Positions 1-64,000 of a DNA stretch of 64,000 nt are shown here, piece by piece. Source of the stretch: Gluconobacter thailandicus F149-1 = NBRC 100600. Its GTDB lineage: Bacteria; Pseudomonadota; Alphaproteobacteria; Acetobacterales; Acetobacteraceae. Below the pieces are notes generated by a model. It had not been told where the DNA came from, ran no database searches, and saw only the letters and a program-made list of their open reading frames with translations. Position 1 is the stretch's first letter, and every line of letters begins with the position of its first letter. The stretch is taken from positions 1 through 64,000 of the forward strand of contig NZ_BANH01000017.1 of assembly GCF_000964465.1 (NCBI RefSeq), written 5' to 3'. A program made the translations under genes and the position numbers.

Positions 1-64
1 AGAGCTTGAATCACATCAGATCGATTTTCCAAACAGGCTCTTAATAGATCGAAGAGCCCTGCGA

Positions 65-1945
65 ATGCCTCAGTTCCATGAAATAATAACCGCTCATAAC
101 GGAATCTTGGTTGCAGACAAGGCTTCTGGTGAATTGGGGAATACAAGTCTCACATTCACAGAAATTTCCCAAGATTTATCAAAAATTATATCTATTACAA
201 TCAATTCTGCCCCCGATCTTGTATTTTTAGTTGGCCAACTCGAATCAACCTACTTTCGCATTGCTCTTTCTGATCTATCGAGCCAGGCAATTCCGTTACG
301 AGTGAAAAAACTCAGCCATGATGAGTGCGCTCTATACCATCCGATTCAACAGACATGCATTTCTGCCATAGCATGCGACCCCAATTCCGGATTTGGTCGT
401 ATTGAAGGAAATCGGCGCGAAATATTTGGGTGGGAGCTTTTCAGGCTGGAAAATATCCCGTCTGAAAATATTTCACTCAGACTGCAGCTGATCGGTTCAC
501 GTCTTGAAAAAATATTCAGCCAGCCTCTAACCGAAGAAATTATAGTTTCTTCTGTCCTATCCAGATATGCGGCGGGCACTCCGGAAGTTCTAGATGCAAC
601 ATTACCGTTCCTTGCTACAGAGACGATAGAAAGTCTGGCAACTCGCATTTTTAATGAGGAAGCGCTTTACCTGTCCTTGAAAGACCAGCTTCCCGAGGAT
701 ATCTGGTGTCAGGAAGGAATTCCTGCGCTTCGAGGCTGGCTGAGCGCGCGACAGGAAAATCCATCCCTCGCCCCAGCCACCCAGTATGTCTGTCCAGAGA
801 ATTATACCGCTCTGGCCTATTCGGGTCAGCAAGGCGATCTCGGAAGTTTCATGCATGCATGCGTTCATAGTCTGCGCCGTGCCGTCAAACCATCCCGAAA
901 GACGGCCATACTGGCCTGCGTAAGAAACGAGGGTATCTATCTCCTTGAATGGATTGCTTATCATCGTTCAATCGGCGTGGAATGGTTCTTCCTTTACAGC
1001 AACGATAATGATGACAGTTCCGATAGGCTTCTGGCAGCGCTCTCCGAACAGGGGATCATCACATGGATCAGAAATGACCTCTCCCGCGGAACACCTGCCC
1101 AACAAAAAGCTTATGGGCATGCTCTCGGCATCATGCCAGACATTCTGAACTTCGCGTGGGTCACGGTTATAGATGCTGATGAGTTCATCGCTCTGGACCC
1201 AACCCTGTACAAATCTCTTCCGGACTATCTGAAATGGACGGAAACCCGGGCCGTGGACTCCATTTCATTCAACTGGAAGTTTATGGCTTCCGAGCCGCTT
1301 ACCGATGAAACAGCCTATCGTCTTCCCTTGACGGAACGTAATCGTTCTTTTGTCCGTGATGATGTCATTGGCGCTGGTATCCATCTGGTCAAATCCATGT
1401 TCCGACCAGCTCATGCCTTGCAGTCTGCGGCTCATCACCCGACGTCTTCACCGCGCTATGCTTTGACGATGTGCTTGTCTGACGCGTCTTCACATCTCTG
1501 GGTTTCTCCGCCGGGAGGTCTGCCTGCTGGGCCCGGCTTTGCTGATCGGACAGTTTTCGCAGGCATTGGAATTTATCATTATTTCTACAAATCGCCTGAA
1601 GAATGGATGTGGAAGTCATCACGTAACCGAGGCGACAATCCCTCACAGAGTGGTATCGATCTCAGAAATTTTGTTGATTCCTGGATTGGTAATTTTATGT
1701 CCCAGGTTGAAGGGAACTGGCGCACGGATCAGGAAGAAAAATGGCTGTCCGGGCGTCATAACGACATGCATCGCGAACTTTCCTACCTCTTGAGTCTTCC
1801 TAATATAAACGACGCACAGAACGCTGTTTACGAAACATATGAGCACAGATGCCAACTCATTCGTAAGCAAATTCAGTCCGAGAACATCCGGGATCGACTG
1901 TCCGATAGAACCATAAAATTTATTGATTTTCTTGGAATAGAATAA
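65..1945 (+). CDS. Glycosyltransferase, family 2/92-like, with N-terminal accessory domain
   Basis: Likely a glycosyltransferase that adds sugars to a surface glycan; acceptor unknown. The catalytic part starts near residue 280 with ILACVRNEGIYLLEWIAYHR and a following SNDNDDSSD, typical of the Glyco_tranf_2_4/family 92 fold, and carries an acidic VIDADEFIAL motif (DxD-like, near residue 370). The first 135 residues form a separate domain ending in GWELFRLE, a pattern shared with two other proteins here (50534-52006 and 56867-58387). The ATG at 65 has a poor ribosome site and the frame stays open back to position 2, so the true start may lie outside the window. The region is more AT-rich than the core genes. 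Confidence 0.75.
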   Translation: MPQFHEIITAHNGILVADKASGELGNTSLTFTEISQDLSKIISITINSAPDLVFLVGQLESTYFRIALSDLSSQAIPLRVKKLSHDECALYHPIQQTCISAIACDPNSGFGRIEGNRREIFGWELFRLENIPSENISLRLQLIGSRLEKIFSQPLTEEIIVSSVLSRYAAGTPEVLDATLPFLATETIESLATRIFNEEALYLSLKDQLPEDIWCQEGIPALRGWLSARQENPSLAPATQYVCPENYTALAYSGQQGDLGSFMHACVHSLRRAVKPSRKTAILACVRNEGIYLLEWIAYHRSIGVEWFFLYSNDNDDSSDRLLAALSEQGIITWIRNDLSRGTPAQQKAYGHALGIMPDILNFAWVTVIDADEFIALDPTLYKSLPDYLKWTETRAVDSISFNWKFMASEPLTDETAYRLPLTERNRSFVRDDVIGAGIHLVKSMFRPAHALQSAAHHPTSSPRYALTMCLSDASSHLWVSPPGGLPAGPGFADRTVFAGIGIYHYFYKSPEEWMWKSSRNRGDNPSQSGIDLRNFVDSWIGNFMSQVEGNWRTDQEEKWLSGRHNDMHRELSYLLSLPNINDAQNAVYETYEHRCQLIRKQIQSENIRDRLSDRTIKFIDFLGIE

Positions 1946-1955
1946 AAAATTACCC

Positions 1956-1994
1956 AATAACCGGAAGAAATAATAAAAATTTTTTCCGGTTATT
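1956..1994 (+). terminator. Inverted repeat, probable terminator of the glycosyltransferase gene
   Basis: Two 11-base arms (1956-1966 and 1984-1994, AATAACCGGAA and its complement) form a perfect stem just after the stop codon. The T-rich stretch is partly inside the loop and second arm, so termination strength is uncertain. Confidence 0.5.
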
Positions 1995-2050
1995 TATAAA
2001 TATTACTCAAATTAATTGTTGAAATTATTAAGGGCTTATCAAGTTCACCC

Positions 2051-2079
2051 TTGACGCGAACGCGGGGATTTTATAAAAT
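2051..2079 (+). promoter_or_regulatory. Sigma-70-type promoter before the secreted protein gene
   Basis: TTGACG at 2051-2056 and TAAAAT at 2074-2079 are separated by 17 bases, a near-consensus -35/-10 pair. It lies about 80 bases before the preferred start of the next gene, in an AT-rich intergenic region (1946-2157) that also holds the preceding terminator. Confidence 0.55.
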
Positions 2080-2157
2080 ATATAAGGTTTGCGAAATATT
2101 CGCCAACAAAAAAATCTCAAAATAATAATCTTTTCATTCCTTTTGCAGGTCATGGAA

Positions 2158-4323
2158 ATGTTTTTTTTTCGTTGCAAATTTATATTTTGTGCATTGTTGC
2201 TGCTTACTGATTCTGCGCTTTGTGCGCCTATTCCTCAGACATATCGTGATACCGACGGGCAATATCATGCGTTCGCCCTAGCTTCCACTCTCGATGAGAG
2301 TGGGAATCCAAGAGTCCGCGCCTACAAGGATAACAATGGGCAATGGCGGCAGACAGTTCCCATTGTTTCGGTCTGCTCGGTTGAAACAAATGGAACCCCT
2401 CATCTGTGCACAGATCTGTCTGCAGAGAACGTCGGCAAGCCGAATGGTATTGCCGGACTGGATTCGAAAGCCAATCTCACCAACAACCTCGCAGGTTCAA
2501 TCAATGGAACCAGTGTGGAAAACCTTGTAAATGCCGGAAACATTATTGCTCCGATCAAGACTTCGAGCCTTGATGTCGATCTAACTGCAGGCCAAGGTTC
2601 CCAACCACTGATCAATGCTGGCCGCTTTCCTGTCGTAACAGGCGTTGCCAACAGCGCTGACCCTTTCCAGTCTCCTGATGCACTGCAAATCGGCGGCTTG
2701 CCGACAAAAGGGTGGAATACCAAGACCGGTTTGGCAAATAATGAAATAGCTCGCCCGGGATCTCTGGTTATTGCCGGTCAGCCTTGGGGGCCTTTCAACG
2801 CAGGCACACTTGAGAGCCTTCTTTTTACCCAGAATATTGATGCCCAGAACGGTATATGCACTCTTGATTGGCGACAGGGGGCTGGACATATCTGCGTGGG
2901 CGATGGCGTGGGTCAATATATCGGGGTTATCAATGCGCCTGCTTTTATGGTCCCACCCGTGTCAAAATTCACTGCCACAAGCGTTGTGCTCAAAACGCCT
3001 TTAACGGCGGAACAAATCACACAGCTTCGCATTGGTATGTATATTAACACTAACATCATCAACAACACGCGGGCACCTTATACCCATTCGGATACGTGGG
3101 GCGGATCGCAGACACCTCAATCCAACTTCTATCTAGGCGTTATTTCCGGATGGAGCGCCGATGGCACAACTATTAACGTATCAGCATGGGATATTCCTCA
3201 AGCTTCGGATCACCCTTCCGGCCAGTTTCCAGGTCAGCAGACGGGCGATACTATTGATACATTCTTTTCAAACTATGGGTATCCCGTGGTCTTCATTGGT
3301 AATCCCAACAACGGAAGCGCACGCAATGAGTACCTGGCGTACGATGGTTCCCGCGCAGGTGACGATCCGACAGGGAAAACAACTGCTGTCACCGGTGGCA
3401 CGGCAACAGCGCACGCACTGACAGCGGACGAAATTGACCTGCGGTACTGGGCTACCCGCAAGAATGAGGTTCATCTGGATGGAATCACAGTTTCTGTTGC
3501 CGGCTCCTTCGGAACGCCCATGGGCCGTGAAGCCCTGACACAAGACAGTTTTGCCATGGCCCTGAGCGGTGACATTCACAACCTGCTCAAACTGGATGGT
3601 CCGACCGATGGAAATGCGATCATTGGTCATTCCTTTTATGTCGGCGGCGGAAAAGGGTCAGACTCTGCAAGCAAGCTTTATGAAATGTCCGATATTGGAG
3701 CCTTCCCAGATAGTCAGGGCAGTTCCCTGATGCGCCTGACCACGTTCATGACCAAGGAAACCGATACTGTCGGTCCAGGCGGGAACGCCATGCATGTTGG
3801 AATTATCAATGGCGGTTCTCCGGGCGACGGGATGCCATCCGGGCTGGCTGCGTGGGGGCAGGTTGTTTTCAATCAGGGCGGAACAAATAATGGCGGCGTT
3901 TCACTCTGCGGTGGATCGGGAGGCAACACCGGATCTGACTCCAGCTGCGGAATCCAAGTAGATTACAACGGAACTGTACGCCTTGGGCCACAAGTGAACG
4001 CTCAAGGTCCGATTACGATGATGAACGGCCAGCGCATGACTTTTGCACCAGCGGACAAAAACGGCTGGTCTTACTGGTATGCGCCATCCGGCGTGGGGGG
4101 TCTTACCTTATCTGCCAAAACCTATCAGGGCGGCGATGCTAGTCTGACCGCCTATAATGGTACGTTTACAGGTTCTGTTACAGCAAGGCGCTACCAGGAA
4201 ACCCTGTCCTCCCCGGCATCCTCGTCGGCCTGCAAAGTAGGAGAATTCACAGATGATGCAGACTACCATTATGTCTGTGTTGCCGAGAACACTTGGAAAC
4301 GTGTAGCCCTAAGCAGTTACTGA
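2158..4323 (+). CDS. Large secreted protein of unknown function, tail-fibre-like composition
   Basis: I do not recognise the family. The preferred start is the ATG at 2158 (AGG eight bases upstream); a TTG at 2089 and an ATG at 2152 are alternatives. From 2158 it opens with a clear signal peptide (MFFFRCKFIFCALLLLTDSA, cleavage near LCA-AP). The rest is rich in Gly, Ser, Thr and Asn, with tracts such as GIAGLDSKANLTNN that resemble phage tail-fibre or surface repeat proteins, and no membrane anchor. The C-terminus has two Cys (SSACKVGEF and YHYVCVAE) and may be a small disulfide-bonded module. It has its own promoter and ends 9 bases from the convergent pqqE. Function could be cell-surface or matrix; this is inference. 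Confidence 0.6.
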   Translation: MFFFRCKFIFCALLLLTDSALCAPIPQTYRDTDGQYHAFALASTLDESGNPRVRAYKDNNGQWRQTVPIVSVCSVETNGTPHLCTDLSAENVGKPNGIAGLDSKANLTNNLAGSINGTSVENLVNAGNIIAPIKTSSLDVDLTAGQGSQPLINAGRFPVVTGVANSADPFQSPDALQIGGLPTKGWNTKTGLANNEIARPGSLVIAGQPWGPFNAGTLESLLFTQNIDAQNGICTLDWRQGAGHICVGDGVGQYIGVINAPAFMVPPVSKFTATSVVLKTPLTAEQITQLRIGMYINTNIINNTRAPYTHSDTWGGSQTPQSNFYLGVISGWSADGTTINVSAWDIPQASDHPSGQFPGQQTGDTIDTFFSNYGYPVVFIGNPNNGSARNEYLAYDGSRAGDDPTGKTTAVTGGTATAHALTADEIDLRYWATRKNEVHLDGITVSVAGSFGTPMGREALTQDSFAMALSGDIHNLLKLDGPTDGNAIIGHSFYVGGGKGSDSASKLYEMSDIGAFPDSQGSSLMRLTTFMTKETDTVGPGGNAMHVGIINGGSPGDGMPSGLAAWGQVVFNQGGTNNGGVSLCGGSGGNTGSDSSCGIQVDYNGTVRLGPQVNAQGPITMMNGQRMTFAPADKNGWSYWYAPSGVGGLTLSAKTYQGGDASLTAYNGTFTGSVTARRYQETLSSPASSSACKVGEFTDDADYHYVCVAENTWKRVALSSY

Positions 4324-4332
4324 GAGCTTCAT

Positions 4333-5400
4333 TCAGAAGCGCCGGTAAACAAAATTCTTTGCTTCCGTGTGCTCGACAGCCTCTTCCACAATGTGATGGA
4401 ACGGAGACCGGCCGCATACCGGGTCCATATTAGCTGCATCTCCCGTCAGTGCCAGAGCCTGACAACGGCATCCGCCCCAGTCGATTTCCCGGCGGTCGCA
4501 GGAGCGACAGGCTTCCGGCATCCACTCTGTTCCACGAAACATATTGAACAGGCGGGAGTTGTTCCAGATTTCCGCCAGAGACTCATCCCGGACATTCGGA
4601 AACGTCATGTTCGGGATGATTTCTGCCGCATGACACGGTAGAACGCGGCCAGATGGCGAGATATTCACGAACCTCTGCCCCCAACCGCCCATGCAGGGTT
4701 TGGGTCTGTCTGCGTGATAATCAGGCGTCACATAGTCGATAGCCAAGCCGCCTTTAGCACGTTCAGCTTCAACGGCCCGGGTAGATTCTTCAAGCTGCTC
4801 CCGGCTTGGTAGAAGAACATCCCGGTTCTTCAGTCCCCAACCGTAATACTGGGTATGAGCGATCTCCACGCGGCCCGCTTTCAGTTCGCGGGCAAGTTCA
4901 AACATTTGCGGAATCCGCGCGACATTTTCCCTGTGAACAACGAAATTCAGCGTCATGGGAATCCCGGATGCCTGAATGAGCCGAGCGGCCTTCAGCTTGC
5001 GCTCCTGTGCGCCTTTCAGGCCACCAATGCGCTCAGCGCCCTCTTCCGTGACATCCTGAAATGAGAGCTGGATATGATCCAGACCAGCCTTATCCAGCGC
5101 TTCCAGTTTGTTGGCATCCAGCAGAACACCGGATGTGATAAGATTGGTGTAAAGGTTCAGCTTCCGCGCCAACGTAACCAGTTCGACCAGATCAGGCCGC
5201 GCCATAGGCTCGCCACCGGAGAAATGAACCTGCAAAACGCCCATCTCCGCAGCCTGTTCCAACACCCGACGCCAGCCCGCCGTATCCAGTTCCGCCGCCT
5301 TGCGCTCCAAATCCAGTGGATTAGAGCAATAGGGGCACGCAAGCGGACAACGATGTGTCAGTTCAGCCAGAAGGCTCATCGGAGGCTGGGGCAGGGTCAT
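4333..5400 (-). CDS. pqqE: PqqE, radical SAM enzyme of PQQ synthesis
   Basis: PqqE cross-links the glutamate and tyrosine side chains of the PqqA peptide, the first chemical step of PQQ synthesis; it works with PqqD. The radical SAM cluster motif is CPLACPYC at Cys18, Cys22 and Cys25, followed by the GGEP motif ([13 protein letters not shown]). The C-terminal SPASM region carries the Cys clusters [24 protein letters not shown] and DPVCGRSP for auxiliary iron-sulfur clusters. The length of 355 residues is normal. Its start overlaps the pqqD stop (ATGA), showing translational coupling. It is the last gene of the minus-strand cluster. Confidence 0.97.
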
Positions 5401-5672
5401 GCGCGAAGAACGCCCTTTTCCGTCAGATCAGAAAGAAGCGCGAGAACATCCGCGGAGATGACCTCACGCGGGGCGGAGAACTGTTCTGTCAGCGTCTCAA
5501 TGACACTGCCAACAGTCCGTTCCCCGTCCACGAGACCCAGGATATGTGGGGCGGCACCTTCAATAATAAAAGCCTTTTCGGGAGCTTGGACGAGCCAGAG
5601 ATCCCGGACGCGGTCCTGTTGAAGGCGATGACCGCGGGCAAAAGACAGCACGGTATCTTCCGTCACACTCAT
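5397..5672 (-). CDS. pqqD: PqqD, PqqA-binding chaperone
   Basis: PqqD is a small peptide chaperone that presents PqqA to PqqE. The 91-residue form beginning [17 protein letters not shown] fits the family; a longer in-frame start at 5753 lies within pqqC and is unlikely. The winged-helix fold family pattern is visible in [17 protein letters not shown], followed by a helical C-terminus ending [11 protein letters not shown]. Its start overlaps the pqqC stop and its stop overlaps the pqqE start, both by ATGA, so pqqB-E is a tightly coupled operon. Confidence 0.95.
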
Positions 5673-6388
5673 GGGACAAAAGCGCCTGGGGGGATATGGT
5701 CTTCCACATACGCATAATCCAGCGCATCCAGCATGGACCATAGAACGGAGCACTTGAACTCCAAAGCCCCCAGAACTTCCCGCTGCTGTTCCGGTGTCCG
5801 GGCATTCTCACGCACATAAGCCAGTGCAAAATCGGAATCTCGAGGAGCCTGGGTGAGGCGTGGCGTAAAATAGGCCAGCGTTTCTTCGGAAATGAAGTCG
5901 TAGTGACGCAGCATGCCGGAAACACGTTCGCTGATGATCGTCGGAGAAAACAGCTCGGTCAGTGATGAGGCAATAGCGGCCAGGATGGACTGATCCCGCA
6001 CAAAGTTCACATACGCATCCACAGCGAAGCGCGTCGCTGGCAGCAAGCCGTCCGTGCTCTCTACATAGTCCCGATCAAGGCCCAGACCGTCCGTAAGCAC
6101 GAGCCACCGGGCAACACCGCCTGTTCCGGGCTCTGTGCCATCATGATCTTCGATACGCCGGCGCCATTCGCGACGCAGCTCGGCGGTGGGCAGGCGAGCA
6201 AGGAGCGTTGCATCCTTGGCAGGGATCTTGGCCTGATAATAGTAGCGGTTCAGTGCCCAGGCCTGAACCTGCTGCTTCGTCAGCAGACCATCGTGCAGCT
6301 TGCGATGGAACGGATGACGATTGTGGTAGCGCTCGGCACCAATATGGCGGAGGAGGCCTTCGAGCTGATCGGGGGTCAGGAGGGTCAT
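5669..6388 (-). CDS. pqqC: PqqC, pyrroloquinoline-quinone synthase
   Basis: PqqC is the cofactorless oxidase that closes the ring and performs the final eight-electron oxidation to PQQ. The start MTLLTPDQLEGLLRHIG is chosen over an upstream in-frame start (6433) because it gives the usual length (239 residues) and an ATGA overlap with pqqB. The family's helical bundle is evident: the conserved N-terminal YHNRHPFH, QVQAWALNRYYYQAKIP and RIEDHDG segments carry His, Tyr and Arg residues expected around the substrate pocket. It ends [12 protein letters not shown]. Confidence 0.96.
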   Translation of the reverse strand: MTLLTPDQLEGLLRHIGAERYHNRHPFHRKLHDGLLTKQQVQAWALNRYYYQAKIPAKDATLLARLPTAELRREWRRRIEDHDGTEPGTGGVARWLVLTDGLGLDRDYVESTDGLLPATRFAVDAYVNFVRDQSILAAIASSLTELFSPTIISERVSGMLRHYDFISEETLAYFTPRLTQAPRDSDFALAYVRENARTPEQQREVLGALEFKCSVLWSMLDALDYAYVEDHIPPGAFVP

Positions 6389-7299
6389 GGTGTTTCCAGT
6401 CTGAAAGTCATGCCGTCTTCGGACACGGTCCACCCCGCGTTCTCGACGTCTTTGCGTTCCGGACTGTCTTCCATCAGAACCGGGTTCGAGTTGTTGATGT
6501 GAAGCAAGACTTTACGCGGTTTTGAACAGGACGCGAAACACTCGACAGGGCCGCCGTTGTCCCGCACCGAAACATGTCCCATCCGCTGACCCGTTTTTGG
6601 GCTCAGGCCAGCACGGATCATTTCATCGTCGCGCCAGAGTGTTCCATCGAAAAATAGCAGATCTGCCTGGGAGACACGTTCGATGATGTCTGCTGTGATA
6701 TGGGCACAGCCCGGAATAAACAGGGCTGTCTGCATCCCATCCGTGATCGAGACACCCAGCGTTTCATCAGGGCGCGAACCTTCAGCTTCGGCGTAGAGCG
6801 GTGCTTTCCCTGGCACAGCAAAGGCCGTGAGTGTCAGGCCGGAAGGAGTGCCGTCTTTCAACTTCAAGACTGTCGGTGTGTCCAGCATCAGAGCCACACG
6901 CGGGACAATCGCTGGATCAAGCGCGCCGAAAATGGGGTTGGCAGCCAGTTGGTCCAACGTGGACTCACTTCCCATCAAGGTAAAAGGCTCACGTTCACGC
7001 AGGGTCAGCAAGCCCGTAATGGCGTCGATTTCGCCACAGGTCAGGATAACACTCTGGATTGGTGTTCCACGTAGACTGCCTTTTTGGTGAAGGGCTGGCG
7101 TCTCGATGATCTGCTGTCGCAGGTCCGGGGAAGCGTTGAGAACAAACCAGTGTTCTCCATCGGCACTCACGGCAATGGAGGCCTGAGTGCGAGGGCGTGC
7201 GCCCTGTCGCGTGCGAGCGGCGACACATCCGGGCGCTGCGGAGTTCCATTGAGGGAACCCACCGCCGGCCGCGGAGCCGAGCACGATGACATCAATCAT
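6385..7299 (-). CDS. pqqB: PqqB, metallo-beta-lactamase-fold oxygenase of PQQ synthesis
   Basis: PqqB hydroxylates the tyrosine-derived part of the PQQ precursor. The protein opens with MIDVIVLGSAAGGGFPQWNS, the signature start of the family, and shows CRxC-like CVAARTRQGARPRTQASIAV, then SPDLRQQI, the metal-fold segment VILTCGEIDAITGLLTLRE, and the C-terminal HVSVRDNGG and LLHINNSNPVL motifs. The length (304) is standard. It overlaps pqqC by four bases. It is preceded by a terminator-like hairpin that separates it from pqqA, so its expression should be lower than that of pqqA. Confidence 0.97.
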   Translation of the reverse strand: MIDVIVLGSAAGGGFPQWNSAAPGCVAARTRQGARPRTQASIAVSADGEHWFVLNASPDLRQQIIETPALHQKGSLRGTPIQSVILTCGEIDAITGLLTLREREPFTLMGSESTLDQLAANPIFGALDPAIVPRVALMLDTPTVLKLKDGTPSGLTLTAFAVPGKAPLYAEAEGSRPDETLGVSITDGMQTALFIPGCAHITADIIERVSQADLLFFDGTLWRDDEMIRAGLSPKTGQRMGHVSVRDNGGPVECFASCSKPRKVLLHINNSNPVLMEDSPERKDVENAGWTVSEDGMTFRLETP

Positions 7300-7330
7300 T
7301 TTTCAGAAAACCGTCTGGTAGCATCAACAG

Positions 7331-7361
7331 AAAAACGGCCGCCCCTATGGGAGGCGGCCGT
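7331..7361 (-). terminator. Intrinsic terminator/attenuator between pqqA and pqqB
   Basis: Read on the minus strand, a perfect 9-bp GC stem (arms 7353-7361 and 7335-7343, ACGGCCGCC and its complement) is followed by a T-run at 7335-7331. It lies after the pqqA stop and before pqqB, an arrangement that would produce abundant short pqqA transcripts and limited read-through into pqqB-E. Confidence 0.85.
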
Positions 7362-7388
7362 CATTTTTCCCGAGAAGGGAAAAGATGA

Positions 7389-7469
7389 TTACTTCTTCTC
7401 GCCGCAGACGTACGAGTTGATTTCTGCGCCCAGCGGAATTTCGGTAACTTTCGGCGTGTTCCAAGCCAT
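7389..7469 (-). CDS. pqqA: PqqA, precursor peptide of PQQ
   Basis: This 26-residue peptide supplies the atoms of PQQ. It begins MAWNTPKVTEIPLGAEINSY and ends VCGEKK. Glu16 and Tyr20, the residues joined to make the cofactor, stand in the expected E-x-x-x-Y spacing (EINSY). AGGAG at 7477-7481 gives a strong ribosome site seven bases before the ATG. It is the first gene of the cluster, followed by its own terminator hairpin. Confidence 0.97.
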   Translation of the reverse strand: MAWNTPKVTEIPLGAEINSYVCGEKK

Positions 7470-7525
7470 GGCTGGTCTCCTAGCTGCAGGTTCGCCAGCA
7501 GGGCAGACCCCTACCAGCTCTGATC

Positions 7526-7558
7526 ATTATTTAGTGACCTGTTCCTACTGGAGTTCAA
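7526..7558 (-). promoter_or_regulatory. Possible pqqA promoter
   Basis: On the minus strand TTGAAC (7558-7553) is followed 18 bases later by CTAAAT/TAAATA. The -35 is good and the -10 is only fair. No other convincing promoter was seen in the 174-base gap between pqqA and the divergent permease gene. Confidence 0.35.
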
Positions 7559-7643
7559 GAGGGTTTTTGGGCAGAACACGCAACTGTGTCCTTTGTCAGG
7601 TCTTCTCACCTGAACATCATCTCCTCCGATTCAGGCACCAAAC

Positions 7644-8909
7644 ATGTCCGGCCTTTCGACTGAGCCTTCCGCGTTTTCCAGCCAGAAAGGCTCTCTTCCG
7701 CCGGAAGAGGACCGTTCCTGCCCGATCTCTGATCTTTCAAAGGAAGAAGAGGATCTCCCAGATCCCACGCTGGATCGTAACATATTGCGTCAACATCTGA
7801 ACGTGCGGGATATCTGCGTTCTGATCCTGACGATTCTGGCCGTCTTCTATTCCCTTTATTTCACGGCACCCATTCTTCTGCCTTTTGTCTTCGCGCTGGT
7901 GGTCAATCTCATGATGATTGCCCCGATGCGATTCCTGCGACAGAAGCTGCGCTTTCCCAAGCATCTGGCCGCCCTACTTCTGATCATCGCCATGTTTGGC
8001 GTGGTGGGCGGTATTGCCACAACGATCTCTGTCCCGGCAGCCGGCTGGATCTCCCGTGCCCCCCAGACCCTTCCGGCACTTCAGAGCAAACTGGCCGTTC
8101 TACGTGGTCCCATCGAAATGATGCAGCGGGACTATCAACGGCTTTCAGGGATGTTTGGCGGGTACCGGCCATCCGGTTCCCATGCTGTATCCGCGCCTAT
8201 TGGGGGTGAGAGCGCTCTGAGCAAGCTGGGCACTTCCGTTCTTGCCGGAACCAGAGAAGTCGCTGGAGGGTTTTTCTCCATGCTCCTGATGCTGTTCTTC
8301 CTCATGACGGAAGGGGACACACTGCTCCGACGCATTGTGGAAATCATGCCGACCTTCCGGAAGAAACGGCGGCTGGTCCAGATCACGACCCAGATCGAGC
8401 GGAACGTGTCGCTTTATCTGGCCACCATCACCATGATGAATTTCCTGGTCGGTCTGGCCAACATGATCCAGTGCTGGGCAACGGGTATGCCAAACCCGCT
8501 GCTCTGGGGTGTTCTGGCCTTTCTGCTCAACTATATCCCGATCATCGGCCCCCTTACCGGCGTCGTGGTGTATTTTGTCGTAGGACTCTTCACCTTTCCC
8601 TCCCTGCTCTACGCATTGGTACCTCCCTCCATCTATCTGTTGATTCATGTACTGGAGGGTGAGACTATTACGCCTATGCTTCTGGCCAGGCGCTTCACAC
8701 TCAATCCCGTTTTCGTCATGGGGTCACTGCTGTTCTGGGACTGGATGTGGGGCATTTCCGGTGCGTTTCTGTCTGTCCCTATGCTCGCGGTCTTCAAGAT
8801 CGTCTGCGACCACATCGAGGTTCTGGCGCCACTGGGACATATTCTGGGTGGATCCCGCAGAAGGTCGCTCAGCAGCGCCATCACGGCCCAGCTTCAGTCC
8901 GAGCCCTGA
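7644..8909 (+). CDS. AI-2E family (PerM-like) membrane permease
   Basis: An inner-membrane protein of the AI-2E transporter superfamily; some members export small molecules, others exchange sodium or protons, so the substrate is not known. After a polar N-terminus of about 55 residues there are about eight hydrophobic segments, with the family's hallmark LLNYIPIIGPLTGVVVYF near residue 295 and the C-terminal signature EGETITPMLLARRFTLNPVF. The length of 421 residues is slightly long because of the N-terminal extension. It is divergent from pqqA and stands alone upstream of gmk. Confidence 0.85.
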   Translation: MSGLSTEPSAFSSQKGSLPPEEDRSCPISDLSKEEEDLPDPTLDRNILRQHLNVRDICVLILTILAVFYSLYFTAPILLPFVFALVVNLMMIAPMRFLRQKLRFPKHLAALLLIIAMFGVVGGIATTISVPAAGWISRAPQTLPALQSKLAVLRGPIEMMQRDYQRLSGMFGGYRPSGSHAVSAPIGGESALSKLGTSVLAGTREVAGGFFSMLLMLFFLMTEGDTLLRRIVEIMPTFRKKRRLVQITTQIERNVSLYLATITMMNFLVGLANMIQCWATGMPNPLLWGVLAFLLNYIPIIGPLTGVVVYFVVGLFTFPSLLYALVPPSIYLLIHVLEGETITPMLLARRFTLNPVFVMGSLLFWDWMWGISGAFLSVPMLAVFKIVCDHIEVLAPLGHILGGSRRRSLSSAITAQLQSEP

Positions 8910-9004
8910 TAAAGCGCATTTGAGGAACATCTGGTCAGGCAGGGGGTTTTCGGGGTAGAGGCTGCGGCATTGTCCGGCACAGGAACCATCTCAAGGAGAC
9001 CTCC

Positions 9005-9637
9005 ATGACCCAACAGTCCCGACGCGGCGTCTGTCTGGTGATCTCAGCCCCCTCCGGTGCGGGCAAGTCCACGATCGCCAATGCCCTGCGTGCTTCGGAG
9101 CCCTCCCTCAAGCACTCCGTCTCTGTGACGACGCGTAGTCCCCGGCCCGGCGAAGTAGAAGGTGTTCATTACCATTTCCGCAATATCGATGCCTTCCGCG
9201 CGATGGCGGAGGCAGGAGAACTTCTTGAATGGGCAGAAGTGTTCGGTCGTGGCTACGGAACACCTCGGTCCCCCGTGGAGAAAGCTCTGGACGCCGGTCA
9301 TGACATGGTCTTCGACATTGACTGGCAGGGACACCGGCAGTTACGCGCTGCCCTCCCTGAAGATGTTGTGAGTCTGTTTGTGCTGCCCCCTTCTCTGGAA
9401 GAACTGGAACGCCGGCTCCACAAGCGTGCCTCCGATGATCCAACGGAAATCGAGAAGCGCATGAACGCTGCGCTCAATGAGATTTCCCACTGGGCAGAAT
9501 TCGATCATACAATCATCAACTCGGATCTTGATACCGCCATCTCTCAGGCACGCTCAGTGTTGACGGCAGCACGCCTCACCACCCGGCGCCAACGGAACCT
9601 CGTGAATATCGTTGCGGGATTCAACCCACCCCGCTGA
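9005..9637 (+). CDS. gmk: Guanylate kinase
   Basis: Converts GMP to GDP with ATP, a core step in nucleotide supply. The P-loop SAPSGAGKST lies at residues 14-23, followed by the GMP-binding SVTTRSPRPGEVEGVHYHF and a lid region with the YGTPRSPVEKAL segment. The length (210) is normal. An AAGGAG-type ribosome site (CAAGGAGACCTCC) precedes the ATG. A terminator hairpin follows at 9665. Confidence 0.97.
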   Translation: MTQQSRRGVCLVISAPSGAGKSTIANALRASEPSLKHSVSVTTRSPRPGEVEGVHYHFRNIDAFRAMAEAGELLEWAEVFGRGYGTPRSPVEKALDAGHDMVFDIDWQGHRQLRAALPEDVVSLFVLPPSLEELERRLHKRASDDPTEIEKRMNAALNEISHWAEFDHTIINSDLDTAISQARSVLTAARLTTRRQRNLVNIVAGFNPPR

Positions 9638-9664
9638 TCCGCCATATTTTTCAGATATACTCTC

Positions 9665-9700
9665 AACAGGGCTGCCATCATTCGACGGGAGCCCTGTTTT
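9665..9700 (+). terminator. Intrinsic terminator after gmk
   Basis: AACAGGGCT at 9665-9673 pairs with AGCCCTGTT at 9690-9698, followed by a short T-run to 9700. It lies just downstream of the gmk stop. Confidence 0.7.
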
Positions 9701-9826
9701 GACCTCGATCCTCAGAATGACAAAATATTTCTAATACATAATTACTATGGCAGACCGTAACGGTTTCGTTATGACTATCTGGAACAGCACCGTGCTGCAT
9801 CAAATATTCTTCCGGGAGTCGCCAGT

Positions 9827-12439
9827 ATGTTATCAAGACGTCTCTTTTTTCTTGCAACAACGTCCCTACTGGCGTCTTCCGTAGAAACACAGGCTCTTGC
9901 TGCAACAGATCCTACTGTTACAGGGGCAGCCGTTCACGCTGCCCCTCACCGAACAACCAGCAAGACAGCGGCCGCCACAAAACAGCAGGTTGTTCGTCAC
10001 CGTGCCGCCCCGGCTGGTGGGAATGAGACCATGATTGTGACTGGCACTCACGCCAGCAACAAACATGCACGCGAAAGTACAAGCCCCGTCACCGTCGTCA
10101 CGGCCGCAACTCTTCGCCGTTCCGGACAGATGAATCTGGCCGACGCCCTGACCCGGACCTATGCCTCCATCAACGTTTCAGCAAAAGGCAGCGATACGGC
10201 TGCCCTTACGTCTTCCATCCGGATGCGCGGCCTGAACCCGAACCAGGTACTGATCCTGATTGACGGCAAGCGTCGGCATGTCACGGCCAATATCGTACAG
10301 AACGCTGGCCCCCAGTTTGGTTCGACTCCCGTGGATCTGAACATGATCCCGGCCAACATGATCGACCATATCGAAGTTCTCGAAGACGGCGCTGCGGCCA
10401 TGTATGGTTCGGATGCGATTGCGGGCGTGGTGAACATTATCACCAAGAAGCAGGATCACGGCCTGAACATGTCCGCCCAGACGGGTGCGAATGCCTATAA
10501 CGGTGATGGCTGGCAGTATCAGCTCAACGCGGATGGCGGTTTCAAACTGGGCCATGACGGCTTCATGCACATCAGCGGGCAAGTCTATCACACGGACCAT
10601 TTCGTTGCGGGAGCAAAAGATCACCGCCTTCTTGGATACTGGCCCACGGGCGCCAATACCAATGGCTATTATAACGGGGTTGTGGCTAACGCGCGAAATG
10701 TCCCCAAAGATTCTAATAAAATCATGAGCACGCCCGAAGAGACGCGTGAAAACCTGGGCATTGATTTTGGCAAACCCATTACGGAGAAAATCGATTTCTA
10801 TGGGCAGGTCACCTACGCCCACCGTCATGCCGAAGCAATCCAGAATTATCGCGTCCCAAGCATTGCGCCAACGCTCTATCCCTCCGGCTTCTCGCCGCTC
10901 GAAGTCATTGATGAAGACGATTACGCTGGAGAACTCGGCCTCAAGGGCCACGACTTCTATGGCTTCGACTGGGATCTGAGCACGGTTTATGGTGCAGATC
11001 AGGACAAGATTTCCAACAAGAATACCGCCAATACCGGCTTGTTGGGATCCACCTGCAACAATGGCAACGTAGCCAATTACTCCTCCATTGGCTGCGGCTG
11101 GTCTCCCACAACAGTTCGAGCTCTGAACTACCGAAACGCCCAATGGACCAACAATCTGGATTTCCGACGCAAGATCAACATTTTCAATACTGTCCCAATG
11201 GTCCTTGCTTTTGGCGGCGAACATCGTCTGGAAATGTATGACATCGTTGCGGGTGAGCCAGCTTCCTATGAAGTTGGCGGCACACAGGGCTATGCTGGCC
11301 TGCGCCCGCAAAATGCAGGCTCGTGGAGCCGAAACATCTGGGCCGCCTATATTGATGGCGACTTCCATCCCTTGAAGCATTGGGACCTCGATTTCGCCGG
11401 TCGTTTTGAACATTATACCGATGTGGGTAATGCACAGAACGGCAAGGTCTCAACCCGTTATGACGCCACACCGTGGCTGGCTTTCCGCGGCACGATCAGT
11501 ACCGGTTTCCGGGCACCAACCCTTGCTGAACAGCATTACAGCACCATGAGTGTTGGTCCGACCAGCGCGAGCGGTCTGCTTCCTGTCAGTTCCAGCGCTG
11601 CAAGCATTCTTGGTGCCAGCCCACTCAAGCCAGAATATTCGATCAGTTCCAGCGGCGGCGTTGTTGTGGAACCCGTAAAAGGCTTCCATGTGGAAGCCGA
11701 CGTGTACCAGATCAATCTGCGCAACCGAATCTCGCAGGGGGGAACCACAAAGGGCCAGGCCGCTGTCGATGCCATTCAAGCAATGGGTTATGCACTCCCA
11801 GTCAATTCGTTTGATATTAGCAATGTTTCCGCATATTATTTCGCAAACGTAGCAAGCACCCGAACACAGGGTTTGGATATTAAAGCGGATTACACGTTCC
11901 ACCTGCATCGCTATGGCAACCTTGCACTCAGCATGGCACTGGATTTGAACCGTACCCGGATGCACCATGTCGCATCCGATACAAATGGGAATCCCTTGCT
12001 GAATGCACAGACAATTGGCTACCTGACCACAGGCTATCCACGCAGCAAGATCATTCTCAACGCGTATTATACAATCGGGAAATGGGATCTGAACGTCCGG
12101 CAGACACGTTATGGAGAAACCACCTCCATGATGACCTATCAGGATTGGACACCAACATCCGCTACCTGCGCGGCCGCAGGCGGCGCAGCCCTGCGTTACT
12201 CCAATACCTGCTTTGGCCAGTTCAAGAACACACCACGCTGGCTGACGGATCTTGAAGTTGGCTATCGCTTCAATGAACACTGGCATGTTGCTGTTGGTGG
12301 CAACAACGTCTTCAACATCCGCCCGCGCAAACTACCCGAAGAGCTGAGCTCCTACGGGGCCGCCGTCTATGACTCCAACTCGGCACAGGTGCCGATCAAC
12401 GGCGGCTATTACTACGGCCGTATCAACGCGACGTTCTAA
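9827..12439 (+). CDS. TonB-dependent outer-membrane receptor
   Basis: An outer-membrane beta-barrel that imports a scarce ligand using TonB energy; the ligand is not evident. A signal peptide (MLSRRLFFLATTSLLASS, cleavage near ALAA) is followed by a His/Ala-rich linker and a TonB-box-like ETMIVTGTHAS. The plug domain includes RMRGLNPNQVLILIDGKRR and AAMYGSDAIAGVVNIITKK. The remaining ~680 residues are barrel strands ending GRINATF, with the terminal aromatic needed for outer-membrane assembly. The length (870) is complete. No regulator or inner-membrane partner is adjacent. A strong terminator follows immediately. Confidence 0.93.
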   Translation: MLSRRLFFLATTSLLASSVETQALAATDPTVTGAAVHAAPHRTTSKTAAATKQQVVRHRAAPAGGNETMIVTGTHASNKHARESTSPVTVVTAATLRRSGQMNLADALTRTYASINVSAKGSDTAALTSSIRMRGLNPNQVLILIDGKRRHVTANIVQNAGPQFGSTPVDLNMIPANMIDHIEVLEDGAAAMYGSDAIAGVVNIITKKQDHGLNMSAQTGANAYNGDGWQYQLNADGGFKLGHDGFMHISGQVYHTDHFVAGAKDHRLLGYWPTGANTNGYYNGVVANARNVPKDSNKIMSTPEETRENLGIDFGKPITEKIDFYGQVTYAHRHAEAIQNYRVPSIAPTLYPSGFSPLEVIDEDDYAGELGLKGHDFYGFDWDLSTVYGADQDKISNKNTANTGLLGSTCNNGNVANYSSIGCGWSPTTVRALNYRNAQWTNNLDFRRKINIFNTVPMVLAFGGEHRLEMYDIVAGEPASYEVGGTQGYAGLRPQNAGSWSRNIWAAYIDGDFHPLKHWDLDFAGRFEHYTDVGNAQNGKVSTRYDATPWLAFRGTISTGFRAPTLAEQHYSTMSVGPTSASGLLPVSSSAASILGASPLKPEYSISSSGGVVVEPVKGFHVEADVYQINLRNRISQGGTTKGQAAVDAIQAMGYALPVNSFDISNVSAYYFANVASTRTQGLDIKADYTFHLHRYGNLALSMALDLNRTRMHHVASDTNGNPLLNAQTIGYLTTGYPRSKIILNAYYTIGKWDLNVRQTRYGETTSMMTYQDWTPTSATCAAAGGAALRYSNTCFGQFKNTPRWLTDLEVGYRFNEHWHVAVGGNNVFNIRPRKLPEELSSYGAAVYDSNSAQVPINGGYYYGRINATF

Positions 12440-12449
12440 ACCCTGACAG

Positions 12450-12484
12450 GGCTGATGAGGCGAATATCCTCATCAGCCTTTTTT
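12450..12484 (+). terminator. Strong intrinsic terminator after the TonB receptor
   Basis: An 11-bp perfect stem (12450-12460 with 12468-12478, GGCTGATGAGG and complement) with a 7-base loop is followed by six T residues at 12479-12484. Confidence 0.92.
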
Positions 12485-12485
12485 A

Positions 12486-13259
12486 TTACTTGGTCGTATA
12501 ACCACCATTCACAAGAATGGTCTGACCTGTCATCCACCATCCGTCAGACACAAGCATCCGCACGAATGGAACGATGTCTTCAATATCAGTCAAACCCGTT
12601 TTGCTGAGCGCAGACAATGCCGCAGCCGTCTTGTGATACGCCACGGCATCCGCACTTTCCTGTCCATAAAAGAAAGGCGTATCCATCGGGCCCGGGCCAA
12701 TAGCATTCACAGAAATACCATGTGCTCCATATTCCTTAGAAGCTGCACGGGTGAAATGCTCAACCGCCGCCTTGCTTCCCGCGTAAGTGGAATAAAACGG
12801 CGTGTAGGCTCCAAGAAGAGATGTTACCAGCGTCAGAAGCTTACCGTTGTCTTTCAGATGCACGCCCGCCTCCTTGATGAAGAAGAATGCAGACTTCGTA
12901 TTCACGTCGAACATCTCATCAAATTCATCTTCAGACGTCTCGGCAATTGGCTTCTTCAGCACTTTTCCAACGGTATTGATTGCAATGTCCGGCTGGCCAA
13001 TCGCCGCCACGGTCTCTCTGAACAGATCGGCGTTTCCGGCTGCCGTTCTCAGATCCTTCTGGAACGCTACGGCCTCAACACCAGTCTGCCTCAGTGCGGC
13101 GAGGGTTTCATCCGCAGCGGCTTTCGTTTCTGCGCTATTGTAGTGAATGGCCATTGCACGAACACCTTGCGCAGCAAGGTCCCGGGCAATGAGGCCACCA
13201 AGATTCTTGGCTCCACCGGCAACAAGAACCGTTTTCCCCTTTAGAGTGTGGTCCACCAT
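12486..13259 (-). CDS. Short-chain dehydrogenase/reductase (SDR)
   Basis: A cytosolic NAD(P)-dependent oxidoreductase with unknown substrate. The Rossmann motif appears as VAGGAKNLGGLIA near residues 15-27, the NAG-equivalent is NTVGK, and the catalytic YxxxK is YAGSKAAVEHF. The C-terminus has GPGPMDTPFF and ends with a QTILVNGGY cofactor/tetramer segment. The ATG at 13259 is preferred over one at 13292 because GGAG lies seven bases upstream. The gene is divergent from a LysR-type regulator gene (13388) and so is the likely target of that regulator. Confidence 0.88.
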   Translation of the reverse strand: MVDHTLKGKTVLVAGGAKNLGGLIARDLAAQGVRAMAIHYNSAETKAAADETLAALRQTGVEAVAFQKDLRTAAGNADLFRETVAAIGQPDIAINTVGKVLKKPIAETSEDEFDEMFDVNTKSAFFFIKEAGVHLKDNGKLLTLVTSLLGAYTPFYSTYAGSKAAVEHFTRAASKEYGAHGISVNAIGPGPMDTPFFYGQESADAVAYHKTAAALSALSKTGLTDIEDIVPFVRMLVSDGWWMTGQTILVNGGYTTK

Positions 13260-13387
13260 GATAGGTCTCCATCTTTCGGAATTGAGACCCACAGGGTACC
13301 GTCCTGCAAAACAGGACCAAGACCCTATTCCTGATCACACCTGTCGGGAATTCTGAACAAACTGGTTTCCACTGTTACGAGGTTCTT

Positions 13388-14333
13388 TTGGATCGGATCG
13401 ATCTTTTCCGCATTTTCATCAGAGTGGTTGAAACATCCAGCTTCACCCGCACGGCTGACATGCTGAACATGCCGCGATCCACAGTGTCCACAGCCATCCG
13501 GGATCTGGAAATCCGGACAGGAACCCGGCTTCTGGCCAGAACGACCCGCGCTGTTTCTCCAACCCAGGATGGCAAAAAACTCTACGAGCACTGCCTGCGC
13601 CTTATCGCAGACGTGGAAGACATTGATACCCTGTTTCGCAAAGAGCGCGACGGGCTTGCAGGTATTCTGCGCGTCAATCTTCCAGGGCGGATCGGACGGT
13701 TAATCGTTGCACCAGCGCTGCCCGATTTTCTGTCTCGTCACCCCGACCTGTCCATCGAACTTGGCATGACGGACCGTGCTATCAATCTCGTGGAAGAACA
13801 GACAGATTGCGTCCTGCGCGTCGGACCACTTCAGGATTCAGGGCTCATCAGTCACAAAATAGGCGAACTCCACCTCCTGAATGTCGCCAGCCCCGATTAT
13901 CTGGAACGATATGGAGTACCAACAGATCCGCATGACCTGACCAGTCATCACGTCATCACGTCATCACGTCATCACGTCATCACGTCATCACGTCATCCGC
14001 TACGCCTCTCCCGTTACGGGACGTGTGGAACCGTGGGAATGGATGGAGAATGGCGAAAGCAGATCCATCCTTCCTCCGGCCTGCGTCACGGTTGATAATG
14101 CAGAAGCCCTGATTGCGTGCTGTCTTGCAGGGATGGGGCTGATCCAGATTCCTTCCTATGACGTTCAGCCACATCTCCAGAACGGAGAACTTGTGAGCGT
14201 CATGCCGGAATGGTGTGCAGAGCCCCTTCCAATGTCCATTCTCTACCCTCACAGACATCATACAACGAACAGGGTCACAACGTTTGTGAAGTGGCTGGAG
14301 CTTCTCCTCAAACGTCATGTGCTTCCGGACTAA
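13388..14333 (+). pseudogene. LysR-family regulator broken by an expanded 8-bp tandem repeat
   Basis: The N-terminal part (from a TTG at 13388) is a normal LysR regulator: the winged HTH MDRIDLFRIFIRVVETSSF...MPRSTVSTAIRDLE and the first half of the effector domain. At 13944-13991 there are six tandem copies of GTCATCAC followed by a partial copy. The frame then leads to a stop at 14093-14095. The remaining effector domain continues in another frame (PVTGRVEPWEWMENGE... to KRHVLPD, stop at 14333). With one repeat copy the protein would read LTSHHVIRYASPVTGRVEPW, which matches the family, so the array expanded by five units (40 bases). Copy numbers 1, 4 or 7 restore the frame. It is divergent from the SDR gene it probably controls. 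Confidence 0.85.
13944..13997 (+). repeat. 8-bp tandem repeat (GTCATCAC, six copies plus a partial)
   Basis: Six perfect copies of GTCATCAC run from 13944 to 13991, followed by GTCATC. The unit length is not a multiple of three, and the array sits inside the LysR coding region, so each gain or loss changes the frame. Confidence 0.97.
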
Positions 14334-14336
14334 TTT

Positions 14337-15260
14337 TTACTCCGCTGTAGAGTCAGAACCCGCTTGGGTAGCCGCCTGAACAGCTGCCGCGAAAGCCGTC
14401 GCATTACCCATCGCGTCCGCCATGGTCGTCGGCATCAGGATTGTCGTGCCGCGGTTCTTGTTCATTTCAAAGACGCGATTGATCTGAAGGATCTGGAGCG
14501 CGATCGGCGAGGCTTCATACGTTTTGGCCGCAGCGGCCAGTTCTACGGCCACCTGCCGCTCCGCACTTGCCAGCGTCACCCGAGCAGCACGTTCACGTTC
14601 GGCCTGTGCCTGTCGGCTCATGGCGTCCTGCAAATTATCAGGCAACTGGACGTCGCGGATTTCCACGGCCTGGACCGTAACGCCCCATTCCCGCGTCTTA
14701 ACCTCAATCAGATCACGCAATTCATCATCAATGCGTCTGCGGTCTTCCAGCAGAACGGCCAGATCCGAACTGCTGACCACTTCGCGCAGGGTCGTCAGTG
14801 CCACCATGGAGACTGAACCTTCATAATCATCCAGCTCAGTAATGGCCCGCAACGGATCATGCACCATCCAGAATACCACCGCGTCCACATCCACGGGTGT
14901 CGTATCGCGCGTCAGGGTCTGCCGCGTGTGGACAGGCACTGTTCGGATACGTTGATCCACCACTTCACTGACCTGATCGACAAAAGGAATGATCAGGAAC
15001 AGACCCGGCCCACGAAGCCCCTGGATTTTACCGGCGCGCAAAACCAGCGCACGCTGCCAGGAATTACACATCTTCAGAGACAGCAGAATGAACGCCCCGA
15101 CAATCGCGCTGGCGATGACAAATCCGATCTGCCGGGTCGTAACCTGAAGACCTACCCCGATCAGAATACAGAGAACCGCCAGTGCAACTGCCACCCCGTT
15201 GAATGGTAACCCGTTGCCTCGGCGGGAGAAGGACGGCGGAAATGTTGGATATTGAATCAT
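14337..15260 (-). CDS. SPFH/stomatin-like (slipin) membrane protein
   Basis: A membrane-anchored SPFH protein; family members organise membrane microdomains, but the specific role here is unknown. Two hydrophobic helices lie near residues 20-60 (FNGVAVALAVLCILIGVGLQ and the next stretch), followed by the SPFH/band-7 domain with RAGKIQGLRGPGLFLIIPF and RTVPVHTRQTLTRDTTPVDV, then a charged coiled-coil segment (QAQAERERAARVTLASAERQ) and a C-terminal oligomerisation helix. It starts inside the stop of the GntR regulator gene (ATGA overlap), so the two form an operon and the regulator may control it. Confidence 0.88.
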   Translation of the reverse strand: MIQYPTFPPSFSRRGNGLPFNGVAVALAVLCILIGVGLQVTTRQIGFVIASAIVGAFILLSLKMCNSWQRALVLRAGKIQGLRGPGLFLIIPFVDQVSEVVDQRIRTVPVHTRQTLTRDTTPVDVDAVVFWMVHDPLRAITELDDYEGSVSMVALTTLREVVSSSDLAVLLEDRRRIDDELRDLIEVKTREWGVTVQAVEIRDVQLPDNLQDAMSRQAQAERERAARVTLASAERQVAVELAAAAKTYEASPIALQILQINRVFEMNKNRGTTILMPTTMADAMGNATAFAAAVQAATQAGSDSTAE

Positions 15261-15700
15261 GACTGTACCTTTCCGGCGCCCGACACTGGCGCGATAGAGG
15301 ATGAAGACTCCAGAAGCGTCTTCATCGCCTGAAGAACACGGTCCGGCTCAAGACCCAGAGCATGGCTTCGGGCGATCGTCGAAGCTGCAAGGTCCATGAC
15401 CTCGCGCTCCTTCACACCCGGATCAGACTGTGGGGGATGGGTGCTGACAAAACTGCCACGCGCCCGGAATGTCTCGATGGCTCCAAGCCGCTCCAGTTCT
15501 GCATAAGCACGCTGAACCGTATTGAGATCGACCTGAAGATGGACAGAGAGCGCCCGCATTGTCGGCAACCGGTCTCCGGGCTGGAGCAGCCCGGAACCGA
15601 TGGCCGTCAGAATACGCTCCCGCATCTGAACACGAAGCGGCAGACCTCCGGTGATCAGAAGGGGCGTGGGAAACAATAATGTTTCTATATTTGCAGACAT
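15257..15700 (-). CDS. GntR-family regulator, YtrA type
   Basis: A short GntR regulator (147 residues). The winged HTH covers residues ~20-90: LRVQMRERILTAIGSGLLQP, GDRLPTMRALSVHLQVDLNT and the wing ETFRARGSFVSTHPP. Only a short helical tail (about 50 residues) follows, as in the YtrA subfamily, which is usually co-transcribed with the membrane proteins it regulates. That fits the coupled SPFH gene downstream. The gene is divergent from hisG. Confidence 0.88.
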   Translation of the reverse strand: MSANIETLLFPTPLLITGGLPLRVQMRERILTAIGSGLLQPGDRLPTMRALSVHLQVDLNTVQRAYAELERLGAIETFRARGSFVSTHPPQSDPGVKEREVMDLAASTIARSHALGLEPDRVLQAMKTLLESSSSIAPVSGAGKVQS

Positions 15701-15818
15701 GCATACAAGATAGTCATCATCACAATCTTTCCGTCAAGAAATTTTGGAAGACCGCCGCTTCGTGATATGCGCTGCTGTTCTCATTTCATTGGCTGCGGAC
15801 AGCAAGGACAGACGCCTC

Positions 15819-16523
15819 ATGACAGCGCCTCAGACCGGAACGGACACTTCTGACCGAAGCGGCTCTCCGATGATCCTCGCCCTTCCAAAAGGGCGAATTC
15901 TCAAGGCGTTGGCCCCTGTTCTGAAACGAACCGGCATCGAGCCGGATGCGGATTGCCTTGAAGAAAGCAGCCGCCGTCTGCGGTTCGGAACATCCTACCC
16001 TAATCTGGATGTCGTCCGCGTCCGCTCTTTTGACGTTGCGACTTTCGTGGCTTATGGCGGCGCGCACATTGGCGTCTGTGGGGCTGATGTTCTCATGGAA
16101 TTCGATTATCCAGACATCTATGCGCCGCTGGATCTCGGTATTGGCGGCTGCCGTATCTCCGTCGCACGCCCCAAGAATGTGACCGAAGATCCGGCCGCAT
16201 CGCAGTCCCGCCTGCGTGTCGCAACGAAATATCCGACCATTGCCCGCCGTCACTTCGCCTCCCGCGCCATCAATGCCGAAATCGTGCATCTGAACGGTGC
16301 CATGGAACTTGCGCCGACACTCGATCTGGCCAGCGTCATCGTGGATCTCGTGGATACCGGTTCCACCCTCCGCGCCAATGGTCTGATGGAGACGGAGACC
16401 ATTGCGAACGTCACAAGCCGTCTGATCGTCAACCGCGTGGCCCTCAAGACACGCCCGGAAGAGATCGGTCTCCTGATCGAACGGTTCCGGGCCGCCCTGA
16501 GCGAGGAAGCAGCAGCGAAATGA
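15819..16523 (+). CDS. hisG: ATP phosphoribosyltransferase, catalytic subunit (short form)
   Basis: HisG joins ATP and PRPP in the first step of histidine synthesis. The start at 15819 is preferred to a longer open frame from 15744 because of an AGGA upstream and the typical N-terminus MILALPKGRILKALAP. The PRPP-binding segment is VDLVDTGSTLRANGL. The protein is 234 residues and lacks the C-terminal regulatory domain of long HisG, so it should need a HisZ partner, which is not in this window. The stop overlaps the hisD start (ATGA). Confidence 0.94.
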   Translation: MTAPQTGTDTSDRSGSPMILALPKGRILKALAPVLKRTGIEPDADCLEESSRRLRFGTSYPNLDVVRVRSFDVATFVAYGGAHIGVCGADVLMEFDYPDIYAPLDLGIGGCRISVARPKNVTEDPAASQSRLRVATKYPTIARRHFASRAINAEIVHLNGAMELAPTLDLASVIVDLVDTGSTLRANGLMETETIANVTSRLIVNRVALKTRPEEIGLLIERFRAALSEEAAAK

Positions 16524-17812
16524 AACGTCTCAATACCCTCAATCCCGGTTTTGAAAACGATTTCGCCAGCCTGATGGCTGATCGCAGCAGTGAGGAACGG
16601 AGCGTTGCCGAGCCGGTCCGCGCCATTCTGGCAGATGTCCGTACCCGTGGGGACGAGGCGCTGTGTGACTATACGGCCCGTTTTGATCGTCTGACGCTCT
16701 CGGCCGACAAACTGCGGATCAGTGCGGAAGAAATCACCCGTGAAGCAGACCGCGTGCCTGCGGATCTGATGGACGCTCTCAAAACGGCTGCCCGCCGCAT
16801 TGAAGCCTTCCATGCCGCGCAGATGCCAAAAGATCTGGATTTCACGGATGACGAGGGCATCCGCCTTGGTATGCGCTGGACCGCCCTTGATGCCGTTGGT
16901 CTGTACGTTCCCGGCGGGAAAGCGGCTTATCCGTCTTCCGTTCTGATGAATGCTTTGCCCGCACGTGTTGCAGGCGTGCAGCGGGTAGCCATGTGCGTGC
17001 CGTCCCCTGATGGGGTACTGAATCCACTGGTTCTGGCAGCCGCCCGTCTGTGTGGTGTCGAGGAAATCTATCGCATTGGCGGCGCTCACGCTGTGGGGGC
17101 GATGGCCTACGGCACGGAGCGTATTGCTCCGGTTGATCGCATCGTTGGGCCGGGAAACGCCTTCGTGGCCGAAGCCAAGCGTCAGGTGTTCGGACATGTC
17201 GGGATCGACAGTATCGCCGGGCCATCAGAGGTCGTGGTGGTCGCGGATGGCAACAATGATCCGCGTCTGGCTGCCATTGACCTGCTTGCACAGGCCGAAC
17301 ACGACGAACAGGCTCAGGCCATCCTCATTACAACTGATGCAGCGTTTGGAGACGCGGTAAACCAGGCAGTTCTGACCGAACTTCAGACGCTGCCCCGCAC
17401 TGCCATCGCGGCAAAAAGCTGGGCTGATCACGGCGCGATCATCGTTGTGAAAGATCTGGAGGAAGCCGCCCGCATCGTGAACCAGTTGGCCCCTGAGCAT
17501 CTGGAAGTCCTGCTGGACGAACCCCGCGCCTTTAGTGGGCTCGTGCGTCATGCAGGCGCCATCTTCATGGGACGGTACTGCCCGGAAGCCGTGGGAGACT
17601 ATGTCGGCGGCCCCAATCACGTTCTGCCCACAAGTCGCACCGCCCGCTTTGCATCCGGTCTGTCTGTGTTCGACTTCATCAAGCGCACGACGACTATTGA
17701 GGCCAACGAAGCTGGTCTGAAGAAAATCGGCCCCGCAGGCGTTGCACTTGCACAAGCTGAAGGTCTGGATGCACACGCCCTGAGCCTGAGCCTGCGTCTG
17801 GATCAGCTCTGA
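16520..17812 (+). CDS. hisD: Histidinol dehydrogenase
   Basis: HisD performs the last two oxidations of histidine synthesis with NAD and zinc. The 430-residue protein has the full family set: LYVPGGKAAYPSSVLMNALP, GGAHAVGAMAYGT, VGPGNAFVAEAKRQVFG, the SIAGPSEVVVVAD signature and the zinc/catalytic region AQAEHDEQAQAI. The C-terminus carries GDYVGGPNHVLPT. It is coupled to hisG by a four-base overlap; the other his genes are not in the window. Confidence 0.97.
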   Translation: MKRLNTLNPGFENDFASLMADRSSEERSVAEPVRAILADVRTRGDEALCDYTARFDRLTLSADKLRISAEEITREADRVPADLMDALKTAARRIEAFHAAQMPKDLDFTDDEGIRLGMRWTALDAVGLYVPGGKAAYPSSVLMNALPARVAGVQRVAMCVPSPDGVLNPLVLAAARLCGVEEIYRIGGAHAVGAMAYGTERIAPVDRIVGPGNAFVAEAKRQVFGHVGIDSIAGPSEVVVVADGNNDPRLAAIDLLAQAEHDEQAQAILITTDAAFGDAVNQAVLTELQTLPRTAIAAKSWADHGAIIVVKDLEEAARIVNQLAPEHLEVLLDEPRAFSGLVRHAGAIFMGRYCPEAVGDYVGGPNHVLPTSRTARFASGLSVFDFIKRTTTIEANEAGLKKIGPAGVALAQAEGLDAHALSLSLRLDQL

Positions 17813-18194
17813 ACCTGAGAGGGTATAGTCTGCCCTGCCCATTGAGGGCAGGCAGACTTTCAGGCCATCAACAGCTCAATGGCGGCGGCCCGCTTGTATC
17901 ATGTAAACGTCTCCGCATAATCCGCCCCCTGATCGACAGGCATTTTCCACGATCAAGACACAAACCATCCTGTTCGCATTTCTGGTATGAGGAGCTGGAT
18001 GACAGCCCCAATGCGACATTGATCGCTGGGTCAAAACAAAAGCAGACGTCTTTTCCTTCAAAAATACCCGAAAAGCTGCGTCAAGCTTGACGTTTGGCCC
18101 GACAGTCCGCACATAGCGGAACTGGATTTTCAGGCTTCCATCGGAGCCACTGCCCTGTGCAGGCCTTTACCTCGTCTCTGTACCAAGGATTCTC
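17813..18194 (+). other. hisD-infA intergenic region
   Basis: This 382-base gap holds a GC-rich inverted repeat after hisD (17827-17857) and the leader of infA. TTGACG at 18087-18092 is a possible -35 for infA but its -10 (CACATA/ACATAG) is poor. A short open frame from 17842 has no family features. I see no RNA gene or repeat here. Confidence 0.5.
17827..17857 (+). terminator. Inverted repeat after hisD, weak terminator
   Basis: AGTCTGCCCTGCCC pairs with GGGCAGGCAGACT through one bulged base, followed by only three T residues. Probable but weak intrinsic terminator. Confidence 0.5.
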
Positions 18195-18413
18195 ATGTCA
18201 AAAGAAGACCTCATCGAGTTCACCGGCACCGTCATGGAACTGCTACCGAACGCCATGTTCCGCGTCACGCTCGACAACGAGCACACCATTCTCGCTCATA
18301 CGAGTGGTAAGATGCGCAAGAACCGTATTCGTGTTCTGGCCGGTGACCGCGTGAATGTTGAAATGACGCCATACGATCTCTCCAAGGGCCGGATCACCTT
18401 CCGCTTCAAGTAA
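18195..18413 (+). CDS. infA: Translation initiation factor IF-1
   Basis: IF-1 binds the ribosomal A site during initiation. The 72-residue protein has the full S1-like OB fold: [60 protein letters not shown] and a final GRITFRFK. The length and sequence are standard. It is the first gene of a short run with maf, an RNase E/G-like gene and yacG; maf starts 13 bases after its stop. Confidence 0.97.
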
Positions 18414-18426
18414 GAGACTGCGGCGC

Positions 18427-19074
18427 ATGGCCCCCTCCCAGCCTTCACTGTCGGACTCTGACAGTCTGAAGCGCCCGGCGCTTGTCCTGGCCTCGGCCTC
18501 TCCCCGCCGCCTCGCCCTCCTGGGACAGATCGGTGTCGTGCCAGATGATGTCGTCAGCACGGACGTGGATGAAGAGCCCCGCCCAGGTGAACTGCCCCGT
18601 GCGCTGGCGCAGCGTCTGGCCCGCGCAAAGGCGGATCATGCGGCATCGCAGCGTCAGGACGCCGCTCTAGTCATCGGCGCTGATACCGTTGTCGCTGTGG
18701 GACGGCGGATTCTTCCCAAGGCAGAAGACGAAAAGACAGCCCGCGCCTGTCTCCGCCTCCTCTCCGGGCGGAACCACAAGGTTCTGACCGCCGTTGCCCT
18801 TCGCCCGACTGTGGGCTGGGTTGACGGAGTGGCCAACGAACGTCTGGTGGAGACATCTGTCACGTTTCATCGTCTGACGGACAGCCAGATTGATGCCCTG
18901 ATCGCTAATGGTGACTGGCAGGGCAAAGCTGGCGGTTACGCCATTCAGGGCGCAGCAGCAGCCCATATCCGACAAATTGGCGGAAGCTACTCTGCCGTGG
19001 TCGGGCTTCCCCTGTTTGAGACAGCACAGCTTCTCCGCGGGCAGCCCCGCCGTCAGGGTGGGTGGATCGCGTGA
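18427..19074 (+). CDS. Maf-family nucleotide pyrophosphatase
   Basis: Maf proteins hydrolyse non-canonical or excess nucleoside triphosphates such as dTTP, UTP or modified bases. The hallmark LVLASASPRRLALLGQIG lies after a 16-residue N-terminal extension; EEPRPGELPRALAQRLARAKA and VIGADTVVAVGRRILPKAED follow, with the base-specificity region GKAGGYAIQGAAAAHIRQIGG near the C-terminus, which points to the YhdE-like dTTP/UTP pyrophosphatase group. A second Maf paralogue is at 61091-61702. The stop overlaps the next gene by GTGA. Confidence 0.92.
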   Translation: MAPSQPSLSDSDSLKRPALVLASASPRRLALLGQIGVVPDDVVSTDVDEEPRPGELPRALAQRLARAKADHAASQRQDAALVIGADTVVAVGRRILPKAEDEKTARACLRLLSGRNHKVLTAVALRPTVGWVDGVANERLVETSVTFHRLTDSQIDALIANGDWQGKAGGYAIQGAAAAHIRQIGGSYSAVVGLPLFETAQLLRGQPRRQGGWIA

Positions 19075-20114
19075 TTGAAATCCGCGCCGCCTGTTCCCCG
19101 GGCGAGGTACGGATTGCAGTTACGAACCAGGATACGCTTCTCGATGTCGGCCTCTGGCGTCCCGGGCATCCAGATGGCCTCGACGACTGGCACATAGCGC
19201 GCGTTCAGACTGTGGCACCGGCTCTGGGTGGGGCATTCGTCACGCTCCATGATGGGGAAAGTGGGTTTCTTTCCTGCCGCGATGCGCTCGTGCAGGGGCA
19301 AACTGTTTCTGTCCGCGTCAGTCGCTCAGCGCAGAACGGGAAAGGCCTGCGTTTTCGCAAAGCAGAGCCCCCTCAGGACAGCGACAATACGCCACGCCTC
19401 ATCGCCCCAGGCCCTACCCCTCTGGAGGAGCTGGCCGACCGGTATCCTGAGGCGCCGCTCCACATTGATGACCCCGGCATCGCAGCACGACTATCTGCGC
19501 GACTGCGCCCAAGACTCCAACGATGCCAGCGGGCTTTTGACAGCACTCTGGAGAGCGAGTTCGAGGAACTGGGTTCTGAAACGGCTGACCTGGGCCTGTT
19601 GACCGCCAGCTTCTTCCCGACACCAGCGCTGATTGCGATCGACCTCGACAGTAATGCCAACCCGGATTTCAAGGGTAACGTCACCAGTTTCCCCGCGCTG
19701 AGCCAGCAGATCCAGCTCAGAAACCTCTCCGGCACGCTGCTTATCGACCCCGCAGGCGTCAAGACGCGCAAAAGACCTGCGCTCGTCAGCTTCCTGCGAG
19801 ACGCCATGGCGCAGGACCCTCTCAAGCCTCAGGTTCTGGGCGCAACGCCATCCGGCCTGCTGGAAGTCATCCGTCCGCGCAAACGACCACCCTTGCATGA
19901 GCTGCTATCCTCCCCACATGGCAGGGCGCTGGCAGCGTTGCGCACCATTTTGCGCGAAGAGCGAAAAGGGCGTGTGCTGACAGCGTCTATCCCTCTCATC
20001 CGGGCACTGGAAAGTGACCCGGATGCCCTGAACGATTTCGTATCCCGCCGCGCCGCTCCCCTGGAACTGGTTCTGAACCCGAACGCGGCACCCGAAAGCT
20101 GGAGCCTGTCATGA
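19071..20114 (+). CDS. RNase E/G-like protein, short and divergent
   Basis: Likely a ribonuclease E/G family member. The N-terminus resembles the S1-containing part (HIARVQTVAPALGGAFVTLHD...GFLSCRD), and the catalytic region is recognisable but divergent: ALIAIDLDSN and LLIDPAGVK take the places of the two aspartates that bind magnesium, followed by LEVIRPRKRPPLHELL. At about 347 residues it is much shorter than E. coli RNase G (489) and lacks the zinc-link and C-terminal domains. The GTG at 19071 overlaps the maf stop; a GTG at 19062 is an alternative. It overlaps yacG by ATGA. Enzyme activity cannot be assumed. Confidence 0.75.
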   Translation: MIEIRAACSPGEVRIAVTNQDTLLDVGLWRPGHPDGLDDWHIARVQTVAPALGGAFVTLHDGESGFLSCRDALVQGQTVSVRVSRSAQNGKGLRFRKAEPPQDSDNTPRLIAPGPTPLEELADRYPEAPLHIDDPGIAARLSARLRPRLQRCQRAFDSTLESEFEELGSETADLGLLTASFFPTPALIAIDLDSNANPDFKGNVTSFPALSQQIQLRNLSGTLLIDPAGVKTRKRPALVSFLRDAMAQDPLKPQVLGATPSGLLEVIRPRKRPPLHELLSSPHGRALAALRTILREERKGRVLTASIPLIRALESDPDALNDFVSRRAAPLELVLNPNAAPESWSLS

Positions 20115-20287
20115 GTGCAACCTGCCCCATCTGTCATCGCCCCACGGAAGCAGCCTTCCGGCCATTCTGCTCCCGCCACTGCGCGGACGTTGATCTAGGC
20201 CGCTGGTTCAGTGGCAACTACCGCGTTCCGTCCTTCAGGCAGGACAATGAAGAAGAGCTGGACGATAATCCTGAATCGAAGGGTTGA
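20111..20287 (+). CDS. yacG: YacG-family zinc protein (DNA gyrase inhibitor)
   Basis: A 58-residue zinc-ribbon protein. In E. coli YacG binds gyrase and blocks DNA binding. The zinc ligands are visible as CPICHRP (Cys5, Cys8) and FCSRHCADVDLGRWF (Cys20, Cys24), followed by the family's acidic tail NEEELDDNPESKG. The start overlaps the stop of the RNase E/G-like gene by ATGA, so it ends the infA-proximal gene run. Confidence 0.92.
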   Translation: MSATCPICHRPTEAAFRPFCSRHCADVDLGRWFSGNYRVPSFRQDNEEELDDNPESKG

Positions 20288-20348
20288 TCCCGAACGAATC
20301 ATGAGCTACACCCCGTTTCCGCAGCGGGTGTTTCACCTTAAGCCCGGT

Positions 20349-20424
20349 GCCCAAGTAGCTCAGTTGGTAGAGCATGCGACTGAAAATCGCAGTGTCACTG
20401 GTTCGATCCCGGTCTTGGGCACCA
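20349..20424 (+). tRNA. tRNA-Phe (anticodon GAA)
   Basis: A complete 76-base cloverleaf: the acceptor arm GCCCAAG pairs with CTTGGGC, the D-arm begins TAGCTCAGTTGG, the anticodon loop holds GAA in CTGAAAATC, the T-loop reads GGTTCGATCC, and CCA is encoded. Its 3' end is the integration site of the adjacent element and is kept intact. Confidence 0.97.
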
Positions 20425-21556
20425 TTTCATAACTTCCCCCTTCAAAATCAATAGCTTGTCGGTCCTTTCCGTCCCACCTGCGATTTTCGTGCTGTGAGTG
20501 GGACTTTTCGTTACTGACCAGACGTGCGAAAGCACGCTTTGCAAGCCGCTTTTGGTCTGCTGCATTTGTGTATCTCTGAACTTCTTTGAGAGAGCGGTGA
20601 CCTGTGACCGCAGCAATTTCGTGAGCCGAGCATCCAAGCTCTGCCAGTCGCGCAGCCGCAGCCTTTCGCAAGCCATGTGACGAGCATTGAGGCAGCCCCG
20701 CAGCATTGCACCAATCCCGAAATCGGTTGCCAAAGCTTTCCGGCGTGTAAGGACGCCCATTCATTCCTTGAATGAACGTGTTGCCTTCTAATGCTCCAGG
20801 CGTGGCCTCAATGATGCGCCATAAATCCGGCACGACTGGTAAAGTCAGGGTAACCGGCTTCCGCTTTCCGTTTTTCACTTGTGTAAAAGTGAGAGAACCA
20901 TCCCGAATGTCTTTGATACCGAGTCGAACTGCATCGCTCCTACGCTGCCCCGTGTACAGCAAGACTGCGAACGCCAGGCGAGCCGGTGATCCTATCGGAT
21001 AGAAAGCCTCGAACGTCTCAATCTCGGCAGGCGTCCAGCTATGAAACCCGCTGCCACTGGCAGGGATATATCCAACCTCTTTCGCGGGGTTTTTCTCGAT
21101 CATCCCAACCTGAACGCCAAAAGCGAGCAGCGCACGCAATGCCTTCAAGATGCCGTTTCCAGCTTCCGGCTTACCTGCCTTCGAATCCCGTAAAGCCATT
21201 ACATGCTTCGGCAGCAAGGTGCTGACAGGATTGGAACCACATTTCTCACACAGATTGTCCAGTACACCCCGTCGCACATATCGTGTGCGACTATCGAGAC
21301 GACCGAAAACAGCCGATCGATAATACGTCACGCAGAGATCCCGAAAGCTGCCCGGTATCAAAACCTCACTCTTTGACTGAGCAGGCGCAATTTCTCCAGC
21401 CAATGCACGGCGATATTCATCGTCGAATTCTGGCGTTCCAGGCGCTTCTCTGAGACGGATTTTTCTATGTCCAGGACGACGCAGATAGACACGGGTTTTC
21501 CCGTGCCTGTCAGTGTCCTCCACCACATATTTGTAGTGCTTACGGACCACGATCAT
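20360..21556 (-). CDS. Tyrosine recombinase (integrase) of the element
   Basis: A site-specific tyrosine recombinase of 398 residues that should catalyse insertion into and excision from tRNA-Phe. The catalytic domain shows YTGQRRSDAVRLGIKDI (first catalytic Arg), HGLRKAAAARLAELG (HxxR), GHRSLKEVQRYTNA (final His and Tyr nucleophile). The ATG at 21556 overlaps the stop of the AlpA-like gene by ATGA. The last 20 or so codons run through the att core into the antisense strand of tRNA-Phe, giving the odd tail GIEPVTLRFSVACSTN. In the excised circle the tail would change to GVEKDSSNK. Confidence 0.95.
   Translation of the reverse strand: MIVVRKHYKYVVEDTDRHGKTRVYLRRPGHRKIRLREAPGTPEFDDEYRRALAGEIAPAQSKSEVLIPGSFRDLCVTYYRSAVFGRLDSRTRYVRRGVLDNLCEKCGSNPVSTLLPKHVMALRDSKAGKPEAGNGILKALRALLAFGVQVGMIEKNPAKEVGYIPASGSGFHSWTPAEIETFEAFYPIGSPARLAFAVLLYTGQRRSDAVRLGIKDIRDGSLTFTQVKNGKRKPVTLTLPVVPDLWRIIEATPGALEGNTFIQGMNGRPYTPESFGNRFRDWCNAAGLPQCSSHGLRKAAAARLAELGCSAHEIAAVTGHRSLKEVQRYTNAADQKRLAKRAFARLVSNEKSHSQHENRRWDGKDRQAIDFEGGSYEMVPKTGIEPVTLRFSVACSTN
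20409..20427 (+). repeat. attL core (19-bp direct repeat)
   Basis: CCGGTCTTGGGCACCATTT, comprising the 3' part of the tRNA-Phe T-arm and acceptor stem plus CCA and three bases. It is repeated exactly at 29503-29521. Confidence 0.93.
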
Positions 21557-21822
21557 TTCAATACCGAATCCCACTCATTAGCTCTTTCCAATCCTGAAAA
21601 AAGCGCTGTTTCATCCGGTTTAGCCCCGCTCATCCGAGCCGCAGCCGACACCAACGAAGGTCGATGCCAGAGAACGATTTTTCCAAAACGGATCGGGCGC
21701 GGCGCATGACCTTCCTCGACCATCCGATCAAAGGTTGATTCACTCACCCCCCAGAACGCCGCCGCCGCGGATCGCCGAAGAAAGATAGGCACCAAACCGG
21801 GCGGGAGATGATCGTATTTCAC
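21553..21822 (-). CDS. AlpA-like DNA-binding protein (probable excisionase/activator)
   Basis: An 89-residue protein with an AlpA/MerR-type helix-turn-helix: FLRRSAAAAFWGVSESTFDRMVEEGHAP followed by RPIRFGKIVLWHR. AlpA of satellite phages and cryptic elements activates integrase expression or helps excision; the direct coupling to the integrase gene (ATGA overlap) and to the portal gene (ATGA at 21819-21822) supports such a role here. The C-terminal 30 residues are not conserved in composition. Confidence 0.8.
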   Translation of the reverse strand: MKYDHLPPGLVPIFLRRSAAAAFWGVSESTFDRMVEEGHAPRPIRFGKIVLWHRPSLVSAAARMSGAKPDETALFSGLERANEWDSVLK

Positions 21823-23147
21823 GCGCTTGCCCCTTCATTTTGATGCGTGCCAGGAGCCGGAAAGCCGTCATCAGTATGACCGGGTTTCGGTGCAAGAGAG
21901 GGCATGCCAGGCGCATCCGCAGGCCAGTTCGGCGCGCTACCGTTTCGCAACGCATCGCCATCAGCATGCGAAGACAGCCCAACCGCATTGCGCGCCTCGT
22001 TCGCTGTCATGATGCCGCTCTGCACCTGAGCGCAGTTAGCAGCGGCAACCGCGCTATAATTGCCCCGCAGTAAGCCGCCCATATCAATCAGAAGATGATA
22101 CCCGGCCGGCAACACCGCTTGGTCAAACTCGGCTTCAATCGCAGACACAATCGGCGCCAAGGTAAGTTGAGCGAAAGCCGTCAGATAAGGTGACAAATCA
22201 GCCGGCAGCCGGTCGCCTAATTGAATCAGTGGTTCAGGCACACGAAACAGACGACAGATTTCAGCAACACCGAATTGCCGACTTGCGAGAAACTCTGCAT
22301 CTGCGCTGTTCAAGCTTGCTGGCTTGAAAGACCATCCACCTTCAAGAAGTGGAACTTTGCCTGCGTTCAGCGCCCCGGAATAATCTTGGAGGGATGCCTT
22401 AGCCTGGGCGCGTTGCTCTTGGGTAAGATACGAAGGCGATGATAGGTAGCCAGAAGGCCGCATACCGTTTCGCCAGGTCTTTTCTGCCACCTTGGACATT
22501 TCGAGGCTTTCGCGAACGACGCCAGCCGCCCGCGCAAGCACGCTTCGACCGATCAGGCCATTATCTGATCGTGCCTTAATGTGAAGGACTTCCGTGTCCA
22601 GCAGACGCGACGGCAAACCCAGAAGCTGAGTTTCAGGCGTTGAGGTCACAACGTCGAACACGAGCCGAGAGTGTGTGCCAACGCCAACAACTTGCGGACT
22701 AAGCCACGTCCAGGGAATAGGCGTGAGGCTGACCACAGCCCCGCGTGCATCTTTCTTGATCCACGAAACGGAATTGCCCTGCATCTGCAAATCAGCAACG
22801 ACTTGCATACAGAATGACGGCCAGCTTTGCCTCGTGTTCGGGCGTGAGATCAGTTTGACGGCTGGCAACGTGTCCTGGGCGGCCTGACGTCCATCTTCAG
22901 CATCAGCGACGATAGAAGCTGGAAGGCTTGCAATCGACGCGGTTGTGATTTCAAGGCAAGCAGTAACAGCGGACAGGCTTTCAGAGAGCCATGCAGACAC
23001 CGGACCATGCGCCGTCTGCGTCGCGCCCAAACCTACGCTCACAGCGCCCCAGCCGTCAGAATATCGGCCTGAAACCCGGCTTTCTATCGACAGGACAGGT
23101 TCTTTCCGCACACGACTGCGAGGCGTTGAATTCGTGAAAAAGCCCAT
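21819..23147 (-). CDS. HK97-family phage portal protein
   Basis: Portal proteins form the dodecameric ring at one capsid vertex through which DNA enters and to which tails attach. The 442-residue sequence matches the HK97 portal family: an N-terminal segment with LSIESRVSGRYS, VSAWLSESLSAVTACLEITT, SWPSFCMQVVADLQMQGNSV and PWTWLSPQVV, then FGVAEICRLFRVPEPLIQLGD and QLTLAPIVSAIEAEFDQAVLP, and a proline-rich tail. The length is complete. Its start overlaps the protease stop by one base (TAATG). No terminase gene lies nearby, which is unusual. Confidence 0.93.
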   Translation of the reverse strand: MGFFTNSTPRSRVRKEPVLSIESRVSGRYSDGWGAVSVGLGATQTAHGPVSAWLSESLSAVTACLEITTASIASLPASIVADAEDGRQAAQDTLPAVKLISRPNTRQSWPSFCMQVVADLQMQGNSVSWIKKDARGAVVSLTPIPWTWLSPQVVGVGTHSRLVFDVVTSTPETQLLGLPSRLLDTEVLHIKARSDNGLIGRSVLARAAGVVRESLEMSKVAEKTWRNGMRPSGYLSSPSYLTQEQRAQAKASLQDYSGALNAGKVPLLEGGWSFKPASLNSADAEFLASRQFGVAEICRLFRVPEPLIQLGDRLPADLSPYLTAFAQLTLAPIVSAIEAEFDQAVLPAGYHLLIDMGGLLRGNYSAVAAANCAQVQSGIMTANEARNAVGLSSHADGDALRNGSAPNWPADAPGMPSLAPKPGHTDDGFPAPGTHQNEGASA

Positions 23148-23689
23148 TACAGCCTCAACATCGTCAGAACGCGGTCCCGGTATCGCTCTACGTGGTAAAT
23201 CTCACCAAGCGGACGACTACGCGGCTCCACGAAAGTTTCGGCATAGGCGGGATGCGAAGAGATGATGGAAATCTCGTGCAGCCGCGCCCCGTGAATGATC
23301 CGGGTTTCTCGCCCTTGCCATTCGTCAACAGCATCAGAAAAGCCAATGCTTACGCCGCCAAGATCGCCGCGCTTGGCCATGGCATGCACATCCCGGCCAC
23401 GTTCGGTATCTGGCAGATCAAGAGCAAAGTGCAGCCCATCGGCCCGGTCTTCGAGTTGCAAGGTGCCAGAGCGCGTGCGCCCTAGCAGCTTGGCAGCATC
23501 GTGGTCCTGCAACGCCAGAATATCCTGACCTTCGCAGGCCGACCGGAGCGCATGGGCTGTAAAACGTTCGGAGAAGTTGCCGATCTGCGCGGGCTTGTCA
23601 TAAGGCACCGCCAGACCCCGGAGAGTAAGGCCACTTCCGGCAGGCGTGACACCCGCCGAAAAGCGCATTTCCATTGTCCCGCGCGTCAT
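23147..23689 (-). CDS. HK97-family prohead protease
   Basis: A serine protease that matures the capsid by cleaving scaffold segments. The 180-residue protein has the family's LTLRGLAVPYDKPAQIG start, FSERFTAHALRSA, the catalytic-His segment ILALQDHDAAKLLGRT, and the catalytic-Ser segment RGDLGGVSIGFS, then RLHEISIISSHPAYAET. It lies three bases after the capsid gene in the direction of transcription and overlaps the portal start, so the three head genes are co-expressed. Confidence 0.93.
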   Translation of the reverse strand: MTRGTMEMRFSAGVTPAGSGLTLRGLAVPYDKPAQIGNFSERFTAHALRSACEGQDILALQDHDAAKLLGRTRSGTLQLEDRADGLHFALDLPDTERGRDVHAMAKRGDLGGVSIGFSDAVDEWQGRETRIIHGARLHEISIISSHPAYAETFVEPRSRPLGEIYHVERYRDRVLTMLRL

Positions 23690-23692
23690 GGA

Positions 23693-24937
23693 TCAGCCCC
23701 CAGCCGCAGCTTTAGGGGCAAGAACCGAAAATGCCTGCGGACGGCGAACCGCCACATCGGCGCTCTGGATCACCCGGATCTGCACGTTGCCGCGCTGGAA
23801 GGCTTCAGACGCATATGGATTGACCAGGATTTCTACGACACCCCACATGCCGATCAGCAGGTTCGTCCAATCCCCCAGGACAAGAGAACCAGCCGGAACG
23901 TTGGTGCTCCATTGTGCGGGCAGGCCCGCTAGCGTTCCATCATCCATGATGAACCCGGCACCCACCGAGGCAGCCTTCGGAGTTGCCATTAGGGATGCGC
24001 GAACACCTGCACCAATCGCCCACCCATTCGGCACCGCATTGGCCGTTTCCAGATCCGTCAGGCGAGCAAGAATTTCCGGCCAGGACAAACTTCCTGCCGT
24101 GTAATCGGCAGTATGTGCAGCCTGCGGAATGACACCTTTAGGGGTGAAGTTGGTTCCATCACCAGCCAGAGCAGCAGCGTCCAGAGCCTGCGCCATGACT
24201 GCTAGAAGATCGGATTGTACCAATTCCTGAGCAGCAGGGCTGGAAAGCATCAGTGTATTTCGGCTGATTTCAGCGATTGATCCGCATGTCTTCGGGCTCA
24301 TGACAATGCCGTCATAGGCTGGATTTCCCGCAGGAAGAGTCTGGTTTTCCCCAACCCATGCCGCCTGCGCCGCAGCCGTCTGGCGAGGAATACCGATATT
24401 GCCAGAAAGGCCATCCAGCACGACCGCGCCAAGCTGTTGCGTAATCAGGCGCGCCCGCAGAAGGCTAACGAACTGGTCCGGGCGCTGTTGTGTCGGGATC
24501 AAGCTCGCCGCTTCACCAGCGGTCCCCTGAGCGCCAGTCGTCAGCGTTGCGCGGGTTTCCAGATTAGGCGTGAGGTCCACCAGAATGCCGCCTGCCTGCG
24601 GCTTCTGGCCTGTACGACGCTCGATCTCGGCAGACATTTCACGCGCCCGCCCGGTCCGATCATCATCCGTGATCCCGCGTACCTGGGCACGGACCGCATC
24701 GACCAGAGTGAAGCTGTTGCGCGCCCGCTGGTAATGAGCATCGCCAGACAGCGAAACACCCGGAGCCGAACGCGCTAGATCGTCCAAGGCACGTTGACGG
24801 GTTTCACGGGCCTTGAGCGCATTGGCTTCCGTTTCCAGGTCAGACCAACGCTTGTCGATCTCCGGGCCGCTCTGGCCTTTGATCGCTTCCATGTCCGCCA
24901 GAACGGCGGAAAGCGTGCGGGTTGCAGAGCTATTCAT
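23693..24937 (-). CDS. HK97-fold major capsid protein
   Basis: The shell-forming protein of the particle. The 414 residues have an N-terminal helical scaffold-like delta domain (residues ~1-120, rich in Ala, Glu and Arg) and the HK97-fold core: GGILVDLTPNLETRATLTTG, DGLSGNIGIPRQTAAAQAAWVGENQTLP, the E-loop-to-spine YDGIVMSPKTCGSIAEISRNTLMLSS, GWAIGAGVRASLMAT and LVLGDWTNLLIGMWGVVEIL. It starts inside the stop of the HTH-like gene (ATGA overlap). No separate decoration or head-tail connector gene is seen. Confidence 0.94.
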   Translation of the reverse strand: MNSSATRTLSAVLADMEAIKGQSGPEIDKRWSDLETEANALKARETRQRALDDLARSAPGVSLSGDAHYQRARNSFTLVDAVRAQVRGITDDDRTGRAREMSAEIERRTGQKPQAGGILVDLTPNLETRATLTTGAQGTAGEAASLIPTQQRPDQFVSLLRARLITQQLGAVVLDGLSGNIGIPRQTAAAQAAWVGENQTLPAGNPAYDGIVMSPKTCGSIAEISRNTLMLSSPAAQELVQSDLLAVMAQALDAAALAGDGTNFTPKGVIPQAAHTADYTAGSLSWPEILARLTDLETANAVPNGWAIGAGVRASLMATPKAASVGAGFIMDDGTLAGLPAQWSTNVPAGSLVLGDWTNLLIGMWGVVEILVNPYASEAFQRGNVQIRVIQSADVAVRRPQAFSVLAPKAAAGG

Positions 24938-25476
24938 GCCACACCGCCAACATCGTGAGAGTGAGGGCCAACATTCGCTTCCAGCGCCTCGTCCATACGC
25001 TGCACAACGGCATTCACGTTGATGACATGGAAGGCGTTGAAAGCCGATACGCCTTGTTCACCGGCAGCGGCGGCTAATTCCAAGTCAGAGAGACCAGCCA
25101 GCACCGATGCTGTTTCAGCCCCCTCGAAATGGACCAGATACGTGCGACGACCGCCCTTGAGCAGTTCTCCGGGCACGAAGCCGGGAAGCGGACCAATTTC
25201 GGAGCGCCCGACATACGCAAAGCCCGCAGCAACCTTGGCAGCGAGAGCCACCGGCAAGCCAAGACGCTGCCCTTCGGCCACAAGGCCAGTCTGAATAGCC
25301 TGACGACGCGAGAAGATGATTGCTCCACCGCGACCGGAAGTCTCTTTCTGGTCCAGATCAGCAAAGATGATGTTGTCTTCTCGCTTGATCCAACCAAGAA
25401 GAGTGCCGCGAGAAATCTTACCGCCTGCGCACAGGTGAGGCAGACGGTAGAGGTGTTCGTCATTATCGACAGACAT
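24934..25476 (-). CDS. HTH/MerR-like protein of the element
   Basis: I cannot name a close family. The first 75 residues look like a MerR-type winged HTH (LPHLCAGGKISRGTLLGWIKRED, then GGAIIFSRRQAIQTGLVAEGQRLGLPVALAAKVAAGF). The remainder is a mixed alpha/beta region with GELLKGGRRTYLVHFEGAET. It is the first gene of the tightly overlapped head operon and could be its regulator, or possibly a DNA-binding packaging protein such as a terminase small subunit; sequence alone does not decide. A palindromic operator-like sequence (25516-25538) lies just upstream. Confidence 0.6.
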   Translation of the reverse strand: MSVDNDEHLYRLPHLCAGGKISRGTLLGWIKREDNIIFADLDQKETSGRGGAIIFSRRQAIQTGLVAEGQRLGLPVALAAKVAAGFAYVGRSEIGPLPGFVPGELLKGGRRTYLVHFEGAETASVLAGLSDLELAAAAGEQGVSAFNAFHVINVNAVVQRMDEALEANVGPHSHDVGGVA

Positions 25477-25515
25477 TGAGCGTCCTTTCAGGAGAGGTTA
25501 TTCATCCGATAACCA

Positions 25516-25538
25516 TTTGGGTTTATCGTGAACCCAAA
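25516..25538. promoter_or_regulatory. Operator-like palindrome before the head-gene operon
   Basis: TTTGGGTT (25516-25523) and AACCCAAA (25531-25538) form 8-base arms with a 7-base spacer, 40-60 bases before the start of the HTH-like gene. CGTGAACCCAAA (25527-25538) recurs as CACGAACCCAAA at 29416-29427, before the primase gene. Confidence 0.5.
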
Positions 25539-25569
25539 CCTAAAAACAAGAACTCTGGTGGGACATTCG

Positions 25570-26007
25570 TCAGATGGCCAGAAGATCGCGCAAAATCGAG
25601 TTATAGGCTCGCACGTTCCAGAACTCGTCGGGATCATCAGCAAGCCCTTCGCGTTCCCAGGACGCCATGGCTTTCGTCTTGGCAAGCACACCGGCAATGC
25701 TCACGGCTGGCGTTTTGATGATCTGCTGGAACAACGTATTTTCGCGCTTGTAGAGCACCGTGAAGATCGGCTCTGCCTGCTGCTCTTCCTCGAACGTATC
25801 GACGGAAGCATGAGCAGCGTCGATCTTGTCTTGCACCGCAATAAACTGCTCGCACATCGCAATCAGATGCACGTCCGATTTATGGCCTTCCGGCTTCGTG
25901 GGCGCGGCGGACAGGCTTTCAGGCTTTGCGAGGGATGCGGTAGCGATGCCACCGAGTAGGACAGTCCCGAGAGCCGGGAAAATGTCACGACGATTTACTG
26001 AGCGCAT
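25570..26007 (-). CDS. Small exported protein with Tat-like signal, unknown function
   Basis: A 145-residue protein with an N-terminal twin-arginine-like signal (SVNRRDIFPALGTVLLGG, cleavage near SLA-KP). The mature part is mostly helical and charged (LIAMCEQFIAVQDKIDAAHA, TVLYKRENTLFQQIIKTPA). Similar small Tat-signal proteins occur in alphaproteobacterial prophage regions without known function. The ATG at 26007 has a good AGGAG eight bases upstream; a longer open frame to 26079 runs through structured leader sequence and is unlikely. It is preceded by an unusual multi-hairpin leader (26008-26145). Confidence 0.65.
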   Translation of the reverse strand: MRSVNRRDIFPALGTVLLGGIATASLAKPESLSAAPTKPEGHKSDVHLIAMCEQFIAVQDKIDAAHASVDTFEEEQQAEPIFTVLYKRENTLFQQIIKTPAVSIAGVLAKTKAMASWEREGLADDPDEFWNVRAYNSILRDLLAI

Positions 26008-26145
26008 AATAGCGGCTCCTGTAGCTTTCGTTGCCGAAAGTGCTTGCTGTTGAAGGCACGCACTCCGGGGGTTCAACACCTGGCTACAGTCAGGCCGGTA
26101 GGGCTTTAAGGTTGCCCTCTGGACATACCCCTAACGCCCCCGGAG
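26008..26145 (-). ncRNA. Candidate structured RNA leader, three-way-junction-like
   Basis: On the minus strand a perfect 9-bp stem CTCCGGGGG/CCCCCGGAG (26145-26137 with 26071-26063) encloses two hairpins: AGGGC/GCCCT (26118-26114 with 26104-26100) and CCTG/CAGG (26094-26091 with 26082-26079). Downstream are a GTGC...GCAC stem (26063-26040) and CTTTCG-GCAA-CGAAAG (26040-26025), a 6-bp hairpin with a GNRA tetraloop, then AGGAG and the ATG of the Tat-signal gene. The arrangement suggests a cis-regulatory or independent small RNA; no known family was recognised. Confidence 0.5.
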
Positions 26146-26258
26146 CGAAATTCAATTGTGCGGATTACGGCGTCCGTGCCGTGCCCGCTGTAGCCACTAT
26201 TCCATGGAGTGTTGAAGCTCCGTGACTGAACGTGCCAGAAACATGGCTTACCGTCAAT

Positions 26259-26771
26259 TTAATACGGATTTTTCGGAATACGTGTTTGGCTCTTTATCTC
26301 ATAAAAAACTTTTGAAATATACCCTCTTAAATTCTGGCATTTTTCATTGTATTTTTTATTCAAAATCTCTTCACTGGTAATTTTTTTTGACTTTTCTAAT
26401 TCAAATTCTTTTTGAAAATTTCTTAACACCTCTATTTGAAGCAAAGCATTATCAAAATTACAGTGGAATATTATTTGAGATAAAAATATAAAATTCCTTA
26501 TTTCAGCAATATCTTCAAAACTATATTCTTTGTTTGAAGTTCTAATTAACCATTTATTTATTTGAAAAATACATTCGTATTTTTTATCAAATAAATCCAA
26601 TTTATATTGATTAGCAGCGATGTCTCTTTGTGTTTTAGTAGCTATATACGTGGCAAAAGAAACTATAATAGGTATAAAAACAATCAGTGCACTCCATATG
26701 CTTGAAAGTATAAGCTCGATCCACTCTACCCGTGTATGTAAGTGAGTTAATTTTTCCAATTCGTAAATCAT
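26259..26771 (-). CDS. AT-rich membrane-anchored protein of unknown function
   Basis: A 170-residue protein, not recognised. It has one or two hydrophobic segments near residues 20-45 (ILSSIWSALIVFIPIIVSFA), then a long Lys/Asn/Ile/Glu-rich soluble part with helices (NFIFLSQIIFHCNFDNALLQ). The gene is strikingly AT-rich compared with its neighbours in the element and with the host, which implies separate acquisition as cargo. Such single-gene insertions in satellites often carry phage-defence or host-benefit functions, but nothing in the sequence proves that here. Confidence 0.6.
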   Translation of the reverse strand: MIYELEKLTHLHTRVEWIELILSSIWSALIVFIPIIVSFATYIATKTQRDIAANQYKLDLFDKKYECIFQINKWLIRTSNKEYSFEDIAEIRNFIFLSQIIFHCNFDNALLQIEVLRNFQKEFELEKSKKITSEEILNKKYNEKCQNLRGYISKVFYEIKSQTRIPKNPY

Positions 26772-26892
26772 ATAGATATTCCCTTATATCTTTGAATTAT
26801 TTGATTGTTTTCAAACATCAGCAAAAAATCTACGCATGAGCCTGACGCGGTTCCGGTGCCCGCCCTCGGCCATTGCTCACCCTCCCCCGTTT

Positions 26893-27231
26893 TCAGTGCC
26901 CGGCCCGAATTCTGCGCGCCAGGCGACGGATGCGCCAGACTGCATCCGCTTTCGCCAAGTGAAAGGCTTCCGGGTTTCGATGGTCAGGCAGAAGCCGACG
27001 AACGACCGCTGCAATTGCGTCTAACTCATCGCCTTGCGTCGGATGCGTCACATGCGTCGGATTTTCCCTATAACCCTTATATGCGTACGCGCGTGTAGGG
27101 CGATAATAGGTTTTATCCGACGCATCCGACGCATGTGACGCAAGATCAGGTGAAGAATGACAGTTTTCCGCCGTTTTTGAATTTCGTTCCTGCGTCGGAT
27201 CGAAACTAACAAACCGTCTGCGTTTCGTCAT
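26893..27231 (-). CDS. Small basic protein overlapping the element's iterons
   Basis: A 112-residue frame that starts inside the primase stop (ATGA overlap at 27228-27231). The N-terminus is basic (MTKRRRFVSFDPTQ) and the C-terminus is an Arg-rich helix (AVWRIRRLARRIRAGH). The middle encodes ASHASDASD and NPTHVTHPTQG because the DNA there consists of iterons. The coupling to the primase gene favours a real protein, perhaps a replication accessory factor; it may also be a frame kept open by the repeat composition. Not recognised. Confidence 0.5.
   Translation of the reverse strand: MTKRRRFVSFDPTQERNSKTAENCHSSPDLASHASDASDKTYYRPTRAYAYKGYRENPTHVTHPTQGDELDAIAAVVRRLLPDHRNPEAFHLAKADAVWRIRRLARRIRAGH
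27036..27200. repeat. Iteron cluster, probable replication origin of the element
   Basis: Three tandem 9-bp units at 27036-27062 (GCGTCGGAT, GCGTCACAT, GCGTCGGAT) face three inverted units at 27115-27141 (ATCCGACGC, ATCCGACGC, ATGTGACGC) across a 52-base spacer that is AT-rich on both sides of a central GCGTACGC palindrome. A seventh unit lies at 27192-27200. The cluster is next to the P4-type primase-helicase gene, as expected for its binding origin. Confidence 0.7.
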
Positions 27232-29390
27232 TGAGGATCAGCCCATGACAGCGGTTTCACCTCCAACCCACGAAACCCACGTTGGTTTCTGAATCCTTTC
27301 GGATCTCGACAGAGAACAAACCCACGCTTCTGCAAAGCAGAACTGAACCGCTTTGCGGACCCGATCTCTTCCCCCGAACGCTTGGCGAGTTCAGCCCAGC
27401 TTGCAAACAGTGCCTGCGTCGTGTCCTCACGCTCTGGCGATACATTGCAGGCCGTATCGAGCCACTGACCAAGCACGTCCTGCTCAGAGAAGTATTCCGC
27501 CGTAGCATCCACGACAGCACGTGGACGGACAAGACCATTCATCTGCCAGTCATACGCGCCCTCGATCATCCAGCGCAGGATTGCAGGCCATTCATCACGC
27601 AACTTTACCTCAAGGCGCGGATCAGGAGTATCTGGCTTGCGTTCAAAGCCGAGAATGTTGAACCGCCGCCGCATGGCTTCATCGACTGTATGCAGGATCG
27701 GTTTATGATTCCCGACGATCATCAGCTTGAAGGTAGGCCGGTACTGAAAGAAGTCCTGACGCATGAAGCGTGCCGTGATCGTATCGCCGCCCGTAAGCTG
27801 TTTGATCCGTGCTTCAGCCCATGGGCGGCCTTCTTCGGTTTCAGAAGCCGTCACCAGACGCGCACCACGCAACATCGCCAGATCCGTAGGGTGACGATCC
27901 ACGCCAGAAGCAACGAACGTCTCCATCGCAGCATTGCTCGCATAATCACCGAGGATGCCTGCAACGGTATTGATGAACACCGACTTGCCGTTTCCACCTG
28001 GGCCATAAATGAACAACAGCGCGTGTTCCCGAGTATCGCCCGTCAGGCAGTAACCGCACCAGGCACGCAGAAAACGGATCATCTCATGGTCGCCCCCTGT
28101 TGCCTCGAACAGAAAGCGGTCCCAGATCGGACAATTCGGCTGTTCTGCTGGTCGCACAGCAACATGCCGTGTGATATAATCTTCCTGACGTGCTGCTCTT
28201 GATTGTGTAGTGCGGAGGTCAACGGTTCCGTCAGGCGTGCCAAGCAAGAGCGGATCGGTGTCCCATATCGCGGAAGTAACCGCAAAGGCGCGTGCAGTCT
28301 GAGCAAAAGCCTCGACACCTCTTGCCGCACTTGCACGCGCCATGATCGCCGCAGTCTTCCCATCCGAATTTGACGATACCAGCTCACGGGCAATCGTTCG
28401 GCACCAGTGATAGGCCAGCCGCGTTTCTTCACGCTTCCAGTGAGAGCCAGCCCATTCAAACCATGCCCCGACATTGTGATCGTAGCGCAGTTGGTCCGCA
28501 AACCGGGCTTCGAAAGCCAATGCAATGCCGTCTTCTGTCGGTGGAAATGCTGAAATATCCACCTGAGCAGCAGGAGCCTTTTGCTCGACCCTATCCGCCA
28601 GCCTCTGCAACTCCTGAGCCGTGCCGCCTTTCCGCAGCCAGTCCACAACATCGCCTTTACTCGGCAGGTCAGGCAGCGTGAGCATGCGCAGACGCCTAAC
28701 CTGCCCTGACAGAGCCTTGCAAACCTCGTCTGCATGCTTCCGGCCGGGATCATCATTATCCGGCATGACGACCACGCTCGCACCCTTCAAGGCCATGCCG
28801 TAATCATCATTCCACTTTCCAGCGCCGCCAGGCGAACAGGTTGCCGTCAGGCCGATAGCTTCCAGAGCATGCACGCTCTTTTCGCCTTCAACGATCCAGA
28901 CAGTTTCTCCCGCTTCCATGGCCTGCAAGACACGCGGAAGACGATAGAGAACGCGCTTTGCACCCTTAGCGCCCCATTTCCAGCCGCCTCGACCGTCAGG
29001 GGTCTGCTGTCGGAAGTCCTTTGGCTCAAGCCGGACAACACGAAACAGGACTTCTCCATCCGCCGACAGATAGTCGTAATTTTCGACCACACGAGGCTTC
29101 GAGCGAGGCTGCTGGTCCCGTTCAGGCAAAAACCCACCGTCTCGCAGCCACTTTGCCGCTGCTGACTTGTCCAGGGACTTTTGCCGCATGACCAGTTCGA
29201 TCATGCCGCCGCCGGTCCCGCTTTCATGATCCTGCCAGACGCCTTTTTCTACATCGACGGCAAGGCTGCCACGGGAGCCGAAGCGCAGTTCATGCGGCTT
29301 CGACATTTTGCGGTTCGGGCCACCAAGGAGCGCCAGGGCAACCTCTTTGGCGTTCTTCTGAAATGCCGCGATATTCGTGCCACTCATCAT
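27228..29390 (-). CDS. P4-type primase-helicase (D5-like) of the element
   Basis: A replication protein that combines primase and helicase. The start at 29390 is chosen for the GGGAG five bases upstream; a longer frame runs to 29426. Residues ~1-110 include a CHC2-like zinc-free N-terminus (GVWQDHESGTGGGMIELV). A TOPRIM domain follows with VEGEKSVHALEAIG (~167) and MPDNDDPG (~210). The C-terminal D5/superfamily 3 helicase has Walker A LFIYGPGGNGKS (~465) and LMIVGNHKP, then LRDEWPAILRWMIEGAYDWQ. About 720 residues, complete. This is the element's only replication gene and argues for autonomous replication from the neighbouring iterons. Confidence 0.93.
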   Translation of the reverse strand: MMSGTNIAAFQKNAKEVALALLGGPNRKMSKPHELRFGSRGSLAVDVEKGVWQDHESGTGGGMIELVMRQKSLDKSAAAKWLRDGGFLPERDQQPRSKPRVVENYDYLSADGEVLFRVVRLEPKDFRQQTPDGRGGWKWGAKGAKRVLYRLPRVLQAMEAGETVWIVEGEKSVHALEAIGLTATCSPGGAGKWNDDYGMALKGASVVVMPDNDDPGRKHADEVCKALSGQVRRLRMLTLPDLPSKGDVVDWLRKGGTAQELQRLADRVEQKAPAAQVDISAFPPTEDGIALAFEARFADQLRYDHNVGAWFEWAGSHWKREETRLAYHWCRTIARELVSSNSDGKTAAIMARASAARGVEAFAQTARAFAVTSAIWDTDPLLLGTPDGTVDLRTTQSRAARQEDYITRHVAVRPAEQPNCPIWDRFLFEATGGDHEMIRFLRAWCGYCLTGDTREHALLFIYGPGGNGKSVFINTVAGILGDYASNAAMETFVASGVDRHPTDLAMLRGARLVTASETEEGRPWAEARIKQLTGGDTITARFMRQDFFQYRPTFKLMIVGNHKPILHTVDEAMRRRFNILGFERKPDTPDPRLEVKLRDEWPAILRWMIEGAYDWQMNGLVRPRAVVDATAEYFSEQDVLGQWLDTACNVSPEREDTTQALFASWAELAKRSGEEIGSAKRFSSALQKRGFVLCRDPKGFRNQRGFRGLEVKPLSWADPQ

Positions 29391-29415
29391 GCACACTCCC
29401 GGCTTTTGAGTGGGA

Positions 29416-29427
29416 CACGAACCCAAA
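29416..29427. promoter_or_regulatory. Operator-like motif before the primase gene
   Basis: CACGAACCCAAA lies 26-37 bases upstream of the primase start and matches CGTGAACCCAAA at 25527-25538 in 10 of 12 bases. Both occupy promoter-proximal positions, so a shared regulator is plausible. Confidence 0.4.
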
Positions 29428-29502
29428 TAAATCTAACAAAAGCATATGGAAATTTCTGACCCACGCCCTTGTAACTATTTGTTTGAACTGTCTTTCTCGA
29501 CG

Positions 29503-29521
29503 CCGGTCTTGGGCACCATTT
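29503..29521 (+). repeat. attR core (19-bp direct repeat)
   Basis: An exact copy of the 19-bp sequence at the 3' end of tRNA-Phe (20409-20427), without the rest of a tRNA. It marks the right end of the element. Confidence 0.93.
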
Positions 29522-29916
29522 ATCCCTTAAAATTTGATGTGATACTCAAACAGGCGTCTTACCGTCTTGTTTGCCTCACGAAGTGTGTTGCTCGGATCTC
29601 TGCTGTACCTGCAGCTCGGGCCAAACCGTGTTTCCTGCGCATCGGGAAAAGCCAGCACCGTGAACGCCAAGGGACCACGAACTCCTGCGCTATTTCGTGC
29701 CCCGAACAGGAATAGCCACATGATGCGGTGCCCAGGTCACAAGCTCCAACGACGTTCATGAGGAACCGGTCTGTACCTGTTTTTCAGGCCGCCAGGCAGG
29801 CGAGAACCAGGAATTATAGAGATAATACAAGCATCCCAGGTCGCGCTCACGACCCAGGCAGCACGTCTGCGGATCATTCCGGCCAATTCGGAAGCAAAGA
29901 GACTCCGTCCCCTGCT
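29522..29916. other. Gap between attR and the MgtC-like gene
   Basis: About 395 bases with no confident gene. A 64-codon minus-strand frame (29527-29721) has plausible composition but no recognisable domain. This is host sequence that would follow tRNA-Phe in a strain without the element. Confidence 0.4.
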
Positions 29917-30306
29917 CTATTCCCGGTCCACGGGCTCAATCTGGGGCGGCAGCCGTCCATCGATCCATTTGACCAGCAGGCGCAGAACCGTATTCGCGCC
30001 AAGAATGAAGACGGTCAGCAACGCGGCTTCCGCAATCATGTCGCACCCTGTACACGCCCCGATCGCTGCCGAGCACCAGAGCGTGGCTGCTGTATTAAGA
30101 CCGCGGACATTCTGGCCATCCTTCATGATAACCCCAGCCCCCAGAAACCCCACCCCTGACACAACATAGGCAATCACGCGAATGGCGGACGCATCCCCAC
30201 CAATCCGCTCTGCCAGATCAACAAACGCTGCGGCCCCGATTGCCACGAGGGCATTCGTCCGCAAACCTGCCGTACGCTGGCGGAACTGCCGTTCCGCGCC
30301 AATCAT
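29917..30306 (-). CDS. MgtC/SapB-family membrane protein, N-terminus uncertain
   Basis: An inner-membrane protein of the MgtC family (magnesium-related and acid-stress roles in other bacteria). The conserved IGAERQFRQRTAGLRTNALVAIGAA, VVSGVGFLGAGVIMKDGQNVRGLNTAATLWCSAAIG and a final hydrophobic helix are present. From the ATG at 30306 it is only 129 residues and lacks the first helix. The same frame continues upstream for at least 45 codons with a plausible helix (LDTFGSYLAAFVFGAM) but has no ATG, GTG or TTG before it runs into the GH32 gene. The start codon may have been lost. It lies downstream of GH32 on the same strand. Confidence 0.75.
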   Translation of the reverse strand: MIGAERQFRQRTAGLRTNALVAIGAAAFVDLAERIGGDASAIRVIAYVVSGVGFLGAGVIMKDGQNVRGLNTAATLWCSAAIGACTGCDMIAEAALLTVFILGANTVLRLLVKWIDGRLPPQIEPVDRE

Positions 30307-30428
30307 CGCTCCGAAAACGAAGGCTGCGAGATAGCTCCCGAACGTATCCAGGAAGGAATGAGCATCGAATGTATGGGTGAAATGTACGAACCTTTTTCCT
30401 TCTGCATTCAGGACGCCATCATCACCCT

Positions 30429-32363
30429 TTACATCGCCGTAGGACGATCCATGGTTTTGCGAAGCGGATACAGGCTGAGATTTTCTACCGTTGCGCCGGC
30501 ATTGGTCGCCTGAAGGCTCAGCGTGTCCAGCGGACCGGACGGGAACACAAGTGCCGTCCCGACAGACAGACCCTCATTGACGAAAATTTCCAGGGCGCAG
30601 GCGTCCAGAACAATCTTCAGGGAGAATCGCCTGCTGTTCGCCGTCAAAGGTGTGGAAAACCGCTCCGTGAAAAACGGCTGCGAGAACCCCTGCAGATCCC
30701 CACGGTCCAGCCAAAGCTGTGCCGAGAAAGCATCAAACCCGATTGAGAGGGATTCTCCCTGTCCGTTTGAAAAGACAATGAGAAAGCGCCCGGCGCGCCC
30801 CTTGTTGCCATCCGGCTGCGGGTTTTTCCGTTCATCCACCGTAACGGTCAGGGACAGTTCGATCGCCTGCCCGGCCGGGATGGACACCTGAACGCCGCTC
30901 TGTGCGCCGATACGCCCGACCTTGAACGGAATAGGCTCCTCCCGAAGCTGCTCCAGACCTTTGGGCCGCTGCACAAGACGAAGCCAGTTCATGTCATCGC
31001 GGCGGAGCGAAAGCGTGCGGGGAAGGGTCATGAGACCGCGCCAGCTTCGGTTTGGGACCTCTTCGCAATATTGCCAGTTCCCGAACCAGGCAAAATATAC
31101 GGCCTCATTGGCAGGCATGTTCTCATAAACCTGCATGGCATAACTGTCCTTGGCAAAATCTGTCAGACCAATGACGGTATTTTCCGGAATGAACCGTTCT
31201 CCATCAAAGTGCCCCACAAAATACTGCGTGACGCTGCCGCCCTGCGGCCCACCAGGATTGACGGAGACAAACAGCACCCAGCGTGTGCTTTCCCTTTCCT
31301 CTTCAACCGGTAGTTCAATCAGGTTGGGACATTCGTAATCCACTCCAAACAGACCGGCTGGCCCGAAATCACTGAGGTGCATCCAGTGTTTCAGGTCGAT
31401 CGAGCCATAAAAGGCGACGTTGTGGGCACGCGACTTCACCACGACCATCACCCATTTGCCACTCGGCTCATGCCAGAACACCTTCGGGTCACGGAAAGAG
31501 TTCAGACCAATATCGAGAACCGGATTATGCTCGTAATCAATGAAGCGTTTCCCGCCATCCGGGCTCCAGGCCAGATACTGCGTCTGCTTCTGAGGCGTTG
31601 CACGCGTATAAAATGCCACGAGACCACCCGCCATCGAGGGTAGCGTGGGCGCCGGTGTCGTGACCGGCGGCAGATCATCGGTTGTCGGGGGATCAAAGAC
31701 ATGCCCGAAAGGCGCATTGGTGCTCGGGCCCAACGCATCCATGTTTTCGGGAGACAGTGGAACATCTGACGATGCCTTGCCCAGGCTGGGCGCCAAGGCG
31801 TCAATGGCCGCCTGGGTTGCGGTAACAGGGCCATCCGCATGTGTTTCTGACGGATCAGTAACCTTCTGGGCCGGAAAGAGACCGGACACATTGTCCCGAT
31901 CCAGTACGACGCAGCCCGAGTAAGCTTCTCCCGCGGCCGTCTGATCAATCGCGATCGGCTGATCCTGCCAGGTATAGAGATCCGTACTTGTCGCATGCCC
32001 CCAGTGCACCTGACCTGCATAGGGGGCGAAGGGATCGTACTGGTAATAGAGATGGTACGCCTGTCCATCAAAGATCAGGCCATTCGGATCATTCATGAAG
32101 CCATTCTGAGGCGTAAAATGAATGGTCGGCCGATACAGATAGTCGCTCTGTGTCCTGACGGCAGACTGGCTCGCCACGCCGAGATGGTTTCCGAACTCCT
32201 GATGAGAGTTGCTCGGTTCATCATGATGGGACGTCATTGCTGATACGGGCGTCTCCTCGGCAGCTTTCGCCCTTCGGCTTGTCCCAGCTGCGGCCCCAAC
32301 TGCCAGAAGTAAAGCCAGAGCACTGCGGCGGCCCAGTGAGGGCCTGTCGTTCTGATCCGTCAT
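30429..32363 (-). CDS. Secreted GH32 fructan/sucrose hydrolase (levanase-like)
   Basis: A glycoside hydrolase family 32 enzyme that releases fructose from levan, inulin or sucrose, probably in the periplasm or outside. A twin-arginine-like signal (LGRRSALALLLAVGAAAG...AKA) starts the protein. The nucleophile motif is FMNDPNGLIF (Asp near residue 92), the transition-state motif NSFRDPKVFW and the acid/base motif YECPNLIELP. A C-terminal beta-sandwich with DACALEIFVNEG follows. An insert of about 85 Pro/Thr/Asp-rich residues sits between PAQKVTDPSE and SMAGGLVAFYT, where most relatives have none. The ATG at 32363 is preferred to 32375. Confidence 0.93.
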   Translation of the reverse strand: MTDQNDRPSLGRRSALALLLAVGAAAGTSRRAKAAEETPVSAMTSHHDEPSNSHQEFGNHLGVASQSAVRTQSDYLYRPTIHFTPQNGFMNDPNGLIFDGQAYHLYYQYDPFAPYAGQVHWGHATSTDLYTWQDQPIAIDQTAAGEAYSGCVVLDRDNVSGLFPAQKVTDPSETHADGPVTATQAAIDALAPSLGKASSDVPLSPENMDALGPSTNAPFGHVFDPPTTDDLPPVTTPAPTLPSMAGGLVAFYTRATPQKQTQYLAWSPDGGKRFIDYEHNPVLDIGLNSFRDPKVFWHEPSGKWVMVVVKSRAHNVAFYGSIDLKHWMHLSDFGPAGLFGVDYECPNLIELPVEEERESTRWVLFVSVNPGGPQGGSVTQYFVGHFDGERFIPENTVIGLTDFAKDSYAMQVYENMPANEAVYFAWFGNWQYCEEVPNRSWRGLMTLPRTLSLRRDDMNWLRLVQRPKGLEQLREEPIPFKVGRIGAQSGVQVSIPAGQAIELSLTVTVDERKNPQPDGNKGRAGRFLIVFSNGQGESLSIGFDAFSAQLWLDRGDLQGFSQPFFTERFSTPLTANSRRFSLKIVLDACALEIFVNEGLSVGTALVFPSGPLDTLSLQATNAGATVENLSLYPLRKTMDRPTAM

Positions 32364-32475
32364 GCATGACAGCATACAGGACCTCAGCGTATCCGAAAGC
32401 CTTTCACGAAAATGTCCGTCTTCACTATAGAGCGACAGATTGCATGTTTATTGCGAATACGGACATATGTGTTTC

Positions 32476-33471
32476 ATGAAGCGCTTTGACCCTTTCCTCA
32501 TGGCTCTGATCTGCGCGATCATCCTGGCCTCTGTCCTGCCCTGCCGGGGACAGATGCAGCATATCCTCCAGCAGGTCGTGACCATCCTGATCACCCTGAT
32601 GTTCTTTTTTCAGGGTGCCAAGCTTCAGCGTCATGCAATTATCGAAAGCGTGCGGGACTGGCGACTTCAGGGAACGGTGCTTGTCTGCACCTTTGCCCTG
32701 TTCCCTGTGCTGGGCATTGGCCTGCATCTGCTATTCAGAAGCATTTTTCCTGATGCCCTCTTTGGCGAGGATCTGTGGTCCGGCATTCTTTTCCTCTGCT
32801 GTCTGCCTTCAACAGTGCAGTCCTCCATTGCGCTCACATCCATCGCCCGTGGAAATATCCCCGCAGCAATCTGCGCCGCAACTGTTTCGAACATTGCCGG
32901 TATCGCCCTGACGCCCCTTCTGACAGGTCTCGTTCTCGGGCATGTGGGCGCTGGGCACTCTCCGCTGGAGAGTGTGCTGGATGTTGCCAAGGAACTGCTG
33001 CTTCCGTTTCTTCTGGGTCAGATCCTGCAGACATGGGTTGGGCCGATCGTTCGACGGCACAAATTCCTGATTTCCTTCACCGATCGCGGCTCCATCGTTG
33101 TGGTGGTTTATACGGCCTTCAGTTCTGCCGTGGTTGAAGGCATCTGGCACCGCGTTTCGGTGGCACATCTGCTGGAAGTCGCCCTTCTGGACAGCTTTCT
33201 GCTCGCGCTTGTTCTGTTTCTCTCGCATGCCCTGGGCAAGGGTATGAAACAGTCTGTTGAGAGCAGCATTACCTTGCAGTTCTGCGGGTCAAAAAAATCT
33301 CTGGCCTCTGGCGTCCCAATGGCCAGCGTGATTTTCCCGGCCGCGTCAGTAGGCATTATCGTTCTTCCTCTGATGATTTATCATCAGATTCAGCTTTTTA
33401 CATGCACGCTGCTCGCAAGACATTATGCACGACGCCCTGAAATAGACGAGAATATCTCTATTCATTCCTGA
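32476..33471 (+). CDS. Bile acid:sodium symporter-like (SBF-like) transporter
   Basis: An integral inner-membrane protein of the SBF-like (YfeH) family with about ten hydrophobic helices; the substrate is unknown. The start MKRFDPFLMALICAIILASV matches the family; upstream in-frame starts at 32440 (TTG) and 32467 are less likely. Recognisable segments are LITLMFFFQGAKLQRHAI, FLCCLPSTVQSSIALTSIARG and CGSKKSLASGVPMASVIF. It is divergent from the GH32 gene with a gap of about 110 bases, so the two may share a control region. Confidence 0.87.
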   Translation: MKRFDPFLMALICAIILASVLPCRGQMQHILQQVVTILITLMFFFQGAKLQRHAIIESVRDWRLQGTVLVCTFALFPVLGIGLHLLFRSIFPDALFGEDLWSGILFLCCLPSTVQSSIALTSIARGNIPAAICAATVSNIAGIALTPLLTGLVLGHVGAGHSPLESVLDVAKELLLPFLLGQILQTWVGPIVRRHKFLISFTDRGSIVVVVYTAFSSAVVEGIWHRVSVAHLLEVALLDSFLLALVLFLSHALGKGMKQSVESSITLQFCGSKKSLASGVPMASVIFPAASVGIIVLPLMIYHQIQLFTCTLLARHYARRPEIDENISIHS

Positions 33472-33557
33472 TGTTCTATTTTTTAAAATTGAGAATTTTA
33501 TAACGGGATTGTCAAAAACGTTTCTTTTCGTCACGAGCTGATCTTTGACTGCATCGA

Positions 33558-34352
33558 ATGCGTCTCCCAGTGTCGCCCCAGTTTCAGAACCGGGGTCTTC
33601 ACAGAATGCTATCAAATTCGTCGTTGATCGGGATGCCGACCTCAGAAAAAAAGGGCTCTCGATCTGCGCCGGATGGCTTTCCCCAATCTCTTCTCTGCCG
33701 GCTCTTTCGTGTCAAACAGTTCAATGACATCCACGAGCGCGCCGCAGAACTCCGACTCCATCTCCCACTCGGAAAAAAACGTCTGAACCGTATTGAGCAC
33801 ATCCGGGAAGCCGGGGCCCTTTTTATTCATGTTCCCAAAAACGGCGGCACATCGGTCTGCAATCAGCTTTATGGGTGTTCCATGATGCATCAGACGATCC
33901 GGTATTATCAGCACGTCACCCCGGATCTCTGTAAAAACTTGCCGAGCTTTGCCGTTTGGCGTGACCCGGTGGAACGATTTGTCTCCGCCTGGGCCTTCGC
34001 CCGAAAAGGTGGAACTTCAACCGTCAAAATCCATCCGTCCGTCAACGACCTCTACAGATCTTTCCACACCCTTGATGATGCCATTTCACATGTGGAAAAC
34101 CAGTCCTCTCCCTACGCTGTAGATCACGTCTTTCGGCCGCAATCCTGGTATGTCTGCGGCCAGGATGGGACTCTTATGGTTGACACTCTTTTCCCGATGG
34201 AAAAAATTTCACAACTCCCTGATCTGGTTCCCGCCATGGCGGGGCAAACCATCCCGCATCTGAACGAAAATCCACATAGTCAGGACGTTACGGCCGAGCA
34301 GATCCGTAGAATCCGCAGGCTGTATGAACAGGACGAAGCATTACGTCCCTGA
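33558..34352 (+). CDS. Sulfotransferase-like protein
   Basis: Resembles the sulfotransferase family 2 fold, which transfers sulfate from PAPS to carbohydrates. The 5'-phosphosulfate loop is ALFIHVPKNGGTSVCNQLYG, and the 3'-phosphate motif is FAVWRDPVERFVSAWAFARK. The C-terminal AEQIRRIRRLYEQDEAL is also family-like. The first ~75 residues are low in structure and the true start may be an internal Met (33606 or 33633). It stands alone. The acceptor is not predictable; a surface glycan is a reasonable guess given the nearby glycosyltransferases. Confidence 0.8.
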   Translation: MRLPVSPQFQNRGLHRMLSNSSLIGMPTSEKKGSRSAPDGFPQSLLCRLFRVKQFNDIHERAAELRLHLPLGKKRLNRIEHIREAGALFIHVPKNGGTSVCNQLYGCSMMHQTIRYYQHVTPDLCKNLPSFAVWRDPVERFVSAWAFARKGGTSTVKIHPSVNDLYRSFHTLDDAISHVENQSSPYAVDHVFRPQSWYVCGQDGTLMVDTLFPMEKISQLPDLVPAMAGQTIPHLNENPHSQDVTAEQIRRIRRLYEQDEALRP

Positions 34353-34567
34353 CGGGCAAAAAAGAGAAATATTGGGCATTTCTCTAAATTGTCACAAAAC
34401 GTACCTGTATCGCTCTATAAATCGCCGCATCCGAGCGGCTTTGTGGCGAAATTACCATATGTCCGATGTGTCATAGTGTGAATTGCATCATCTAATTGAT
34501 ACCGTTTGCAAACCATGGTTTTCCTCTGCTTATCCAACTTATCTGGCCGAGAAAGACCCAACAGACG

Positions 34568-37099
34568 ATGCGCCTAACCCGCCTCCTCTCGACCTCTGCG
34601 CTGATCGCATTCGGTACGATGCCAGCGCTTGCGGCTCCTGCTTCAGATGTTTCCGATACGAAACATCATAAAGCCAAGGCAAAGACGGAAATTGCCGCTC
34701 CGTCCATGATGGGCAACACGGCTCCGACCGACGTGCATGAAGAGCATGTTTCCGTGAGCGGTCACCATGCGTTCGACGGCGTAACGCGTCGGGCAGTCGG
34801 TGGTGGTCTGATGGAAAAGCAGGACAGCGCCAAGTCCGTCTCGGCCGTATCCCGCGACTTTATTGAAAAGCAGGTGCCGGGCGCTGACCCAATGCAGCTG
34901 ATTTCACTGCTCCCGGGCGCAAACGTTTCATCCGGCGATCCGGCAGGTCTGACAGGCAGCTCCATGAGTATGCGCGGTCTCGATCAGTCCCAGATCGGCT
35001 TTACGCTTGAAGGTTTCCCGATCAACGATATCGGAAACTTCGCAGTCTATTCGCAGGAAATCGTGGATTCCGAAAACCTGCGGACCGTCCGCGTTGCTCA
35101 GGGTTCGGCTGACCTCGACAGCCCGCATATCAGTTCAACGGGCGGTGTGGTCGACATGTACATGATCGACCCCCAGATGAAAGCAGGCGGCCGCCTCGGT
35201 GTCAGCTATGGTTCCTACGACTACACGCGCGGCTTCCTGCGTCTCGACACGGGCAAGATTGGCAACACCAACCTGCGCGCCTACTTCTCGGGCTCCTATG
35301 CCACGGAAGGCGTGAACAACAGCGATGCGACAAACCGCAAGCTGCACGCCGAAACCAAGATCGTGAACGACTGGGGTGACGGCAACCGCGTCTCCCTCGC
35401 GATCGTGGGCAACCGCCTGTACAACTACCTGACACCAAACGTAAATAAAGCATCATGGGATGCCTATGGGCGCGGTGTGGGCAATCGTTACGTTGCTCCA
35501 TGCTCGAACAACGCAACCTGTACTCGCGGCGACGGCAGCACCTACAAGAACACGACAGGTTCCACGATTTCCAACACGGTCTGGAACTCGTCCTACAACC
35601 CCAATGCTTCTGACAATGGCGCCTCTTACTACAAGCTGCACCAGAACCCGTTCACCAACATATACGCCAGTGCACCGTCCACATTCAAACTGACCGACCA
35701 CTTGGTCCTGACCGAAACCCCGTATTTCTGGTATGGTGACGGCAGTGGTGGCAGCGCTTACATGACGAACATGAACAGCCTGTCTTACGGCGCGCAGTCC
35801 ACAAAAGGCAGCCTGAACGGTGAGACCAGCAGACGCCTGCTCTACAATCCCTCCATCACAAAAACCTACCGTCCCGGTGCCGTTACGAAGCTGACGCTAA
35901 CGACGGGAAACAACCGCCTGATGGTTGGTTACTGGTTTGAATACGCCAAGCAGGCACAGCAAGGCCCATACACAGGCATCGGTGCAGACGGAAACCCATG
36001 GGACATCTGGGGCAGTGCGGCAAATGTCGTGCTTTCGAACGGCCAGACCTACATGTACCGCGATTCCATTACACAGACGCGCGTCCACACCATGTTCATC
36101 GGGGATACGTTGTCCCTGCTGAACAACAAGCTGACCATTGACGCAGGCTTCAAATACGCCATCGTTTTGCGCAGTGGCACCAACATGCTGCCGGACACGT
36201 CAACTGGCCGCAACACCAGCAGAACCTACAAAGAGCCTCTGCCAACCGTTGCGATCCGTTATCAGATCAATCCGGAAAACCAGATCTTCGTTTCCGGCGC
36301 GACCAATTTCCGGATGCCAACCAACTACTCGCTGTATGATGCAGGGAATTATTACAAAGGCTCTGGCTATGCGACACATGCCAACCTGAACCAGAATCCG
36401 GAAATCTCGATTTCCGAGGAAGTGGGTTACCGTTACACGGGCAAGACGATCATGGGATCGATCACCTATTTCCACTATGATTTCACGAACCGCCTGATGT
36501 CCTCCAGCCAGTGCCTGAATGACGCCTGCGATAACTATTTCTCCACTAACATCAATGCAGGTGGCCAGACGACAAACGGTGTTGATGCTGAAATCGGCAC
36601 CCGCCCGATCTTCCGCTACTTCCGCCCGTATGTATCCTTCGAATATGTTGATGCTCGCCTTGGCAGCAACCTGCAGGCCGGTAGCGGCTCCGGCATTGAC
36701 TATCTGCGCACCAAGGGCAAGTTCGCACCGGAAACGCCAAAGTTTCAGGTCGGCTTCAACCTTGACTACGACGACGGTCACCTGTTCGGCGGTTACAATC
36801 TGAAATACGTATCCCGCCAATACTCCACGTTCATGAACGACCAGTCTATTCCGGGCTATGTTCTAATGAACGCGAACATTGGTTATCGCTTCAGCAACCT
36901 CGGCTTCCTCCAGGCTCCAAACGTTCGCATCAACTTCTCCAACCTGTCCGACAAGGCCTATCTCGGCTTCGTCAAAGGTATTCAGACCAACGCCAAGACC
37001 CAGACCGGTATCTTCGGCAAGAGTGTCAGTGGCTCAACACCGACTTACGCCATTGCTGCTCCATTCGCCGCGATTGCAAGCGTCAGCGCTGGCTTCTGA
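34568..37099 (+). CDS. TonB-dependent outer-membrane receptor
   Basis: A second TonB-dependent receptor (844 residues from the ATG at 34568; an upstream in-frame ATG at 34496 would precede the signal peptide). Signal peptide MRLTRLLSTSALIAFGTMPA, cleavage near LAA-PA. The plug holds DSAKSVSAVSRDFIEKQVPG, SSMSMRGLDQSQIGFTLEGF and LRTVRVAQGSADLDSPHISS. The barrel begins near MIDPQMKAGGRLGVSYGSYD and ends AAPFAAIASVSAGF. The plug differs in type from that of the receptor at 9827 and is closer to siderophore/vitamin receptors. A terminator follows at 37124. Confidence 0.92.
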   Translation: MRLTRLLSTSALIAFGTMPALAAPASDVSDTKHHKAKAKTEIAAPSMMGNTAPTDVHEEHVSVSGHHAFDGVTRRAVGGGLMEKQDSAKSVSAVSRDFIEKQVPGADPMQLISLLPGANVSSGDPAGLTGSSMSMRGLDQSQIGFTLEGFPINDIGNFAVYSQEIVDSENLRTVRVAQGSADLDSPHISSTGGVVDMYMIDPQMKAGGRLGVSYGSYDYTRGFLRLDTGKIGNTNLRAYFSGSYATEGVNNSDATNRKLHAETKIVNDWGDGNRVSLAIVGNRLYNYLTPNVNKASWDAYGRGVGNRYVAPCSNNATCTRGDGSTYKNTTGSTISNTVWNSSYNPNASDNGASYYKLHQNPFTNIYASAPSTFKLTDHLVLTETPYFWYGDGSGGSAYMTNMNSLSYGAQSTKGSLNGETSRRLLYNPSITKTYRPGAVTKLTLTTGNNRLMVGYWFEYAKQAQQGPYTGIGADGNPWDIWGSAANVVLSNGQTYMYRDSITQTRVHTMFIGDTLSLLNNKLTIDAGFKYAIVLRSGTNMLPDTSTGRNTSRTYKEPLPTVAIRYQINPENQIFVSGATNFRMPTNYSLYDAGNYYKGSGYATHANLNQNPEISISEEVGYRYTGKTIMGSITYFHYDFTNRLMSSSQCLNDACDNYFSTNINAGGQTTNGVDAEIGTRPIFRYFRPYVSFEYVDARLGSNLQAGSGSGIDYLRTKGKFAPETPKFQVGFNLDYDDGHLFGGYNLKYVSRQYSTFMNDQSIPGYVLMNANIGYRFSNLGFLQAPNVRINFSNLSDKAYLGFVKGIQTNAKTQTGIFGKSVSGSTPTYAIAAPFAAIASVSAGF

Positions 37100-37123
37100 T
37101 CGTTCAGAAAACGGCTGCTTCCA

Positions 37124-37158
37124 ATCCCCATGTCAGCAATCTGGCATGGGGATTTTTT
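37124..37158 (+). terminator. Intrinsic terminator after the TonB receptor
   Basis: ATCCCCATG pairs with CATGGGGAT around a 12-base loop, followed by six T residues (37153-37158). Confidence 0.88.
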
Positions 37159-37245
37159 ATAGGCCGCCTGCAACGCACTGCGTACCGTTGACAGACACCT
37201 TCTCCAACACGGATATAGGGTTCGTCACGACGCTAGAGGACTCCC

Positions 37246-37752
37246 ATGGTCGGCAGAACTAAGTCCGCAGAAAAAACCGTACTGGATGTCTATCTGGAGC
37301 GGCTGCAGGACCACTTGGCAATTGAAACCAAGACAATTGAGACCGTTCTTTCCGAGCTTCCCGGCTGCGCGCGCTATGAAAGTCTTAGCGCCCAGATGAA
37401 GCAGGACCTCACGATGCGGCGCGCCCACGCCGATGAAATCAGAATGCTGCTTGGTCGCCATGGCCATCCTGCCCCAGCGGCTCATGAAACAGTCTCTTCA
37501 ATTCTGAATACTGTGTCCAACGTACTTCATGGCGGGGAAGAGAGCAGCTTTCTCAAAAGCATTCTCACAGATATCAGCTACCGATCCTATCAGATCGCAT
37601 CGCTGGATATTCTCATTTTCCTGGCCAACCGTCTGGGCTTTGCAAGTGACCTCTCGACCCTCGAACGCCTGCGTACGGAGGAGAACACTTCGATGGCTCT
37701 TCTCCACGCAAGCCTGCCAGACACTCTTGCAGAATATCTGTCAAACGACTGA
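37246..37752 (+). CDS. Ferritin-like DUF892 (YciE-type) protein
   Basis: A four-helix ferritin-like protein of the DUF892/YciE family, often stress-induced; metal binding is possible but unproven. The helices are visible as VLDVYLERLQDHLAIETKTI, SLSAQMKQDLTMRRAHADEI, SSFLKSILTDISYRSYQIAS and TLERLRTEENTSMALLHASL. Conserved Glu and His residues occur in E-T-K-T-I-E and RRAHADEI. The length (168) is normal. AGAGGA five bases before the ATG is a strong ribosome site. It is a single-gene unit. Confidence 0.85.
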   Translation: MVGRTKSAEKTVLDVYLERLQDHLAIETKTIETVLSELPGCARYESLSAQMKQDLTMRRAHADEIRMLLGRHGHPAPAAHETVSSILNTVSNVLHGGEESSFLKSILTDISYRSYQIASLDILIFLANRLGFASDLSTLERLRTEENTSMALLHASLPDTLAEYLSND

Positions 37753-37772
37753 TACTTCTAACCCGAAGCATT

Positions 37773-39176
37773 TCAGTCCGGGCTACCATAGACCTGTACC
37801 TGACTGAAATGCAGATAGGTTTTTTTTCCTAGAACCGTGATTCGTACAAACCGGGCTCTTACTCCCTGTTCTGTCGTCCAGATATAGGGCGTGCCATCTG
37901 CGCCCCCAAAAATACGTTTATCTGTCTTCTGGTGCAGAACCGACCAGGTCTTTCCATCTTCAGATGCGGAAATCGCGAGACAAGAAGCACGGTCCATCGC
38001 ATCATCAAGCCGGTTAAAAATCCGGACCTCATGAACAGTCACGTCATCCTGCAGATCTACCTGCCACCAAGGATCTTTCTCTTCTGCGGTATGATGCGCG
38101 GAGAAATTGCTGACCTGTCCCGAAAGTGGGCCTTCAGCGTCATCTTCAACAGAACAATCCCTTAATGTTGAGGACTGCGTTGCAGGACACCCTTCCGACA
38201 GAAGCGGCCATCTTACAGGAGGAAACACACATGTTTTTTTCGGATTTGAAAGGCGTTCCCAATATTCTGCCAGATACGGGTCGTAAACGGCATTGGTCAT
38301 ACCCAGAAAAGCATCGCGTTCGCCTTGCGTCATCTTTCGCCAGTTGCCCTGGCTGCTGAAATTTCCTGCGATACTCCGCCGAGCACGAATTTCGAAATCC
38401 TGCTCCGATTTCATATTATAATGCGCGACAAACGCGACATCCAGAATAGTCTGATTCCGGTTATGATCTTTCAGGTAATTCCATGCGTTTTCCGGAAAAT
38501 TTTCATAATAGGTCTCAAGAGAATCTCCCAGAACATTGGCTGCTTTAACAGAAGGGGCGACCTTGAGGAGATTGTGATGTATGGCCTCATCAGGATTGGC
38601 AAAAATCTCACGATAAGGGGTCGCCTCAGAACGAACCAGAATTTTCGTCAGAGGCGTCGCGCCATTTTCACGGTGCGTATAATTGGTTAGTACAGACCCT
38701 TTAGGGCGGACTTTGTGTCCGTTATGACCAAAAAAAGACCAGTTGAAATATAGTGCATCCACTCCTGGAAAGCGCGTCATAAACGCGGCGATGTCATCAC
38801 AGCCGCGCAGACAAAGAAACTCATCCACATCCAGAAACATATGCCATTCACTCTCTGGCGAATAATGTCGCAGATAGTGAAAGAACATCTGGAACTGCGC
38901 GCCTGTTATTCCATAATGAACAAAAGTCACCCTTGGATTAGGCCCGACCACCAGAGGAAGAACAGCCTCATACATGTCAGTGGGGTCATCATCATTACAA
39001 TAAATATAGATGTGATCGAACCCTATCGAGAAATGGTATGTTAACCATTCAAGAATATAGGGCGTTTCCCACCGAGCAGTCGTAACCAGACTGAATCGAT
39101 GCTTGGGAATGGGTCGTTTACCCTTCCTGGCAACCACTTCACGAGGCGCAATGCCGTAATCGATCCAGTTTTCCAT
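37773..39176 (-). CDS. Glycosyltransferase (family 92-like) with C-terminal F5/8-type discoidin domain
   Basis: A probable surface-glycan glycosyltransferase. The catalytic domain spans residues ~25-320: RFSLVTTARWETPYILEWLT, YIYCNDDDPTD and the acidic WHMFLDVDEFLCLRG. The C-terminal ~130 residues are a carbohydrate-binding F5/8C domain with PLSGQVSNFSAHHTAEEKDP, WWQVDLQDDVTVHEVRIFNR and RFVRITVLGKKTYLHFSQVQ. Fusion of a catalytic domain with a discoidin module is uncommon in bacterial cytosolic enzymes. It is monocistronic and followed by an AT-rich gap. Confidence 0.85.
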   Translation of the reverse strand: MENWIDYGIAPREVVARKGKRPIPKHRFSLVTTARWETPYILEWLTYHFSIGFDHIYIYCNDDDPTDMYEAVLPLVVGPNPRVTFVHYGITGAQFQMFFHYLRHYSPESEWHMFLDVDEFLCLRGCDDIAAFMTRFPGVDALYFNWSFFGHNGHKVRPKGSVLTNYTHRENGATPLTKILVRSEATPYREIFANPDEAIHHNLLKVAPSVKAANVLGDSLETYYENFPENAWNYLKDHNRNQTILDVAFVAHYNMKSEQDFEIRARRSIAGNFSSQGNWRKMTQGERDAFLGMTNAVYDPYLAEYWERLSNPKKTCVFPPVRWPLLSEGCPATQSSTLRDCSVEDDAEGPLSGQVSNFSAHHTAEEKDPWWQVDLQDDVTVHEVRIFNRLDDAMDRASCLAISASEDGKTWSVLHQKTDKRIFGGADGTPYIWTTEQGVRARFVRITVLGKKTYLHFSQVQVYGSPD

Positions 39177-39518
39177 ACAACCTTGAATAGAGCCCGCCCT
39201 TTCAAACCGTCAAGGCTTGCTCCTCCTTTGAAAATTCAATGCAGTTCAAGGATTAAACAGAAAATTAACAAAGATACAAAAGGCATATTTCCTCAAAACC
39301 CAATTTAGACGGCTGATGTTTTTTTCAGGGGGACAAAGCCAAGTAGATTCCTTCAAAAATAATTTAGCTTTTGAAATTTCCATTTCTTTTCCGTGGGAAA
39401 GGTCGCAAATCTCTTACAACGAATCAACTAGGAGCCTCGTCGCGCATTTATCTGATGCGAGACTTCTCTTATAGAGAATATCCCCTGTTAGATTGGGAGC
39501 TTCCTTAGAGTTTTTGCC
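39177..39518. other. AT-rich intergenic region before the AraC gene
   Basis: 342 bases between two divergent genes. It must contain both promoters but I see no clear -35/-10 pair, repeat or RNA. Confidence 0.4.
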
Positions 39519-40385
39519 ATGTCCAAAGATGGGCGTTCATCAGAGCTGCCCGCTCGTATTATTCCGCTTGCTACGCTTCCTGCGCCTTCCCGCGGTTTCG
39601 AGCCAACCGTTCAGCGGATAACATTCTCTTGGAGTCAAACTCCGGAGTTGCTTACGAATTACTTTGCAGAGGAAAGATCCCTCTTTCTTCTTACCCAGCA
39701 AGGTGGCGGAATTCTCTATCTAAATGCTGCGCATCCTGAAATTCCTCCTGAGGATGAAACTTTCCACTCTTCCCTCCTCAGCCATCAGGAAACCGGTACG
39801 CTAGTTATCTCTTTCCGGACAGAGGCCCTGCTCGCTCAGCTACCGATCCTGTCAGGGCTGCCTCCCGTCACATTCCAGACCCGATCCGGCCCCGGTCGCT
39901 TCCTGTTTGCTATCTGTGACCTGATTGTTCAGGATGCGTTGCCGCCGCCCCCTTCGCAAACCCGAACGCGTCTTCTCAAGCATCTGACGGACCTGCTTCT
40001 GACGACCCTTCTGGACGCACTGGATCTTGATCTTTCGGCGGCTGGCCGTCGGCGACACCGACAGAAGCACATGCGTGCCTATATCGAAACGCGTCTGCAT
40101 GAGCCTGATCTGACCCCGCAGATTATTGCCGCGGCCTCCGGAATTTCAGCCAGAGCACTGTATCTTCTTTTCGATGGCGAGCCAGGAGCCGTCGCCGGGT
40201 GGATTCTGAACCGACGCCTTGAACGTATTTACAAGGATCTTCAGTCTCCAGAGCTGGTGTCGATGAATATCGCCGAAATTGCACTCAAGCATGGCTTCAG
40301 AAACGCCGCGCATTTTTCACGACGTTTCCGGCAGAAATTTGGTATGTCCCCCAGACACGTCCGACCAAAGCGACAAATGAGCTAA
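39519..40385 (+). CDS. AraC-family transcriptional regulator
   Basis: A 288-residue regulator. The N-terminal ~160 residues are a cupin-like AraC-binding domain (QRITFSWSQTPELLTNYFAE). The C-terminal DNA-binding domain has two HTH motifs: IETRLHEPDLTPQIIAAASG...SARALYLLF and MNIAEIALKHGFRNAAHFSR followed by RRFRQKFGMSPRHVRP, the classic AraC signature. It converges on hldE with a 9-base gap. Targets are not evident; the divergent glycosyltransferase gene is a candidate. Confidence 0.9.
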   Translation: MSKDGRSSELPARIIPLATLPAPSRGFEPTVQRITFSWSQTPELLTNYFAEERSLFLLTQQGGGILYLNAAHPEIPPEDETFHSSLLSHQETGTLVISFRTEALLAQLPILSGLPPVTFQTRSGPGRFLFAICDLIVQDALPPPPSQTRTRLLKHLTDLLLTTLLDALDLDLSAAGRRRHRQKHMRAYIETRLHEPDLTPQIIAAASGISARALYLLFDGEPGAVAGWILNRRLERIYKDLQSPELVSMNIAEIALKHGFRNAAHFSRRFRQKFGMSPRHVRPKRQMS

Positions 40386-40394
40386 AATTCGGCT

Positions 40395-41852
40395 TCAGCT
40401 GGACCCATCACCATGAATCCCCTGAACCAGACGTGTTGTGGATTGCCCTCCTACGAGGTCGACCAATGCCACACGTCCCCCGCACGATTTTACGAAATCA
40501 CCACCAACGACCTGATCTTCCGTGTAGTCTGAACCCTTGACCAGAACATCAGGTTTGATTGCACGGATTGCTTCCAGCGGCGTCTCTTCATCAAACAGGA
40601 TAACAAGGTCCACGGCCCGCAATGCACCAATGACCGTAGCCCGTGCCTCTTCTTTCTGAATTGGTCGACTTGGCCCTTTCAGGGCAGCAACCGAACGATC
40701 CGTATTCAGGGCAACAATCAGTTTGTCCCCTTCCCGCGCAGCCGCCTGCAAAAGGGAAATATGGCCGGGATGGACGAGATCGAAGCATCCATTTGTAAAG
40801 ACAACCCGCGCCCCGTGGCGCCGCCAGTTTTCCGCGATATGTGCAGCATTTTCCAGAGTGACCAGTGCTCCATTTTCCGGAATTTCCTGCCCCAATTCAC
40901 GCGAAAGCTCTTCTTTCGACACCGTCGCCGTACCCAGCTTTCCTACCGAAATAGAAGCCGCTGCTGTTGCTATGACAACAGCTGTCTCCAGATCCTGCCC
41001 GGCAGAGAGAACAGACGCAACGGTCGCGACAACCGTGTCGCCAGCTCCCGACACATCGAAGACTTCTGACTTCCGTGCAGCCACATGATTATACGTTCCG
41101 TCACGCCGCCACAGGGTCATGCCATCTTCTGATCGGGTAATCAGAACATCGCCGCCGAACTGGCTTGATAATGTCTTTGCGACATTCAGAACGTCTTCGT
41201 CGGTTCGTGCAGAAAGCCCCGTCGCCTGCTCTGCCTCCAGCCTGTTAGGCGTCACCAACGTGGCGCCCGCATATGCTTCCAACGTGCGCCGCTTGGGATC
41301 AACGAGAACAGGAATGCCCTTTGCTCGCCCTGCCGCAATAACAGCCTTCAGAACCGCATCATCAAGAACACCTTTCGCATAGTCTGAACAGACAACGACA
41401 TCTGTATCCTCAATGGCTTTTTCAGCAGCTTGGATCAGGTGCTGGCGGACGTCTTCGTTCAGAGGAACGATTTTTTCCACGTCAATGCGCACAATCTGCT
41501 GCAGGCCACTAACGACGCGCGTTTTTGTAATCGTTGTCCAATCAGGTGACGAAACAATTCCTTCCTGATTGACCAACGGCCATTCACACAAAGCCTCTTT
41601 AAGTTGCTCCGCAGCCTGGTCACGACCCACCAGTCCAATCAGCCGTACTTCCACACCTAGCGCAGCCGCATTGACCGCTACATTTGCCGCCCCCCCAGGC
41701 ACTCGCCTCATTCCGTCATTCAGCAAAACCGGAACAGGTGCCTCTGGAGAAATTCGACTGACATTACCCGAGACATACTGATCCAGAAGGAGATCCCCAA
41801 TGACCGTAATGCGCCCAAAGCGAAAATCATCAATCAAGGCCTGTCTCTCCAA
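40395..41852 (-). CDS. hldE: Bifunctional heptose-7-phosphate kinase / heptose-1-phosphate adenylyltransferase
   Basis: HldE makes ADP-heptose for the lipopolysaccharide core. The N-terminal ribokinase-type kinase (residues ~10-320) shows GRITVIGDLLLDQYVSG, RVPGGAANVAVNAAALG and FDVSGAGDTVVATVASVL. The C-terminal nucleotidyltransferase shows VVFTNGCFDLVHPGHISLLQ, with the HxGH motif, and GSDYTEDQVVGGDFVKSCGG. The length (485) is standard. The start is a TTG at 41852; no ATG lies near the conserved N-terminus. It sits downstream of htpG and is separated by a terminator. Confidence 0.96.
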   Translation of the reverse strand: MERQALIDDFRFGRITVIGDLLLDQYVSGNVSRISPEAPVPVLLNDGMRRVPGGAANVAVNAAALGVEVRLIGLVGRDQAAEQLKEALCEWPLVNQEGIVSSPDWTTITKTRVVSGLQQIVRIDVEKIVPLNEDVRQHLIQAAEKAIEDTDVVVCSDYAKGVLDDAVLKAVIAAGRAKGIPVLVDPKRRTLEAYAGATLVTPNRLEAEQATGLSARTDEDVLNVAKTLSSQFGGDVLITRSEDGMTLWRRDGTYNHVAARKSEVFDVSGAGDTVVATVASVLSAGQDLETAVVIATAAASISVGKLGTATVSKEELSRELGQEIPENGALVTLENAAHIAENWRRHGARVVFTNGCFDLVHPGHISLLQAAAREGDKLIVALNTDRSVAALKGPSRPIQKEEARATVIGALRAVDLVILFDEETPLEAIRAIKPDVLVKGSDYTEDQVVGGDFVKSCGGRVALVDLVGGQSTTRLVQGIHGDGSS

Positions 41853-41893
41853 AGCATGGAATGGTTAAGCCCAGCAGTCTCACAGGGCCTTAT

Positions 41894-41926
41894 AAAAGAA
41901 AAGAGCGGAGGATTACTCCCCCGCTC
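41894..41926 (-). terminator. Intrinsic terminator after htpG
   Basis: On the minus strand GAGCGGGGGA pairs with TCCTCCGCTC (41926-41903), followed by a TTTTCTTTT run (41902-41894). Confidence 0.8.
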
Positions 41927-41960
41927 CTATTCAGGCTCTCTATGCAGTCATACCAAGCTG

Positions 41961-43826
41961 TCAGGCGCTTGCCGAACCTGCAAGGAGACCAGCCAGAAGG
42001 CGTGCAAACCCGGTCGGATCAGGAAGAGGCTCACCTTCCTGAACGCGCGCCAGATCCAACAATACACGGGCAAGATCCTTGATGCTCTCGCCCTTGGAAA
42101 CACGCTCGGAGAGCGCCTTGATCAGCGGATGCCGCGGATTGATTTCCAGAATAGGCGGCGCTTCTGGAAGAGCCTGACCTGACCGACGCATCAGACGCTG
42201 CATGGCCAGATCCGGCCCGCCTTCCGACGTGATGACAACAGCACTATCGGTCAGGCGCACAGTTCCACGCACATCCTTGACGGCTTCACCCAGTGCATCC
42301 TTGAGGGCTGGTACCAGCTTTTCCAGGTCTGCCGGTTCGACTGTCTCATCAGTGTCTGTCGGGAATTTTTCCAGATCACCATGTGAATATACGACAGAAC
42401 GCAGGATCTTGTCGTTGTACGAATGGAGGCGCTCGGGCCAGAACCCATCTACTGGATCCGACAGAAGAAGAACCTCAAGCCCACGCGCCCGGAAACCTTC
42501 AAGCTGGGCAGACGCCTTCAACGCATCAAGGTTATCGCCTGTCAGGAAGTAAATCACCTCCTGGCCATCCTTCATGCGCGAGATATAATCATCAAGCGTA
42601 GTCAGATCGTCACTATGGGTTGTGTGAAAACGGGCAAAGCCTGCAATTTCCTGACGGTGCTCGCTATCTTCCCAGAGGCCTTCCTTGATAACCGCGCCGA
42701 AATTCTCCCAGAACGCATTGAAGCCATCGTCTGCTTCTTTGGCGCGATTCTTGATTTCCGTCAGAACACGCTTGGTAACGGCTTTACGAATACGGGCCAG
42801 AACGGGCGTTGCCTGAAGCATCTCACGAGAGACATTCAGGGGCAGGTCTTCCGTGTCTACGACACCCTGAACAAAACGCATCCAGTTCGGGAGAAGATCT
42901 GCCTCGTCCGTAATGAACATGCGGCGAACATGAAGGTGAATCCGGCTTTCCCGGGACTGCTCCATGAAGTCAAATGGTCGCGCGCCTGGCAGGAACAGGA
43001 GAGCCGTAAATTCCGTCGTGCCTTCCGCATGCCAGTGCATGGTCGCATACGGCTCGTCAAAAGCGCGAGCGATGTGACGATAAAATTCCGTATACTGCTC
43101 AGCCGTAATTTCAGACTTTGGCTTACGCCAGAGAGCAGTACCCTCATTGGCAGCCTTATCTTCTGTCGTACCGTCTTCCTTGGCTTCACGTAGAGTGATT
43201 GGCCAAGAAATATGGTCAGCCCATTTGCGGATGATCGACTTCAGACGCCAGCTATCCAGAAACTCATCAGCATCGTCCTTCATGTGAAGGACGATATCCG
43301 TACCCGGTGTAGAACGGCTTGAAGGCGTCAGAGTAAAAGACCCCTTCCCGTCTGAAGACCATGTCCAGGCCTCGTCAGAGCCAGCCTTACGAGATGTGAC
43401 ATCAACACTGTTAGCCACCATGAATGCGGCATAGAATCCTACGCCGAACTGCCCGATCAGACTGGGCCGGTCTTCTGCTTTTGCAGAACTCAGTTTTTCG
43501 CCAAAAGCACGTGTCCCGGACCGCGCGATCGTACCAAGGTTCTGAGCCAGTTCATCATGCGTCATGCCGACGCCATCGTCAGAAATGATCAGCTCCTTCT
43601 TGTCCTTTTCCGGCACGATGCGGATACCCGCATTTTCCGGCAAAGCAAGAGAGGCGTCCGTCAGTGCTTCAAAACGCCGCTTGTCGGTCGCATCTGCAGC
43701 ATTGGCGACGAGTTCGCGCAGGAAGATCTCACGATCCGAATAAAGGGCATGAACAACGAGATCGAGCAGACGCCCAACCTCGGCACTAAATTCATGCTTT
43801 TCGGCCTGACCCTGGGTTGCATTCAT
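41961..43826 (-). CDS. htpG: Molecular chaperone HtpG (Hsp90)
   Basis: Bacterial Hsp90, an ATP-driven chaperone active as a dimer in the cytosol. The GHKL ATPase domain shows [40 protein letters not shown] and [16 protein letters not shown]. The middle domain shows [32 protein letters not shown] and [18 protein letters not shown], and the C-terminal dimerisation domain includes [20 protein letters not shown]. The length (621) is normal. It is transcribed alone with its own terminator. Confidence 0.97.
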
Positions 43827-43893
43827 GGTTACAAATCTCCTTTCAGGAAAGTGATTTGGATATGCGACGTCAGGCCGAATTTTTCAACGCTCC

Positions 43894-44961
43894 TTAAAGA
43901 TAACTTGCAAGCGTCATGCCCTTCATGTCTGCAATAATGGAGTAAGAGGCCTGCAACTGGTTGCTGGTATCATTGAGCTGAACCGACACCTGCGCAAGAT
44001 CAGCGTTTTTTGTAGTCCCCAACTGGGTTGTCAACGCCGACTTCATCTGTTCCAGCATGGCGCTTTGGCTGGTCAGAGTGTTTTGCTGGACGCCAAGCGC
44101 TCCGCTCATGTCGGACAGACCGTCTATCGCAGCTGTATTCGTATCCTGCAGGCCTTGAATGAGCTGCGTATAGTCGGCGTCTCCAGGATCAGCTGACCCA
44201 AGAGACGCCACCACCATCAGGTTTCGCATCAGATCCCGGATAGGAGACCCTGTAGAGCTCTCAGAAGACGCGCCTCCCTGAGTAGCAACAATCCCTGCCG
44301 TTGCTGTCTCATTCTTTCCAGTCACGATCTGCAAGTTCTGTGCTGACGCTGTTGCAGGGTCTGTGGAAAGCGATGCGGAGAATGGCTGATTATCAGAGGT
44401 GGTGCCTGCCAGCGTAAGGGTAGATGACAGAACAGAGGATGCTCCGTCTGTTCCCATCTGTTTCACCGCGTCGGCAATCGATGAAGCCAGACCAGAATTT
44501 CCTGGATCACCACTCACTGGTGCCTCGGAAGACTGCAAGCCGGAGAAGATATAACTGTCTCCCTGTTGGGTATTCAGCAGATTTCCTAACGACGTAAGAG
44601 CAGTTTTGGCCTGCTGGGCCGCTGTGCCGATCGTGCTTGAGGAAACACTCCCCGCAAGGGTGGACAATGTTTCATTCAGATCACCGGCAATCGTCGAAAT
44701 CTGGCGCAAAGCAGACTGGGTCGTGGTCAATCTGTTTTGCGCGGTCGTAATATTGCTGCTCCATGCGGTAACCTGCGTAATGGCGGGCTGAAGAGCGAGG
44801 GCCTGCGTACGCGCGGTTCCCAAGCCTGCGTAGCTATCTGATCTCACACCTGTAGAAGCCTGCGTTTGCAGACTATCTTTCTTCTGCGACAGGGATGTCA
44901 GATTGAGCGTCTGCTGGAGGGAAACACCCCCATATCCGAAAGAAGCAACTGTTCCTGTCAT
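43894..44961 (-). CDS. flgL: Flagellar hook-filament junction protein FlgL
   Basis: FlgL (HAP3) joins the hook to the filament outside the cell. The N-terminal coiled region TLNLTSLSQKKDSLQTQAST and the C-terminal helix VSVQLNDTSNQLQASYSIIA are the flagellin-type D0/D1 ends; the middle is Ser/Thr/Gly-rich. The sequence is divergent from enteric FlgL and could also be described as a flagellin-like protein, but its place directly after flgK (2-base gap) supports FlgL. It is the last gene of the flgE-flgK-flgL set here. Confidence 0.85.
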   Translation of the reverse strand: MTGTVASFGYGGVSLQQTLNLTSLSQKKDSLQTQASTGVRSDSYAGLGTARTQALALQPAITQVTAWSSNITTAQNRLTTTQSALRQISTIAGDLNETLSTLAGSVSSSTIGTAAQQAKTALTSLGNLLNTQQGDSYIFSGLQSSEAPVSGDPGNSGLASSIADAVKQMGTDGASSVLSSTLTLAGTTSDNQPFSASLSTDPATASAQNLQIVTGKNETATAGIVATQGGASSESSTGSPIRDLMRNLMVVASLGSADPGDADYTQLIQGLQDTNTAAIDGLSDMSGALGVQQNTLTSQSAMLEQMKSALTTQLGTTKNADLAQVSVQLNDTSNQLQASYSIIADMKGMTLASYL

Positions 44962-44963
44962 TT

Positions 44964-46487
44964 TCAGCTTCCAACCGCGTTTAGAAGTGCCGTAAACATG
45001 GTTTGTACCGATGAAATGACTTTCGCATTTGCTGAGTAGGCATTCTGCAGCGTCACGATATTGGCCATTTCGGTATCTACAGAGACACTTGATGTTCCAG
45101 ACAGGCTTGAAGACAGACTGCTTTGTGTCGTCTGAGCAAGAGAAAGGTTGCTGCTGGCCGTATTGGCAGTTGCTGCCTGATTGGCAGTCATCGACGTCGC
45201 AAGCGCGATTAGGCTTTGCGAGCCGCTATAGCCCGTGGACAGTTGGCCCGTCATACCAAGGCCGGTACTCGGTGCTGCTGTCTGACTACTGCCATCTGAT
45301 TGCGTCGTGCCAAACGCATAGGACAGGACATTCTGAATGACACTTGTTCCCGCCGTTTCCCCTGAGACAAGGAGGGACGGATCATCCTGATAAGCTTGCG
45401 AGACCTGGATGTCCTGTGCAAACCCAATACTGCCAGATGGAGTAATCTCCGTTTGAGACGAGCCTGGTACGCTTCCATCCGAAGTTGTGAACAACGTCAT
45501 GCCCTGTGCACTGAAGCGGCTGGCTGCGGTATAGGCCAAGGAGTCAAGCTGGGCCTGCATCGTGGGGAGTGTTGTATCACGCAAAGTGATATTCGCGCCC
45601 AGCGTTCCCCCTGTCAGATGCCCGGTAATATCTTTTCCATTCAAAGTAATTGCTGGAATAGAATTGACGTCCGACGCTCCGGGATAGCTCATACTGGTCG
45701 AAATCTGGGCCGATGACGTCGTCAGAGGCCATGTGCTGGAAACCGCGTCCGTCGCTCCTGCTGTCGTATTATGCGTCGGCAGTGTCAGCCCATCTGATGC
45801 AGTAATGGACATGTCACCATTGGCTGACACTTTCCAGGACACACTTAAATCACTGGATAGTGAAGATAGCGCCGTATACCGCTGATTTTCCAGATCCGCC
45901 GTATCAAGCCCCTGACTTTTCAACGTCATGATCTTCGTTGAAAGATTTCCGATTGTCGTCAGGTTGGTATTGATATCTGCCACAGAGGAAAGAACACCGT
46001 CCTGCGCATTCTGGCGTTGTGTCTGCGTCGCTTCCGCAAGGGAATTGATCGACTGGGCAAAGCTGCTGGCAGCGGCAACAACAGTGCTTTGTGCCGTGGA
46101 ACTGGAAGACGTCGCGGTAAGGGATGTCAGAGCTGACTGAAGGTTACCCAACTGGTCTGAAAGGGTGCCACTACTGCCTGAATCTGCCGAAGTGGACCCT
46201 TGAAGAGCCATGATGGCTGAAAGGGAATTGCTGGTCGTGGTATATTCCGCAACGTCAGCATTCTGCAAATAGAGGGCTGCCTGAATGTTCGTATTCGAAG
46301 CCAGGGTGGTTGTAGCCCGACGGACGCCACCACCAGTTCCATCATTTACAACAGACTGAACATTGGCGACTTCCTTGATATATCCGCCTGTAGATGCATT
46401 GGCGACATTCTGGGATGCCGTGGACATCCCATACTGAACGGCCTGGAGTCCGGATACGGCAATCGAAAGAGAGTCAGTCAGTCCCAT
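44964..46487 (-). CDS. flgK: Flagellar hook-associated protein FlgK
   Basis: FlgK (HAP1) is the first hook-filament junction protein. The N-terminus has the axial-family signature IAVSGLQAVQYGMSTASQNVANASTGGY (split over residues ~7-36), and the C-terminus ends with VDTEMANIVTLQNAYSANAK and VQTMFTALLNAV, the rod/hook-family heptad ends. The middle (150-430) is Ser/Thr-rich and variable. The length (507) is usual. It follows flgE by 25 bases and precedes flgL by 2. Confidence 0.92.
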   Translation of the reverse strand: MGLTDSLSIAVSGLQAVQYGMSTASQNVANASTGGYIKEVANVQSVVNDGTGGGVRRATTTLASNTNIQAALYLQNADVAEYTTTSNSLSAIMALQGSTSADSGSSGTLSDQLGNLQSALTSLTATSSSSTAQSTVVAAASSFAQSINSLAEATQTQRQNAQDGVLSSVADINTNLTTIGNLSTKIMTLKSQGLDTADLENQRYTALSSLSSDLSVSWKVSANGDMSITASDGLTLPTHNTTAGATDAVSSTWPLTTSSAQISTSMSYPGASDVNSIPAITLNGKDITGHLTGGTLGANITLRDTTLPTMQAQLDSLAYTAASRFSAQGMTLFTTSDGSVPGSSQTEITPSGSIGFAQDIQVSQAYQDDPSLLVSGETAGTSVIQNVLSYAFGTTQSDGSSQTAAPSTGLGMTGQLSTGYSGSQSLIALATSMTANQAATANTASSNLSLAQTTQSSLSSSLSGTSSVSVDTEMANIVTLQNAYSANAKVISSVQTMFTALLNAVGS

Positions 46488-46512
46488 GATACAGAATTCC
46501 CTTCACCCAGCC

Positions 46513-47772
46513 TTACTGGATCATCGCCAGAGTAGTCTGAAGAAGCTGGTTTGCCGTGGTAACGATCTTTGTATTGGCCCCATAAGCCTGCTGGGCCACG
46601 ATCAGCTTGGTCAGATCACTGGTCAGGTCCGTCGTTGAACTTTCGACAGAGCCGGTGCTTAGCGTACCTGCTCCATTCGTATTCACGGCGTTGACGACCG
46701 GTGCTCCCGAGGATGCCGTTGCGGTATAAGCCTGCCCGTTCTGAGCGGAAAGACCGTTCGGGTCGGCGAAGGTCGTCAGCGGAATCTTGGCAAGCAGCTG
46801 AGACAGGCCATTATCGAACGTCGCCATGACAGAACCATCCGTCTGCATGGAAAGGCCGGTAAATGTTCCACTCGTGACACTGTCCGTTGTCATAGTGGGA
46901 TTAGTGCTGTAACTGCTACCGTCTGTAGCCAGGCTGACACCGGATGTGCTGCCAATTGTCCCGAGGCTGACCGTCATGTCCTGCGGCGACCCTGTATAGG
47001 AGAACGTTGCAGCAGACCCCGTTGACTGAGCCGCTCCGTTTACTGAAGCCAAAGATCCATCGCTGTTGAATGTGACGGTGGCAGAGTTGCTGGCATCAGC
47101 AGAATTACTCACGGTCCATGTCAGCGGGTCTGTGCTGGATTGCGTCCAGTTCAGACTGACTGTCTGTGCATTTCCCTGACTGTCATACGCCGTTGCCGTT
47201 GATGTGTTGCTCTGACCGGTTCCCGTTGTGCTGCCGATGGCCGCAGAGAGCGACATCGTCGTACTTTTCGTAGGCTGGAACGCAACCGAATCCGGAATCT
47301 GGATGGGCGCCAGTGTGCTGCTCAGCGCTCCCTCCGAGCCAACCTGATAGCCTTCAAGGTAATATCCGGACGTATTGACCAGATACCCTTGGTTATTTTC
47401 CGAAAAATCGCCGTTCCGGGTATAGTACTGCTGGCTATTGAATGTCGGAGCCGTACTTGACCCTGTGCTGCCAGTAGGCTGCACGACATTGAAAAAACCG
47501 TTTCCTGAGATCGCAAGAGACAGCGTATTGGTCGAGGAGACAACCATCCCCTGAGTGTCCGTATGCTGCCGGGTCGTTGCAGCAACACTGTCACTCAATG
47601 CCTGCCCATCAGTCGCCAGATCATTACTCGTCACGTAATCAGCAAAACTTGTCGTGGTAGCTTTGTAGCCAGTCGTCTGACTGTTCGCGATGTTGTTGGA
47701 AAGATCGCTGAAAGCATGAGACTGGGAATTAAGGCCACTGACAGCCGTGTTGAGCGAATTGATAATCGACAT
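46513..47772 (-). CDS. flgE: Flagellar hook protein FlgE
   Basis: FlgE polymerises into the flexible hook. The start MSIINSLNTAVSGLNSQSHA (47772) is chosen over an upstream in-frame Met at 47808. The axial signature FSDLSNNIANSQTTGYKATT is clear, followed by ISGNGFFNVVQP and YTRNGDFSENNQGYLVN, and the C-terminal TKLIVAQQAYGANTKIVTTA. The length (419) fits. It is the first gene of the minus-strand hook set; the divergent gene is a MATE transporter. Confidence 0.94.
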   Translation of the reverse strand: MSIINSLNTAVSGLNSQSHAFSDLSNNIANSQTTGYKATTTSFADYVTSNDLATDGQALSDSVAATTRQHTDTQGMVVSSTNTLSLAISGNGFFNVVQPTGSTGSSTAPTFNSQQYYTRNGDFSENNQGYLVNTSGYYLEGYQVGSEGALSSTLAPIQIPDSVAFQPTKSTTMSLSAAIGSTTGTGQSNTSTATAYDSQGNAQTVSLNWTQSSTDPLTWTVSNSADASNSATVTFNSDGSLASVNGAAQSTGSAATFSYTGSPQDMTVSLGTIGSTSGVSLATDGSSYSTNPTMTTDSVTSGTFTGLSMQTDGSVMATFDNGLSQLLAKIPLTTFADPNGLSAQNGQAYTATASSGAPVVNAVNTNGAGTLSTGSVESSTTDLTSDLTKLIVAQQAYGANTKIVTTANQLLQTTLAMIQ

Positions 47773-47984
47773 GGCGGACTCCGACAGAACTGGGGCTTCG
47801 GGCCACACGCCCGAGTAGTGTCTGGACCGACAGTTCCACAGGAAGCGTTAATGAAACCCTTACAGGCCCAGTTTTTGCGACGGACTGCGGCCTTTCCTTT
47901 GCCGCGCGCCCTTTCAAAGCACCATCAAACAAAGAGCGGCGGACCACTGGCTCTTTGACGGGGAACAGGGCAATATAAGGCAAC

Positions 47985-49370
47985 ATGCCAGTGCCATCAG
48001 ATGACTCTTCGAAGCCCAGAATCCCTGACGATTCTCCCGTAAAGCCTGCAAGATTCGTGCAGGGCAGCATCATGCGCCACGTCATCACCATGGCAGGCAC
48101 AGGGGCTATCGGGCTGATGGCCGTTTTTGCGGTCGACCTTCTCAATTATTTCTATATCTCGCATCTGCACGACCCGGCTCTCACGGCAGCCATCGCATTT
48201 GCGACCTCCCTGAGTTACGTACAGATCTCGGTTTCAATCGGTATGACCATTGGGCTGGGGGCCTGCATCGGACGCCTGATTGGTGCTCGACATCATGCCG
48301 AAGCCCGGCGACTGGCCTCGGCATTTATCGCAGTCATGGTTGTCATTGCGGCAATTCTCGGAATTCTGACGGCAGTTTTTGCAACGCCCCTTCTTCAGCT
48401 TCTTGGCGCACAGGGAGCAGCTCTTCAGAACGCCGCTACGTTCCTGCATGTCGTTTCCCCTGCATTGCCGCTGGTCTGTCTGGGAATGGCACTCTCCGCG
48501 CTTCTTCGTGCTGTTGGGGATGCGAAGCGTTCGATGCGTATTACCCTCACCGGTGCGCTGGTTTCTGCCATTCTCGACCCATTAATGATCTTTGTCCTGC
48601 ACCTTGGGCTGGAAGGTGCAGCAATCAGCACCATCCTGTCCCGGTGCGCCATCACGGCCAGCGGTTTCCTGAACCTTCGGGGACACGCCATGCTTGAATG
48701 GCCAAGGCGCGATGCTTTTGCCCCTGCCCTACGAAAGATCGGCGGAATTGCCGTTCCTGCGATTGCCACCAATCTTGCCACTCCGACAGGGGCATTGTTC
48801 GTCACACATGCGATGGCTCAGTTCGGGTTGAATGCTGTCTCCGGCCAGGCCACAATCGACAGGATTGTTCCCGTAGCTTTTGCCCTCGTCTTTGCTCTGA
48901 CAGGATCTGTGGGGCCGATCATGGCGCAGAACCTTGGCGCAAAACAGTTTGACCGGGTTCGAGAGACTCTGATGGCAGCCCTCAAACTGACAGCCCTGTG
49001 CGTCGGAACGACCTGGTTTGTCCTTGCCGCCGGGCACAACATCATTCTTCACATGTTCAACGTGCAAGGCATTGGAGCAGAGATCGTTCGGCTGTTCTGC
49101 TGCTGGCTGGTGCTCAGTTACATGTTCGTCGGGCTGCTATTTGTCGCGAACACAGCCTTCAACAACCTCGGTCATCCGTTTTATTCAACCGGATTTAACT
49201 GGGGCCGGGCAACCTTGGGCACGATCCCATTTGTGTGGCTGGGATCAGGCTATGGCCCTATCGGTATTCTGATCGGACAGTCCCTCGGCGTCGTGATTTT
49301 CGGAACACTGGCTGTTCTCACAGCATTCCGCGTCATCGGACATCTGGGGCGTAATCCTTCAACACAGTGA
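47985..49370 (+). CDS. MATE-family efflux transporter
   Basis: A multidrug and toxin extrusion pump in the inner membrane, driven by sodium or protons. It has about twelve hydrophobic segments with two-fold pseudo-symmetry, including TGAIGLMAVFAVDLLNYFYI, ALPLVCLGMALSALLRAVGD and the DPLMIFVLHLGLEGAAISTI segment in the first half. The first 30 residues are polar; an internal Met (MRHVITMAG) could be the true start. It ends before a convergent aldo-keto reductase gene. The substrate cannot be told. Confidence 0.9.
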   Translation: MPVPSDDSSKPRIPDDSPVKPARFVQGSIMRHVITMAGTGAIGLMAVFAVDLLNYFYISHLHDPALTAAIAFATSLSYVQISVSIGMTIGLGACIGRLIGARHHAEARRLASAFIAVMVVIAAILGILTAVFATPLLQLLGAQGAALQNAATFLHVVSPALPLVCLGMALSALLRAVGDAKRSMRITLTGALVSAILDPLMIFVLHLGLEGAAISTILSRCAITASGFLNLRGHAMLEWPRRDAFAPALRKIGGIAVPAIATNLATPTGALFVTHAMAQFGLNAVSGQATIDRIVPVAFALVFALTGSVGPIMAQNLGAKQFDRVRETLMAALKLTALCVGTTWFVLAAGHNIILHMFNVQGIGAEIVRLFCCWLVLSYMFVGLLFVANTAFNNLGHPFYSTGFNWGRATLGTIPFVWLGSGYGPIGILIGQSLGVVIFGTLAVLTAFRVIGHLGRNPSTQ

Positions 49371-49409
49371 CGGTGCGGACACCAGATTGGCCCCCACACC
49401 TGTAAGCAA

Positions 49410-50456
49410 TCAAGGGGCCGGGTTAGAATGCACCTGATGGATTTCGTTGATCTTCGCCTCAAGTTCCGATGTAATATCGAGATCAACTGATCCAAGAATG
49501 GTCTTAAGCTGATCTGTGCTCGTTGCACCAATAATATTGGACGTCACGAACGGCCGGGAGGTCACAAAAGCAACTGCCAACTGGACAGGGTCCAGCCCCT
49601 CGGCATGTGCAAGAGCGTGATAAGCCTCAATCGCGACATCAACCCCCGGCTTTTCATAACGCTGCCCACGATTGAACAGCGTTGTGCGTGCACCAGCCGG
49701 CCGGGCGCCTTTCAGATACTTTCCTGTCAGGTAACCTTGAGCGAGTGGAGAATAAGCCAAAAGCCCCACGCTTTCCCGCAGGCACATTTCTGCAAGCCCG
49801 ATCTCAAAAGTACGATTGATCAGGTTGTAGGCATTCTGAATGGACGCAACGCGCGGAAGGCCGGTTTTTGAAGCTGCCAGAAACTGTGAAACGCCCCAGG
49901 CCGTCTCATTGGAAAGGCCGACATGCCGGATTTTGCCCTCTGTCACGAGGTCGCCCAGAGCGCCAAGGGTCTCCTCAACGGGAACCTCATCTGCATCCGG
50001 AAGATCACAGAACGTGGTTCCACCTTCTCCGAACAGACCCACTTTACGGTCCGGCCAGTGAAGCTGATAGAGATCCAGATAGTCCGTTCCAAGCCGACGT
50101 AGGGAGCCTTCAATGGCATAGCGGATCTGAATTGGCGTCAGCCGTGCTTCTTGACCGTCAGGTCTAAACCATGGTGAGGAACTGCGCCCTACAACCTTGC
50201 TTGCGATGACAAGTTTGTCTCGGCCTCCGCGCGCCTTCAACCAGCTTCCAACAATGGTTTCCGTCGCCCCATAGGTCTCGGCACGCGGAGGAATGGAATA
50301 GAGCTCGGCGGTATCAATAAAGTTGATACCGTTCTCAAGCGCCATATCGAGTTGGGCATGCCCTTCGGCTTCAGTATTCTGCTGCCCGAAGGTCATCGTA
50401 CCAAGGCAGATTTCACTGACTTTTATGCCTGTGCGTCCAAGTTCACGTTGTTTCAT
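49410..50456 (-). CDS. Aldo-keto reductase (Tas-like)
   Basis: An NADPH-dependent oxidoreductase with a TIM-barrel fold. The 348-residue protein starts MKQRELGRTGIKVSEICLGT and shows the catalytic set INFIDTAELYSIP (Asp, Tyr), KLVIASKVVG (Lys) and LYQLHWPDRKVGLFG (His). IRHVGLSNETAWGV and AYNLINRTFEIGL follow. The inserts and length are like Tas and related NADPH-linked reductases. Substrate is not known. A palindrome at 50491-50512 lies just upstream of its start and might be an operator. Confidence 0.9.
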   Translation of the reverse strand: MKQRELGRTGIKVSEICLGTMTFGQQNTEAEGHAQLDMALENGINFIDTAELYSIPPRAETYGATETIVGSWLKARGGRDKLVIASKVVGRSSSPWFRPDGQEARLTPIQIRYAIEGSLRRLGTDYLDLYQLHWPDRKVGLFGEGGTTFCDLPDADEVPVEETLGALGDLVTEGKIRHVGLSNETAWGVSQFLAASKTGLPRVASIQNAYNLINRTFEIGLAEMCLRESVGLLAYSPLAQGYLTGKYLKGARPAGARTTLFNRGQRYEKPGVDVAIEAYHALAHAEGLDPVQLAVAFVTSRPFVTSNIIGATSTDQLKTILGSVDLDITSELEAKINEIHQVHSNPAP

Positions 50457-50490
50457 TGGGTAGCCTGATTAAAATGGTAGGGTGGTAGTC

Positions 50491-50512
50491 GCCTGATGCT
50501 ATCATATCAGGC
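50491..50512. repeat. Small palindrome between aldo-keto reductase and hydrolase-like gene
   Basis: GCCTGAT (50491-50497) and ATCAGGC (50506-50512) form a 7-base stem with an 8-base spacer. It could be an operator for the aldo-keto reductase gene or an RNA stem after the upstream gene; there is no T-run. Confidence 0.35.
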
Positions 50513-50533
50513 AGATACCCTACCTTTGAGAAA

Positions 50534-52006
50534 TTATCCGCTCAATCTGTCCCGCCACTTCTGCCAGAAGGTGGGGGTATTTTGATACGACGGCGAAGAA
50601 TGGTCAGGAAAACTTTCTACTGTAGACTGCGTCTCAGGACATACGGACAGATCAGAAATTTTCCGAGTTTTTTCTGAAATACCCTGTGACAGGCAAGCAA
50701 GGAGAGTAAAACGCTCCCAATCCGACAAATTAGCGGCATTCAGTGTAATGCGATGATCGGGATGACTACACATATAACCGGTTTCGGTATGCACGGCATA
50801 ATATTTGTGCACTTCATTATCCTGTGAAAAAGGAACAAGACGAATGAGATGATCATCGTCCAAAGCACGAGTAAATTTTATTTTTCCATCCCTGAAAGAA
50901 AAATATGTCTCCACCATATTAATCCGTACGGCCAAAACCAAACCGACCGTCAGCTTTACCGCATATACATCAACACCTTCTCGGTCCGGTATAATAACAT
51001 TCCGTGCACAAAATATTTTTTCTCTGGGATTATAACATAAAATATATCCATGACGAGAAAGTATAAGAAACCGTTCTTCAGACACAACCGTATTTTGGTT
51101 ATCTCCAGTATCTCCGAATACCGCAATTTCTGTTGCGGTATCATAAAATTTTGCAGCTTCTTCAAAACGATCTGAAAGAAGAAGATTATAAAGTACCCGC
51201 CCCATCAAAGCTTCATTTTGAAAAATTTTCTGCTTCCGCTGCAATCGCATTACGCTAGGCGACATGAGCGTTTTCGCCACAAGGCCTGCATGCCTGTCAG
51301 ACGTGCGCATTAATCGTGCATTCAAGTTATTCTCATTGAAACGTCTTGATTTTGCGATCGCAGAATACACATCTTGATCGCTACCATACGCCAGAGCAGA
51401 AATTACTTTCCCGAAGAGATTACTACCGGAAAGAGAGTGAATAATGACATGTCCTGAGTAGTAAGTATTTACAATTTTAACTTCTGGTATCTTTCTGGAA
51501 AGAAGCTGTGACTGTTCCCAGTCCCCTTCATCCAAAGGATCGTATGCAACAAACAACCGTCCTTGAAGCTGTTCTTTTCGTATTCCCATTCCTTTCATGC
51601 TATCGCGAAAATTATGTGTCAGATAATACTGATGAACCGGACATTCATCTGGATCCAGTGACCACTTTGGTGCCATAGCAAGTACAGTATCAGCATTCAG
51701 AATTTTCGACCAAGAAAGTGCTGTATGTGCACCCATCGAAATGCCGATTACTACAATTTTAGAAAATTTCTTAGTTATGTTCAAGATGCATTCCTGAACA
51801 GCTGACGTGTCAGGAGAAATATACCAATGATCAACCTTGGCCGTAACGCCAATACATGTAATCCCCAGTTTTCGAACGACAGGTGCGCCAAAAAATGTCT
51901 TTGTCGCATTCTTGGTTTCGTGGGCTCCTTCGAATGTTACGAGGGCATAATCTGTATTTCCTTGATGATAATGAACAACAAGTTCATCGCCTTCAAATAT
52001 GATCAT
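50534..52006 (-). CDS. Alpha/beta-hydrolase-like protein with C-terminal accessory domain, AT-rich
   Basis: Not assignable to a named family. Residues ~1-220 look like an alpha/beta hydrolase: the nucleophile elbow IVVIGISMGAHTALSWS (G-x-S-x-G), AMAPKWSLDPDE, an Asp in LFVAYDPLDEGDWEQ and a His in YYSGHVIIHSLSG. The C-terminal ~150 residues end with a fascin- or trefoil-like pattern (GYMCSHPDHRITLNAANLSD then WERFTLL) shared with two glycosyltransferases here. The ATG at 52006 has GGAG five bases upstream. The gene is clearly more AT-rich than its neighbours, suggesting transfer. It may act on a surface glycan or be an export accessory; this is inference. Confidence 0.65.
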   Translation of the reverse strand: MIIFEGDELVVHYHQGNTDYALVTFEGAHETKNATKTFFGAPVVRKLGITCIGVTAKVDHWYISPDTSAVQECILNITKKFSKIVVIGISMGAHTALSWSKILNADTVLAMAPKWSLDPDECPVHQYYLTHNFRDSMKGMGIRKEQLQGRLFVAYDPLDEGDWEQSQLLSRKIPEVKIVNTYYSGHVIIHSLSGSNLFGKVISALAYGSDQDVYSAIAKSRRFNENNLNARLMRTSDRHAGLVAKTLMSPSVMRLQRKQKIFQNEALMGRVLYNLLLSDRFEEAAKFYDTATEIAVFGDTGDNQNTVVSEERFLILSRHGYILCYNPREKIFCARNVIIPDREGVDVYAVKLTVGLVLAVRINMVETYFSFRDGKIKFTRALDDDHLIRLVPFSQDNEVHKYYAVHTETGYMCSHPDHRITLNAANLSDWERFTLLACLSQGISEKTRKISDLSVCPETQSTVESFPDHSSPSYQNTPTFWQKWRDRLSG

Positions 52007-52106
52007 TACCACTCCAGATAAGGTATCTTCAAAAATCCATTTCTAAACAATACCTCATCTGGAGAAATTGTAAAAAGATATTAGCTTAGGAAAACTACCG
52101 TATTTT

Positions 52107-54014
52107 TTAAGCTACCTTTTCACCAAAAACCCGTTGGTAAAACCTTAATTCCCGTATCAGAGCATCTTCAACCACAGCACGATCGCGGAACCCGTGCCCT
52201 TCATCCGGATAGACGTGTAATTCTGCCTGTTCGAGTTTTGTGCTCATCGCTTCAGCCTGCGACAGAGGAACAACCTTATCCCCCCCGCCATGCAGGAACA
52301 GGACCGGAACATTGATTTTGTCGGCGTGAGTTATGGGAGAACGTTCAAGGTACACGGCCTCATCTTCTGGATAACGCCCGATCAGGCCATCCAGATACCG
52401 TGCCTCAAACTTGTGTGTCTCTTCAGCCAGTGCCCGCAGATCAGTCACACCATAAAGCGAAGCACCCGCAGCAAACAGGTCCGAATGAGCCAATGCTGCC
52501 AGAACCGTCAGACCACCCGCACTACTGCCACGAATGACGCATCTGTGTGGATCAACCAGATTACGCTCGATTACGGCACGTACGCCTGCAAGACAGTCTT
52601 CTACATCCGCAACACCCCATTTCAGATTCAAAGCCTCGCGATATTGACGTCCAAACCCTGTTGAGCCTCGGTAATTGACGTCCAGAACCGCGAAACCCCG
52701 CGATGTCCACCATTGAACTTTGAACGCAAAAGCCGGGTTGGCTCGCCCTGTAGGACCGCCATGTGCCATAACCACCAAGGGTGGTTTTTCGCCTTCTGCG
52801 AGACAGGAGGAACCACTCGCTGGTTTATAGAAAAGAGCGTATGCTTCCGTGCCATCTGCCGTCTGGAACGAGAGCGGTTCAGGCTTGGAAAGATCGTTCT
52901 GTGTGACACCTTCGGGAAAAGTGACACTTGACCGAAAATGCTCGGAGGAGCCGGTCATATCTCCGATTGCGAGAGAAGGCGGGGCATCTTCCCGCGCATC
53001 AATCCAGGCAAAATTCCCATTCGTCAGTCGCTCCGGAACATTGACGGGGGCACCCATCGACACATCCTCCCACTGACCATTCGCAAAATGCAGAACACAG
53101 TTCAGACCCTGACGAATGCCTAGAGCGAGAAGCTCTCCATCTGAGAGAGGCAGAAGCGTTCTTTGGCCAAAAACCCAATGTGGAAGACCGATTTCTGCAT
53201 TCACCGAAGGCAAAAAGCGGGCCGTCCACCCAGCCTCATTACCGATGAATTGCACGGGCGACCAGCTTCCGCGGGCATCGGATGTTACGTAAAGTGTTCC
53301 GTCCTGTGCCCATCGCGGTTCGATGATACTGCATTTTTCTTTTCCACTCAGATCCGTCGCCGGCCCTAACTGCAGGCTGGTCCGATCCAGTGGCGCTACA
53401 CTCAGGGCCGTCGCCGTCCAGGGCATTTCTGGATTCTGCCACGAAAACCACGCCAGAAAAGCGCCGTCGGGAGAAGGGCGAGGGGCAGCATAGAAATCCG
53501 CTTCTTCTGCAAGCACTGTCTCCTTGCCCATCGGATCAACATAGACAAGTGCGGCGACAGGCATTCCGCCTGCATGTGTTTCCCGGACGCAGAAAACGCC
53601 GTTTCCCGTTGGATCCCAAGTAAGGTCAGCGTAGCGCTGTTCTGGCACACGCTGCCCATCAATTACCCGCGCACTCCTCTCTCCGTAAGTGCTCCAGAGA
53701 TCCCCTGTTTTCCGATCGCTGAAGATTACTTCCGGATTATCCCCACTCAGACGAACGTCCCACGCTCCGCCACCATATTCATGAACCCGGGTGCCAATAG
53801 TCCGGTCAGGAGGCGTCAGGTCCACCAACGTGCCATCTGGTCTCCGCCCCACAATGACGGCACGCCCCTGTTCCTCCGGGCGTGTTTCCAGCCAGAATAT
53901 CCAGTCCCCGGCAGTTTTCAGTTCAGCAAAGGAAAGCGTCCGTCCGGCCACAAGGTCTGGCCCGACCCAGGACGGCCAGTTTCCAGCAGCGGGAGAGGGG
54001 CAAAGCTCAGTCAT
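52107..54014 (-). CDS. S9-family (prolyl oligopeptidase type) peptidase
   Basis: A serine peptidase that cleaves short peptides. The N-terminal ~390 residues form a beta-propeller; the C-terminal alpha/beta-hydrolase domain has the oxyanion segment PLVVMAHGGPTGRANPAFAF, the nucleophile RCVIRGSSAGGLTVLAALAH, the Asp region VLFLHGGGDKVVPLSQAEAM and the catalytic His in LHVYPDEGHGFRDR. The length (635) is complete. No signal peptide is seen, so it is cytosolic. It is transcribed alone, divergent from the DedA gene. Confidence 0.93.
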   Translation of the reverse strand: MTELCPSPAAGNWPSWVGPDLVAGRTLSFAELKTAGDWIFWLETRPEEQGRAVIVGRRPDGTLVDLTPPDRTIGTRVHEYGGGAWDVRLSGDNPEVIFSDRKTGDLWSTYGERSARVIDGQRVPEQRYADLTWDPTGNGVFCVRETHAGGMPVAALVYVDPMGKETVLAEEADFYAAPRPSPDGAFLAWFSWQNPEMPWTATALSVAPLDRTSLQLGPATDLSGKEKCSIIEPRWAQDGTLYVTSDARGSWSPVQFIGNEAGWTARFLPSVNAEIGLPHWVFGQRTLLPLSDGELLALGIRQGLNCVLHFANGQWEDVSMGAPVNVPERLTNGNFAWIDAREDAPPSLAIGDMTGSSEHFRSSVTFPEGVTQNDLSKPEPLSFQTADGTEAYALFYKPASGSSCLAEGEKPPLVVMAHGGPTGRANPAFAFKVQWWTSRGFAVLDVNYRGSTGFGRQYREALNLKWGVADVEDCLAGVRAVIERNLVDPHRCVIRGSSAGGLTVLAALAHSDLFAAGASLYGVTDLRALAEETHKFEARYLDGLIGRYPEDEAVYLERSPITHADKINVPVLFLHGGGDKVVPLSQAEAMSTKLEQAELHVYPDEGHGFRDRAVVEDALIRELRFYQRVFGEKVA

Positions 54015-54155
54015 TTTTCATCCTGTGTCTGATGTCCTAGTATCGTAACCGGCGGCTTTGCCTTCCGCCATATTCTCTACGGGGTCACGACACTGTTTCA
54101 TCTCACGCAACTCCTCGAACACCTGCTTCAGCAATATGGCTATGGCGTCATTGGC

Positions 54156-54767
54156 GTGACGGTCATGCTGGAAAGCATGGGCTTGCCGCTTCCCGCAGAG
54201 AGCATCATCATTGCCGCATCTCTTTATGCTGGCAGCACCCATCACCTTGAGATCCAGTGGATCGCCCTGGCCGCCGTCACTGGCGCCATCATGGGTGACA
54301 ATTTCGGGTATCTACTTGGTCATCATTTTGGCTACAGCATTCTGAAGAAGCACGGCAAAAAAGTTGGCCTCACAGAGGAACGCCTCATGTTGGGGCGGTA
54401 TCTTTTCCGCAAACATGGCGGCATCGTTGTTTTCCTGGGCCGCTTCGTTGCCATCCTTCGCGTTTTCGTTGCCCTGCTGGCAGGAGCAAACCGAATGCCG
54501 TGGCATTCGTTTCTCTTTTTCAATGCCTTGGGCGGCCTGTTCTGGGCCGGTGGGTATGCCTTCGTAACTTATGAGTTGGGAAAGCAGATTGAAAAGATCA
54601 CAGGGCCGGTCGGAATTGGCCTTGCTGCCATTGGGGTCTGCTGTCTGGTCGGAGCATTTCTTTTTCTCAAGAAAAATGAAAAGTGCCTGACTGACGAGGC
54701 CATGAAACAGGCCAAAGAAGATGAGAAGCACTCTGGCTCAGGTGCGAACGACAAAGGAAAACACTGA
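54156..54767 (+). CDS. DedA-family membrane protein, start codon uncertain
   Basis: An inner-membrane DedA protein; the family flips undecaprenyl phosphate or maintains membrane potential. The core ESMGLPLPAESIIIAASLYA, GAIMGDNFGYLLGHHFGYS and FLGRFVAILRVFVALLAGAN are typical. The listed GTG at 54156 removes the first helix. The frame continues upstream with LFHLTQLLEHLLQQYGYGVI, which looks like the normal N-terminus, but no ATG, GTG or TTG is present; a CTG at 54093 follows a GGGG eight bases before it. A non-standard or lost start codon is likely. The stop overlaps the next start (TGATG). Confidence 0.85.
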   Translation: MTVMLESMGLPLPAESIIIAASLYAGSTHHLEIQWIALAAVTGAIMGDNFGYLLGHHFGYSILKKHGKKVGLTEERLMLGRYLFRKHGGIVVFLGRFVAILRVFVALLAGANRMPWHSFLFFNALGGLFWAGGYAFVTYELGKQIEKITGPVGIGLAAIGVCCLVGAFLFLKKNEKCLTDEAMKQAKEDEKHSGSGANDKGKH

Positions 54768-55738
54768 TGACACGCTCCCCTCACGCCGCCTGGTCTCTCG
54801 ACACACTGGAGCGCCTGGATGGTCGGACTGCCCTCATTACAGGCTCTACAGGTGGTCTTGGGTTTGAAGTTGCGTGCGGGCTGGCACAACGGGGAGCGTT
54901 CATTATTCTGAGCGGTCGCAACCTTGAAAAAGGCCGCGCTGCCCTTAACCGCCTGTATGAGCGTGTTCCCAGCGTTCAGGGACGTTTTGAGGTTCTGGAC
55001 CTCGCATCTCTTGCATCAGTCGCAAAATTCGCAACAGTTTTGAGGGAGAAGGGACAGCCGATCCACATGCTTGCCAACAACGCTGGTATCATGGGACCAG
55101 CCTCCCGGCAAACCACAAAGGACGGCTTTGAACTACAATTCGGCACCAACCATCTGGGCCATTTCGCTCTGACAGGTCGGTTATTGCCGCTCCTGGCGGC
55201 AGGCAATGCCACCGTCATGACCGTGGCATCCCTTGCAGCCCTGAAAGGAGAACTGCCATTTGGGGATCTGAACGCCCGTCATCGATACAATCCGATGGCC
55301 CGTTACAGACAAAGCAAATTGTCCAATTTGCTCTTCGCACTTGAGCTTAACCGCCGGGCCCACAAAGCGCCATGGCCCATTCACTCACGAGCGGCTCACC
55401 CCGGATGGGCGGCAAGTAATATTGTTGCCAATAATGGTATGCTGGATACAGCAGGTAATCCAGTCAGTCGCTGGGGACGCCGCATTGCTCGCAGCTTTGC
55501 CGGACCAGTGTTCCATGCATTGGGGCAGACAGTGGAAGAGGGGGCTTGGCCACTGCTCTACGCCTTGGCTTCTCCCGAAGCACGGGATGGAGACTATTAT
55601 GGACCTCAAGGAAAAGGGGAGCGCACAGGTGTCCCCGGTGAGGCAGTCTTGCCTGAGCTGGCTCAGGACCATCAACTAGCTACACGCCTCTGGTCAGTGT
55701 CCGAAGAAATGACGGGCGTAAAGTATGGTCTCCTTTGA
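54767..55738 (+). CDS. Short-chain dehydrogenase (retinol-dehydrogenase-like)
   Basis: An SDR of 323 residues with unknown substrate. The Rossmann motif ITGSTGGLGFEVACGLA, the LANNAGIMGPASRQT motif, GFELQFGTNHLGHFALTG and the active-site YRQSKLSNLLFALEL are all present. The length and C-terminal region (SPEARDGDYYGPQGKGERTG) are like the retinol-dehydrogenase/WW-oxidoreductase-like SDRs. It is translationally coupled to the DedA gene. The stop codon lies within a 12-bp inverted repeat. Confidence 0.9.
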   Translation: MTRSPHAAWSLDTLERLDGRTALITGSTGGLGFEVACGLAQRGAFIILSGRNLEKGRAALNRLYERVPSVQGRFEVLDLASLASVAKFATVLREKGQPIHMLANNAGIMGPASRQTTKDGFELQFGTNHLGHFALTGRLLPLLAAGNATVMTVASLAALKGELPFGDLNARHRYNPMARYRQSKLSNLLFALELNRRAHKAPWPIHSRAAHPGWAASNIVANNGMLDTAGNPVSRWGRRIARSFAGPVFHALGQTVEEGAWPLLYALASPEARDGDYYGPQGKGERTGVPGEAVLPELAQDHQLATRLWSVSEEMTGVKYGLL

Positions 55739-55748
55739 GACCATACTT
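55721..55748. terminator. Inverted repeat between SDR and galE, possible two-way terminator
   Basis: AAGTATGGTCTC (55721-55732) pairs perfectly with GAGACCATACTT (55737-55748) around a 4-base loop that overlaps the SDR stop. Genes converge here. There is no long T-run on either strand. Confidence 0.45.
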
Positions 55749-55754
55749 ACACTA

Positions 55755-56741
55755 TCAATCCCCATAACCATTGGGATGGGCTTCACGCCAACGAAAAGCT
55801 GTTTCGACAATCTGATCCAGCTTTCCGAATTTCGGTGTCCATCCAGTCTCACGTTGAAGTGTCGTTAAATCGGCGACTAGAACTGCCGGATCGCCTTGCC
55901 TGCGCGGTGCCGCTTCCCAAGGCACTTGGCGCCCACTGACACGCTCGACACTCTGAATGATTTCAAGGTTAGAATACCCGCGCCCATTACCGATGTTGTA
56001 GGCAACACTCCGGGTCTCAATCTGTTCAAGTGCACGAATATGAGCATCCGCCAGATCAGCTACGTGAATATAATCACGCACACAGGACCCGTCTGGCGTA
56101 GGATAGTCTGTTCCAAACAGTTTAAGAGCAGGACGTCTTCCCAGAGCTGCATCTATTGTCAAGGGGATAAGGTGCGTCTCAGGCCGATGATCCTCCCCAG
56201 CTCGTCCGGCTAAATCTGCACCTGCTGCATTGAAATACCGTAAACACGCGCTCTTGAGACCACAAACAGAATCTGCCCACTGCAATATCCTCTCAATTAG
56301 AAATTTGCTCTCTCCATAAGGAGAACCGGGCTGGATTTCTGCTGTTTCTGAAATCGGATCTGGGCGTTCTGGACCGCCAAAAAGTGCAGCTGTGGAAGAA
56401 AAGACAAACTTCTTAATGCCAACTTCCGAACAGGCCTGCACGATATTCAGTCCCGTCAGATAATTCTGTCTCAGATAATGAAAGGGTTCACGCATGCTGT
56501 CGCCAACCAGGGAAAGGGCAGCAAAATGCAGAACGCCATCCCATATCCCCTGACTAACGACATTTTTCGTCGCCTGATAATCCATCAGATCAACATTATA
56601 AAAAAGCACACTTTGAGGGATAGCTGCTTGATGTCCAGTGCTGAGGTTGTCCAGAACAGCAACTTCGTGACCTTGGTCGAGAAGAGCAAGAACTACCTGA
56701 CTACCAACAAACCCTGCACCGCCGGTAACAAGATAACGCAT
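55755..56741 (-). CDS. galE: UDP-glucose 4-epimerase
   Basis: Interconverts UDP-glucose and UDP-galactose for surface polysaccharides. The start MRYLVTGGAGFVGSQVV (56741) is preferred to a Met seven codons upstream. NAD binding (TGGAGFVGS), the active-site VFSSTAALFGG and SPYGESKFLIERIL (YxxxK), the substrate region RYFNAAGADLAGRAGEDH and YIHVADLADAHIRALE are all clear. The length (328) is standard. It lies downstream of a glycosyltransferase gene on the same strand with a gap of 125 bases. Confidence 0.95.
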   Translation of the reverse strand: MRYLVTGGAGFVGSQVVLALLDQGHEVAVLDNLSTGHQAAIPQSVLFYNVDLMDYQATKNVVSQGIWDGVLHFAALSLVGDSMREPFHYLRQNYLTGLNIVQACSEVGIKKFVFSSTAALFGGPERPDPISETAEIQPGSPYGESKFLIERILQWADSVCGLKSACLRYFNAAGADLAGRAGEDHRPETHLIPLTIDAALGRRPALKLFGTDYPTPDGSCVRDYIHVADLADAHIRALEQIETRSVAYNIGNGRGYSNLEIIQSVERVSGRQVPWEAAPRRQGDPAVLVADLTTLQRETGWTPKFGKLDQIVETAFRWREAHPNGYGD

Positions 56742-56866
56742 GCCGGATTTAACCCTCGCCAAATTCTTTAAAGCAGAACCAGCTATTCTTTTTCTCTAAA
56801 AGTTCAAAGGGCACCACATTACTCTCCAAGGATTTTGAGAATACTGAAGTCCCCTTTTCTCTTTGT

Positions 56867-58387
56867 TCAGACGAATGTCCAAAGAAGCCCTGGAACACGC
56901 TGAACAACCTGTTCACGCACGGACGTTGGGATGGATGCCAGAACCCTGAGAAATTCTTCTGCTCTTGGTGCGACAGGAGCATCAACAAGCCACATCAGAA
57001 TTTCATCAATTGTTGTGTTATTCCCTGGTGTAAAAGGAAGTGGAGCAAGGCTCGCCGGATAAGAAACGCTCTCCACTTTCTCCAGAGAAAACATTTCCCA
57101 TTCTCCGGCTTCACGGCGCTCTGCCGCTACGAACTCAATTCCTTGGGGCTGCTCAGGATTAGGGTTAGGAATAAATACAATGTGTAGATTGGTTAAGGGG
57201 TTATATGCAGCAAAGCGGTTATCACCAAATGCTCTTAAGTTATACACCAGCTCTGCTGCAAGTCGATTATCATACTGCATGGGAAGCGAGCGACGATGGC
57301 CTATTTCACCATCTTCGATGTAGAAAAATGTAATTACATTCGGCGTTTTTTCTTGAATTGCTCCATATACAGGAAGCATATCATGCTGGTCGGCAATCTC
57401 TTGTGTCGAATGAACAATTCTATTTTCTTGCCTAAGGAAATAAAGGGTTGTCCCGAAGTGTGATTTGATCTGATAAACATCAGGACTTTTCTCTGCCCCA
57501 ACATTTACGACGTTTTTCCCTTCAATTTTGTCCCAGGTATTTCGCAGTGAAGCGATCGCACGGCCGATCATGACTCTGTAAATGTCATGCAGGAGATCGT
57601 GAACTTTGGGCATCAGGCGCAGAGGTTCATGATCGCCAACCTCATTCCGATCAAAATGCTGCCAGTAAACAGCTGAGTCACTAAGATCAGCATTCAGACG
57701 TCTTTTGATCCTCTGAATGTAATGTTCCATGCTTCGACAGATATAATGCATGACAAATGCATCATTCCAGTCAATTTCCTGATTTGCATCTTGCCCATTG
57801 ACCGGCCGTCCATCAGGCCGGACATAACGGTCTACCGGGATATCATACCAATGAGGATTGTGATATGTGCTTCCCATCTTTTCTGGACGCACGAAGCTTT
57901 TGATCAGACGGTTATCACCCAGATCAGGCGTTGAATGCTGTGTAAACGCTTCAACTGTCGTTATTTTGGGACGAACGACCCGTCCAGAACTTCCGTAGAT
58001 ACGCCATGACAAGGCGACGGCATCAGCATCTTGGAACTTCGAGAAAAATTCCGGAAGGTTGTCCTGATGCTTCAGATAGACATATTCATCACCATCCAGA
58101 AAACCAATCCAGTCATAATGCCCCTTTGCCATCTCGGCAGCAGCCATGAAGCTGTTTCGTTGCCTCAGGTAGAAGTCAGGCTCAGCTAAGGGATCTGTCC
58201 GCATGGCTCTGATATCGCAGACAGCCGCAGCAGACTGGATAATTTCCCATGTCCCATCTGAGGAATGATCATCAAAAATGAAAAAGGTTTTGACACCAAG
58301 TGCTCTATGCCAGGCAATCCATCCAGCAATGTCAGAAAACTCATTTTTCACAAAGAGCGCTATTGCTACGGTTGGAAAAGCCGTCAT
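56867..58387 (-). CDS. Glycosyltransferase (family 2/92-like) with C-terminal accessory domain
   Basis: A probable surface-glycan glycosyltransferase. The catalytic domain (residues ~1-230) begins FPTVAIALFVKNEFSDIAGW and contains FFIFDDHSSDGTWEI, the acidic YDWIGFLDGDEYVYLKHQD and HYICRSMEHYIQRIKRRLNA. The C-terminal region contains a beta-rich part ending with EFVAAERREAGEWEMFSLEK, similar to segments in the proteins at 65-1945 and 50534-52006. The gene is AT-richer than its neighbours. galE follows on the same strand, which links it to nucleotide-sugar use. Confidence 0.82.
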   Translation of the reverse strand: MTAFPTVAIALFVKNEFSDIAGWIAWHRALGVKTFFIFDDHSSDGTWEIIQSAAAVCDIRAMRTDPLAEPDFYLRQRNSFMAAAEMAKGHYDWIGFLDGDEYVYLKHQDNLPEFFSKFQDADAVALSWRIYGSSGRVVRPKITTVEAFTQHSTPDLGDNRLIKSFVRPEKMGSTYHNPHWYDIPVDRYVRPDGRPVNGQDANQEIDWNDAFVMHYICRSMEHYIQRIKRRLNADLSDSAVYWQHFDRNEVGDHEPLRLMPKVHDLLHDIYRVMIGRAIASLRNTWDKIEGKNVVNVGAEKSPDVYQIKSHFGTTLYFLRQENRIVHSTQEIADQHDMLPVYGAIQEKTPNVITFFYIEDGEIGHRRSLPMQYDNRLAAELVYNLRAFGDNRFAAYNPLTNLHIVFIPNPNPEQPQGIEFVAAERREAGEWEMFSLEKVESVSYPASLAPLPFTPGNNTTIDEILMWLVDAPVAPRAEEFLRVLASIPTSVREQVVQRVPGLLWTFV

Positions 58388-58542
58388 TTGCCTAGATCCA
58401 CTTCAAAAGGTCCAACACAGTAAGTTAGCTTATGCTAACACCTAAAAGAGAAAAACCATATCGCTTAGCCCAAATTAATCAAATTCAAGCAATATGAAAA
58501 TAAAATTATAATATTGAATAACAAACTTTTATATTAATCAAA

Positions 58543-58989
58543 TTAAGGCCTCACGACAATCATAACGACAATGATTACCATAAGAACGGTTGGGATTTCA
58601 TTAGCTACCCTATAGTATTTTTCAGAATGTATATTTTTATCATCGAAAAATAAGCGCCTCCATTTACTGCAGGCACCATGAAATCCCATCAAACCCAATA
58701 CACAGATCAGTTTTGTCCACCACCAGCCACTATTCCAGTCCACCAGACCAGGAACCGACGCCATCATGCCTCCGGCGAGTACCGTAACAATCATGGCCGG
58801 CGTCATGATCTGACGAAGAAGTTTCCGCTCCATGATCTTGAAGCGTTCACTTTCGGCAGTACCTGGAATTGTTTGGGTATGATAAACATAGAGCCGGGGC
58901 AAATAGAATGTCCCCGCCATCCATGCTGTGAACGCCATAATATGCAGGGAGAGAAACCAGCTCAAATGGGTAGCAACAAAATCCATCAT
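58543..58989 (-). CDS. hemJ: Protoporphyrinogen oxidase HemJ
   Basis: HemJ oxidises protoporphyrinogen IX to protoporphyrin IX in the inner membrane, late in haem synthesis. The 148-residue protein has four hydrophobic helices; the conserved SLHIMAFTAWMAGTFYLPRL carries the essential His, and KLLRQIMTPAMIVTVLAGG and WWWTKLICVLGLMGFHGACS follow, with conserved Lys and His. Its start overlaps the stop of the HAD hydrolase gene (ATGA), so it is the last gene of the hemE-HAD-hemJ operon. Confidence 0.93.
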   Translation of the reverse strand: MMDFVATHLSWFLSLHIMAFTAWMAGTFYLPRLYVYHTQTIPGTAESERFKIMERKLLRQIMTPAMIVTVLAGGMMASVPGLVDWNSGWWWTKLICVLGLMGFHGACSKWRRLFFDDKNIHSEKYYRVANEIPTVLMVIIVVMIVVRP

Positions 58990-59690
58990 GCCTGCTTCTG
59001 TCTCTCTAGCGTATTACGAAGCAACGGTACCAGCTGAGACAGGTGGTTGATTCGCACAAACCCTGGAACAGGCCAGAATGAAGGATTGGGCAGGCCATCC
59101 GCACGAAGTAACACACAGCTCATTCCCGCTCGGCGAGCAGCCTCGGCGCCGGTATCACTGTCCTCAATAACAACACAGTTTTCTGGCAGAACTCCCTCTG
59201 CCTTTGCTGCGTACAGATAAACTTCCGGAGAAGGCTTTGGCTCATTCATATCATTTGCTGAATGAACCCGGTCTTCCGGGAAAAAATGCGTCATTCCAGT
59301 CCGTTCAAACTTGGCATCCATCTCGGTGACAGATGAGTTTGAACCAACACGAAACGGCACTCCCAAATCCCGTATTCCATGCATCATTTCAGACGCACCC
59401 TCTACAGGTTCTGCCGTTTTTTGCATGAGTCGTACGAGATTATCCCGCATTTTGAGTGCCGTATTTTCTGGAAGTGAACGACCAAGTTCATGCTCCAGTT
59501 CTTCAACCACCTGTGGCAATGCCTTGCCAGAAAAACGGTCGTGGGCAGCTTCGTCAGAAATATTCAGCCCCAGAGAACGAGCAAACTCTGCTGTTGCCTG
59601 GCAGGAGGCATGCTCGCTGTCTACGAGCACCCCATCACAGTCAAAAATGACCAGTTTCAGCCGGCCCTTTGGATCGAGAGCAGTTGTCAT
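58986..59690 (-). CDS. HAD-superfamily hydrolase (phosphatase-like)
   Basis: A cytosolic phosphatase, probably on a sugar phosphate or phosphoglycolate-like substrate. The HAD motifs are VIFDCDGVLVDSEHASCQAT (nucleophile Asp), RVGSNSSVTEMDAKFE (motif II), KPSPEVYLYAAKAEGVLP (motif III Lys) and CVVIEDSDTGAEAARRAGMS (acidic motif IV). A helical cap of type C1 lies between motifs I and II. It is coupled by four-base overlaps to hemE upstream and hemJ downstream. Confidence 0.88.
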   Translation of the reverse strand: MTTALDPKGRLKLVIFDCDGVLVDSEHASCQATAEFARSLGLNISDEAAHDRFSGKALPQVVEELEHELGRSLPENTALKMRDNLVRLMQKTAEPVEGASEMMHGIRDLGVPFRVGSNSSVTEMDAKFERTGMTHFFPEDRVHSANDMNEPKPSPEVYLYAAKAEGVLPENCVVIEDSDTGAEAARRAGMSCVLLRADGLPNPSFWPVPGFVRINHLSQLVPLLRNTLERQKQA

Positions 59691-60736
59691 ACGGCCCTCA
59701 CTGCCTCAACGAGAGCCCCAACATTTTCGGGTGGCGTATGTTGCATGACTCCATGCCCCAGATTGAAAACATGGGGCCGCCCTTTCAGGGCATCTCGAAT
59801 GGCCTGTGCTTCGCGTACCATAGTTTCCCCACCAGAAAATAGCACCATGGGATCCAGATTCCCCTGAAGCGTCACATCCGGTACCAGTACCCCGATTTGG
59901 GCTGGATCAGCCACCGTATCCAGGGCCAGGGTATTCACGCCCGTTTTCTCTGCATACTCGCGTACCATGACCCCTCCGAGGCGAGGGAAGCCGATAATCG
60001 GCGTCCCAGGATGCTTCTCCTGGATATGACGCACGATCTGTCGGGTTGGTTCGATAACGTAGCACCTGAATGCTGAGGGAGGCAGAATTCCAGCCCAGGA
60101 ATCGAACAGCATCACAGCTTCTGCGCCTGCTTCGATCTGACCGCAGAGCATCTCTGCTGTACTGGTTGTGAGGGTATCAATCAGTTTGTCGAAAAGAGCT
60201 GGCTCGGTCTGCATCATTCGCCGGGTGGCTGCAAAATCACGGGATCCGCCTCCCTCGACCATGTAGCACGACACAGTGAACGGACTTCCGGCAAACCCCA
60301 GCAAAGTCGTGACGTCAGGAAGGGATTTACTCAGACGGGACAACGTTTCGCGGACCGGTGCCGTTGCTTCCAGTAAGCGTCTCGGGTCCAGCTTTTCCAG
60401 ATCAGATGCAGATCGGATTGCGCCAAGAACTGGCCCTCGACCATCAATGAATTCAAGTGACTGGCCCATCGCCCACGGGAGAATCAGAATGTCCGAGAAC
60501 AGGATTGCTCCATCCATTCCGTATCGACGGATGGGCTGAAGCGTCAGTTCTTCGGCCATGTCCGGTGTCATGCAGCGGGTCAGAAAGTCAGCTTTGTCTC
60601 GCATGGCACGAAACTCAGGAAGATATCGACCAGCCTGTCGCATGAGCCAGACTGGCGGCGGCCAGACAGCTTCACCCTTGAGCGCTCTGAGAAGCGGTTT
60701 GGAGGATGGGGAGAGGGGTGCGTTTTCCGAATTCAT
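59687..60736 (-). CDS. hemE: Uroporphyrinogen decarboxylase
   Basis: HemE converts uroporphyrinogen III to coproporphyrinogen III in haem synthesis. The start MNSENAPLSPSSKPLLRALK (60736) is preferred to 60844, whose first 36 codons are not conserved. The signatures PPVWLMRQAGRYLPEFRAMR and LLGFAGSPFTVSCYMVEGGG are present, with the substrate-site AILFSDILILPWAMGQ. The length (349) is standard. It begins the hemE-HAD-hemJ operon and is divergent from a maf gene across a repeat-rich intergenic region that may be the chromosomal origin. Confidence 0.96.
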   Translation of the reverse strand: MNSENAPLSPSSKPLLRALKGEAVWPPPVWLMRQAGRYLPEFRAMRDKADFLTRCMTPDMAEELTLQPIRRYGMDGAILFSDILILPWAMGQSLEFIDGRGPVLGAIRSASDLEKLDPRRLLEATAPVRETLSRLSKSLPDVTTLLGFAGSPFTVSCYMVEGGGSRDFAATRRMMQTEPALFDKLIDTLTTSTAEMLCGQIEAGAEAVMLFDSWAGILPPSAFRCYVIEPTRQIVRHIQEKHPGTPIIGFPRLGGVMVREYAEKTGVNTLALDTVADPAQIGVLVPDVTLQGNLDPMVLFSGGETMVREAQAIRDALKGRPHVFNLGHGVMQHTPPENVGALVEAVRAV

Positions 60737-61090
60737 GCCGCTCACTAACCATGAAAGAAAAAAGAAAGAAATCCTGGAGGATAGGATGATCCCTGTGGAA
60801 ACTGGGGTACCCGGCTTTCTAAAAATGTACCCCGTCTTACTCACAGTGTGTACAACTCCGAAAACCGCAGCAGTGCAAGGGGCTCAGGATTCTATCCCGT
60901 TTTACTCACAGACCCCCTGTGTACAACCCCCAGTTTTGGGAGGTGTACCCAACAATCCACGGTACTCGGTACCTCATTCGGGGACTCCGAGTACTGTCCC
61001 CATGTACCCCAGTACTGACACAATCTTTTCACCGGGTCATACGCAGTACTCGCACAGACACGTGCCGTCGATAGTTTGGAGTCGCATCTC
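60737..61090. other. hemE-maf intergenic region, candidate chromosomal replication origin
   Basis: 354 bases between divergent genes. GTAC occurs eleven times between 60807 and 61049. CCCGTCTTACTCACAG (60831) recurs with one mismatch at 60896, and TGTGTACAA (reverse TTGTACACA, one mismatch from the DnaA box) occurs at 60847 and 60918. TTTCCACAG is a further weak DnaA-like site at 60793-60801 on the minus strand. An A-rich stretch lies near 60750-60771. The hemE side matches the known position of origins in Caulobacter and Rickettsia. Confidence 0.5.
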
Positions 61091-61702
61091 ATGACCACAC
61101 TGAGTACTTCATTGATTCTCGCGAGCGGATCTTTAGCCCGGCGAGTACTTCTTGAGGAAAGCGGTCTGACGATCCAGCTGCGCCCTGTTGATGTGGATGA
61201 GGAAAGCCTGAGGCGTGCCTGTGAAGCAGCAGGCAAGTCGTTGGGTGAGACGGCGATGGCTCTGGCAGAAGCCAAAGCCGTGAAGTCTGCGGAAAGGGGA
61301 GAGGAAACAGATCTGATCATCGCTGCAGATCAGATACTGGATCTGGAGGGGGAGGCCTTTGCGAAGCCAAAGACTCTGGAAGAGGCCCGAAATCATCTCA
61401 GAACGCTGAGAGGCCGGACGCACCGCCTGCAGACGGCTGTGGTGCTTTATCGTGGAAGGCGCAAGATCTGGAGCAATCTGGCTGTCCCGGAACTGACCAT
61501 GCGAGTGTTTTCGGATATGTTTCTGGAGGCCTATCTCGAGCGCGAAGGAAAGACGCTTCTTGGCTGTGTCGGGGCTTACCGGCTGGAAGGGCCTGGAGTT
61601 CAGCTGTTTTCGAGCATTTGCGGAGACCATGACGCTGTTCTCGGGTTGCAACGCCTTCCTCTCCTGGAGGCCTTGAGAGCACAGAATGCACTTCTGACTT
61701 AA
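61091..61702 (+). CDS. Maf-family nucleotide pyrophosphatase, second copy
   Basis: A second Maf protein (203 residues). The start MTTLSTSLILASGSLARRVL (61091) is preferred to an upstream TTG at 61076. SGLTIQLRPVDVDEESLRRA, IIAADQILDLEGEAFAKPKT and ETFRTL-like region LRTLRGRTHRLQTAVVLYRG are present, then GCVGAYRLEGPGVQLFSSIC. The base-recognition region differs from the copy at 18427, so substrate preference probably differs (nearer to YceF types). The first codons carry two of the GTAC sites that crowd the upstream region. Confidence 0.88.
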   Translation: MTTLSTSLILASGSLARRVLLEESGLTIQLRPVDVDEESLRRACEAAGKSLGETAMALAEAKAVKSAERGEETDLIIAADQILDLEGEAFAKPKTLEEARNHLRTLRGRTHRLQTAVVLYRGRRKIWSNLAVPELTMRVFSDMFLEAYLEREGKTLLGCVGAYRLEGPGVQLFSSICGDHDAVLGLQRLPLLEALRAQNALLT

Positions 61703-61791
61703 AAATTGCTTTTTTGGCTTGTCAGCAGAAAAACATCCTTATATACCGCCCACATCCGGCTTCGCCCCAACGAGGCCGCAGATGAAACAGT

Positions 61792-61867
<76 letters not shown>

Positions 61868-62142
61868 GTTTCCCTCAGAATTCCGTAAAAATCTGATAGC
61901 CCGTTTTTGATTACGAACAGTCATTTTGCTGTTGCGTTGAGAACAAGATCTGGCCTCCGTCAAACTGTTGGCAGCATTTGCTCACAGGGCGAGCTGTGAA
62001 GGTTTTAAGAAACAGAACGAATTCCGTTCAAAAATGCACTCTGTTGCATTAGCAGGCAGGCTGTTGCTCCACAAACGGAAGAGATACCTGTGTTTTCCAT
62101 ATTCAGGGACTGCTCCTTCGATTTTTCTCTTCGTGAAACACA

Positions 62143-62451
62143 ATGACCGAATGGGTCAAATCCCAGTCATGCTGGTCGCTCCTTTCAATAAGGATTCAGC
62201 GACGGACAGGGCGCAGGGATTCGGAGGATTTGCTTCAGTCTGCATTTCTCAAGCTGCTGGAGCTCAAACCGTCCAATATCCGGAATGTGGAGGCCTATCT
62301 TGTCAGAACGGCTCAGAATACGGCCTATGATACAGGCCGCCGAGAGCGGAATGGCCCGCTGTCTTTCATTGAAGACGAGGATATAAAAGAATTTCCCTGT
62401 AGCGACAGCGCAAAGCTCCAATCCGATCAATGCCTCAATTTTAGCGTCTAA
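62143..62451 (+). pseudogene. Truncated ECF sigma factor (FecI-like)
   Basis: The N-terminal half of an extracytoplasmic-function sigma factor. Region 2 is visible in GRRDSEDLLQSAFLKLLELK, NVEAYLVRTAQNTAYDTGRR and ERNGPLSFIEDEDIKEFPCS. The protein then stops after 102 residues, losing region 4, which binds the -35 element. The coding sequence runs directly into a TonB receptor fragment in another frame near 62429. Such sigma factors normally control adjacent FecR and TonB receptor genes; here FecR is missing. It cannot act as a normal sigma factor. Confidence 0.82.
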
Positions 62452-63240
62452 CGGGTTTCTTCCGCAGGTTGGTTTTCTGTATCGTTTCAACAAGCATCAT
62501 GACGTTTTCGCTGATTTTTCGAGGAATATGTCGGCCTTTACGGCATCTGCTTCAACCGGTCCGTTTTCGACAACGCAGGCAGGCTTTGCCTATATTCATA
62601 ACAAGCTGAAACCGGAAACAACCAATACCGAAGAGATTGGCTATCGGTTTCATAATGATAGCGTACAGGCTTCTCTGACGGGGTATTACGTTGATTTTGA
62701 AAACAGGCTTCTTGCGTCATCCCTGAGTTCGGTAATTGTTGGAAATCAGAACGTTCTGGAAAATGTCGGAAGTGTAACGTCTCGTGGTGTCGAAGCTGCA
62801 GCGACCTGGCGCTTTTTCCGGAACTGGTCTCTTTACGGTGCGTGGTCCTATAACGATGCGCATTACAACGATAATATCGACAATTCAGAGGGATCCATTT
62901 TGCACATTTCCGGAAAACAGGTTGTCGCGGCACTGCGTAATATCGGAAATTTCAAACTGGCTTATGATGACGGGACGATCTGGGGCCAGTTTGGTGGTCA
63001 GTATATGAGCCGCCGTTTTTACACTGACCTGAATGACTCTCCGCTTCCGGGACGTGTTCTGTTCAATCAGTCCGCTGGAGATCGCTTTCATCGCCCGGGG
63101 GGTTCTCAAAGGACTGGAAGCTCAGGTCAACGTCGTGAACCTGTTCGACAAGGGATATATTTCAAGCATCGGAACCACTGGTTTCGAGAACAGTGACCCG
63201 AGTGGAACCTATCAAACCCTCCAGACGGGTGCGCCGCGCC
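62429..63240 (+). pseudogene. C-terminal fragment of a TonB-dependent receptor, frameshifted
   Basis: Barrel strands without signal peptide or plug. In one frame (62429-63100) the fragment reads NGFLPQVGFLYRFNKHHDVF, NTEEIGYRFHNDSVQASLTG, SVTSRGVEAAATWRFFRNWS and QFGGQYMSRRFYTDLNDSPL. At a run of six G (63097-63102) the frame shifts by one and continues as VLKGLEAQVNVVNLFDKGYI to TLQTGAPRQ near 63240. The final strand is missing because the sequence joins a phosphoesterase fragment. It is a dead receptor derived from a fecI-type locus. Confidence 0.85.
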
Positions 63241-63644
63241 AGGTCAACTGGCTGAAGTCTTATCTTCAGACGGTTCCGGCCGGAGCTCCCATCATTATCT
63301 CCACGCATATTCCCATGGTGACAGCGTTTTATACCTACGCTGATGAAAGCCCGTCACTTTTCAAACATCAGGCTCTGAGCACTGTTAATACGCGCGAAAT
63401 TCTGGCTCTGCTGACAGGGCATAATGTAATTGCCGTTTTCCAGGGCCACACTCATGTTCTTGAGCAGGTTGAACATAACGGTATTCAGTTCATTACAGGT
63501 GGCGCTGTCAGCGGAAACTGGTGGCATGGATTACATCTCGGCACGCCAGAGGGCTACATGATCGTCCATGTAGAAAATAATACCGTTCGGACTGAATACA
63601 AAACCTACGGGTTTCACACAGTCAGTCCGGAAAATACCTACTGA
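63241..63644 (+). pseudogene. C-terminal fragment of a metallophosphoesterase
   Basis: The C-terminal half of a calcineurin-like phosphoesterase, in frame with the end of the receptor fragment. IIISTHIPMVTAFYTYADES and VIAVFQGHTHVLEQVEHNGI carry two of the metal-binding motifs (H and GHTH), followed by QFITGGAVSGNWWHGLHLGT. The N-terminal half with the first metal-binding motifs is absent. The receptor-phosphoesterase junction near 63240 is probably the scar of a deletion. Confidence 0.82.
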
Positions 63645-63658
63645 GACACATGCGAGTT

Positions 63659-63686
63659 TGGACAGACCTTCAACAAGGTCTGTCCA
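63659..63686. terminator. Inverted repeat between converging genes
   Basis: TGGACAGACCTT (63659-63670) pairs perfectly with AAGGTCTGTCCA (63675-63686) around a 4-base loop. It lies between the phosphoesterase fragment and the convergent ybaK-type gene. The T content after the stem is low on both strands. Confidence 0.5.
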
Positions 63687-63692
63687 GAATTA

Positions 63693-64000
63693 TCAGTCTA
63701 ATGGCCGTACCAGATCAGCGACCATGCCATTTGTGGCCAGCAAAGCATCCTGGGGGGCAAGCTCAAGAAGCAGCCCTCGGTCTCCACCATTAATGACAAC
63801 CGGTGGTCCATCCATGCCGCTTTGCTCAAATGCCGTTGGCACCGTGCTGCGCTGACCGAACGGGCTGACCCCGCCGATTTTGTAACCTGTCCTCTGTTCT
63901 GCATCTGGACGAGACAGCATCTTGGCTTTTCGTCCCCCGAAAGCTGCTGCCACCCGTACAAAGTCCAGTTCCCGGTCTGCAGGGAGGACAACGCAGGCAG
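63693..64000 (-). CDS. YbaK/EbsC-type aminoacyl-tRNA deacylase, cut by the window edge
   Basis: The C-terminal ~100 residues of a YbaK/ProX-family deacylase that removes mischarged Cys or Ala from tRNA-Pro. The family motifs are LPADRELDFVRVAAAFGGRK, YKIGGVSPFGQRSTVPTAFE and a glycine-rich VVINGGDRGLLLELAPQD. The frame is open to the window end, so the 5' part of the gene lies outside. It converges on the phosphoesterase fragment. Confidence 0.85.
   Translation of the reverse strand, partial: ACVVLPADRELDFVRVAAAFGGRKAKMLSRPDAEQRTGYKIGGVSPFGQRSTVPTAFEQSGMDGPPVVINGGDRGLLLELAPQDALLATNGMVADLVRPLD

Follow-up and report, generated by a model that had tools for sequence, protein, structure and literature searches.

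The window analysed here, a 64,000-nucleotide stretch of the Gluconobacter thailandicus F149-1 genome, holds a mobile unit of 9,094 bp inserted at the tRNA-Phe gene of the Gluconobacter chromosome. Judging from its sequence, this unit is probably a phage satellite that makes its own head, encodes no packaging motor and carries a helper-type cos site that would let a helper terminase fill that head.

The unit is bounded by two identical 19-bp att cores that lie 9,094 bp apart, measured start to start (Table 1), in agreement with the direct repeat at both ends reported in the preliminary description. The chance expectation for such exact pairs is 0.0002 per 11-kb stretch at equal base frequencies. 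Empty sites were found in sister species on comparison of 20 Gluconobacter flank loci: the match to the right flank of the window begins 33 and 54 bp beyond the tRNA 3′ end in G013 and G004, respectively, and more distal right-flank DNA begins about 90 bp beyond the tRNA in G023 and G014. The 3′ end of the integrase gene crosses the att core into the tRNA, giving a protein of 404 amino acids in the integrated state; in the circle, reading through the att core would give 397 amino acids.

Table 1 Features of the tRNA-Phe unit, in coordinates of the window
Feature	Position	Strand	Basis
tRNA-Phe (gaa), integration target	20349..20424	+	ARAGORN
attL, att core at tRNA end	20409..20427		Identical to 29503-29521
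Tyrosine integrase	20360..21574	-	PF00589 6.6e-21, phrog_1
AlpA-like regulator/excisionase, weak matches	21553..21822	-	phrog_25900 5.4e-7, phrog_66 3.6e-4
HK97-type portal	21819..23147	-	PF04860 1.4e-66, TIGR01537 9.5e-51
Prohead protease (S78)	23147..23689	-	PF04586 3.8e-31, TIGR01543 4.5e-19
HK97-type major capsid protein	23693..24937	-	PF05065 9.9e-32, TIGR01554 5.9e-23, phrog_617
g6, CvkR/MerR-like DNA-binding protein, proposed repressor	24934..25476	-	AlphaFold model pLDDT 74.6
g7, N-terminal hydrophobic/twin-arginine-like stretch and helical bundle	25570..26079	-	Sequence and model
Cargo slot	26222..26787		Not alignable to G. aidae element (blastn segments)
g8, AT-rich (26.5% GC) cargo gene, one hydrophobic stretch	26259..26771	-	Composition
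cos-like site, dyad core about 26833-26849	26790..26862		Shared with HK97-type prophages
g9, small conserved frame overlapping iteron array	26893..27231	-	Kept in relatives
Inverted iteron array, candidate replication origin	27033..27144		Adjacent to primase-helicase
P4-type primase-helicase	27228..29426	-	PF08706 9.7e-25, TIGR01613 7.5e-82, phrog_6088 6.6e-143
attR, att core at far end	29503..29521		Identical to 20409-20427

All ten genes of the unit lie on the minus strand, as had been stated, and all ten frames are intact. Matches in Pfam, NCBIfam and PHROGs confirmed the integrase, HK97-type portal, protease, capsid and P4-type primase-helicase named in the preliminary description. The AlpA-like protein listed with them held up in part: it matched two PHROGs families, but no Pfam family above the cut-off and no NCBIfam family. 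The claim that head genes are present without terminase, tail or lysis genes also stands; searches of PHROGs, Pfam and NCBIfam at the E-values used returned no match among the ten proteins to these families, which an autonomous tailed prophage would hold inside its att unit. The only connector match in the ten proteins was a stray one (E = 0.005) within the capsid protein, and HNH and TerL profiles built from the family were silent inside the unit. The preliminary description held nothing on prophage-shared DNA, the iteron array or terminase-bearing relatives.

The head genes are intact and under purifying selection (dN/dS 0.04–0.22). Between the window and G. aidae, the capsid and protease genes are 95.0% and 97.2% identical in DNA, respectively, whereas the chromosomal flank is 74% identical, which points to horizontal spread. 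Near-identical head genes across two species, together with low dN/dS, argue for a live rather than a decayed element. Were the unit instead an immobile remnant of a decaying prophage or satellite that had lost its terminase, the absence of genes that relatives possess would be explained, and some family members are indeed damaged, with a stop in the portal gene of L059 and a split integrase gene in L077. However, the intact frames, the perfect att cores, the selection on the head genes and their greater similarity between species than that of the chromosome all oppose decay, as does a TerL-less layout that is the same in four loci with differing cargo. We regard a remnant as very unlikely.

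Relatives form a family centred on the Acetobacteraceae, with the head gene order capsid–protease–portal. An att search over 20 loci found a second copy in 17 and none in L062, in which the contig ends, L077 or L078. L070, which measures 10,439 bp, has a 14-bp repeat and an integrase encoded on the opposite strand and gave no TerL match, was excluded when sizes were counted. With the window element added, the count stands at 17 units of 9.0–11.3 kb, a range bounded by the search being blind to units longer than about 10.6–12.7 kb. L059, with its broken portal, was omitted from portal trees. Nine of the 17 att-bounded units encode HNH and a large terminase of their own, and the other eight do not; in terminase-bearing relatives (for example, L087, L088 and L090), HNH and TerL are accompanied by an adaptor that matches weakly. 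The proposal of a capsid-making satellite of acetic acid bacteria that borrows packaging and tails is supported, with one correction: lack of a terminase does not define the group but is one state within it, as more than half of its att-bounded members carry HNH and TerL. Two findings had been named beforehand as evidence against a satellite, namely, close relatives that are full prophages with terminase and tail genes inside the att unit, and disabling mutations in the capsid genes. Neither appeared: no tail genes were found in the relatives' att-bounded 9–11 kb units, and the head genes are intact and selected, as given above.

A 73-bp non-coding stretch beside the cargo slot is 88% identical to G023:C22:7262-7334 (E = 4.9e-18), which lies between the HNH and terminase genes of a Gluconobacter HK97-type prophage. 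The available text of PMC10448857 places the HK97 cos site at the HNH–terminase junction. The element holds a near-copy of what appears to be the point where packaging starts in a family of Gluconobacter phages, which would probably fill and tail its tiny heads, and we infer that the 73 bp act as cos. The earlier suggestion that packaging is borrowed from a helper gains support from this site, common to the HNH–terminase junction of HK97-type prophages.

Within the family, the site is restricted to the clade of the window (four loci); it is present in 3 of the 33 other family loci and absent in 30. The core was scanned for on both strands in 15 of 17 phage loci, with L141 and L147 omitted; the upstream DNA of L136 was too short to count, and that of L144, L145, L148 and L150 spanned 349–723 bp. 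All five IMG/VR phage loci with a TerL at least 76% identical and enough upstream DNA contain the site with 0–3 core mismatches, compared with 6–10 in 399 random stretches and 6–11 in the other ten loci tested. The copy in L072 matches that of the window at 76% and has no phage-locus match at E ≤ 1e-3. Searches of INPHARED phages and PLSDB plasmids with the site returned no match. When the other TerL-less members (L064, L065, L073, L077, L078, L080 and L082) were compared with 26 phage/locus sequences, including just one carrier-genome prophage (G065, L130), no shared HNH–terminase-junction site was found; their matches outside L092 comprised 37 bp (L064–L151), 45 bp (L080–L130) and a tRNA (L077–L114).

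The shared 73 bp could instead be regulatory, a late promoter/operator or a terminator through which helper late regulation would turn on the satellite structural genes, with packaging signals elsewhere. The site does lie upstream of structural genes in phage and element alike, a weak terminator score was obtained for its core (a stem with a T-run), and its edge is overlapped by a promoter-like match, also weak. However, the stem is not kept in L138, L072, L139 or L140, as read off the alignment, which indicates conservation at the level of the DNA and not of an RNA stem. Moreover, the next frame downstream of the site in G. aidae is convergent cargo, and the HNH–terminase junction is the HK97 cos position (PMC10448857, in its available text). 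A regulatory role in place of packaging is therefore unlikely.

The element's own genome contains no phrog_9-type (HK97-type) TerL at E ≤ 1e-5, and none of this type is present in the carrier genomes G000 and G019, so that the proposed helper does not reside in them. Resident prophages were considered as helpers and rejected, as neither of the two phrog_2-type TerLs in G000 matches phrog_9; by eye, we take one of these loci to be a Mu-like prophage and the other to have a tail-sheath-like frame near dnaB. The portals of element and candidate helper are only 33% identical, and the fit of the helper motor and connector to the element portal is therefore an assumption. Their capsids are 25% identical over 143 residues, making co-assembly unlikely. 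This distance also bears on whether the unit is an interference island, whose capsid, protease and portal would mainly poison helper head assembly, its own packaging being incidental. Proteins by which satellites divert or disrupt the heads of their helpers are described in the available portions of PMC12409344 and PMC13230959, but the improbable co-assembly, the conservation of a complete capsid–protease–portal set and the retention of a packaging-like site make interference as the main function highly improbable.

The primase-helicase frame starts with TTG, and an ATG at 29390 fits relatives, whose alignment begins at residue 14. Iteron arrays occupy the same position in all eight loci inspected; g9 has no family match in PHROGs, Pfam or NCBIfam. 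For g6, modelled from an alignment from which 3 of 13 rows were removed as not alignable (L061, L069 and L072), the model matches the MerR protein CvkR (Foldseek E = 4e-3, probability 1.00; Z = 11.4 over 143 residues). Because this match runs along its length, a small terminase is disfavoured and was not our first choice; a packaging-adaptor role is possible. The g6 profile matches only 12 of 34 loci, so the protein is not universal, and in L072, which belongs to the same clade as the window element, another protein occupies this position. No structural match to g7 was found at E ≤ 0.001. The cargo slot is located where terminase-bearing relatives hold HNH–TerL, and PADLOC returned no match for five cargo proteins, g8 included.

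In the mechanism that we propose, the CvkR-like g6 would keep the element silent until a helper phage relieves this silencing. The element would then excise, replicate from the iterons and assemble small (T=3) procapsids. Helper HNH and terminase would recognize the copied cos and fill the element heads with one 9.1-kb genome, the helper genome presumably being too large for them, and the particle would be finished and set free with connectors, a tail and lysis functions supplied by the helper.

Known satellites were compared using the available portions of PMC10690885, PMC10448857, PMC13230959, PMC11389934 and PMC12409344, from which the features of cf-PICIs were taken. Like cf-PICIs as described there, the element is an att-bounded island with integrase, AlpA (weakly matched), a P4-type primase (Pri-Rep; TIGR01613 7.5e-82) and its own HK97-type capsid, protease and portal, and without tail genes. 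By contrast, cf-PICIs encode HNH, terminase and head–tail connectors (PMC10690885, available portions), whereas the window element has no connectors, HNH, small terminase or large terminase of its own, is about 9 kb long, has the order capsid–protease–portal and carries a helper-type cos-like site in place of the motor. With P4-like satellites it shares a P4-family primase, an AlpA-like protein and tRNA integration. P4-like satellites have a cos in common with the helper; the element has a phage-shared site at the place expected for one, with a putative cos function. Nevertheless, P4-like satellites have no capsid of their own and remodel that of the helper, whereas here capsid, protease and portal are encoded and intact. 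No genes of the P4 sid and psu types were found in the element. Like classical PICIs and SaPIs, the element would need helper packaging and tails, and is an island with regulator, primase and integrase; PICIs, however, take over the capsids of the helper and direct packaging through a satellite TerS, through Rpp or through cos (PMC10690885, available portions), whereas the capsid here is its own.

Two further capsid-gene-bearing putative satellites are described in the available parts of the sources. The E. coli RepA_N satellites (PMC10448857) are likewise said to be without terminase genes, but have tape measure genes and no protease, alpA or Pri-Rep; Vibrio TG93/PISP (PMC13230959) also has a MerR-like regulator and a protease, but TG93 differs in its CapsidE-type capsid, in encoding a small terminase and in the absence of an integrase. 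These parts make no mention of a copied helper cos for either. Literature searches on Gluconobacter prophage satellites, on capsid-bearing satellites of Alphaproteobacteria and on terminase-lacking satellites gave no match, and one on phage satellites of Acetobacter gave a single review. Measured against these partial descriptions of known kinds, what appears to be new is a capsid-forming satellite variant lacking a packaging motor and bearing a helper-type cos-like site.

The family unit sizes fall within the T=3 genome-length range of 8.1–17.1 kb given in the available text of PMC7762592, and genome-length scaling predicts that the element's own heads are small, with T=3. The same 2020 modelling paper calls the lack of T=3 HK97-fold heads among tailed phages puzzling. 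Somewhat short of an even chance, we tentatively propose a very small (9–11 kb) capsid-forming satellite lineage with an exchangeable packaging motor, in which HNH–adaptor–TerL is kept or is traded for cargo and a copy of a local phage's cos, around a private T=3 HK97-fold head of fixed capacity. The narrow size range of the family, based on 17 units, offers a tangible starting point for finding such heads. Members of this kind might go unnoticed by satellite finders in which terminase genes are expected. With candidate helper phages named, the compatibility of motor and portal becomes testable. If the proposal is true, head-making and head-filling would be separable in a satellite, which would combine its own shell and portal with a motor of foreign origin, directed by a DNA address that the satellite has copied.

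The element is bounded by an identical pair of 19-bp att cores spaced 9,094 bp apart, the first of which lies at the 3′ end of the tRNA-Phe gene. The empty site is present in four sister genomes, in which DNA matching the right flank of the window comes after the tRNA: the match begins 33 bp past the tRNA end in G013 and 54 bp past it in G004, and in G023 and G014 it is DNA from farther along the flank that begins ~90 bp past the tRNA. All ten genes lie on the minus strand, in the transcription order primase-helicase, g9, g8 (cargo), g7, g6, capsid, protease, portal, AlpA-like and integrase. The integrase has 404 aa in the integrated form versus 397 aa, with a different end, if read in the circle.

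Compared with the G. aidae element (L063), DNA identity is 95.0% for capsid, 97.2% for protease, 93.2% for primase and 89.4% for portal; for 925 bp of chromosome adjoining the tRNA the figure is 74%. dN/dS in the same comparison is 0.04 for capsid, 0.05 for portal, 0.22 for protease, 0.14 for primase and 0.44 for g7. Read together, these patterns argue for a live element. Amino acid identity is much lower for integrase (76%), AlpA (77%) and g7 (50%), and the cargo differs as well; because these genes are far more divergent than the head genes, the element is mosaic.

Locations of features in the window and in related or neighbouring loci
Feature	Location	Remark
Three minus-strand frames	window 4333-7299	resemble, we presume, PQQ biosynthesis genes pqqE, pqqC, pqqB
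Part of integrase frame	window 20360-20427	runs across att core into tRNA
73-bp site	window 26790-26862	non-coding
Inverted repeat arrays	window 27033-27144	directly 3′ of primase
HicA toxin match (PF07927, 5e-11)	L078:4471-4964	cargo slot of TerL-less element; follows DUF1902 gene, which we take to be HicB-like
Terminase-bearing locus (L115)	G000:C177:7000-26999	tail-sheath-like frame, near dnaB
Terminase-bearing locus (L117)	G019:C24:1-20000	tail-sheath-like frame, near dnaB
Mu-like prophage by eye (L114)	G000:C175:145000-164999	window's contig, outside the window

A portal profile built from 11 loci was run on 395 genomes of the order. It scored 363.9 bits or higher at 29 loci, spread over 24 genomes, and several of these loci are rows of the profile itself; the next-best portal in this search reached 259 bits. 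The scoring took in no more than four candidates per genome, which makes 29 loci a lower bound for the family. In the 385 genomes of the class that were searched, scores in the family range were confined to the window and G744 (429 bits); a member in G210 was found through the family search. In a 41-row portal tree, a 100/100 branch separates nine phage portals from the rest. The usual order is primase, g9, then either HNH, an adaptor-like gene and TerL (large terminase) or cargo, then g7, g6, capsid, protease, portal, alpA and integrase. Exceptions are many loci with some genes undetected, L062 (a g6-like gene across the portal from its usual place), L065 (integrase at the primase end) and L070 (integrase on the opposite strand). 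The adaptor-like gene weakly matches phrog_137 in L087 (3.1e-5) and PF07030 in L088 (8.2e-4, below the cut-off). In L084 and L087-L090, the interval from HNH to TerL holds an adaptor-like frame and, directly before TerL, non-coding DNA that is conserved and is perhaps the terminase-bearing relatives' own cos.

Seventeen units were compared, namely the window and, after L070 was dropped, 16 loci in which a second att copy was located. HNH and TerL are present in nine (L061, L074, L079, L084, L087, L088, L089, L090 and L091), and TerL is absent from eight (window, L063, L057, L064, L065, L073, L080 and L082), as judged by a family TerL profile, inspection of large frames and searches with phrog_2 and phrog_9 in 16 selected genomes, among them the six whole-genome carriers within these eight. 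Unassigned large frames in L065 resemble spurious frames of GC-rich DNA. On a 22-row tree of joined head proteins, TerL presence takes four changes, two of them forced by well-supported branches, and the portal tree likewise takes four. No sampled member of the window's clade (window, G. aidae, L057 and L072) has TerL. Genome G354 holds three closely related TerL-less elements (L076, L077 and L078). The integrase of one is split, and at E≤1e-5 nothing in the whole genome matches a phrog_2 or phrog_9 TerL.

A nucleotide search with the element interior hit five of 26 Gluconobacter genomes; the hits include the element itself, G. aidae and portal-gene stretches in G023 and G003; matches in G008 and G003 were marginal (E ~0.002). 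A 73-bp match to G023 (88% identity, E 4.9e-18) is a candidate cos. The matching G023 DNA belongs to the contig of an HK97-type prophage, where HNH and TerL flank it. The copy in the candidate helper L135 stops immediately ahead of the start codon of a 99-aa frame, a small-terminase candidate by position only, whose single match is phrog_15261 (function not assigned). TerL, portal, protease, capsid and head-tail adaptor follow, a head order that differs from the family's capsid-protease-portal. The site's layout (dyad, A-run, TTTGAT repeats, then terminase gene) resembles the cosN-cosB-terS arrangement of lambda-type phages. Apart from the window, 33 family loci were examined, and the site occurs in just three of them: L063 (90%), L057 (85%) and L072 (76%); in L057 it is the sole match to the 26 loci compared, and the L072 copy matches no phage among the compared loci at E≤1e-3. 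PMC10448857 places the HNH gene of HK97 immediately before the terminase and cos site and gives it a part in cos cutting.

Among 15 IMG/VR loci with a related TerL, the core recurred with 0-3 mismatches in the five that have TerL ≥76% identical and enough upstream DNA. Nine loci with TerL ≤51% identical had 6-10 mismatches, as did 399 random stretches; L136 was left out of the verdict, having too little upstream DNA. When 2.9 million viral contigs were scanned for exact copies of the core, four matched. Two of these, the G. aidae element and L072, had contributed to the pattern; the other two are phage contigs that had not (L133/L135, close to the phage of G023, and L134/L137). The site also scores as a weak terminator, which counts against cos; the terminator-like stem is imperfect in L138, L139, L140 and L072.

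The 17 units span 9,037-11,307 bp (10,615 ± 191 bp with TerL versus 10,136 ± 939 bp without), within an att search that covered 10.6-12.7 kb past the tRNA in loci counted or dropped, so that a longer unit would escape. Primase, the last gene, adjoins the far att copy in most units. This narrow range may reflect a fixed head capacity; the model of PMC7762592 predicts 11.8 kb (8.1-17.1) for a T=3 head and 13.2-24.5 kb for a T=4 head. Alternatively, multimers may be packed in a larger head. The inverted repeat arrays could be the origin used by the primase-helicase: repeats occupy this position in all eight loci inspected, TerL-bearing and TerL-less alike, and the unit, TGCGTCGGA in the window versus TGTGTCGGA in G. 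aidae, has changed in concert. The g6 protein, which is not universal in the family, has a predicted structure of the MerR type that most resembles CvkR (Z 11.4, rmsd 3.5, 143 residues), and a repressor role is proposed for it.

A phrog_2-type TerL occurs in all 26 Gluconobacter genomes and a phrog_9-type TerL in 11. Neither of the two carriers, G000 and G019, is among the latter, so the helper phage proposed here would have to arrive from outside or reside as a prophage in other strains. The loci L115 and L117 occupy the same chromosomal place in both species and are possibly, by eye, a conserved tailocin- or GTA-like locus. Its lack of terminase and connectors sets the element apart from cf-PICIs as defined, and its capsid sets it apart from P4-like satellites. 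It appears to combine the principles of both, with its own shell and a borrowed motor addressed by a helper-type cos.
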